Positions 1-33,980 of a stretch of 33,980 nucleotides of DNA are shown here, in pieces. This stretch comes from Sulfurimonas sp. MAG313 (lineage in GTDB: Bacteria; Campylobacterota; Campylobacteria; Campylobacterales; Sulfurimonadaceae). Location: assembly GCF_029216045.1 (NCBI RefSeq), contig NZ_JAEMVE010000121.1, positions 1 through 33,980 of the forward strand. Reading direction: 5' to 3'. The translations under genes were made by a program, and so were the position numbers. Below the pieces are notes generated by a model. The model searched no databases. It worked only from the letters and a program-made list of their open reading frames with translations, and was not told the origin of the DNA. Each line of letters begins with the position of its first letter. Positions within the stretch are counted from its first letter, which is position 1.

Positions 1-542
1 CACCATTGTGCCAAGTCAAGATCATGGGTGATTAAAAGCATAGCCACCTTATCTAAGTGCGTAAGCAGTAACTTCATCACATCAAGTTGTATTACATTAT
101 CAAGGGCAGACGTTGGCTCATCTAGTAAAAGTAGTTCTGGCCTCATTAACAGAGCTCTAATGATAGAAGCGCGTTGAAGCTGACCACCTGAAAGTTCATA
201 AGGTTTTTTATCTAATAAAGAACGCTCTAAATTCATCTGCTTTAAAAACCCATCTAATCCTTCTAAACTCGCCACATCTTTAATTTGATTGATAAGACTG
301 TATGAGTTATGAAAAGAGCTGTAAGGGTCTTGAAAAACCTGAGAAATACGAGGAGCTTTAATAGAACCAGATATTGGTTTTAAGTTTCCTACAATTAATT
401 CAAATAAAGTAGATTTACCTGAACCACTTGGCCCCACTACAGTTTTTATCTCTCCTTTATTGAGTTCTAAGGAAAAGTCTTTATATAAAATTTCCTCAGG
501 TGTATAAGAAAAATTTAGATTTTGTATACTAAGTAGACTCAA
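1..542 (-). CDS. ABC transporter ATP-binding protein, peptide/nickel type, truncated by window edge
   Basis: About 180 codons are visible and the C-terminus lies outside the window. The reading shows a Walker A motif (GPSGSGKST), a Q-loop in VFQDPYSSF, the ABC signature LSGGQLQRA, Walker B with D-loop (LLLLDEPTSALD) and the H-loop LITHD. The QDPY context is typical of the DppF/OppF/NikE family, cytoplasmic ATPases that energise oligopeptide or nickel importers, so that class is the best guess; the substrate cannot be told. The start is a TTG at 542-540 that overlaps the proA stop (TTGA), which implies translational coupling. No in-frame ATG lies upstream without entering proA. Other subunits would lie to the left of the window. 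Confidence 0.85.
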   Translation of the reverse strand, partial: MSLLSIQNLNFSYTPEEILYKDFSLELNKGEIKTVVGPSGSGKSTLFELIVGNLKPISGSIKAPRISQVFQDPYSSFHNSYSLINQIKDVASLEGLDGFLKQMNLERSLLDKKPYELSGGQLQRASIIRALLMRPELLLLDEPTSALDNVIQLDVMKLLLTHLDKVAMLLITHDLDLAQW

Positions 543-1774
543 GAGCGTACTTGTCCTGAGCCATACAGTTTAAATTTATACGTGGTTAAACCTTCAATGC
601 CCATAGGTCCGCGTACATGTAACTTGTTTGTAGAGATACCAACCTCAGCTCCAAAACCAAAAGAGCCTCCATCTGTAAATCTGGTGGAGGCATTAACATA
701 TACAGCCGCCGCGTCCACACTATTTAAAAACTTCTCAGCTATGGTGTAGTTTTCAGTGATAATAGCTTCAGAGTGTCCTGAACCATAATTCATAATATGC
801 TCAATAGCCTCATCTTCATCTTGTACAACACGAATATTTAAAATATTATCTAAATATTCTGTATGAAAATCTTCTTCACCAGCATGAGCAATTCCAATAA
901 TCTTTTGTGTTTTCTCACATCCCTTAAGCTCAGTGCCTACTTTATCAAAGGCATCTTTTAACTTAGGAAGTAAATCATTCGCAATTTTTTCATCTACTAA
1001 AAGTGTTTCCATTGCATTACAAACACCGGGTCTATTGGTCTTTGCATTAATAGAAATTTCAATGGCCATTTTTTCATTTGCGTCTTTTGAGATATAGGTG
1101 TGACACTGTCCCTTATCATGTTTAACAACAGGAACAGAGGCATTTTCGCATACATAAGAGATTAGGCCTTCTCCCCCACGAGGAACAATAAGGTCCACAT
1201 ACTTATCCATCTTAATCAGTTTAGCCACACCTTCTCGCGAAGAATCTGGCAATAAAGAAATTAGAGAAGAAGGAAGTTCATTATTAATTAAGACATCTTT
1301 TAAGACCTTAGCAATAGCCTTATTAGAATGTTCTGCTTCTTTTCCACCCTTTAAAATACAAATATTTGAACTTTTAAAACACAATGCAGCGGTATCTGAT
1401 GTTACATTTGGACGAGATTCATAAATGATACCAATCACACCAATAGGAACGGATACCTTTTCAACCTTAATACCATTGTCTAATACCCAACCATCAAGAA
1501 CTCGGCCAACAGGTTCTTTAAGAGCCGCAATTTCTCTCACACTTGTAGCCATTGCTGTAATACGTGAGCTATCTAATAGCAAACGGTCTTTAAGTGCTGA
1601 TGTTAAATTATTTTTATCAGCGTCTTTCATATCAAGCGCATTAGCTTCAATAATTTCTTTAGAATGAGCATCTAAGGCATCTGCCATTTCACCTAATATC
1701 TTATTTTTTTCTGCTCCACCTAGGGAGACAAATATTCTCGAAGAAGCTTTTGCTTCGGCTAAAAATTTTTCCAT
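539..1774 (-). CDS. proA: Glutamate-5-semialdehyde dehydrogenase (gamma-glutamyl phosphate reductase)
   Basis: This is the second step of proline synthesis, the NADPH-dependent reduction of glutamyl-5-phosphate in the cytoplasm. The protein is about 411 residues, the usual ProA length. Visible landmarks are the ESRPNVTSD segment near residue 125, the catalytic cysteine in PGVCNAMETLL near residue 252, and the C-terminal FGFGAEVGISTNKLHVRGP block. The frame is open to 1816, but that upstream ATG lies inside a TATAAT box (1820-1815), so the ATG at 1774 (MEKFLAEAK), which matches the usual ProA N-terminus, is preferred. The proA stop overlaps the next gene's TTG start. proB is not in the window. 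Confidence 0.95.
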   Translation of the reverse strand: MEKFLAEAKASSRIFVSLGGAEKNKILGEMADALDAHSKEIIEANALDMKDADKNNLTSALKDRLLLDSSRITAMATSVREIAALKEPVGRVLDGWVLDNGIKVEKVSVPIGVIGIIYESRPNVTSDTAALCFKSSNICILKGGKEAEHSNKAIAKVLKDVLINNELPSSLISLLPDSSREGVAKLIKMDKYVDLIVPRGGEGLISYVCENASVPVVKHDKGQCHTYISKDANEKMAIEISINAKTNRPGVCNAMETLLVDEKIANDLLPKLKDAFDKVGTELKGCEKTQKIIGIAHAGEEDFHTEYLDNILNIRVVQDEDEAIEHIMNYGSGHSEAIITENYTIAEKFLNSVDAAAVYVNASTRFTDGGSFGFGAEVGISTNKLHVRGPMGIEGLTTYKFKLYGSGQVRS

Positions 1775-1814
1775 ACTATTTCTTTTGTATTTATTTGTGT
1801 AATTAGAGGTGCCC

Positions 1815-1820
1815 ATTATA
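1815..1820 (-). promoter_or_regulatory. Probable -10 element for proA
   Basis: TATAAT on the minus strand, 41 bases before the preferred proA start and just after the ankyrin gene stop. No good -35 hexamer is seen, which is common for housekeeping promoters in Campylobacterota. It implies that transcription starts downstream of the 1816 ATG. Confidence 0.5.
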
Positions 1821-1853
1821 TCTAAAGGAGGGAAAAGAAGAAGAAAACCTTAG

Positions 1854-2480
1854 TTATAAGGCTGCGATATTTTTTAAAGCTTTTATCGTCGTCGTTTCTT
1901 CTGCGTCTTGAGCTTCATCAAGTGCTGTATTACCATCTGAGTTTTTTGCCTTTGCGTTAGCCCCTTTTGCAATCAAAAGTTTAACTGCCTTCGCATTTCC
2001 TATATAAGCGGCTACATGAAGAGGGGTTGCATAATCACTCGTGCGAGCATTTATATTTGCTCCATTAGCTAACAACATTTTAATGGCTTCAATATCACCA
2101 CCTTCAGCGGCTCTATGTAAAGGAGTTATCCCATTATTTCCTTTTATATTGACGTTTGCATTGGCGCGTAAAAGATATGAGATAGACTTTGTATCCCCAT
2201 AAAATGCGGCAATATGCAAGGCAGTACGACCGTTTTTCATTTTAGCATTAATATCCGCACCCTTATAAATAAGATATTTGACAATATCTGAATTTTCATT
2301 ATAGGCCGCAATTTGTAAAGGGGTTTGTTTATACTTGAGGTTTTTAGCATTTATATCCACCCCTTTAGATACATATTTTTGTATCTTTTTTATATTTCCT
2401 TCTTCTGCTGCGTCATGCAAAGGATTAGCAAACAAGACAAGAGGTAAAAGTGTTAAACCAAATAATTTAATTAATTTCAT
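1854..2480 (-). CDS. Exported ankyrin-repeat protein
   Basis: 208 residues. The N-terminus is a signal peptide (MKLIKLFGLTLLPLVLFANP, likely cleaved after A19), so the protein should be periplasmic. The rest is about six consecutive ankyrin repeats of roughly 33 residues from residue 20 to the end, with the consensus features TPLHxAA, GxTALHIAA and LLxxGANINA clearly visible. Ankyrin repeats bind other proteins and nothing catalytic is seen. Small periplasmic ankyrin proteins are known beside catalases in some proteobacteria, but there is no catalase here. The gene stands alone: a TATAAA-like box lies just upstream near 2505 and proA has its own -10 box downstream. The physiological role is unknown. 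Confidence 0.85.
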   Translation of the reverse strand: MKLIKLFGLTLLPLVLFANPLHDAAEEGNIKKIQKYVSKGVDINAKNLKYKQTPLQIAAYNENSDIVKYLIYKGADINAKMKNGRTALHIAAFYGDTKSISYLLRANANVNIKGNNGITPLHRAAEGGDIEAIKMLLANGANINARTSDYATPLHVAAYIGNAKAVKLLIAKGANAKAKNSDGNTALDEAQDAEETTTIKALKNIAAL

Positions 2481-2603
2481 AAAATAAGCCTTATATAAAT
2501 TTATACTCTAATTTTAACATAATCTGGACTTTTTGTATAGTTTTTTCTGATTAATAATGTTAAAACTTGGGGTGTTATAAAAAGTAGAAGAGTATGAAAG
2601 AGG

Positions 2604-2629
2604 ATAAAGAAGGCTTAGGCCTTCTTTAT
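2604..2629 (-). terminator. Terminator hairpin after dnaK
   Basis: A perfect inverted repeat with 11-bp arms (ATAAAGAAGGC / GCCTTCTTTAT) and a 4-base loop begins just 3' of the dnaK stop. The following U-tract is poor (CCTCTTTC), so termination efficiency is uncertain. The stem is nearly symmetrical and could work from either strand. Confidence 0.75.
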
Positions 2630-2631
2630 TA

Positions 2632-4509
2632 TTACTCGATTTCAGCGTCGATAACGTCGTCATCAGCTTTTTTAGCTTCAGAAGGTGCGCCTTCGCCTTG
2701 ATCTTTTGCGTAAGCTTTTTCGGCCATTTTATGAGACACTTCAGTTAAAGCTTTAACTTTTTCTTCAATCATCTCTTTAGTTGCGCTCTCATCTTTAAGA
2801 ACATCTTTTAATTCAGTGATAGCCGCTTCAATTGAAGTTTTTTCTTCTTCTTCAACTTGCTCTGCCATATCAGTTAATGTTTTTTCAGTCTGAGCGACAA
2901 GTGCGTCTGCTTGGTTACGTAAGTCTACCATTTCCTTACGTACTTCATCATCAGCCTTGTGCTTCTCAGCGTCTTGAACCATTTTTTCAATCTCTTCATC
3001 AGATAACCCTGAAGAACCAGAAATCTTAATCTCTTGAGACTTACCTGTTGCCTTATCCGCAGCAGAAACAGTTAAAACACCGTTGGCATCAATATCAAAG
3101 GTTACTTCAATTTGAGGCACTCCACGTGGAGCTGAAGGGATACCTGATAATTCAAATAAACCTAAAGACTTGTTATCTTTTGCGAACTCACGTTCACCTT
3201 GACCAACAGAAATTGAAACCGCTGGTTGGTTATCTTCAGCTGTTGAAAAAACTTGAGATTTCTTAACAGGAATCGTTGTTCCTTTTTCAATAACCTTAGT
3301 CATAACACCACCAAGTGTCTCAATACCAAGTGAAAGTGGCGTAACATCAAGAAGTAAAACATCTTTAACATCTCCACGTAAAACACCACCTTGAATAGCA
3401 GCACCGGCAGCAACAACTTCATCAGGGTTAACCGATTTGTTAAGTTCTTTACCACCGAAGTATGCAGAAACCATTTCTTGAGCTTTTGGAACACGAATAG
3501 ATCCACCAACCATGATGATCTCGTTGATTTCAGAATTTTCTAAATCAGCGTCTTTCATAGCTACTTTGATGTGATCAATAGTTTCATCAACTAAATCTTC
3601 AATCATACCTTCAAACTTAGCACGAGTTAATTTAACAACAAGGTGTTGAGGCCCTGCTTCTGTCATAGTGATAAATGGTAAATTGATTTCAGTCTCTGTT
3701 GAGCTTGAAAGTTCTTTTTTAGCATTTTCAGCAGCGTCTTTTAGTCTTTGAAGTGCCATCTTGTCATTTTTAAGATCAACACCTTGAGCGTCTTTAAAGT
3801 CTTTTGCTAAGAAGTCAACAATCTTGTTATCAAAATCATCTCCACCTAAAAATGCATTTCCATCCGTAGAAAGAACTTCAAAAGTACCATCAGAGATTTC
3901 AAGCGTTGTAACATCAAATGTACCACCACCTAAATCATAAACGATAACCGTTTCTTCTTGCTTAGAATCTAAACCATAAGCTAGAGCAGAAGCAGTTGGC
4001 TCGTTGATAATACGTAAAACATTAAGACCAGCAATAACACCCGCTTCTTGAGTTGCTTTTCTTTGTGAATCATTAAAATAAGCAGGAACAGTAATAACTG
4101 CATCTGTTACAGGTGAACCGATATACGCTTCTGCATCTTCTTTAAGTTTAGTAAGAATCTTTGCAGAAATTTCTTGAGGTGTATAAATAGTACCAGCAAC
4201 ATCAACTGCCGCCATACCATTTTTATCAACGATATTATACGTTACCTTATCATGAGCTTCTTTTGCTTTGTCTTCATCCATCATAAGACCCATAATTCTC
4301 TTAATTGAAGAGATAGTCTTTTCAGGGTTAGTAATAGCTTGACGCTTAGCAGGATCTCCTACAAGAACCTCCCCCTTATCTGTAAATGCAACTACGGAAG
4401 GTGTTGTGTTTTTACCTTCTTTATTTGGGATGATTTTTGCTTCACCACCTTCATAAACTGCTACACATGAATTTGTTGTTCCTAAATCTATTCCGATTAC
4501 TTTTGACAT
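2632..4509 (-). CDS. dnaK: Chaperone protein DnaK (Hsp70)
   Basis: 625 residues, full length for the family. This cytoplasmic ATP-dependent chaperone binds exposed hydrophobic peptides and cycles with GrpE and DnaJ. The N-terminal ATPase domain begins [14 protein letters not shown] and carries IINEPTAAALAYG-type (here [10 protein letters not shown]) and [10 protein letters not shown] phosphate-binding motifs and VGGSIRVPK near residue 335. The substrate domain follows the linker [13 protein letters not shown] near 385, and the tail is the acidic [15 protein letters not shown] lies just upstream of the ATG at 4509. grpE is the next gene upstream, 182 bases away. Confidence 0.98.
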
Positions 4510-4601
4510 ATTAATTCCTTAATTTTGTTTTGTTTGGTAACTGGTTGTTTAGCTTAAAGCTGTGACCCCATGCTAAAGTTCAGTACCTTATTTTTTAAGT
4601 T

Positions 4602-4617
4602 AGTGCGTTTACGCACT
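4602..4617. repeat. Small hairpin in the grpE-dnaK spacer
   Basis: AGTGCG-TTTA-CGCACT forms a perfect 6-bp stem with a 4-base loop in the 182-base gap between grpE and dnaK. There is no T-run on either side, so it is not a classical terminator. It could be an mRNA processing or stability element that lets grpE and dnaK levels differ. The rest of the gap holds no recognisable gene. Confidence 0.5.
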
Positions 4618-4691
4618 GTTCTTTTTCTTGCTCTTTCCATTCACTTTTTACTAACAGTGAGCGAAGCGAACGATCTATTTACCTGCAAACC

Positions 4692-5246
4692 TTAGTTTGC
4701 TATGATTACCATTGCGTCACGTAGTGTGCGACCCTTATATTTGTAACCTTTTTGGAAGGTTGATACAATTTCGCCTGTTTCGTGATTATCTGAGTCCATT
4801 TGCTGTACAGCGTTATGGATATTTGGGTCAAATGCCTCATCTTCTGGAACAGGAGTCACTCCGTGTTTTTCTAAGATGCTTAAAAATTGTTTCATTGTTA
4901 AGTCAACACCTTCAGATACTTTTTCCAGCAATTGAGCTGGTTCCGTGTCTGCTTGGGCATCTTTAGCTTTGATAGCGCCTTCAAGAGCATCAATAACCGG
5001 GATTAAATCTTTTGCAAATTTTTCATTAGAATACTCTAATGCCTGATATTTTTCTTTTTCAAGACGTTTTTTAATATTTTCAAAGTCTGCATGAACTCTA
5101 TGATATCTATCTTCACTCGCAGATAAAGCTGCTTTTAAAGTATCAAGTTCACTTAGCTCCGGAGCGATTTCTTCACTCTCTTGTGTTTCAGTCTCAAGTT
5201 CTTGTTCAACTTCAGCTGTGTCTTTTTCTTCACTCTCATTAGACAT
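4692..5246 (-). CDS. grpE: Nucleotide exchange factor GrpE
   Basis: 184 residues from the preferred start. GrpE releases ADP from DnaK in the cytoplasm. The N-terminal 45 residues are acidic and disordered. A long helix follows (RYHRVHADFENIKKRLEKEK), which is the GrpE dimerisation stalk, and then the beta-domain with GVTPVPEDEAFDPNIHNAV and the family-ending KGYKYKGRTLRDAMVIIA. The frame is open to 5309, but that upstream start lies inside the -35 box. AGGAG sits at good spacing before the ATG at 5246. dnaK follows; hrcA, often first in this operon, is not adjacent. Confidence 0.96.
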   Translation of the reverse strand: MSNESEEKDTAEVEQELETETQESEEIAPELSELDTLKAALSASEDRYHRVHADFENIKKRLEKEKYQALEYSNEKFAKDLIPVIDALEGAIKAKDAQADTEPAQLLEKVSEGVDLTMKQFLSILEKHGVTPVPEDEAFDPNIHNAVQQMDSDNHETGEIVSTFQKGYKYKGRTLRDAMVIIAN

Positions 5247-5279
5247 GTTTGAAACTCCTTGTTTTGTATTTCTAAGAGT

Positions 5280-5309
5280 ATTATACATCATTGAGCCACT
5301 CAATGTCAA
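5280..5309 (-). promoter_or_regulatory. grpE promoter with inverted repeat in the spacer
   Basis: TTGACA (5309-5304) and TATAAT (5285-5280) are separated by 18 bases. The spacer is almost filled by CATTGAG-TGG-CTCAATG (5289-5305), an exact 7-bp inverted repeat that also takes the last two bases of the -35 box. It is placed as a repressor operator would be. It matches neither CIRCE (TTAGCACTC-N9-GAGTGCTAA) nor the HspR HAIR element (CTTGAGT-N7-ACTCAAG) exactly. The predicted leader is about 26 bases. Confidence 0.75.
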
Positions 5310-5442
5310 GTATACTTTAGTCTAATTAAGTAATATAACTTGATACTAAGTGACTCACATATGAGAGAAGCCCTAGTTTATGGGATTTAAGTGTGATTTT
5401 TGTGTTACAAATTGTAAATAATAAGAAAAATTTAGGGGGACT

Positions 5443-7062
5443 TTAGGACAAAGATAACTTTTGTATAGACTTAAGTGCCTCTTCTAAGGGTTCTAGAGCA
5501 AGACCTTCTTCTTTCATTAAGGTGTAAATTTCTTCGCTAAGGCTGTTAGAAATACTTGCATCACTATCTACTAAGGCATATACAATAAAATTAGCAATCG
5601 CTAAAGGTTTTATTTCTAAGGGCGCGTCTTGGGGACTTGAGCTGTACCGTATTGCATCTATTAGGTCTTTTTTTAAATGCCAAGAGGACAAAATATCAGA
5701 ACTTACATAGGTACAATTAGTATGAAGTAGCTCTTCTTCTGCTGCTTTATAACCAATAGATTGAGTAAGTTCTATAAATTTTGCCTCAAGTTGTAAATTA
5801 TGTAATTCACTTGAGATAAGCAGTTGGCCCAAGTTGCCTAAAATGGCACTTGAACTCAGTATGCCTAATTTTGACATATCTACATTTTTATACCAAAGGT
5901 TCATCAGACTTAAACGAAGTGTACCCACCTTTGAAAATTGTTTTTCTTGTATTTGATACGCATCTAAATTTAGTTTTCCCATGCATTGAGACATAATTCC
6001 AAAGGAAAGGGCTTTCACCGTCTTTTTACCAAAGGTGCTTATAGCCTTATCTATGCTGTCCATTCCCTTTTTCAAACCATACATAGGATTAGAAGCAGCA
6101 TTTAATATCATACCAACAATAATAGAATCTTTTTTAACCACTTCAATGAGGTCAGCAATACTTGATTCTTCATCATCACATATACTTTGAATTTGCATTA
6201 CCGTGTTAGGTAGGGGTTCTAAGGTGTTAATAAAGGCATGAATCTTTTTATTTGTAATTAGAATACGGCGTTTTAAAAAGTTTGTATGAACCACGGAGAT
6301 GAGTTCACGTTTTAGATCTTTTCCCTTTATAGGATTATTTAGGATATGCGTTATTCCCTTTTCTGAAAGCTGTAATAAGAGTCGATGACTGGGTTTATTT
6401 AAGATAAAGATAAAAGCAGCATCTAAATGTTTTTGAATATAATCTTGATAAGGTTTTATATCTTCTTTTTCTAAATTTACAATGGTAATAGCAGGAGTAG
6501 TTCCTTCTATATAAGAGTCTAAACTTTCTTTAGATTTGCCAAATGCTACCGAAGCCATTGTCTTATCTAAGGCACTCACAATGATACTCGCTCTTTTTTT
6601 ATTGTCATCTATATATAAACAAGATAAACTTCTTAACTTCTTCGCAGGGCTTTCATTGACAGCAGTTACTTTGATATTAATATTTAGGTCTTTATTATAT
6701 TCACTTAACACTGTTGCATCTTCCATCTCTTCTACCCAAAGACAAAACTGATCTTTTACCTTGTGCAACCATAAATGTATCCCCTCATCATGAATAGCGC
6801 TTAATCCACGAAGACCATTTAAAACATTTTCAACCTTTGACACGAGCTCGTTCATATTTCCAAGACCAAGATACGCAGTAGAGGCCTTATAATTATGGAA
6901 CATTCTAAAAAGCTCATCAATCCTTTGCTTATAACCCTGAGAGAAATGAAGTTCATTTATATTGTTAATCATTAAAGGAAGTTGAGATAGGCATTGATCT
7001 TTAAACATAGTAAAAAGCTCTTGAAACAGAGCATCATCCATATAATCTACTGCTTTTGCCAT
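5443..7062 (-). CDS. HDOD-domain protein with Hpt-like and receiver-like N-terminal domains
   Basis: 539 residues, no membrane segment. Residues about 20-110 resemble a histidine phosphotransfer domain: LFRMFHNYKASTAYLGLG has the Hpt pattern with H56 as the phospho-acceptor candidate. Residues about 145-265 look like a degenerate receiver fold (LSCLYIDDNKKRASIIVSAL, no clear phospho-Asp). Residues about 275-480 are an HDOD domain (LPPLP-type LEPLPNTVMQIQ, ASNPMYGL). HDOD domains lack the HD metal site and act in signalling. It is the last gene of the chemosensory set, about 70 bases after the 68-residue gene, so it may be an output of that pathway. The domain order is by eye; the receiver-like call is the weakest. 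Confidence 0.75.
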   Translation of the reverse strand: MAKAVDYMDDALFQELFTMFKDQCLSQLPLMINNINELHFSQGYKQRIDELFRMFHNYKASTAYLGLGNMNELVSKVENVLNGLRGLSAIHDEGIHLWLHKVKDQFCLWVEEMEDATVLSEYNKDLNINIKVTAVNESPAKKLRSLSCLYIDDNKKRASIIVSALDKTMASVAFGKSKESLDSYIEGTTPAITIVNLEKEDIKPYQDYIQKHLDAAFIFILNKPSHRLLLQLSEKGITHILNNPIKGKDLKRELISVVHTNFLKRRILITNKKIHAFINTLEPLPNTVMQIQSICDDEESSIADLIEVVKKDSIIVGMILNAASNPMYGLKKGMDSIDKAISTFGKKTVKALSFGIMSQCMGKLNLDAYQIQEKQFSKVGTLRLSLMNLWYKNVDMSKLGILSSSAILGNLGQLLISSELHNLQLEAKFIELTQSIGYKAAEEELLHTNCTYVSSDILSSWHLKKDLIDAIRYSSSPQDAPLEIKPLAIANFIVYALVDSDASISNSLSEEIYTLMKEEGLALEPLEEALKSIQKLSLS

Positions 7063-7134
7063 TACAGTACTCGTAATTCTAAATAAATATTAAATCCATA
7101 TGAACCTGAAAATTAAAAAGATTGGACAATGATT

Positions 7135-7341
7135 TCAAAACTTTACCCTGACATAAATATTAAAATTTCCAAACTCATTTTTGAGCTCAAATGTATGTTT
7201 TTTACAGAACTCTAAATGCATCTTTGCTAAGAGCCTATTGGCCTCAGCCTCAGCCTTTTCTTTATCTTCAAATTCTTGTTTTTCAGGTAAAGCTCTTTTT
7301 ATAGCACACGAACAGGCATTTTTTATTTCTACATAATGCAT
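7135..7341 (-). CDS. Small conserved-looking protein of unknown function
   Basis: 68 residues beginning MHYVEIKNACSCAIKRALP. The central part (KEKAEAEANRLLAKMHLEFCKKH) is likely a charged helix, flanked by beta-like ends (HYVEIK and FNIYVRVKF). Three cysteines are present (two as CSC) but no metal-site pattern I recognise. AAGGAGA stands 9 bases before the start, which supports translation. It lies 21 bases after the preceding ORF and in the same direction, so it is part of the chemosensory transcript. No function can be assigned. Confidence 0.65.
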   Translation of the reverse strand: MHYVEIKNACSCAIKRALPEKQEFEDKEKAEAEANRLLAKMHLEFCKKHTFELKNEFGNFNIYVRVKF

Positions 7342-7362
7342 AAGTCAATCTCCTTATCACGT

Positions 7363-7821
7363 TTAAAAATCAAAGATATCGTCCATGTCTTCTTCACTAG
7401 CATCTGAATCATCTGCATGTAACATAGCGCAAATGGTTTGTGTATTCGCCACAATTGTATCGTCCATAAAATTCAAAGAAGGGGCCCCCTCATAAAAGGT
7501 CATGTTAAACCAAGATTGCAGATCCGAAACAAAGGCTGAACTTAAAGAAGATAAATCTTTAGCAATTTCTTGAAATCTTTGTGAATTTTCATTGATACCA
7601 TCACTTAAGGAGCTTAAGGCTACTGAAATAGCGTAAGATTCCGTATAGGAGCCAAGACTTCTAGAAAGTGCTTTTAAATACTGTGCTATTTGTCCCACTT
7701 CAGAAGGGTCAATCTCTGAGCTTCCTAAAATCAACATAACTGAAGTCAATTCACCCAAAAGTTCTTTAACATCTTCTAAGTCATCGGCTTCCATATAATG
7801 ATACACTTCATATTCATTCAC
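7363..7821 (-). CDS. Unknown domain, probable C-terminal part of the upstream response regulator (-1 frame)
   Basis: 152 residues from a GTG at 7821, but the frame is open upstream to 7896 and reads sensible protein (KETPKVAEVEIITPALSSKN) back to a poly-A run inside the preceding response-regulator gene. The region is mostly helical and acidic (ELLGELTSVMLILG..., SLSSAFVSDLQSWF, ending DMDDIFDF) with no recognised family. No good ribosome binding site precedes 7821. I think it is the C-terminal part of a single protein of about 437 residues joined by a -1 frameshift; a separate protein from the GTG cannot be excluded. Confidence 0.6.
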   Translation of the reverse strand: MNEYEVYHYMEADDLEDVKELLGELTSVMLILGSSEIDPSEVGQIAQYLKALSRSLGSYTESYAISVALSSLSDGINENSQRFQEIAKDLSSLSSAFVSDLQSWFNMTFYEGAPSLNFMDDTIVANTQTICAMLHADDSDASEEDMDDIFDF

Positions 7822-7862
7822 ATTTTTAGAAGACAGTGCGGGTGTGATAATTTCAACTTCTG

Positions 7863-8675
7863 CTACCTTAGGTGTTTCTTTTTTGGACTTTCTTCTTCAA
7901 TCGGACTGACCTCTTTAAGCAATTTAAAACAAAGTTTTTCTTCGTTATATTTAAAGTCTTTAATTTCTTTATTCTTTTTCATAATCAGTTTAATCACCAT
8001 TTCACCTACTACATCTATGCGATTAATAGTAAAGTAAATAGCGTCATTATCACCTTCAACAATAATCCAAGGTTCCCCTTTTAGCGAGATGATAGCTTCT
8101 CCTACGGCAAAGGTAGCCCGAACAACATCAGAAAGTCCATCAATTTTTTGTGACACATCTCTTAAAAGATAATATTCCCAAAACTCGGCCAAGGCTTCTT
8201 CATCACTCACATAAAAGATGGTTTGACGTTTTAAAATCTCATTACTGTATAAGTTAGCTGCCTTTCTATGTGCAGAAAGGCTTCCATGGGCACGAAGTTT
8301 TAAAAGAGAAAAATAACTGTCTAAACGAGCATTTAAAAGTTTTATATCTATAGGCTTAGGGACATAATCTTCTGCCCCATTTCTAAGTATCTCTTTTTGT
8401 TGAAGTTCATCATCTACCGCGGACACGGCAATAATCATAACTTCTTTATTTCGTGCGCGAATTTTCTTTGTGGCTTCGATACCATTCATCTCCGGCATCA
8501 TAATGTCCATAAATATGATATCAAAGTCTGCTCTATTGGCCTTATTTACCGCTTCAAGACCATTTTCACATTCAACAATATCATACACTGCATTTTTTTC
8601 TTCACCATAGTCTTGAAGCATAAGCTTTAAAACCATTCTGTTATTGGCATTATCATCAACAATTAAAATATTCAT
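7863..8675 (-). CDS. Response regulator with N-terminal receiver domain
   Basis: 270 residues. Residues 1-120 form a complete receiver domain: acidic pair D7/D8, phospho-acceptor D57 in FMDIMMPEMNG, the switch Ser/Thr in AVSAVDD and lysine in YVPKPID. Residues 120-255 form an alpha/beta region (EALAEFWEYYLLRD, TFAVGEAIISLKGEPW) not matching a DNA-binding output domain; it may be a degenerate ATPase-like or protein-binding fold. The frame ends after SPKKKHLR* just past an A AAA AAG heptamer, and the -1 frame continues into the next ORF. AAGGG precedes the ATG. The gene follows parA after a 97-base AT-rich gap and belongs to the chemosensory set. Confidence 0.85.
   Translation of the reverse strand: MNILIVDDNANNRMVLKLMLQDYGEEKNAVYDIVECENGLEAVNKANRADFDIIFMDIMMPEMNGIEATKKIRARNKEVMIIAVSAVDDELQQKEILRNGAEDYVPKPIDIKLLNARLDSYFSLLKLRAHGSLSAHRKAANLYSNEILKRQTIFYVSDEEALAEFWEYYLLRDVSQKIDGLSDVVRATFAVGEAIISLKGEPWIIVEGDNDAIYFTINRIDVVGEMVIKLIMKKNKEIKDFKYNEEKLCFKLLKEVSPIEEESPKKKHLR
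7878..7884 (-). promoter_or_regulatory. Candidate -1 frameshift site (A AAA AAG heptamer)
   Basis: On the minus strand the heptamer reads A AAA AAG in the phase required (CCA AAA AAG in frame 0), the same slippery sequence as E. coli dnaX. The -1 frame is open only from 7896 and frame 0 stops at 7863, so the heptamer is inside a 31-base window where a shift would join both ORFs. No strong downstream hairpin was identified by eye. A mutation or sequencing error in the A6 run is the alternative. Confidence 0.5.
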
Positions 8676-8772
8676 TATTTCCCTTGAAAAGTACTTATAT
8701 ACTATATGCTATCATAATATTTAGTTATTTATTTTTGAAATTCTTTACTTAACATATAAACTTTAACAAATC

Positions 8773-9570
8773 TTATTTAAGAGCACCTCTAAAAGACCTC
8801 TGAGTGAATATAGAGTTTTCAGAGGTTCCCTTAATTCTCTTAAGAAGTTCTTTACAAAAGCTTGTATAGTTTTTCATACCCTTGGTCCGAGTTTCACTCA
8901 AAACGATAGGTTGACCCGATTCAAACATCTGTGCTAATTTAATATCCATCCCAATGGGCTTAAAGACTTTAGCTTTTCCAAAGGCACCTTCTACTTTTGC
9001 CAAAGACTCTTTGTGCTCATTTATATGAGGGTTAAACATAACAGGTAACATCCCAATATGCTCAATATTAGCCCCCATCTGTGTCGACATCTGATACACC
9101 GCTCTAACCATTTGTCCCACCGCTACAACACCGAGATGATGAGGAACAAAAGGGATAACAACCACGTCAGCAACTTCTAAAGAGTTTTTTAAGAGGGCAT
9201 CAAAGGTAGGAGCAGTGTCAATTACACAGTAGTCAAAGAACTCAGCTATCTGCTCTTTTTTAAATCTATTTTTTAAAACACCTTTGAGGTCTGAATATTC
9301 ATAAACATCAAACAAGGCGTGAGCAGGAGCTAAGGTAAGTCCATCTAAGACAGTAGGTACAAAGTTTTCACTTAATGTTTTTCCAAAAAAGATACTATGG
9401 GCACCCCCTTCTTCTAAAGGAGCTGATCCTACTCCAATAGAAGCATGACCTTGCGTGTCAAAATCTATAAGTAACACAGAATGATTTTTAGCGAGTTCCG
9501 TAGCAAGGTTTACTGCAGTAGTGGTTTTTGCCGATCCACCTTTTCGGTTTGATATAACGATTGTTTTCAT
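8773..9570 (-). CDS. ParA/Soj-type ATPase of the chemosensory cluster
   Basis: 265 residues. The N-terminus is a deviant Walker A motif (KGGSAKTTT, signature lysine K10 and K15), followed by Walker A' (LLIDFDTQGHAS, D36 and D38) and Walker B-like YCVIDTAPTFD. This is the ParA/MinD superfamily: ATP-dependent dimers that bind DNA or membrane and position cargo. No parB or parS is nearby. It lies between chemotaxis genes, 102 bases after the STAS gene, so the best comparison is ParA proteins that place chemotaxis clusters (PpfA in Rhodobacter, ParC in Vibrio). The start at 9570 has AGGA at good distance, and its ATG overlaps the stop of a 24-codon ORF that copies its first ten codons. Confidence 0.9.
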   Translation of the reverse strand: MKTIVISNRKGGSAKTTTAVNLATELAKNHSVLLIDFDTQGHASIGVGSAPLEEGGAHSIFFGKTLSENFVPTVLDGLTLAPAHALFDVYEYSDLKGVLKNRFKKEQIAEFFDYCVIDTAPTFDALLKNSLEVADVVVIPFVPHHLGVVAVGQMVRAVYQMSTQMGANIEHIGMLPVMFNPHINEHKESLAKVEGAFGKAKVFKPIGMDIKLAQMFESGQPIVLSETRTKGMKNYTSFCKELLKRIKGTSENSIFTQRSFRGALK

Positions 9571-9641
9571 TGTTTAGTCCTGAAACATCGCTTCGCGACC
9601 GCCTCGGCTTGTTTTCGGTTAGATATTACTATTGTCTTCAT
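9567..9641 (-). pseudogene. 24-codon ORF duplicating the first ten codons of parA
   Basis: The ORF reads MKTIVISNRK then QAEAVAKRCFRTKQ and stops at a TGA that overlaps the parA ATG (ATGA). Its first ten codons encode exactly the ParA N-terminus but differ from parA at four third positions, all synonymous (AAG/AAA, ATA/ATC, GTA/GTT, TCT/TCA). This suggests the remnant of a second, diverged parA that was deleted down to its 5' end. The part after codon 10 is GC-rich and unrelated. It could now act as a coupled leader for parA. Confidence 0.55.
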
Positions 9642-9671
9642 GTAAGCCCTAGTATATACAAACAGCTATAA

Positions 9672-9932
9672 CTAACAATCAGCAGGGCTGAAGCCTTCTA
9701 TGATTTTTTGATAGTTTGTAATAGTGTCTGAAAATTTAAATGTGCAATTATACATCTTTTTATACGCAAGCATCTGCTGAATTACAGCTAAATGCACATC
9801 ATCACAATCTGTTAAATTAAATTCTAATTCCTCTGGAGCTAATTTAATCAGTTTTTTTCTTATTGTAGGAACTTGATCCTCATAAATCACCGCTTTTAAG
9901 GTGATTTTATTTGCCTTAGATGTCACTGCCAT
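9672..9932 (-). CDS. STAS-domain protein
   Basis: 86 residues, about the size of one STAS domain. The pattern is typical: a beta strand (KITLKAVIYEDQVPTIRKKL), then ELEFNLTDCDDVHLAVIQQMLAYKKMY, where the loop and helix after the second strand are the STAS hallmark, and a closing IIEGF. Such stand-alone domains act as switch or scaffold proteins. No conserved phospho-Ser is obvious, because the usual DSSG-type position reads DCDDVH. AAGGA precedes the ATG. It lies between cheW-CZB and parA, so it may link the array to the ATPase. A MlaB-like or CheX-like role is possible but unsupported. Confidence 0.65.
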   Translation of the reverse strand: MAVTSKANKITLKAVIYEDQVPTIRKKLIKLAPEELEFNLTDCDDVHLAVIQQMLAYKKMYNCTFKFSDTITNYQKIIEGFSPADC

Positions 9933-10021
9933 TGTCTATCCTTCATATCAATTTTATTCATAAAAACTTGAGACATACTCAACTTTTCATGAGGCTTACT
10001 TTTATTTTTACTTTAATGTCT

Positions 10022-10798
10022 TTACTCACTGTTTTTAAAAGGCATCATTTCATGTAAGATACTTACAAGCTTTCCGTTTACACTTAAGATAGCTTCTATA
10101 TCCATAAATTCTCCCATTGCTTGTCGGTCCTTACTGACATGTAATTCAGATTCTTCAACATGAACAATCTCTTCAACCTTGTCAATATTGAGTCCGAAAT
10201 TATTTCCTTCTTTATCTAAAAGAACTAAACATTGTTGCATGTCAACCGCCACTTCAGATGAAAGTTTTTGTATATCATCAAGATAAGACAAGGTTGTTTT
10301 ACATATATCTTGCACATTGTTTTCTATCCAGGCATGGGCTTTTTCTTGACTTTCATCTCTTAAGTCCAGGACATCTAGTGCACTATGATGCAATTGTTCA
10401 TGATGATAAGTAAGATGTTTCATTGTTTCAACTATTTTTGTATTATCAGGGTGAAAAGAATCTATCCACTTTCCTAAATGACAGGCATGAGGATCAGTAG
10501 TCTTTGTAAAAGGGACATTTTTATCTACACAATCAACAAGAGCGTCTATCCAATCTTGATGCTGACCTTTTAGCTCAGGAAAAAATTCTTGAAGCTGCAA
10601 GGCGTAAGATTTCTTTCCCAAAAGGTGTCTTAAACTCACTACCTTCAAAATTTCTTCTTCATACATGAACATACCTTCTATATGTTCTTCTTCTCCTGAC
10701 ATTAACGTCAGATTTTGTGAAGATAATATTCTTAAAACATAATCTATATTTATGCCATAAAGTTGATGGTCACACGAAAAAATCACATAAGACTTCAT
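10022..10798 (-). CDS. CheW-like coupling protein with embedded zinc-binding CZB domain
   Basis: 258 residues. Residues 1-70 are the first half of a CheW fold (YVIFSCDHQLYGINIDYVLRIL). Residues about 76-145 are a CZB (chemoreceptor zinc-binding) domain with candidate ligands H80 (HQDW), C106 (CHLGKW) and H133/H137 (HEQLH). The CheW fold resumes from about 185 (CLVLLDKEGNNFGLNIDKVEEIV) to the end. CZB domains in chemoreceptors bind zinc and can sense oxidants such as HOCl through the cysteine. Placing the sensor in the coupling protein would feed the signal straight to CheA. The start overlaps the stop of the CheA C-terminal frame by ATGA (10795-10798). Confidence 0.85.
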   Translation of the reverse strand: MKSYVIFSCDHQLYGINIDYVLRILSSQNLTLMSGEEEHIEGMFMYEEEILKVVSLRHLLGKKSYALQLQEFFPELKGQHQDWIDALVDCVDKNVPFTKTTDPHACHLGKWIDSFHPDNTKIVETMKHLTYHHEQLHHSALDVLDLRDESQEKAHAWIENNVQDICKTTLSYLDDIQKLSSEVAVDMQQCLVLLDKEGNNFGLNIDKVEEIVHVEESELHVSKDRQAMGEFMDIEAILSVNGKLVSILHEMMPFKNSE

Positions 10799-11307
10799 AC
10801 CACTTCCCCTAAGGGCACTTGAAGTTCAGAACTTACAGATAAGAGTCCAACAGGGTCTATCATCATAATAATTTTTCCATTTCCAAGAAGCGCTGTTCCT
10901 GAGAACACCTGATGACCTTTTAACATTCCCCCTAATGGTTTTTGAACAACATCAAGTTGACCTAAAAGCTTATTTACAACAACGGCTAAAGAGTTGCCTT
11001 TGATATTTAATACCACTATGCTTAATTCTTTTTCTTTAATTTCATCTAAATCAAGCATTGAGTTGATGAAAAGCAAGGGAATGACCTCTCCTCTTAGATA
11101 AATAAAAGCCTCATTATGAAGCGGTTCAATCTTGTCTTTATCTATTTTAACAGTTTCTTGAACCGCGTCCATAGGAAAGCCATAATGCACCCCACTCATC
11201 TCAACATGAAGTAAAGACGTTACCGCTAAAGAAACAGGTATAGCCATAGTAATAAGCGTTCCCTCATCTTTTTTTAGTTGAGATAGAGATAGAACCACCA
11301 AAGCCAT
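10795..11307 (-). CDS. cheA: CheW-like P5 regulatory domain of CheA, separated from CheA by a frameshift
   Basis: From K12 onward the reading is the normal continuation of CheA after the ATPase domain (KKDEGTLITMAIPVSLAV, then the CheW-like fold HYGFPMDAVQETVKI ... GNGKIIMMIDPVGLL). The first eleven residues (MALVVLSLSQL) merely read cheA out of frame, so 11307 is not a convincing start. The frame meets cheA at an A7 run (11269-11275). If translated separately, the ATG at 11247 (MAIPVSLAV), with GAGGG about 12 bases upstream, is the best internal start. P5 binds CheW and receptors, so without it CheA would not join an array. Confidence 0.8.
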   Translation of the reverse strand: MALVVLSLSQLKKDEGTLITMAIPVSLAVTSLLHVEMSGVHYGFPMDAVQETVKIDKDKIEPLHNEAFIYLRGEVIPLLFINSMLDLDEIKEKELSIVVLNIKGNSLAVVVNKLLGQLDVVQKPLGGMLKGHQVFSGTALLGNGKIIMMIDPVGLLSVSSELQVPLGEVV

Positions 11308-13495
11308 CTATAGACTTTTTAACCACGTCCATTCCTACACCACGACCAGAAAATTCGGTAATTTCTTCAGCGGTAGATAGTCCTGCTAATAATACAAGCT
11401 CAGCCCTACCATTTTCATCAAGGTCATCAATTTCTTCCATACTCATAAGGCCTTTTTCTATCACCTTTTGAATCACTCTGTCCACATTAATACCAGCGCC
11501 ATCATCTTTAATCTCAATAATAATCTTATCCGATTGAGAGTAGGCCTTAAGGGTAACATTTCCTTCTGGAGACTTCCCCTTAGCTTCTCTCTCACTTGGT
11601 AACTCGATACCATGGTCAAGAGAGTTTCGCATAATATGGATCATAGGGTCCGCCATCATCTCAATAATATTTTTATCAAGCTTAGTATCGCCCCCTTCCA
11701 TAGTCAGCTTTACCTTTTTTTCTAACTTTTTAGAAATATCACGTACAAGCTTTGGATATCTATCAAATACATAAGAGATAGGAAGCATACGCATAGACAT
11801 AATTAAGTCTTGCAGTTGTTCGGACAAACGATTTATGAAGGTGTACTTTTCCATAATTCCACGTTTCGTTTCTTCATCACTCATATCCTCAACTGAATCT
11901 GCTAAATAGGGTAAAGAGTTTTTGGCTACTAAGAGTTCTCCAATAATATTCATTAAAGAGTCAACAGATTCTTGTTCAATCTTCACCGTCTTACCAATAA
12001 CATTTTTCTTAGTTTCGGCTTTAACAGGAGCTTTACTGAGCACAGGACTTACCTGTGATTTTTCTTCTGGCTGTGCTTTTGGTGCAGGCGTTTGCACCCT
12101 AACACTTTCTTTAAGCTCAGGATTAGAAGAAACATCTTCTGTAATCTCTTCTACAGCTTCTTCTGTCTCTGCATCTGGAGTAAGTAAGGTTTTCATAAAA
12201 CTAAGAAGCTCATCCTTAGACGTGATAGAACTAGAATCCTCACCAAACATCACGGCTGTTTTAGCAACCATAACTTGCACACGAGTAAACACTTCTTCAT
12301 CATCGCTGGCTTCAAGCTGTTGCATTTGTTGGGTCAAAATCATCTTAATACCAGCAAGGGCATTTTCATCTAATGTCGCTTTGCCTTCTTCTTTTACAGG
12401 TTCTTCTTTCTCTTCACTCAAGGAAACATCTTCTAATTGTGTAAAAACTGTACCCTCACTTAGTCCATCAAAGAAACTTGCTAAAGGGGCAAGGTCATCA
12501 TTACATTGTAAAATATCTATAAAACGACTTAATTGTGCATACTGAAGAGTCTCTTCACCAATAAGAGACAAAGAATCTTTTATAAGTGTTTTAATCTGCT
12601 CTTTGTCTGAGTTTGCTAGTTCTTTTTTAACATTAGTTGCTAAGTCTTTCATCACATCTAAGGGATGAACTTCTCCACGGCTTACGCCTAATAAAGTTTT
12701 AATGTCTAAGGGTAAAAAAAGCAGTTCATCCATAAAGTTAAATAAGGCTTCTTCTATATTGCTATATGAAGATTGAATAAAGGCTGTTATTTGCATATGA
12801 AGTTCTAATCCTTCTTCATCATCTAAACCACTTAGAACAGACTTTGCTGAATCTTCACTCATACATGAATATACATATTTAACACTATCACCCAATAAAG
12901 AGAGGGTATACGCCGGATCATTTCCATAAACCATACACGAAGCATCTACATCAAAAACTAAGGCATATAAACGTTCATCATCAAAATTTTCTTCTGTAAT
13001 ATCTTCAAATTCAATGGGTAATTTTAACTCAGGTAAAAAAGGTAGATTTAGATTAACTATGGCTTCTTTATCATCATACAGGTTTAAAGGAGAGGTCCAG
13101 GCCTCTTTTTCAGTACTTTTTCCCATACAAGCACATAAGGTTTCAACTATTTCAGAAACAGTTTCCTCATCTGATTCTACTATATTTTCCGCATCTTCAG
13201 CTGCTTCTATAAGATTCATTACCTCGTCAAAGGCATTATACAAGGCTTCAATAACGCCCTCATCTGCTTGGATTTCCCCATCTCTAACCATATCAAGTAA
13301 GTCTTCCGCGTGGTGTGTAATATCTTTTACAGCAGTAAAGCCAACGATACCTGAACCCCCTTTAAGGGTGTGCGCCGCTCTAAATACAGAATTAACTAAT
13401 TCCATATCCCCCGAACCAAGGCTTTCAATATTTTGATCAATAAAAGAAAGGTTTTCTCTAGCTTCTTGTAAAAATGATTCTAATAATGCGTCCAT
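11264..13495 (-). CDS. cheA: Chemotaxis histidine kinase CheA, frame interrupted before the P5 domain
   Basis: 743 residues to the in-frame stop; about 899 if joined to the following frame. Domains in order: Hpt/P1 at 1-105 with phospho-acceptor H42 (FRAAHTLKGGSG); a P2-like region about 170-285 (YALVFDVDASCMVYGNDPAYTL); a long acidic linker; the dimerisation helices near 510-575 (VDSLMNIIGELLVAKNSL); then the HATPase with N-box MIHIMRNSLDHGIE, G1 DDGAGI and G2 GRGVGMDVV. The frame ends GGSISISTKKR* where normal CheA would continue; removing one A from the A7 run restores it. An AAAGG precedes the ATG. It autophosphorylates and passes phosphate to CheY and CheB. Confidence 0.93.
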   Translation of the reverse strand: MDALLESFLQEARENLSFIDQNIESLGSGDMELVNSVFRAAHTLKGGSGIVGFTAVKDITHHAEDLLDMVRDGEIQADEGVIEALYNAFDEVMNLIEAAEDAENIVESDEETVSEIVETLCACMGKSTEKEAWTSPLNLYDDKEAIVNLNLPFLPELKLPIEFEDITEENFDDERLYALVFDVDASCMVYGNDPAYTLSLLGDSVKYVYSCMSEDSAKSVLSGLDDEEGLELHMQITAFIQSSYSNIEEALFNFMDELLFLPLDIKTLLGVSRGEVHPLDVMKDLATNVKKELANSDKEQIKTLIKDSLSLIGEETLQYAQLSRFIDILQCNDDLAPLASFFDGLSEGTVFTQLEDVSLSEEKEEPVKEEGKATLDENALAGIKMILTQQMQQLEASDDEEVFTRVQVMVAKTAVMFGEDSSSITSKDELLSFMKTLLTPDAETEEAVEEITEDVSSNPELKESVRVQTPAPKAQPEEKSQVSPVLSKAPVKAETKKNVIGKTVKIEQESVDSLMNIIGELLVAKNSLPYLADSVEDMSDEETKRGIMEKYTFINRLSEQLQDLIMSMRMLPISYVFDRYPKLVRDISKKLEKKVKLTMEGGDTKLDKNIIEMMADPMIHIMRNSLDHGIELPSEREAKGKSPEGNVTLKAYSQSDKIIIEIKDDGAGINVDRVIQKVIEKGLMSMEEIDDLDENGRAELVLLAGLSTAEEITEFSGRGVGMDVVKKSIDGFGGSISISTKKR

Positions 13496-13506
13496 AGTCT
13501 TGACCT

Positions 13507-13869
13507 TTAAGGAATTAAAATTAATAAATAGTTTTTGAGTACTTCAGGTTTAATAGGCTTGGTCTCAAAAAGATTAGCACCCATTTTAAAGGCTTCTTCC
13601 CTATCTTCATCATGAGCTTGTGTGGTAATCATAATGATAGGCGTTGTCTTATAACATTGAAGTTCACGTATCTCTTTAACAAAGGTATACCCATCCATGA
13701 TAGGCATATTCACATCAACAAGATAAAGGTCAACATCACAATCTTGACTTTTTTCCATGGCTTCCATACCATTTTCAGCCTCTACAACCTCATACCCCAT
13801 CTCTTTTAACAAAGATCCATGATACAGTCTTACTGTTTTTGAGTCGTCTACTACCATTACTCTTTTCAT
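13507..13869 (-). CDS. cheY: CheY-type single-domain response regulator (downstream copy)
   Basis: 120 residues, receiver domain only. D8/D9 hold magnesium, D52 (VDVNMPIMDG) is the phospho-acceptor, the switch Thr is in MITTQ near 82-83 and K104 is the conserved lysine (ETKPIKPE). It lies 11 bases before cheA and 12 after the CheZ-like gene, so it should be a direct CheA target. It differs clearly from the other CheY in this cluster, so the two may act on different outputs or one may be a phosphate sink. Confidence 0.93.
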   Translation of the reverse strand: MKRVMVVDDSKTVRLYHGSLLKEMGYEVVEAENGMEAMEKSQDCDVDLYLVDVNMPIMDGYTFVKEIRELQCYKTTPIIMITTQAHDEDREEAFKMGANLFETKPIKPEVLKNYLLILIP

Positions 13870-13881
13870 AAGCTTTTCCCT

Positions 13882-14271
13882 TTAAAAAAATTCAATTTCA
13901 TGTTCATCTGATTGGTTCTTAATATGCCCAGAAAAAGCATCTTTCTTATCCTTAGCCTCTTGTAACACGGCTTCCATTTTTTTACGTAACTTCAATACAC
14001 TTTCATCTGCCATCAGCTCATCTTGTTTAAAAGAATGGGCAAACATCTGTAAGTTTTTTTGAACCAGCTCAATTGCTTCGATTGTTGCACCCAACTGCTG
14101 AGAAACTATATCTTGATATTGCAGGGCTTCAGCAGCCTCATCATCTATCTCAATCTCGTTTCTTTCAATAAAAGAAGAAAGTTTCAACTGAGCCTCTTTA
14201 GAAATTGAAATCGTGTCTTTTTCAACCTGTTTAATATGTTCAAGTAAGTCATTTAATGAGTCAAATAGCAT
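13882..14271 (-). CDS. CheZ-like CheY-P phosphatase (remote)
   Basis: About 129 residues from the preferred ATG at 14271, which has AAAGGA five bases away; the frame also has an ATG at 14277 that abuts the ribosome site. The protein is all helical. The stretch ALQYQDIVSQQLGATIEAIELVQ resembles the CheZ catalytic helix, where an Asp and a Gln four residues apart (here D56 and Q60, counted from 14277) act on CheY-P. The C-terminus HEIEFF is acidic-aromatic, like the CheY-binding tail of CheZ. It sits between two cheY genes. It is much shorter than E. coli CheZ (214), so the call rests on the motif and context. Confidence 0.65.
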   Translation of the reverse strand: MLFDSLNDLLEHIKQVEKDTISISKEAQLKLSSFIERNEIEIDDEAAEALQYQDIVSQQLGATIEAIELVQKNLQMFAHSFKQDELMADESVLKLRKKMEAVLQEAKDKKDAFSGHIKNQSDEHEIEFF

Positions 14272-14305
14272 TTGCATCCTTTAAAGATTCTATGTACCTA
14301 CATGC

Positions 14306-14686
14306 TTATGCAGGTAAACGAAGTACTCTAGTGATAGCTGACTTTAACTGTGTCGGATTAAAAGGCTTGACTATCCACCCTGTTAAACCAAGGGCCTTAC
14401 CCTGCACCTTTAACTCATCTTTTGTTTCTGTTGTTAACATCAGTACCGGAGTTCTAGCCGTTGCAGGAAGGGATCGAAGCTCTTTTAAAAGTTCTAAACC
14501 ATTCATTACAGGCATATTTAAATCTGTTATTATTAAATCAGGAACGATGCCTGCTTTTACATCTGCTAAACATAATTGTGCTTCTAAGTACTGCTTAACT
14601 TCAATTGGCATTGAAGTTACGGTCATACGAGTTGACGCTAAAGCTGTTTCTGAATCATCTATAAACATTACCATTGGATTTGCCAT
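14306..14686 (-). CDS. cheY: CheY-type single-domain response regulator (upstream copy)
   Basis: 126 residues, receiver domain only: D10/D11, phospho-acceptor D55 (ITDLNMPVMNG), switch Thr in MLTTETK, and lysine in IVKPFNPTQL. The form with TDLNMPxMNGLEL and GWIVKPFNP is typical of dedicated chemotaxis CheY proteins. AAGGAT lies upstream of the ATG. It is the first CheY after cheR, separated by a 162-base spacer that carries a long palindrome, so its expression may be set partly apart from the genes upstream. Confidence 0.93.
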   Translation of the reverse strand: MANPMVMFIDDSETALASTRMTVTSMPIEVKQYLEAQLCLADVKAGIVPDLIITDLNMPVMNGLELLKELRSLPATARTPVLMLTTETKDELKVQGKALGLTGWIVKPFNPTQLKSAITRVLRLPA

Positions 14687-14750
14687 TTCTTATCCTTTTA
14701 ATCTTTCTTTTTTTATTTTTTATTTTTTACTATTTGGTGTCTTACTTTAT

Positions 14751-14804
14751 GGGGACACAGCTTAAAACTCATCCACAATGGGATAAAACTTAAGCTGTGT
14801 CCCC
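14751..14804. repeat. 54-bp palindromic element between cheR and cheY
   Basis: Perfect 15-bp terminal arms (GGGGACACAGCTTAA at 14751-14765, its complement at 14790-14804) enclose a second short stem (ATCC / GGAT) with a symmetrical 5-base bulge on each side. No T-run follows on either strand, so it is not an ordinary terminator. Its form resembles REP-type palindromes or a miniature inverted-repeat element. The flanking spacer (14687-14848) otherwise holds only A/T runs. Confidence 0.7.
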
Positions 14805-14848
14805 GCGACTAAGTTTATTACTATACTTATCTAAAGTTCGTTCTTGTG

Positions 14849-15670
14849 TCACTTCTGATAAATTAAAGACCCTCCGAATTTTTTGGCCTTAAACACAGAC
14901 ACGATTCGTGACATATATTCAGCGTGACCTAAAAACACAAATCCACCAGGTTTCAACATATCATAAAAGTTCATTGCTACCTCTTTTTTACTTGCATCAT
15001 CAAAATAAATAAGCATATTTCTTGAAAAGATAACATCGAATTTTCCTAATTCTCTTAAGGCCGCTCTATCAAATATATTCACTACCTTAAACTCAACAGT
15101 ACCCACTAAATCATCTATAAGATGATAACTCAGCCCCTTCTTTTTAAAATAATTTTGAACTTGAACAGGAGGGATAGCATGAACTGAGCGTTCAGAAAAT
15201 TTTCCATCTTGAGCTTTTTTAATAACAGTAGAATCTATATCAATACCAATTATTTCTATATCTCTTTCTTCTATAAGGTTCGCTTCTTCTAAGAGATAAA
15301 GAACCATAGAATAAGGTTCTTCTCCTGTTGAACATGGTGAAGACAAGATTCGTAAAGGCTCATCTTTTGGACGAGTTTTGTGAAGTAATGGTAAGACATC
15401 ATTCACTAATACTTCAAACTGATCATGTTCTCTAAAAAAGTACGTTTCATTAACGGTTACCGCGTTCATTAGTGTTTGAAACTCTATTCCATCAGGATCT
15501 TCAAATCTAAGGGTAAAAAAATACTTTCTGAAATTGTCTAGTTCAAGCTCATCCAAACGCGCTAAAACAAATTTATGTATCTTCTCATAATGTTTTGATT
15601 CTTCAAGAAAGATACCCGATTTTCTATAAATAAATTCTGATAATTTAGAAAAATTTCCTTCATTAAACAT
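14849..15670 (-). CDS. cheR: Chemotaxis protein methyltransferase CheR
   Basis: 273 residues, the normal length. CheR transfers methyl groups from SAM to receptor glutamates. The N-terminal helical domain (FSKLSEFIYRKSGIFLEESK) is followed by the SAM domain: NETYFFRE, then RILSSPCSTGEEPYSM (motif I region) near 107, an acidic IIGIDID strand end near 140, and FDVIFSRNMLIYF near 215. There is no C-terminal NWETF-tether partner to judge in this window. The start is two bases after the HEAT-repeat gene stop. With CheB it gives adaptation to the soluble receptor of the same operon. Confidence 0.96.
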   Translation of the reverse strand: MFNEGNFSKLSEFIYRKSGIFLEESKHYEKIHKFVLARLDELELDNFRKYFFTLRFEDPDGIEFQTLMNAVTVNETYFFREHDQFEVLVNDVLPLLHKTRPKDEPLRILSSPCSTGEEPYSMVLYLLEEANLIEERDIEIIGIDIDSTVIKKAQDGKFSERSVHAIPPVQVQNYFKKKGLSYHLIDDLVGTVEFKVVNIFDRAALRELGKFDVIFSRNMLIYFDDASKKEVAMNFYDMLKPGGFVFLGHAEYMSRIVSVFKAKKFGGSLIYQK

Positions 15671-15671
15671 A

Positions 15672-16295
15672 TTAAGCCTCTATTGATTCTATAGCTGCGT
15701 CTATTGCAAAAGCAGCGTAGGTTTCATCTTTAAAACGTTCTTTGACCTGACGTAAGAGCTCAATGTCTTGAGGTTCGCCTATTTCAGCCATATAATCAAC
15801 CGCAGTCATAGAAACATTGATGTTTTCTTCATTTTCTAAAAGTTCAACTAGCATTTCACGTGATTCAGCAAAGTTCACATCCCCTAAAACATTAATAGCA
15901 AAGATTCTAAGGTCATAATCATCCCCAATTAAAAACTTAACAATATAATATTTTATCTCTTTTCCATAATCTTGTAAGATGGAAATTCCAAGGTTTCGTA
16001 CAAAGGCATTTGAAAGTTTTAAAAGCTCCATAACCTGCTCTATGGGAGCAATTTTTGGATCAAGATTTGCCAATATAGCTGCAATTCTTGTAGCCGTATC
16101 CTTATGGGTATCATGTTCAATGAGCTTATCTACTAAAAAATGACTTCCTGAGTCAAAGGTCACCATCTCTTCTAAAGCATACGAACGTTTATCTAACTCT
16201 TCATTGTTTTCATAAAACATGATGGCTTCTTCTAAACTTACAAATTTAGGAAGTGGCTCTTGTTCTATTTTCTGGTCTCTTTTAATTAGTCCCAT
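15672..16295 (-). CDS. HEAT-repeat-like protein within the chemotaxis operon
   Basis: 207 residues, cytoplasmic, all helical. After a short charged N-terminus, residues about 40-205 show repeated pairs of helices typical of HEAT or PBS-lyase-like repeats: SNAFVRNLGISILQDYG, YDLRIFAINVLGDVN and NVSMTAVDYMAEIGEPQDIELL. Such repeats are scaffolds for protein contacts and no enzyme motif is seen. It is tightly packed between cheB (15 bases) and cheR (1-base gap), so it is likely an accessory part of the adaptation machinery or array. The exact partner is unknown. Confidence 0.7.
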   Translation of the reverse strand: MGLIKRDQKIEQEPLPKFVSLEEAIMFYENNEELDKRSYALEEMVTFDSGSHFLVDKLIEHDTHKDTATRIAAILANLDPKIAPIEQVMELLKLSNAFVRNLGISILQDYGKEIKYYIVKFLIGDDYDLRIFAINVLGDVNFAESREMLVELLENEENINVSMTAVDYMAEIGEPQDIELLRQVKERFKDETYAAFAIDAAIESIEA

Positions 16296-16310
16296 ATTTT
16301 CTCCTGTCTT

Positions 16311-17357
16311 TTACTTATACGAAATAATTTTTTCTACAATATCTTTAAAGTCTAACATTTGACATGTTCCACCTCTTTTAAAGGCTTCTTGAGGCATGCC
16401 AAAAACCGTACATGATTCTTCTGATTCCGCTACTGTGTATCCACCTGCTTCTTTGATAGCTACCATCCCATCAGCTCCATCATCTCCAATACCCGTAAGT
16501 AAGATACCAAATATCTTAGAAGGATCAAAGATTTTGAGTGCTGAGAAAAACATTTCATCAACAGAAGGTTGAAAAAAACGTTTATTTTTATCTTTTTCTT
16601 CAAAGGTGACTATCTTTCCTGAGGTCTTTTTTCTAAAATGAAGGTGCACACCCCCCGAAGCAAGATAAATATGCCCTGGTAACAATTCATCATTGGTAGA
16701 CGTATGATGGACCGGTAGTTGCGTAACCTTAGCTAAACGTTCCGCAAAGGCAAGGGTGAATTGTTCCGGCATATGCTGAACGAAACATACCGGATGAGGA
16801 TAGTTTAGAGGTAAAGAAGCGACGATTTCTTCAACAAGTCTGGGTCCTCCGGTAGAAACACCAATCAAAATAAGCTTATCTAATTCACCCTCAAAAGGGA
16901 CTTCATTAGGCTCTGCCTTTCTTACTTTTGGCACGGATGAAAGGTTTGGTGACTTTAAACGTCTTTTAGGAATACGAGAAAGTGACTTTATTTTTTGAAT
17001 AATATCTTCACCACTTTCAGCCACGCCCACATTCATAGTCCCTGGTTTAAGTACAAAGTCTATAGCCCCATATTCCATCGCTTCTATCGTAACAGAAGCA
17101 TTTTCAGAGGTTAATGAACTTACCATTAAAATAGCAGTAGGATTTTCTTGCATAATCTCTTTAACTGCTGAAATTCCATCAAGAACGGGCATATTAATAT
17201 CCATAGTGATAACATCATAATCTGTGGCTAAAGCCTTATCAATGGCTTCTTGTCCATTTTTAGCAGTGTCTATTTCAAAATCAAGATCTTGAATAAGACC
17301 CTTTAATTGTTTTCGCACTAGGGCAGAGTCATCTACAATTAATATTTTTTTACTCAT
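16311..17357 (-). CDS. cheB: Protein-glutamate methylesterase/deamidase CheB
   Basis: 348 residues. The N-terminal receiver domain has D9/D10 and phospho-acceptor D53 (TMDINMPVLDG). After a linker (about 120-155) comes the methylesterase domain with catalytic Ser in IGVSTGGP near 167, His in FVQHMPEQF near 194 and Asp in LLTGIGDDGADG near 290. It removes receptor methyl groups after phosphorylation by CheA. Its start overlaps the stop of the triple-CheW gene by four bases (ATGA), so the two are translationally coupled. Confidence 0.97.
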   Translation of the reverse strand: MSKKILIVDDSALVRKQLKGLIQDLDFEIDTAKNGQEAIDKALATDYDVITMDINMPVLDGISAVKEIMQENPTAILMVSSLTSENASVTIEAMEYGAIDFVLKPGTMNVGVAESGEDIIQKIKSLSRIPKRRLKSPNLSSVPKVRKAEPNEVPFEGELDKLILIGVSTGGPRLVEEIVASLPLNYPHPVCFVQHMPEQFTLAFAERLAKVTQLPVHHTSTNDELLPGHIYLASGGVHLHFRKKTSGKIVTFEEKDKNKRFFQPSVDEMFFSALKIFDPSKIFGILLTGIGDDGADGMVAIKEAGGYTVAESEESCTVFGMPQEAFKRGGTCQMLDFKDIVEKIISYK

Positions 17358-18760
17358 GCCGCCTCCTCTTTGTTAAGTTCTAAAGAAGAAAAAAGTCTGA
17401 TCGTATCAAACATCATAACCAATCGCTTACCTTTTTCTAACTGCAAGATAGAGTTAAACAGACCTTTTCCATCATCTTCATCTTTAATCTCTTCAGCTAC
17501 AATGCCTCTTACATCATTTACCTTATCTACCACAAAGCCAACGCGATTTTTATTGACCTCCGTGACAATGATTTGTTGATCTATATCTTCATTTTCTTGG
17601 AGTGTTAATATGGCATATAAAGAGGCAATGCTGATAACTTGACCCCGAATATTTATCACCCCTTTAATATGTTCTAAGGTATCTGCCACAGGAGTAATTT
17701 CTGTAATATCAATAATTTCAGACACATCATCTATATTAAAGGCATACTCTTCACCACCCATTTGGAAAATAACAACTTCTAAATCAACCTTTTCTTCATT
17801 TGAGGCCTCTTCTTCATTTGCTTCTTTATCACTAATAAGATGGGCTTGATCACGTACAAGAGTCTTAATAATATCAGGGTTAACGATACTTATAAGCTTC
17901 TCATTAATATGTAAGACCCCGTTTATTTTTTTATCTTTAAAGTTTTCTGGCATACCTTCAATCATCGAGGTTTCAACATCTTGAATATCCACAATATCGT
18001 CTACCACTAAGCCTATATGTTTATCCTGATACTGAGAAACAATAATCCTATTTTTTTCGGTTCGCTCATTATTAAAATCATAATATTCTCTTAAATCAGC
18101 CACAACAAGAAGGTCATCTCTTAAAGATATCATTCCCACTATCTCTTTATTACTTTCCGCAATAGCCGTAAAGTTTTCAGGTAAGGCAATAATTTCTCGA
18201 ATTGAATCAACCTCAAGCGCGTACTGTTCTTCTCCCATAATAAAAAATAAAAACCTTTTAAGATTAGAATTAAGTCCCGCTTCATCTAAGTCTGAATTCA
18301 TATCGCGCACATCTTTTGAAACATACGAAGGAAGCGCAATGTCTTGAATCAATCTTTCAATACTAATGACTTGAATAATGTCATCCTCATATTTCAAAAG
18401 AGCGACAATAACATCATCTTGATCTTCAACATACTCCATATCGTCTTGATTAGCTTCAATAGAATTAATAACCTCAGAAACTAAGAGTGAAAAGTGATGA
18501 CTTTCAGTAGTTATACTGACTTGTCTCGCCTTAAAATTTTCATTTAAAACAGGTTTTTTTCGTCCATCTAAAAGGGTAGAAAAATCCAGCACAGAAATAA
18601 TAGAACCTTCAATAGAACATAAACCGCGTATGGCCTTAGGTGTCATTGCCATAGGGGTTATATCTAGAACGCGTAAAATCTGTTCAACCTCATTAGTATT
18701 TATTCCATAAAAGCAGTCTTGCTCTTTTATAATTAAGACCTCTTCAATAATATCTGCCAT
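17354..18760 (-). CDS. Coupling protein with three CheW domains
   Basis: 468 residues made of three consecutive CheW-like domains: about 1-150 (EVLIIKEQDCFYGINTNEVEQIL), 165-305 (RFLFFIMGEEQYALEVDSIREII) and 318-460 (EVVIFQMGGEEYAFNIDDVSEII). The third carries the most canonical IKGVINIRGQVI loop; the second has VGMISLRDDLL. CheW domains bridge receptors and the CheA P5 domain. A triple protein could link several receptors or CheA units in one array. No CheY-like domain is attached, so it is not CheV. It starts 5 bases after the receptor gene and overlaps cheB. Confidence 0.92.
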   Translation of the reverse strand: MADIIEEVLIIKEQDCFYGINTNEVEQILRVLDITPMAMTPKAIRGLCSIEGSIISVLDFSTLLDGRKKPVLNENFKARQVSITTESHHFSLLVSEVINSIEANQDDMEYVEDQDDVIVALLKYEDDIIQVISIERLIQDIALPSYVSKDVRDMNSDLDEAGLNSNLKRFLFFIMGEEQYALEVDSIREIIALPENFTAIAESNKEIVGMISLRDDLLVVADLREYYDFNNERTEKNRIIVSQYQDKHIGLVVDDIVDIQDVETSMIEGMPENFKDKKINGVLHINEKLISIVNPDIIKTLVRDQAHLISDKEANEEEASNEEKVDLEVVIFQMGGEEYAFNIDDVSEIIDITEITPVADTLEHIKGVINIRGQVISIASLYAILTLQENEDIDQQIIVTEVNKNRVGFVVDKVNDVRGIVAEEIKDEDDGKGLFNSILQLEKGKRLVMMFDTIRLFSSLELNKEEAA

Positions 18761-18765
18761 GATAC

Positions 18766-20646
18766 TTATCCTTGTTGAAGTTCATCTGCCATAACCGCTA
18801 ACTCTTCAACACCCTCTCCTACATGAGAAATCGTGTCAATTATGAGTTCTGAAGCTTTTTTAGATTCCATTGCATTTTTAGCAGAAAGCTCTACTGCTTT
18901 TTGAATTTCACTCACTCCAATAAGCACAGACGATAAACCTTCAAGATTTTGATCATTTATGACCTTTAAGCCTGTATATCTATCCAGAAGTTCTACCAGC
19001 ATATCAATAATTTTATCCATCTCAGCAGTCAAATCATCAAGACGTTTTTTCTCTGTACCTTGACCAACAAGAAGTTGGCCCCAGTCGTCTTGAACCATAC
19101 CAATTTCTGCGTTCATACCCTCGATAGTGTCGTTAATCTTTTCTGTGTTTGATTCAGAATCTTTAGCAAGGGAACGAATATCAGCTGAAACAACCGCAAA
19201 CCCTTTTCCAAACTCACCCGCTCTAGCTGCCTCAATAGAACCAGAAATTGCAAGCATATTTAACTGAATAATAGAATTAGAAATATTTCCAACGGTTTTA
19301 TCTACATTTTTTGTTTCTTTAACAATGACAACAAGTTCATCACTTGCGCCCTTTCCCTCAGTAACAGAATTACTAATTTCTGTGTTAATCTCTACCATAG
19401 AACCTTTTACCACACTAAAAGAAACCTTTAACAAGTCAAAGTTTCGTCGAGCAATTTCTATAAGCTTGTCGATATCTTGAGCCGCTGAAATCCCGCCTTC
19501 TATACTTTCTTTGTTGGATAAGGCGGACTTGTTGGTTGAATGAGAAGATGCTTCAATCTCTTGAAGCGCTGTTGTAACTTGTTCAAGTCCCGCTTGAATT
19601 TCTTCCATCGACCCACCAATAGTATCCGCGGTAGCAGCAATATCTTCGGCTGATTTAGCCGTATCCGTAGAATACTTAAGCTCTTCAGCTAAATTAGAAA
19701 GAGCCTTAATATCTTTTTCTGTTTGAGAAAGAGCATTAGATTGCATCTCAATACCATTTAAAGTTTTTTCAACAGAAAGTGCTGCCTTTGATGAGGCATC
19801 CGCTATATTAGTAGAACCCTCTCCTACAGAACGCATAGCATTACCAAGATGTTGAGTATAAATAGAAACCGACTTCGCTGCTTCAACCGAATACACCGCA
19901 ATCTTGGTTAGTTCTTCCATTTTTAAACTCAGAGCACCTGAGGTTTCACCCGTTCCCACAATAATATCTGTAGTATTGATAATATTTTTGATAATAGAAT
20001 CAATACTTCCTTGAATCTTATTAACCAATTCGGAGATAAATTCTGCATTTTTCTCAGACTCAGCAGCCAAGGCTCTTGTTTCATCAGCAACAACCGCAAA
20101 GCCCTTACCATGTTCTTTTGCTCTAGATGCTTCAATAGCTGCATTTAATGCAAGTAAATTTGTTTGGTCGGCAATTTTAGCAATAAATCCAACCGCTTCA
20201 CCAATATTTTGAGAACTTGCTTTAAGCTCTTCTGATTTTGTAGAAGACGACCTTGCAATATCTACCGCGCCAGTCATCCGTTCAACAGAACCATTAATAA
20301 CAGATACCGCGTTAATAATAGTATCACCCGTAGCTAAGGTGGAATTAATAACCGTGTCAATGTTGGATGTCATTCTATTAATATTGTTATTAATGTCTTT
20401 TACATTCGTTAAGGCTTGTTCAGACGCCCCTGAATTTTCTTCCGCCGCCGTTGCAATTTGCTCCATTGAAGACTTTAACTGCTCTATCGCGGAAACGGAT
20501 TCTTGAGCATTATCTAAGATATTACTGGCAATACCTGAGATGCTTTCAGAAATCTGTTGTTGTTTAGCCAAGGTTCTTTGGCGTCTTTTATCTGTTCCCC
20601 CCGAAGGTGCAACACTTTTTGATGAATTTGTTTTTACTAATGCCAT
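18766..20646 (-). CDS. Soluble methyl-accepting protein with two signalling tips
   Basis: 626 residues with no membrane segment, HAMP or sensor domain. After a basic N-terminal tail (KRRQR at 20-24) the protein is long coiled coil. A canonical tip lies at about 155-200 (ADQTNLLALNAAIEASRAKE, HGKGFAVVADETRALA). A second, divergent tip lies at about 460-505 (IIQLNMLAISGSIEAARAGE, FGKGFAVVSADIRSLAKDS). The first would bind CheW and CheA. The second keeps the turn but has QLN for QTN and SGS for NAA. It likely receives input from the PAS protein encoded upstream or from CheW-CZB. The start is clear, with AAGGAAACC just upstream. The double-tip form is uncommon. Confidence 0.92.
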   Translation of the reverse strand: MALVKTNSSKSVAPSGGTDKRRQRTLAKQQQISESISGIASNILDNAQESVSAIEQLKSSMEQIATAAEENSGASEQALTNVKDINNNINRMTSNIDTVINSTLATGDTIINAVSVINGSVERMTGAVDIARSSSTKSEELKASSQNIGEAVGFIAKIADQTNLLALNAAIEASRAKEHGKGFAVVADETRALAAESEKNAEFISELVNKIQGSIDSIIKNIINTTDIIVGTGETSGALSLKMEELTKIAVYSVEAAKSVSIYTQHLGNAMRSVGEGSTNIADASSKAALSVEKTLNGIEMQSNALSQTEKDIKALSNLAEELKYSTDTAKSAEDIAATADTIGGSMEEIQAGLEQVTTALQEIEASSHSTNKSALSNKESIEGGISAAQDIDKLIEIARRNFDLLKVSFSVVKGSMVEINTEISNSVTEGKGASDELVVIVKETKNVDKTVGNISNSIIQLNMLAISGSIEAARAGEFGKGFAVVSADIRSLAKDSESNTEKINDTIEGMNAEIGMVQDDWGQLLVGQGTEKKRLDDLTAEMDKIIDMLVELLDRYTGLKVINDQNLEGLSSVLIGVSEIQKAVELSAKNAMESKKASELIIDTISHVGEGVEELAVMADELQQG

Positions 20647-20729
20647 ATGGGTTTCCTTATTTATTTATTTTTAGTTTTATACAACGTGAGATATCTCTGC
20701 ATTGTTTAAAATATACGTATTATTGAGTC

Positions 20730-21158
20730 TTAGTCTAAGGTAGCGTAAAGCTCTTCAGCTTTTTTAATATCTTCACGAGAAGGCTTAACCCGAATAGATA
20801 CATATTTAGTATTTCCATTTTTATCAACGGAACGCAGTACTGTGGCATACACCCAGTAAAAACCCCCACCTTTTCTAGAGTTTTTAACATATCCTGTCCA
20901 AAACCCCTTAGACTGAACATCATCCCAAAGTGACTTGAAAGCAGCTCTTGGCATTTCTGGATGGCGAACCACATTATGAGGTTGCCCATAAAGATCCGTT
21001 TGATCCATGTTAGCTATTTGCATGAAACCATCAGAAGCATAGGTAATAATCCCTTTTTCATCTGTTTCTGAAAGTAGGTATAAGGAATCATAAAGAACCT
21101 CACCATCATCTAAAAAAGTTAAACCTTCAGGGTCTAAAACATCTTTATTGTTTGCCAT
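20730..21158 (-). CDS. Single PAS-domain protein, Aer/CetB type
   Basis: 142 residues. One PAS domain fills most of the protein (SETDEKGIITYASDGFMQIANM ... NVVRHPEMPRAAFKSLW ... FWTGYVKNSRKGGGFYWVYATV), with the RHPEMP and GFYWV signatures of FAD-binding redox PAS domains such as Aer and Campylobacter CetB. In CetA/CetB the PAS protein passes the signal to a partner receptor, and here the next gene is a receptor lacking any sensor, so the same pairing is likely. GGAGA lies six bases before the ATG at 21158; the in-frame ATG at 21164 abuts it and is less likely. FAD binding is inferred. Confidence 0.9.
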   Translation of the reverse strand: MANNKDVLDPEGLTFLDDGEVLYDSLYLLSETDEKGIITYASDGFMQIANMDQTDLYGQPHNVVRHPEMPRAAFKSLWDDVQSKGFWTGYVKNSRKGGGFYWVYATVLRSVDKNGNTKYVSIRVKPSREDIKKAEELYATLD

Positions 21159-21164
21159 CGTCAT

Positions 21165-21464
21165 TCTCCAGTTATTAAGTTATATGGGGATAGAATAACC
21201 TAATAAAGATAAATTATAATTAAAAAAGTTAATAAGTTATTTCTTTTATCTTATTTTAATACTTATTATTTAATGTTACCAACAAAGTTTAATAGGTTCT
21301 GTATTATAAAAAACAACTATTATTTTAATTAAAAAAGGTAATTAATTAAATTATTAAGTATAAAAAATATCTATGTTTTTTTAGTTAAGGGTGTGCAACG
21401 AAGCTTTTAAAAAATGTTTAGTGTAAAATGAAGAAAGTTTTAAGAGGCAAGTGCCTCTTAATAG
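21165..21464. other. Intergenic region with probable chemosensory-operon promoter
   Basis: 300 very AT-rich bases between rpsO and the PAS gene, with no convincing gene. A minus-strand TATAAT (21218-21213) would give a leader of about 48 bases for the PAS gene; the -35 region is poor. The left end holds the rpsO terminator. No flagellar sigma28 or sigma54 promoter was recognised. Confidence 0.45.
21440..21461 (-). terminator. Terminator hairpin after rpsO
   Basis: TTAAGAGGCA / TGCCTCTTAA form a perfect 10-bp stem with a 2-base centre, three bases after the rpsO stop. On the minus strand it is followed by a weak U-rich stretch (AACTTTCTTCATTTT). Confidence 0.8.
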
Positions 21465-21740
21465 TTATACGTTATCGCGGATTTCAAGCTTAGCAATAAG
21501 AGTGTTATAACCCTCTTTGTTTTTACGCTTAAAATAACGCATCAAACGACGACGTTGTCCTACAAGTTTAAGAAGACCAAGACGTGATGCATGATCTTTT
21601 TTATGTATTTTAAGGTGTTCAGTAAGTTCTGCAATACGCTTACTAAGTAATGCGATTTGAACTTCTGATGAGCCTGTGTCGTTTTCTGTACGAGCAAATT
21701 CTTTTACAATTGCTGCAATTTTCGCCGAATCTAAAGCCAT
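21465..21740 (-). CDS. rpsO: 30S ribosomal protein S15
   Basis: 91 residues, typical (bacterial S15 is about 88-90). S15 is a primary 16S rRNA-binding protein of the small subunit platform. The conserved core is clear: [61 protein letters not shown] stands seven bases before the ATG. It is a one-gene unit with its own promoter (TATAAT at 21798-21793) and terminator. Confidence 0.98.
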
Positions 21741-21792
21741 AATGACCTCCCTGATTGGTATATTAAATTTCCCAAAGAATTTGAGATGGCGA

Positions 21793-21798
21793 ATTATA
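21793..21798 (-). promoter_or_regulatory. Probable -10 element for rpsO
   Basis: Minus-strand TATAAT, 52 bases before the rpsO ATG, giving a leader of about 46 bases that S15 could use for autoregulation as in other bacteria (not shown here). The rest of the 214-base gap (21741-21954) shows no gene. Confidence 0.5.
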
Positions 21799-21954
21799 GC
21801 TAAATTATATTAAATTTAAGCGCTTTGATTTAATATTTTTTCAGTGGTTTCAATGAAATAAATTTATCTTTGTTTTGTGAGAGTCAAATTAAGTCAGTAT
21901 ATTTCAACTCCCAAACCAAATTAAAGAATAAAAATTAAATTCAAATATTTAATT

Positions 21955-22191
21955 TTAGAGTCGTCCTTGTTGTACTTGAGACAAAACTGCCGCCAAAGTA
22001 AGTCCATCATTTTCAGTGCCCTCTTCATGACAGGCTTCACACTTATCCCCTACTGGTTGAATATCAGACTGCATCCATTCCTCTACGCTCTTTATATTAT
22101 GTGTTTTTAAAAATTCAACCGCTTCACCAACACAAATGTGATTACATGAACATAAAATTTTATCGTCTTTAAATAGATGTGAATAAGGCAT
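21955..22191 (-). CDS. BFD-like [2Fe-2S]-binding small protein
   Basis: 78 residues. The cysteines follow the BFD (bacterioferritin-associated ferredoxin) pattern: C14-x-C16, then about 34 residues, then C51-x2-C54 (CSCNHICVGEAVEFLK ... GDKCEACHEEG). The helix after the first pair and the ISSVEE-like KSVEEWM segment also fit. BFD domains carry one [2Fe-2S] cluster and hand electrons to bacterioferritin or are parts of oxidoreductases such as NirB. An extra C20 is present. It is a stand-alone gene divergent from tyrA, with AAGGAAAAT before its ATG. The partner is not in the window. Confidence 0.8.
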   Translation of the reverse strand: MPYSHLFKDDKILCSCNHICVGEAVEFLKTHNIKSVEEWMQSDIQPVGDKCEACHEEGTENDGLTLAAVLSQVQQGRL

Positions 22192-22229
22192 CTTATTTTC
22201 CTTCTTTTTTACAATTATAACAAAGTTGC

Positions 22230-22235
22230 TATAAT
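22230..22235 (+). promoter_or_regulatory. Probable -10 element for tyrA
   Basis: TATAAT 28 bases before the tyrA ATG at 22264. It overlaps the in-frame ATG at 22234, so that upstream codon should not be on the mRNA. Confidence 0.6.
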
Positions 22236-22263
22236 GCGTATACTAAACTATAAAAGATTATAT

Positions 22264-23094
22264 ATGACTGTAGGAATTATCGGACTTGGACTCATGGGTG
22301 GCTCTTTTGCTATGGCTATTAAAAAATTAACCATGATTAAAAAAATACGTGGGTTTGACCATAACAAAGAGCACGAAAAAGAAGCCTTATCTCTTAATCT
22401 TGTAGACGAAATAGTTTCTTTTGAAGAGATTAAACAAGCAGATGTTATTATTTTGGCTATTCCTGTTGATGGGATCATTGCCTCTTTAAAAGACCTTCAA
22501 GACGTCAATAAAAACACGACTATCATTGACTTAGGCTCAACAAAAGAAAGAATTGTAAGCTCTATTCCTGTAAATTTACGTAAAAATGTCGTTGCCGCGC
22601 ACCCCATGACGGGAACAGAAAAGTTTGGACCTTCTGCCGCCTTTGATGACTTATATAAGGATAAGGTTGTGGTACTGTGTGACTTAGAAAACTCAGGACA
22701 GCATCAACAAGAAACGGCTGTGAGACTTTTTTCAGGAATTCATATGAAACTTGTTTATATGAAGGCCCATGAGCATGATTTGCATGTAGCTTTTATCTCA
22801 CATATGCCTCACCTAATTTCTTATGCCTTAGCCAACTCGGTACTGCAACATGAAGAACATGAAAATATTTTAAACCTCGCGGCAGGTGGGTTTCGTTCTA
22901 TGAGTCGTTTAGCCAAGTCCTCCCCTAATATGTGGGGAGATATATTTAGACAAAACAAGACCCATCTTTTAGATTCTCTTTCATATTTTGAAAAAGAATT
23001 AGCCCTTATGAAAAAGATGGTACAAGAAGAGAAATGGGACCGCCTTGATTCTAAGATGAAAGATGCCAATTCTTTACATGATATTTTAAAATAG
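22264..23094 (+). CDS. tyrA: Prephenate dehydrogenase
   Basis: 276 residues from the preferred start. It converts prephenate to 4-hydroxyphenylpyruvate in tyrosine synthesis with NAD(P). The N-terminus MTVGIIGLGLMGGSFAMAI is the Rossmann nucleotide-binding loop; VIILAIPVD, TTIIDLGSTK and AAHPMTGTEKFGPSAAF are the family motifs, the last around the substrate site. The C-terminal half is helical (HDLHVAFISHMPHLISYALA). No chorismate mutase domain is fused. The frame is open to 22234, but that ATG lies in the -10 box. It is the only plus-strand protein gene here, convergent with the following gene by 4 bases and with no terminator between. Confidence 0.96.
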   Translation: MTVGIIGLGLMGGSFAMAIKKLTMIKKIRGFDHNKEHEKEALSLNLVDEIVSFEEIKQADVIILAIPVDGIIASLKDLQDVNKNTTIIDLGSTKERIVSSIPVNLRKNVVAAHPMTGTEKFGPSAAFDDLYKDKVVVLCDLENSGQHQQETAVRLFSGIHMKLVYMKAHEHDLHVAFISHMPHLISYALANSVLQHEEHENILNLAAGGFRSMSRLAKSSPNMWGDIFRQNKTHLLDSLSYFEKELALMKKMVQEEKWDRLDSKMKDANSLHDILK

Positions 23095-23098
23095 AAAA

Positions 23099-23374
23099 CT
23101 AGACCTCTTGTGCATATGCAGCAGTTCCTTGAACCTGAGCATTTATATCACTAAAAGTTTTAAGCGAAGAGCTTACGTCTACATTACTTGAACTTGAGGC
23201 AACATTCACAGAAGACAAGGTGAATTTAAAAGAATTAGAGTCGAGATTAGGATTACGATCGATATCAGTGAGCGCAGGACTGACTTGACTTTTTTCAGAG
23301 GTAGAGGGGTCAGGCCGTCCTACTTGAACAGCTGAAGTAGAAGGTGATTGAAAAATATATTGTTGAACTTGCAT
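23099..23374 (-). CDS. Small Ser-rich protein of unknown function
   Basis: 91 residues, rich in Ser, Val and Asn (SSVNVASSSSNVDVSSSL), starting MQVQQYIFQSP and ending INAQVQGTAAYAQEV. No signal peptide, membrane segment or known motif. It looks like a small extended or disordered protein. AAGGA is placed well before the ATG. It lies 74 bases downstream of the second BatD gene and could be cotranscribed, but an inverted repeat sits between. No function can be given; a secreted or structural role is only a guess. Confidence 0.6.
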   Translation of the reverse strand: MQVQQYIFQSPSTSAVQVGRPDPSTSEKSQVSPALTDIDRNPNLDSNSFKFTLSSVNVASSSSNVDVSSSLKTFSDINAQVQGTAAYAQEV

Positions 23375-23448
23375 AATATATCCTTACTAATGTGCTCTTA
23401 GGTATTCTTTATCATAGCTAAGAGTTGCATAAGGTTAACTTATACTAT

Positions 23449-24906
23449 TTAACTAGTTTGCAGTCCCTTAAGTATCTCTTTTAGTCTTTTTTCATTAATA
23501 GTATGAGACTTTCCTTCATAAAGATTCTCAGAAAGCTTCTTCACAAGGTCCTCTATCTCAAGATTATTATCCATATTACTTAAAAGCAGTTGCAAGACCT
23601 CTTTTTTCTGTTTGATAGAGACTTTTGTCTTAGAATCATTTTTGCTTAGAATCTTTTTCCAAGGTATATAACTAACTATCAGGCCTAAAACAAACCCACC
23701 TAAAACTAATAAAAACCCTTCTAATAAACTTAACATCCCTGTTTTTGCATTAATATCTTTAATCTCAGTTGTAGGGCGAGATATTTTCAAATCTTCTTGG
23801 ACTAAAGGAGCTTGATTTATCACTTTAATATGAATAGCCTCTGTATGAATGCTCTTTACTGTATCTGTTAGCACGTCCATATAAGACAATTCAAAGGAAG
23901 GGATAATAAAATCTTTTTGCGCTACTAAAGCGGATTTTTGTTCAAAAGAGCCAACATATTTTCCATCTTGAAGATAATGGCTTATTTTAGGCTCTTCATT
24001 AAAGGCCTGAGCCCCCTCTATACGGAAGGTAAAACTAGGTATATCTTCGATATTAGCTCTTCCTTGTACGGTAATAGTTAAATTTACCGCTTCACCCGCG
24101 TTAATCTCATTTTTATCAACACGAGCTTGCATTTTCAAGTCACCCACTAAGTCAATGCCATCAGGAAGTGGTTTTACTTCTATATTTAATTCATTTGAAA
24201 ACACCGTGTGGGTCTTAGCTCGTGCAATAAAACTTCCCCAATAATCTCTTGATTTTGAGCGTACCGTGCTGTCCCATTGCAAAGGGCCTAGGCTTAATTT
24301 TCCACTTTGTTGCGCAGCCATTGCATACATATTGGAATGAATTTTATACCCACCCTTAGAATGAGCCTTTCCCTTATGTTCACTTTTTATCCAAATGTTT
24401 TTGCTCTCAGGTAAAGAGATAGATTCTCCTAAGCTTTCAACATTAAGTCGTTTTTTAAAGGTAACGAGCATCTCAAAAGGCTCACCTACATACACAAATC
24501 TTTTATCCGTTTCAAGCGTTACATTAAAGGTTTCATTTTTTTGTATACTCATCTTTGACACGGTAATATTAATCGCCTTAGTCATTGTAGCCACATCATT
24601 TATACTGACAGAAAAAGGTTCAATCACACAAGACTTTTGGGGCATTATCACATACGTTAAAGAAAGTTCTTGAGCACGCTCTCCATTTGAATAAACATCT
24701 TTTCTACTTTGCATACGACTTTCAATCTCTACACCACATAAGTTATCAAACGGAGGCACTTTAACGGTACCAGACCCACTTAACTTAAGAGTAAAGGCAA
24801 CTCTTTCGCCTCTTGTAATCGTATCTGTATCCACACTAACACTCAGTCCTGCAAAGGCAGGAATACTCATAAGTACTAGTAAAATTATCTTACCAAGGTT
24901 TTTCAT
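23449..24906 (-). CDS. batD: BatD-like membrane-anchored protein (copy 1)
   Basis: 485 residues. It has an N-terminal signal peptide (MKNLGKIILLVLMSIPAFAG), then beta-rich periplasmic domains (TRGERVAFTLKLSG..., FVYVGEPFEMLVTFKK, NAGEAVNLTITVQG, with the BatD-typical FEQKSALVAQKDFIIPSFELSY near 330), one transmembrane helix near 410-430 (LLEGFLLVLGGFVLGLIVSYI) and a cytoplasmic helical tail. BatD proteins accompany BatA/BatB VWA proteins in MoxR operons. The start overlaps the end of the preceding gene by 17 bases, and AGAGGA lies before it. It is longer than copy 2 (372), with an extra beta domain. Confidence 0.88.
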   Translation of the reverse strand: MKNLGKIILLVLMSIPAFAGLSVSVDTDTITRGERVAFTLKLSGSGTVKVPPFDNLCGVEIESRMQSRKDVYSNGERAQELSLTYVIMPQKSCVIEPFSVSINDVATMTKAINITVSKMSIQKNETFNVTLETDKRFVYVGEPFEMLVTFKKRLNVESLGESISLPESKNIWIKSEHKGKAHSKGGYKIHSNMYAMAAQQSGKLSLGPLQWDSTVRSKSRDYWGSFIARAKTHTVFSNELNIEVKPLPDGIDLVGDLKMQARVDKNEINAGEAVNLTITVQGRANIEDIPSFTFRIEGAQAFNEEPKISHYLQDGKYVGSFEQKSALVAQKDFIIPSFELSYMDVLTDTVKSIHTEAIHIKVINQAPLVQEDLKISRPTTEIKDINAKTGMLSLLEGFLLVLGGFVLGLIVSYIPWKKILSKNDSKTKVSIKQKKEVLQLLLSNMDNNLEIEDLVKKLSENLYEGKSHTINEKRLKEILKGLQTS

Positions 24907-26725
24907 TTGTATCCTCTTTATGCTCTACTTTTTGCATCTTATACAGATGCCCTTTTTGAGATTTTTTAATCATATTAATCCATTTTTTTGCTTCAATATC
25001 ACTCATATCTTGGGAATTTACAGCCTTAATTTCTTTATTTTCAGACTTTTGCTTGGCTGATTTTTGTTCTGATTTTTCTTTTTGTTCTTGATCTTGTGTT
25101 TCATTGTCTTTTTGAGACGTCTTGTTTTTTTCTTCTGATTTTTCTTTTGACTTTTTTGAGTCGGCATCTTTCTTATCTTTATTTTCAGATTTTTGCTTAT
25201 CTTTTTCTTCCTTGGACGTGTCTTTTTCATCTGATTCTGACTTTTTTTTGTCTTTGGAATCCTTATTGTCTTGATTCTTTTTATCTTCTTTGTTTTCGTC
25301 TTTTTCGTCTTTTTTGTCTTTATTTTCTTGGTCTTGTTTCTTTTCTTCTTTCTTCTTTTCTAAAAATTTTTTAACAGCTTCATAGTTTTCACGAGTTTGT
25401 TTATCTTCTTTAATACTCAAGGCTTCTTCATAAGACTTCAAAGATTCTTCATATTTTTTAAGTTTGACCTGAGTGTTTGCACTGTTATATAAGGCCTTTG
25501 CCTTAAAGTCTTTATCTTTAGTAAAAATATTTTGATATACCTTCAAGGCTCGTTCATAGTCTTCATCTTTATATAAACTATTAGCAAGATTATAAACAGC
25601 CTCAGGGGAGTCTATAGCAAAGTTCTCATACACAGAAGCTGATTTTTTATAATCTTCATTTGAGTACGCTTCTTTTGCCTCGTTCAACTTTTGAAAGTCA
25701 AGAAGCCCTGCTTTGACGTCTTGAGCGCCAAAGAAAACTAAGGACAAAAGTACAAAGTTCTTTGCTAGTTTTTTTGGCACAGAGGCAAAGGCTAAAAGTA
25801 AAAAGAAAATAGCTAAGGCTAATGGATAATAAAACAGTTGTATATACTGAGGTATCGTTTCTTTTTTTAGGGTTGATTTTTCAGTGATAGATTCTATCTC
25901 TTTTAACATAGCTTTAATATCCTTATCTCCTAAGACGGACTCTATATAAACGCCTCCTGTCTTGGTTGCAAGGTCTTGTATGCTTTCATTAAGTTTTGAG
26001 ATCAATATATTTCCATTATGTTTGATAAAACTTCCATCTTCTGCTCGTACAGGGCTTCCCTTACTTGTTCCAATACCAATAATAAAGAGTCTAAGGCCAT
26101 TGTCCTTAGCAAGTTCTATCTCTTGGGAAAAATCTTTTTTATCCCCACCATCGGTAAATAAAAGTAAATTTTTTGTATCGGCATGTTCAAGCATGGCTAT
26201 GGCTGAGCGAAGCATAGAGTCTAAATGCGTTCCTTTTTCAGTAATATGTTGAGTATTAACCTTTGAGAGTAAAAAAGCTACAGAACTATGATCAAAACTT
26301 AAAGGCGAAACAATATAATCATGTTTGGCAAAGGCCAGTACTCCAATACGGTTATGAGGCGCCATTTTAATAAGATCAATGGCCTTAGTCTTAGCCGATT
26401 CTAAACGGTTAGGATACACATCTTCTGCCTTCATGGAATCAGAAATATCAATCCCCACTAAGATATCAGCAGACTTCGCTTCAACAACAATTTCACCGTC
26501 TTTAATAACAGGTTGAGATAAGGCCAATATCATAAAAATAAAAGAGATAAAATATAAACTGTATCTAGATTTTTCACTCAGACTTGTATTTTCGTGTCGT
26601 AATCTCTTTAGAACCTCAGCATCAAAGGCCAAAAATCGTTCTTTAGTACCCGTGATAATAAAATAAAAAAGAATACCTGTGAGCGGTAACATAAGGTAAA
26701 TAAATATTGGATATAAAAGACTCAT
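24890..26725 (-). CDS. BatB/BatC-like VWA plus TPR membrane protein (copy 1)
   Basis: 611 residues from the ATG at 26725, which overlaps the batA stop as ATGA and has AAAGGA five bases away; an ATG six bases earlier is less likely. N-terminal membrane helices at about 8-27 and 60-77. VWA domain about 85-290 with a complete metal site (DISDS, THLDS, FTDGGD). A membrane helix lies near 305, then another hydrophobic stretch and three TPR repeats about 345-460 (SPEAVYNLANSLYKDEDYERAL). A tail of about 125 residues is almost only K, E, D, Q, N and S. It ends NEKPW. This BatB-BatC fusion belongs to the MoxR-linked envelope complex. Confidence 0.88.
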   Translation of the reverse strand: MSLLYPIFIYLMLPLTGILFYFIITGTKERFLAFDAEVLKRLRHENTSLSEKSRYSLYFISFIFMILALSQPVIKDGEIVVEAKSADILVGIDISDSMKAEDVYPNRLESAKTKAIDLIKMAPHNRIGVLAFAKHDYIVSPLSFDHSSVAFLLSKVNTQHITEKGTHLDSMLRSAIAMLEHADTKNLLLFTDGGDKKDFSQEIELAKDNGLRLFIIGIGTSKGSPVRAEDGSFIKHNGNILISKLNESIQDLATKTGGVYIESVLGDKDIKAMLKEIESITEKSTLKKETIPQYIQLFYYPLALAIFFLLLAFASVPKKLAKNFVLLSLVFFGAQDVKAGLLDFQKLNEAKEAYSNEDYKKSASVYENFAIDSPEAVYNLANSLYKDEDYERALKVYQNIFTKDKDFKAKALYNSANTQVKLKKYEESLKSYEEALSIKEDKQTRENYEAVKKFLEKKKEEKKQDQENKDKKDEKDENKEDKKNQDNKDSKDKKKSESDEKDTSKEEKDKQKSENKDKKDADSKKSKEKSEEKNKTSQKDNETQDQEQKEKSEQKSAKQKSENKEIKAVNSQDMSDIEAKKWINMIKKSQKGHLYKMQKVEHKEDTNEKPW

Positions 26726-27633
26726 GCCCATCCTTTTTTAGATTTTAAAATAAGATAAAGCAAAAGACTTATAAAGGCAATAAAAAGAAAATAATTATAA
26801 TAATAACTTTTATTTAAAAACTTTTCACCTACGAGTTCAGATGTCTCAAGCTCATTAATTTCATCATAAATGAGTTCTAATTGCTCCGCAGAATATGCAG
26901 GAAAAAACTTAGCATTAGTATCGTTTGCTATCTTACTTAATGTTCTTTCATCAAACTCTCCCGGCCGCCCTATCCCAATTGTATAAATTTTAAGCCCTTC
27001 TCTTTTAGCTAAAGAAAGCGCTGCTTCATAAGGCATTTGACCTGCTGTATTTTGACCATCTGTTAATAAAATCGCTATCTTAGACTTTGCCTCATTTTCA
27101 TGCATAAGTGTAACGGACTGTGCAATCGCATCAAAAATAGCTGTTTTCTTTCCAGCCACTCCAATATAAAGCTGTTTCAAGAGTTTAGATAGAATTTTTT
27201 TATCGTAGGTTATAGGAGAGGCAACAAAGGCATACTCACCAAAGACAATCATTCCTAAGTTATCATTAGGACGTTTCTCAATAAAAGAATCTACAATATT
27301 TTGAACCACCGCAAAACGATTTAAGGCTCTGTTATTTTCATCAAAACCTCGTGCGCGCATAGAACCACTCGCATCAAGAAGTAAAACAATATCATAACCT
27401 TCACGTGGCTCAAGGTCTATCTCTGTTTCACTATAAGGAGAAGAAATTGCAACAACAATAGAAATAATTCCCACCCATTTTAAAAACTTCAATACATACG
27501 ATGAAGACATAGACGCTGAGCCAAATAGTCCCATATGAGGAAACAAAAGGCTTTCATGTCTTTGCTTACAAAGATAAGCACAGAGTATAAAGACAAAAAC
27601 AAGGGCTAAAAGATAAGGAAACTCAAGTTGCAT
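26722..27633 (-). CDS. batA: BatA-like VWA membrane protein (copy 1)
   Basis: 303 residues. Two N-terminal membrane helices (LEFPYLLALVFVFILCAYL, and VLKFLKWVGIISIVVAISSP near 50-68), a VWA domain about 75-255 with a full MIDAS (DASGS, TAIFD, LTDGQN), and a C-terminal membrane helix (YFLFIAFISLLLYLIL). The metal site should bind a partner. BatA proteins form an inner-membrane complex with BatB and BatD that MoxR ATPases are thought to mature. It overlaps the DUF4381 gene by 11 bases and the next gene by 4. Confidence 0.9.
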   Translation of the reverse strand: MQLEFPYLLALVFVFILCAYLCKQRHESLLFPHMGLFGSASMSSSYVLKFLKWVGIISIVVAISSPYSETEIDLEPREGYDIVLLLDASGSMRARGFDENNRALNRFAVVQNIVDSFIEKRPNDNLGMIVFGEYAFVASPITYDKKILSKLLKQLYIGVAGKKTAIFDAIAQSVTLMHENEAKSKIAILLTDGQNTAGQMPYEAALSLAKREGLKIYTIGIGRPGEFDERTLSKIANDTNAKFFPAYSAEQLELIYDEINELETSELVGEKFLNKSYYYNYFLFIAFISLLLYLILKSKKGWA

Positions 27634-28018
27634 CGATGACCTCTAAAAATTCTTTAAACTGCTTGAGCATTTGAGCATCTAAGGCTTCCACTGTTTTTTT
27701 ATATTTGTACTGGGCTAAACCTTCGTCTAAACGTTCAAGTAAGGCTATCTCTTCAGGACTACTTACAAGAAAACGGGCATACTCACTAATCTCATAAGCC
27801 GCTTGCTTAGCATTTTGAGTATTAATGGCATGCATCTTTTTTAGATACTTCTTTTTAAGGTTAATCTTTTTTGTTTTTGTGAACTTTTTCCAAGCCCAAA
27901 GGCCTAAAGCAATCAATATAAGACTCAAAAGGACTGAAGCTATAATGATTAATACCATCAAAGAGTTATCAGGCACCTCAACTAAAGGCTTTATATCATG
28001 TAAGGGGATGTCTTGCAT
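27623..28018 (-). CDS. DUF4381-like single-pass membrane protein
   Basis: 131 residues. A short N-terminus (MQDIPLHDIKPLVEVPDNS) fits the periplasm, one strong transmembrane helix spans about 19-44 (LMVLIIIASVLLSLILIALGLW), and the cytoplasmic part is basic then helical (KKYLKKMHAINTQNAKQAAYEISEYARFLV). Position, size and the PxxxxWWPLAPG-less but similar start match the DUF4381 proteins found between DUF58 and BatA genes in MoxR operons. It is present only once in the cluster, overlapping DUF58 by one base and batA by 11. The exact role is unknown. Confidence 0.75.
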   Translation of the reverse strand: MQDIPLHDIKPLVEVPDNSLMVLIIIASVLLSLILIALGLWAWKKFTKTKKINLKKKYLKKMHAINTQNAKQAAYEISEYARFLVSSPEEIALLERLDEGLAQYKYKKTVEALDAQMLKQFKEFLEVIDAT

Positions 28019-28851
28019 TATACATTTCCTTCAAAAAGTCTTTTTAGCTTTACAACGGCTTGTTCATCTGTATAAATTTTCACAAATCGAACCTGATCAT
28101 TTCTAAGCTTTTCATATAAGGCGTGATCATGAGCCATCACCTTTTTTTTATACGCCTTCATAGTAGCTCCATTAAAATCACCCTCAAGTTCCGCACCCGA
28201 TTCAGGGTCTTGAAGAGTGGAAAAACCAAAAGAAGGTGGGTTCTCTTCCGCCTTATCGCGAATAATTATAGAAATAACCTCATGTTTACGGGCTAATATT
28301 TTAAAATCAGGTATATCAAAATAATCTGCTAAAACAATAATTAAAGACTTTCTTTTTAAACGTTTCATTAAGTACTGAGATAAAAACCCATAATCTGCTT
28401 TTTTTCCCAAAGCATCGAAGTCTAGAACCTCTGAAACCAAAGATTGCACCGCATGAATCTTTTTAGAAGGACGATTTTCTTTATACAGCTTATCGGCAAA
28501 AATAAAGGAACTAAGTAAGTCCCCATTTTTAATGGTAGAAAAAGACAAGAGTGCTTTTATCTCGGCGATAAAGTCTTGTTTAAACTTTTTAGAGCCAAAA
28601 TGTACTGAGCCATTTAACATAGAACATAAAACCACATTAAGTTCACGTTCTTCTCTAAAAACCTTAATGTAGGGCTTTTGCTTTTTAGCCGTGATATTCC
28701 AGTCAATATGACGAATATCATCTCCAGGCATATATTCACGAAGCTCTATAAAGTCGTAACCTTCCCCATGAAAGATAGAAGGATTATTCCCGATAAGTTC
28801 AGAAAAAACTTGACGTCTTGCTCGAACCAAAATCTTTTTGAGTTTACTCAT
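28018..28851 (-). CDS. DUF58-domain protein of the MoxR operon
   Basis: 277 residues, cytoplasmic. The DUF58 hallmark FIELREYMPGDDIRHIDWNITAKKQKPYIKVFREER is at about 32-68. A VWA-like fold follows, but the usual DxSxSMxFG metal motif reads MLNGSVHFG (near 76-84), so the metal-binding Asp is absent. DUF58 proteins almost always accompany MoxR ATPases and probably act as adaptors; the molecular role is not known. The start abuts the moxR stop and the end touches the DUF4381 start, so translation is coupled. Confidence 0.88.
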   Translation of the reverse strand: MSKLKKILVRARRQVFSELIGNNPSIFHGEGYDFIELREYMPGDDIRHIDWNITAKKQKPYIKVFREERELNVVLCSMLNGSVHFGSKKFKQDFIAEIKALLSFSTIKNGDLLSSFIFADKLYKENRPSKKIHAVQSLVSEVLDFDALGKKADYGFLSQYLMKRLKRKSLIIVLADYFDIPDFKILARKHEVISIIIRDKAEENPPSFGFSTLQDPESGAELEGDFNGATMKAYKKKVMAHDHALYEKLRNDQVRFVKIYTDEQAVVKLKRLFEGNV

Positions 28852-29799
28852 TTAGGGAATTGCCACCGCTTGAACAATCTTATCTATAATCTGGTCTGCT
28901 GTAATACCTTCAGCCTCTGCCTCATACGATAAAATAATACGGTGACGCATAATTTCTTTAATAATATAGGCGATGTCCACAGGAGAAACATAATCTTTTC
29001 CACGTAAAAAAGCCATAGCCTTCACGGCCTTAAAGATATCAATACTCACACGAGGACTTGCACCAAACTGTATATAATCCGCAATATCACTTAAGCCGTA
29101 TTCAGATGGGTTACGAGTACATGTGACAAGTTCAATCATATACTTTTCAACCTCTTCATCCATATGAACCAAGGCCACTTCTTTTTTAAGTTCTTCTAAC
29201 TCAGCAAGAGTGATAACCGCATTGATAGAAGCATTTGTTTTTGAAGAGATACGTCTTGCAATTTCAAGTTCTTCTTCTTTAGTGTTATACCCCACCACAA
29301 GCTTCATCATAAATCTATCCAATTGAGCTTCAGGAAGTTGGTAAACACCTTCTTGTTCTACGGGGTTTTGCGTTGCCATTACAAAAAACGGAGGATCAAG
29401 TTGAAAAGATTCATCTCCAATAGTCACTTGCTTTTCTTGCATCACTTCAAGAAGAGCAGACTGAACCTTAGCCGGCGCACGGTTAATTTCATCTGCAAGA
29501 AGTAAGTTCGTAAATACAGGACCTTGTTTAATCTTAAACTGATTATGAGCTGGGTCATAAATCTCAGCACCTAAGATATCTGAAGGAAGTAAATCCGGTG
29601 TGAACTGAACCCGCTTAAAGTTAAGACCTAGAGCTTTGGCAAGAGCATTTACCGTTGTTGTTTTAGCCAAACCAGGAATACCTTCTATTAAGATATGCCC
29701 CTCACATAAAAGCCCCACTAAAAGACCATCTATCATCTTTTCTTGACCTATCACAACCTTAGCTACTTCGTTTTTAATCTTTAAAATTTTATCGTTCAT
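28852..29799 (-). CDS. MoxR-family AAA+ ATPase
   Basis: 315 residues. Motifs in order: Walker A GIPGLAKTT near 40, the FTPDLLPSDILG segment near 67, Walker B LLADEINRAP near 105, sensor 1 MATQNPVEQEG near 145, and sensor 2 in the helical lid (FGASPRVSIDIFKAVKAMA). MoxR ATPases are chaperone-like and help assemble or activate VWA-containing membrane complexes. It is the single ATPase for the two sets of Bat genes that flank it. A 112-base gap and its own TATAAT (29842-29837) suggest an internal promoter after the first Bat triad. Confidence 0.95.
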   Translation of the reverse strand: MNDKILKIKNEVAKVVIGQEKMIDGLLVGLLCEGHILIEGIPGLAKTTTVNALAKALGLNFKRVQFTPDLLPSDILGAEIYDPAHNQFKIKQGPVFTNLLLADEINRAPAKVQSALLEVMQEKQVTIGDESFQLDPPFFVMATQNPVEQEGVYQLPEAQLDRFMMKLVVGYNTKEEELEIARRISSKTNASINAVITLAELEELKKEVALVHMDEEVEKYMIELVTCTRNPSEYGLSDIADYIQFGASPRVSIDIFKAVKAMAFLRGKDYVSPVDIAYIIKEIMRHRIILSYEAEAEGITADQIIDKIVQAVAIP

Positions 29800-29836
29800 T
29801 TATCTTAGTCCTGTCTTTATAAATATTATTACTCTT

Positions 29837-29873
29837 ATTATAGCAAGTGAATATTATGCTCTTTTGAAAAGAG
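29837..29873 (-). promoter_or_regulatory. moxR internal promoter with palindrome at the -35 position
   Basis: Minus-strand TATAAT (29842-29837) is preceded by 16 bases and then the palindrome CTCTTTT-C-AAAAGAG (29873-29859), which takes the place of the -35 box. The 1-base centre argues against an RNA hairpin, so a protein-binding site is more likely. Confidence 0.45.
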
Positions 29874-29911
29874 ATGATATTTTTTACTTGTGTGAAAAAT
29901 GTGTGAATGAT

Positions 29912-31027
29912 TTACAACTTTTCAAGGGCTCTTTTTTTAAGTGTATAAAAACTTATATCTTCTGCTTGATAAACAGCCCTTTCAAGTTCTTCTATTTCTA
30001 GCTTAAAAAGGACTCTATCGCAGATGATTAAAACTTCTAAAAGTTCTTTTTCGTTTTTAGTTTTTTTAATTTTATCACCTTTTTTAAACTGAGGGTCTTG
30101 TCTTGATGGAAGCTTCACTAACTTTGCAACAATAAAACCAGCTAAAAAAGTCAAAACATAATATAAATACTCTGCATACCTATAAAAATCTATCGTATTT
30201 GTGGGAAGGTTAACCTTATCTATCAAGTCTTCTCTTTGTATCCCCTGTTCCTTTATATGAATCCTAAAGGACTGAGTTTTTAAAACTTTTTCTTGTTTAT
30301 CTTCTAAATCAAAGTATTTAAACTCCACAGAAGGAATAATAAAATCTTTTGTGCACACAAAGGCAAAACGTTGAGTCCACACCCCTATAAATCCAGATTT
30401 TGAAAGTTCAAATTTAGCGTCCATCGTATCCGCAAAAACTTGCACCCCTTCAATCTCAAAATTAAATTCAGACAAAGACTGCAAATTACCTTTTCCTTCT
30501 ATGGAGATTTCTAAATGCACGGGTTCATAAGCAGACACTTCATTTGAGTCTAACTCAGTTCTTAGACTTAAAGTACCTGTTAACGAAGAAGAAGTTTTAG
30601 ATACATGCACGGGGATAGGTTCTAAATGTGTTTCTTCTCTTTGCACCTCAAGGTCATTTACATTATCACGTCCTTCAATAACATTATCAATAGCGCTTTG
30701 TGTAGTAAAAAGCATCACCGGCTTTAACTCAATCTCATAAGAGCCTTCTTTTTTGGCAAACACAAGATATTTATAACTCAAGGTTTGAAGCTCCCCATCA
30801 AAGTGTCTTTTTTCTGATAAAAGTTGAAAAGAAAAGGGAATATCTGTTGGAGGAGTAAACTCAACATCATCATTTTTTCCTTCCTTAGAAAACTTACACT
30901 GCATTGTGAGTACGGTAGCTTGATGGGTATACAGTTGTGTCTCTTTTAAGTCTATCTTCCATTCATACTCACTCTTAGCAAAAAGACTTAAGACAAGTAC
31001 TACAAGACTACCAAGGATGTTCTTCAT
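29912..31027 (-). CDS. batD: BatD-like membrane-anchored protein (copy 2)
   Basis: 371 residues from the preferred ATG at 31027 (MKNILGSLVVLVLSLFAKS), with AAAGGA upstream; an in-frame ATG at 31042 would add MKGKQ. Signal peptide, then beta-rich periplasmic domains with SAYEPVHLEISIEGKGNLQ near 170 and the BatD-like RFAFVCTKDFIIPSVEFKYFD near 230, one transmembrane helix (YYVLTFLAGFIVAKLV) near 295 and a short cytoplasmic helical tail. It is paralogous to the 485-residue protein at the other end of the cluster. It overlaps the preceding gene by 20 bases. Confidence 0.85.
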   Translation of the reverse strand: MKNILGSLVVLVLSLFAKSEYEWKIDLKETQLYTHQATVLTMQCKFSKEGKNDDVEFTPPTDIPFSFQLLSEKRHFDGELQTLSYKYLVFAKKEGSYEIELKPVMLFTTQSAIDNVIEGRDNVNDLEVQREETHLEPIPVHVSKTSSSLTGTLSLRTELDSNEVSAYEPVHLEISIEGKGNLQSLSEFNFEIEGVQVFADTMDAKFELSKSGFIGVWTQRFAFVCTKDFIIPSVEFKYFDLEDKQEKVLKTQSFRIHIKEQGIQREDLIDKVNLPTNTIDFYRYAEYLYYVLTFLAGFIVAKLVKLPSRQDPQFKKGDKIKKTKNEKELLEVLIICDRVLFKLEIEELERAVYQAEDISFYTLKKRALEKL

Positions 31028-32576
31028 TTGTTTTCCTTTCATTTATAAGTTCATATTGTTTATATGAGAGACCGGTTTGTTTATTATTAAATTGCACCTG
31101 AGCTTCAGATTTATTTTTTTTGCCCTTTTTTTTAGTTCCGGCCCCTGATTTAGCACTGGCTTTCATGTTAGAAGACCCTGCTCCTTTTTTCTTTTGTGTA
31201 TCTTTTTGCTCAGCCTTAGAGTTCACCTTCTTAGCATCATTTTTTTTCTTTCCTTTTTGTTGTCCTGTTTGCAAACCTTCTGCTTTTTTTGCCTTAGAAA
31301 TATGCAAAAGGTTTTCATCTGTTTCTTTATTATAAAAAAGTATTAAAGATTTTTCATATGCCACTCTGGCCTCTTCATACATTTCTATGCGAACATAAGC
31401 ATTTCCTAGGTTATGAAAGACTTTTGCCTTTAAGGTGGCGCTAGTAGAAGACACTCCTTTGTAGGTGTCAATAGCTTCTTCATATTGTCCTACCTTATAA
31501 TAAGCATTTCCAAGGTTATAAAAGTCTTCTGGTGAACGCATTCCTATCTTTTTAAAAATCTCCAGTTCATCTAAGTATTTTTGTTCTGCGTAAGCTTTGT
31601 CCCCTGCACTTTGCGTCGAAAAGCTACGCATATCTGCTTGAATATTACTACTAACTAAGGCTAAAAAAATTAGCATCCACTTTGAAAGATATTTCGATAC
31701 ATTGCTCACCCCAACTATAAAAAACACAAGGGCTAAAAAAAGTGGATAATAAAACAACTCTTCATGCATTAACACATCCGCTGAAGAAAGCTTTTTTTCC
31801 CGTGTATCTAACCAGGCTGATAATTTAGACACACCATCAAAGTTAACAAAAACACCACCCGTTGCGTCAGATAAAGACTTCGCTTTTACATTACTTGAAC
31901 TCACTACTAAGTGCTTATTTTTATCCTTAAGCCATTGCCCATTTTTATCTTTTAATCTTGAACCAATTCTTGTTGCCATCATAACTATAGAAATACTAAT
32001 ACCTTTTTCTTTAGCGTACGCAATCTCTTTTGAAAAGTCAGATGAGTCTCCTCCATCACCAATAATAATAAGGTTTTTCTCTTTTATTTGAGATAATTTG
32101 GTGCTAAGTTCTAAAACCGAAGACATATCTGTCCCCTTAGTTATCACCAAGTTAGTATCAATAAGCTCTAGTTGATGTCCTAAAAGTTCTGCATCTGAAG
32201 TTAAAGGCGAAAGAATAATCGCATTTGTTGTAAAGCCAAGTAGGGCAAAACGTTCATGAATTCTTTCTTTAATAAGTTTTTTAATAAACATTTTAGCGGC
32301 CAGTAATCGTGTCGGCTTAATATCATTGGCTTGCATAGAATAAGAAAGGTCAAGAGCAATAACCACTTCTGAGCCTTGATAGTTTTGTTTAACAGGTTTC
32401 ATTTCAAATACAGGTCTCGCCAAAGACACCATCATCAAACCTAAACTTAAATACAAGAAAACAAGTTTAACCCGTGTAGAAGGAGCTATATCATGTTTTT
32501 TATTCTTTTTTCTATAAAGAAGCATTAAAAGAAACACTACTAGGAGCCAAAAAAAGTCTGGGCTTAAAAAACTCAT
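31008..32576 (-). CDS. BatB/BatC-like VWA plus TPR membrane protein (copy 2)
   Basis: 522 residues. Membrane helices near 5-20 and 38-56, a VWA domain about 65-275 with metal-site residues DLSYS, TDMSS and IGDGGD (Gly where Thr is usual in the third), a helix near 285, and TPR repeats about 320-420 (SPEDFYNLGNAYYKVGQYEEAIDTY). A shorter basic tail of K, G, A and S follows, and the protein ends NEEHPW. It keeps the plan of copy 1 but with a much less acidic tail. The start overlaps the batA stop (ATGA). Confidence 0.88.
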   Translation of the reverse strand: MSFLSPDFFWLLVVFLLMLLYRKKNKKHDIAPSTRVKLVFLYLSLGLMMVSLARPVFEMKPVKQNYQGSEVVIALDLSYSMQANDIKPTRLLAAKMFIKKLIKERIHERFALLGFTTNAIILSPLTSDAELLGHQLELIDTNLVITKGTDMSSVLELSTKLSQIKEKNLIIIGDGGDSSDFSKEIAYAKEKGISISIVMMATRIGSRLKDKNGQWLKDKNKHLVVSSSNVKAKSLSDATGGVFVNFDGVSKLSAWLDTREKKLSSADVLMHEELFYYPLFLALVFFIVGVSNVSKYLSKWMLIFLALVSSNIQADMRSFSTQSAGDKAYAEQKYLDELEIFKKIGMRSPEDFYNLGNAYYKVGQYEEAIDTYKGVSSTSATLKAKVFHNLGNAYVRIEMYEEARVAYEKSLILFYNKETDENLLHISKAKKAEGLQTGQQKGKKKNDAKKVNSKAEQKDTQKKKGAGSSNMKASAKSGAGTKKKGKKNKSEAQVQFNNKQTGLSYKQYELINERKTNEEHPW

Positions 32577-33469
32577 GCAAGCCCCCTGAAACGTCTTAGT
32601 ACATACGCCACTAAAAGAAAAAAGGTCATTATTAAAATATATTGGTAATAATAATCTTTTTTTAAAAACTGATGAGACTTTATTTCAGAGTTTTCCATCT
32701 CATTAATCTCAGCATACACTTCTTTTAGTTCTTCTTCATTCACAGCCACATAAGACTTTCCCCCTGTAGCGTGAGCAATCTCTTCTAAAAGAGCAGGTGA
32801 AAAGTCATTCCCAATAGCAATAGTATAAATTTTAACATCTCGTTTCTGAGCTAACTTTACCGCGTCTTTGGGTGAGATACGACCACTGTTATGTTCCCCA
32901 TCAGATAAAAGGATGATAAGCTTAGACTTAGCCTTTGAAAAAGAAAGTGCACGTATAGACTGCTGTATCCCTTCTCCAATAGCCGTATTATCTCCGGCCA
33001 TGCCTGTTTGAAGATAAGAAACCATAAGCGAGACAATATTTTTTTCATACGTCACAGGAGAGGCGATAAAGGCAAAATCTCCAAAAAGAACGATACCTAC
33101 ATTATCATTTACGCGCTTAGCAATAAACTCACGAACCACACGCTGAACCGTCTCAAAACGTGTTTCTCTTACTTCACTAAGACCAGAAGCGCGCATAGAG
33201 CCACTTGCATCAATGGCTAACACAATGTCTATACCTTGTCTATTTAAGGGATTGGTTTTATCAATGACAATGGGTGAGGCTAAAGAAAATATCAATAAAA
33301 GTGTAATCAAAAGTTTCCATAAATTTTGCATCCAAAAACGAGGTTTTTTCATGCGAAAGAGTTGAAGGTGCACAAAATTTCGTTTAACTATTTCTTCTCT
33401 ACACTTATATAAACAGTAAAGTATAGGCAGTAATAACAAAAGTATATAACTATATTCAAATAAAAGCAT
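32573..33469 (-). CDS. batA: BatA-like VWA membrane protein (copy 2)
   Basis: 298 residues. Two N-terminal membrane helices (YSYILLLLLPILYCLY, LWKLLITLLLIFSLASPIV), a VWA domain about 75-250 with a full MIDAS (DASGS, TAIGE, LSDGEH), and a C-terminal helix (YYQYILIMTFFLLVAYVL). It is the first gene of the cluster. It matches copy 1 over its whole length in plan, with the same YDIVLLLDASGSMRA-type core and a YAEINEMENSE segment matching YDEINELETSE in copy 1. The minus-strand TATAAT at 33535-33530 is a likely promoter. Confidence 0.9.
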   Translation of the reverse strand: MLLFEYSYILLLLLPILYCLYKCREEIVKRNFVHLQLFRMKKPRFWMQNLWKLLITLLLIFSLASPIVIDKTNPLNRQGIDIVLAIDASGSMRASGLSEVRETRFETVQRVVREFIAKRVNDNVGIVLFGDFAFIASPVTYEKNIVSLMVSYLQTGMAGDNTAIGEGIQQSIRALSFSKAKSKLIILLSDGEHNSGRISPKDAVKLAQKRDVKIYTIAIGNDFSPALLEEIAHATGGKSYVAVNEEELKEVYAEINEMENSEIKSHQFLKKDYYYQYILIMTFFLLVAYVLRRFRGLA

Positions 33470-33529
33470 TATCTTAGTTTATCTAATTCTAAGTGTGAAA
33501 ATAGAATAAAAACTTAAATTTTTATATTT

Positions 33530-33535
33530 ATTATA
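33530..33535 (-). promoter_or_regulatory. Probable -10 element for the Bat cluster
   Basis: Minus-strand TATAAT 61 bases before the batA (copy 2) ATG, with a weak -35. It lies back to back with the tRNA promoter, whose -35 begins at 33543, so the two promoters may interfere. Confidence 0.45.
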
Positions 33536-33542
33536 ATTCCTC

Positions 33543-33571
33543 TTGACATTAAAAGACAAATCCCCTATAAT
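33543..33571 (+). promoter_or_regulatory. Consensus promoter of the tRNA genes
   Basis: TTGACA (33543-33548), exactly 17 bases, then TATAAT (33566-33571), a full sigma70 consensus. It ends 31 bases before tRNA-Lys. GTCC within the post -10 stretch could be part of a GC-rich discriminator. Confidence 0.85.
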
Positions 33572-33602
33572 TCCCGTCCACAAACACTTTGTGCTTGTTT
33601 AT

Positions 33603-33678
33603 GTCTCCTTAGCTCAGTTGGTAGAGCATCTCACTTTTAATGAGGATGTCGATGGTTCGAATCCATCAGGGGACACCA
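33603..33678 (+). tRNA. tRNA-Lys (anticodon TTT)
   Basis: 76 bases with encoded CCA. The acceptor arms GTCTCCT / AGGGGAC pair (one G-T), the D-arm AGCTCAGTTGGTAGAGC is intact, the anticodon loop is CTTTTAA with anticodon TTT, and the T-arm carries GGTTCGAATCC. Confidence 0.97.
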
Positions 33679-33725
33679 TTTTTCTTACTTTTTGTAAAAA
33701 GTATAACTTTCTTATTTTACAATGT

Positions 33726-33800
33726 GGTCCCATCATCTAATGGTTAGGATTCATGGTTTTCATCCATGCCATAGGAGTTCAAATCTCCTTGGGATCACCA
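33726..33800 (+). tRNA. tRNA-Glu (anticodon TTC)
   Basis: 75 bases with encoded CCA. The acceptor arms GGTCCCA / TGGGATC pair (one wobble), the anticodon loop TTTTCAT gives TTC, and the T-loop is GTTCAAATC (usual GTTCGAATC with one change). It lies 47 bases after tRNA-Lys and probably shares its promoter. Confidence 0.96.
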
Positions 33801-33825
33801 AATCACACCACTTTTTCATTCTATC

Positions 33826-33876
33826 TTTGTTGTCAACATACTTGAGTAGTAAACTACACTTCATATGTTTCCGCCG
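33826..33876. repeat. 51-bp direct repeat, copy 1
   Basis: First copy of a 51-bp sequence that recurs exactly 104 bases later with a single change (G33867 to A33971). It contains two small inverted repeats (GTTG-T-CAAC and GTAGT-AA-ACTAC). It starts 25 bases after tRNA-Glu. Confidence 0.9.
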
Positions 33877-33929
33877 CGATACAATAAAAAATTGATGTGA
33901 TTGCATCAGCCAGCTTTTAATCTTAGTTT

Positions 33930-33980
33930 TTTGTTGTCAACATACTTGAGTAGTAAACTACACTTCATATATTTCCGCCG
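33930..33980. repeat. 51-bp direct repeat, copy 2, at window edge
   Basis: Second copy, 50 of 51 bases identical. The window ends exactly at its last matching base, so the true unit may be longer (up to 104 bases) and more copies may follow. The 53 bases between copies contain a short stem (TGATG / CATCA). Confidence 0.9.

Follow-up and report, generated by a model that had tools for sequence, protein, structure and literature searches.

The window, by which we mean the whole stretch of 33,980 nucleotides analyzed here, comes from a draft genome of Sulfurimonas sp. MAG313 and encodes a complete chemosensory system of the F9 class, accompanied by an orphan ParA ATPase, on its minus strand between position 21164 and about 7363. 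The class is assigned by the domain make-up of the receptor (DosM) and of the triple CheW adaptor (CheW3), and by the gene content of the cluster. We consider it probable that this system forms a flat, two-layer array in the cytoplasm, that a PAS protein provides its input, and that the orphan ParA spreads the arrays or shares them between daughter cells. Overall, both the class of the system and the kind of companion that it has are known, whereas the lineage and the make-up are new.

Gene content and class of the cluster

The genes occur in the order PAS, receptor, CheW3, CheB, HEAT, CheR, CheY, CheZ-like, CheY, CheA, CheW-CZB, STAS, ParA and REC-helical protein. The receptor (18766 to 20646) contains a tandem pair of MCP signaling domains and has neither a sensory domain nor a membrane segment, as judged from Pfam matches, an AF2 model and hydropathy (the maximum over 19 residues is 1.23), which confirms the prediction of a receptor without membrane helix; a fold search with DosM returned only generic receptor and coiled-coil matches. 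The adjoining adaptor (17354 to 18760, 468 aa) consists of three CheW stretches (E = 2e-68). Both proteins had been recognized in the original prediction as a receptor and a CheW, but the two signaling domains of the former and the triple nature of the latter had been missed. Pfam further identifies CheB (16311 to 17357), a HEAT-repeat protein (15672 to 16295, family HEAT_2), CheR (14849 to 15670), two CheY (14306 to 14686 and 13507 to 13869), and a CheW with an inserted CZB zinc-binding domain (10022 to 10798).

CheA (10795 to 13495) is distributed over two frames, of which one (11264 to 13495) encodes domains P1 to P4 and the other (10795 to 11307) domain P5. The latter had been listed originally as a separate CheW following CheA; reading of the junction reveals instead a one-base slip in a run of seven A near position 11275, which has split the P5 domain off. 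The positions and the strand given in that first list of genes are otherwise correct, but the list omitted both the HEAT-repeat protein and the last gene of the cluster (7363 to 8675), whose product consists of a receiver (REC), an alpha/beta domain of unknown type and a helical domain. This gene is also split, into 7863 to 8675 and 7363 to 7821, by a one-base slip in a run of six A at about position 7865. Since in relatives CheA and the REC protein are each encoded by one intact frame, the splits in the window are read as assembly errors or recent slips, and they are probably the former.

Between the two cheY genes, a position that is conserved, lies the gene for a helical protein (13882 to 14277) that we call CheZ-like as a guess based on its QDIVSQ motif; a search for family-level matches to this protein found none. 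A gene on the same strand just beyond the cluster (5443 to 7062) encodes a protein with an HDOD domain and a weak N-terminal Hpt match, and adjoins grpE-dnaK. It had been proposed as a new part of the array, a proposal that we rejected, as no counterpart was found in any of 42 related loci; we regard it as a neighbor of the cluster.

The DosM and CheW3 domain make-up is the signature of the F9 class (PMC9321776). Here the two occur in the same cluster together with a full set of CheA (frameshifted in the window and intact in relatives), CheY, CheB and CheR, and the genome also holds another chemosensory class and flagella: a second CheA is encoded on contig C12, and reading frames for FlhF, FlhG, a FliA-like protein and FliM are found on contig C243. 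The cluster itself contains no flagellar gene, as predicted, and no parB. Its receptor, described earlier as the only one, is indeed the only one within the cluster, but the genome has 14 other receptor loci, one of which also encodes a receptor without membrane helix.

Cluster I of Vibrio cholerae, also of the F9 class, resembles the cluster of the window in having a soluble receptor with two signaling domains, a triple CheW, CheA, CheB, CheR and CheY, and in sharing the cell with a second chemosensory class and flagella; by comparison with its description, the orphan ParA, the detached Aer-type PAS protein, the CheW-CZB, the CheZ-like protein and the REC protein are additional here. The F9 arrays of V. 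cholerae are cytoplasmic, flat and double-layered, and are stabilized by DosM (PMC9321776, PMC7534058). By analogy, DosM rods with a signaling tip at each end would assemble with CheW3 and CheA into a flat two-layer array lying free in the cytoplasm. In a published survey of Campylobacterota F3, F7, F14 and F9 sets are present, with F9 represented by partial sets only (PMC9321776); full F9 sets, which together with ParA are spread over Sulfurimonadaceae and related families, therefore look unreported in the phylum.

Proposed input and output proteins

The first gene of the cluster (20730 to 21164) encodes a stand-alone PAS protein, whose best PDB match is the PAS domain of E. coli Aer (E = 2e-28), and it adjoins the DosM gene in Campylobacterota clusters. 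F9 arrays are thought to need sensors separate from the receptor (PMC9321776); since DosM has no sensory domain, the PAS protein is the best candidate for the input and, judging from its similarity to Aer, probably delivers a flavin-based redox signal to the array. The CheW-CZB protein might also contribute to the input. There is a precedent for this arrangement in CetB of Campylobacter, a separate PAS protein beside CetA (PMC2628428). The likeness with the CetA/CetB pair of C. jejuni, and with Aer, lies in the Aer-type PAS, which here as in CetB is a separate protein beside a receptor; the difference lies in the partner, which would be the soluble DosM here and is the membrane receptor CetA there.

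On the output side, CheA would phosphorylate the two CheY, with adaptation provided by CheB and CheR, and the CheZ-like phosphatase and the STAS-type protein (9672 to 9932) would also act at this level. For homologues of the latter, the match to STAS_2 is weak and stays under the curated cut-off. The STAS-type protein had been regarded as a new component of such arrays, a notion that does not hold up: F9 clusters from other phyla likewise have a gene for a small STAS-type protein immediately behind cheA, and a STAS protein in this position is expected to have a role like that of CheS (PMC12654446). CheS of Sinorhizobium meliloti is likewise a STAS-only protein encoded in the che cluster beside cheA; it binds CheA and aids the dephosphorylation of CheY, whereas the protein of the window is likened to it by position and by a weak domain match.

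The REC protein has no relatives in Pfam, NCBIfam or PDB for the domains beyond its receiver. The order of strands and helices led us to consider a degenerate RsbW-like ATPase, which was not supported. The C-terminus of the REC protein is DDIFDF, a nearly invariant motif that survives even the loss of the helical domain (L068). Receivers with this ending form a family in Campylobacterota (L061:5306-6619, L164:3013-4116, L180, L181), with several paralogues in the genome of the window, one of which sits near a receptor gene. In NORP14, the closest relative, the gene has an internal deletion (L044/L060 13531-13898), and no orthologue was found within the examined clusters of G004 and G005; this gene therefore seems to decay in the genus.

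Co-occurrence of ParA and DosM

A query with the ParA of the window (8773 to 9570, Pfam AAA_31) over named genomes retrieved 29 loci, 28 of them from Campylobacterota (Sulfurimonas, Sulfuricurvum and relatives) and one from Rhizobium sp. G21. Dozens of loci in Campylobacterota share the gene order, and its DosM-to-ParA part recurs in Methylosinus, Methylobacterium and Rhizobium sp. G21; the Methylosinus and Methylobacterium plasmids have the series DosM, CheW3, CheB, HEAT, CheR, CheY, CheA, small STAS-type protein, ParA. Sphaerotilus, Eleftheria, Azospirillum and a Rhizobium plasmid carry F9 clusters that include the small STAS-type protein but no ParA.

In a sample of 299 genomes at the level of the order, DosM was found in 14 and a ParA of the F9 type in 10; 8 genomes have both, 6 DosM only, 2 ParA only and 283 neither (Fisher p = 9e-11, uncorrected for relatedness). 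All 13 near relatives with DosM have a ParA orthologue, and within Campylobacterota the ParA distances track those of the cluster genes (r = 0.65-0.84). To the question raised by the original prediction, whether this parA and the soluble receptor always occur together, the answer is that the association is strong but has exceptions. In G251 the cluster is present and the STAS gene is followed directly by a histidine kinase gene, with no room for ParA; the single-contig genome G116 encodes a DosM, as does G313, and the only ParA matches in either are weaker ones of Soj type. Conversely, the draft genome G028 (99% complete) has a series of STAS, ParA, histidine kinase and REC genes, and neither DosM nor CheW3 was found in it. 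In G044 and G047 both ParA and DosM are present, but unlinked. It follows from the F9 arrays without ParA (those of G251, G116 and G313, and the clusters of Sphaerotilus, Eleftheria and Azospirillum) that ParA is dispensable for the class. Full F9 sets with and without a dedicated ParA in Campylobacterota constitute a natural contrast, which makes the question of partitioning directly testable.

ParA proteins encoded in che operons without ParB are already known (PpfA; Hamer 2010). A count over 206 species published in 2010 found them in 77, of which 86% also had a putative cytoplasmic receptor (PMC2829493), so that the association of ParA with che genes is known in general. The PpfA/TlpT cluster of Rhodobacter sphaeroides is similar to that of the window in having a ParA in a che operon without ParB, a soluble receptor and a cytoplasmic array, but its CheA is split into CheA3 and CheA4. 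TlpT is described with one signaling domain. The ParA of the window shares with PpfA the location in a che operon without ParB and is distinct from Soj; it is mostly, but not constantly, paired with the soluble receptor, and the receptor tail is not confined to the systems that have ParA. The Walker A motif is KGGVGKT in PpfA (PMC9178275) and KGGSAKT here. HpParA uses four lysines for binding DNA (PMC11229316); of the corresponding positions in the ParA of the window three are basic and one lysine is lost, while the others vary across the family.

As the F9 arrays of V. cholerae are cytoplasmic and the ParA travels with the cluster without being of the Soj or plasmid type, the idea of a cytoplasmic array encoded together with an orphan ParA is supported. 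By analogy with PpfA in Rhodobacter, this ParA probably positions the array or apportions it when the cell divides: in its ATP form it would bind the nucleoid and spread the arrays, so that each daughter receives one.

The N-terminal tail of DosM

The basic tail of DosM comprises residues 1-31, with KRRQR at residues 20-24, as originally noted. In the AF2 model the receptor consists of four helices (16-175, 180-323, 329-476 and 480-625) and residues 1-17 are disordered. DosM N-termini start with MALVK(K), followed by a variable linker and by KRRxRTLAKQQ, and this pattern is kept at 32% overall identity. HEAT N-termini begin similarly (MALVKKH, MALIKRD, MGLVRKK; MGLIKR in the window). A simple N-terminal pattern is matched by 31 of 32 DosM and 25 of 27 HEAT sequences; of the three exceptions, the DosM owes its mismatch to a mis-called start (the annotated one gives MALIKK), and both HEAT sequences read VALVNR. 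By comparison, each of eleven other gene families of the cluster has 0 to 2 matches, and the background is 48 of 359 ORFs, mostly DosM and HEAT themselves. The peptide (window 18766-20646 and 15672-16295; loci L044-L056, L088-L094 and L119-L133) is common to DosM and HEAT in Campylobacterota, alpha- and betaproteobacteria, with or without ParA.

From these sequences we infer that the MALVKK-like N-terminus could dock both proteins to a common partner, and the peptide is a tangible starting point in the search for an interaction that is still missing. A further reading that we can advance only tentatively is that the motif M-[AGSPT]-[LIF]-[VI]-[KR]-[KR] is a tag for one common partner and that F9 arrays would be assembled or positioned by it and not by a ParA-specific tail, ParA being an optional addition that may use the same tag.

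The original prediction saw in the tail a ParB-like peptide that activates this ParA. Conservation of the tail over very distant DosM is in line with this proposal, as is the use of basic N-terminal residues by activators of this ParA family (PMC11229316, PMC12462528). The comparison of DosM with and without ParA showed no difference in the expected direction: the mean net charge of the tail is 6.9 in seven DosM without F9-type ParA and 6.3 in twenty with it (for plasmids the absence of ParA was judged on the cluster, and a ParA may sit elsewhere in the genome). Since the tail is kept with equal or higher charge where this ParA is missing, it is a general feature of DosM that cannot be explained by ParA alone. 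Moreover, the model places KRRQR where the first long helix begins, outside the disordered part, and an LGRGL-like ParB motif is absent. We therefore rejected a ParA-specific peptide and consider activation of this ParA by the tail unlikely; ParA may make secondary use of an older tail.

On analogy with FrzCD of Myxococcus xanthus, the tail might instead bind the nucleoid directly, with ParA only modulating the mobility of the array or doing something else. FrzCD, too, is a soluble receptor, and its basic tail, made up of the first 30 or so residues, was shown to bind DNA (PMC5716589), and the tail of DosM is similarly basic independently of ParA. FrzCD differs from the system of the window in having one signaling domain and no dedicated ParA; furthermore, FrzCD tails vary, whereas in DosM the sequence itself (MALVKK, RTLAKQQ) is conserved, and not charge alone. 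We judge such a direct DNA role improbable, to the same degree as ParA activation.

Lineage and neighbors of the ParA

Two further alternatives to a ParA that distributes the arrays concern the ATPase itself. It might serve a module formed by the STAS protein, a histidine kinase and the REC protein with the DDIFDF end, rather than the array. The adjacency of STAS and ParA in all phyla seen points in this direction, as does the set of these genes in G028, although that genome is only a draft. This assignment is nevertheless quite unlikely, as G251 retains the array, STAS, histidine kinase and REC genes without a ParA between STAS and kinase, the REC protein occurs without ParA in several Sulfurimonadaceae, and the alphaproteobacterial clusters have ParA without that kinase/REC pair.

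Alternatively, an ordinary partition ATPase of a chromosome or plasmid might sit here by chance, as the ParA/Soj fold of the protein could suggest. This is very improbable, because parB is absent from the cluster, the only ParB of the genome adjoins its own Soj on another contig, and the protein belongs to a separate branch of the tree and has been retained in the F9 clusters of two phyla. In this tree, which covers F9-linked, Soj and plasmid ParA, the starred branch (95/99) sets the F9-linked proteins apart from Soj and from most of the plasmid proteins; the grouping with plasmid or chromosome ParA that would have contradicted the original prediction was thus not observed. A single origin of all F9-linked ParA is neither shown nor excluded by the tree (p-AU = 0.195). 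Among at least 5000 plasmid records, the best three matches to the ParA of the window are ParA genes of F9 clusters.

Two arrangements outside the full clusters were also observed. In G053, whose F9 set consists of DosM and CheW3 only, an orphan ParA gene (L146 4887-5624) adjoins rpsF-like and ssb-like genes; in G028 (L072/L129 6850-11661) a gene for a SpoIIE-type phosphatase adjoins those for STAS, ParA, histidine kinase and REC-DDIFDF protein.
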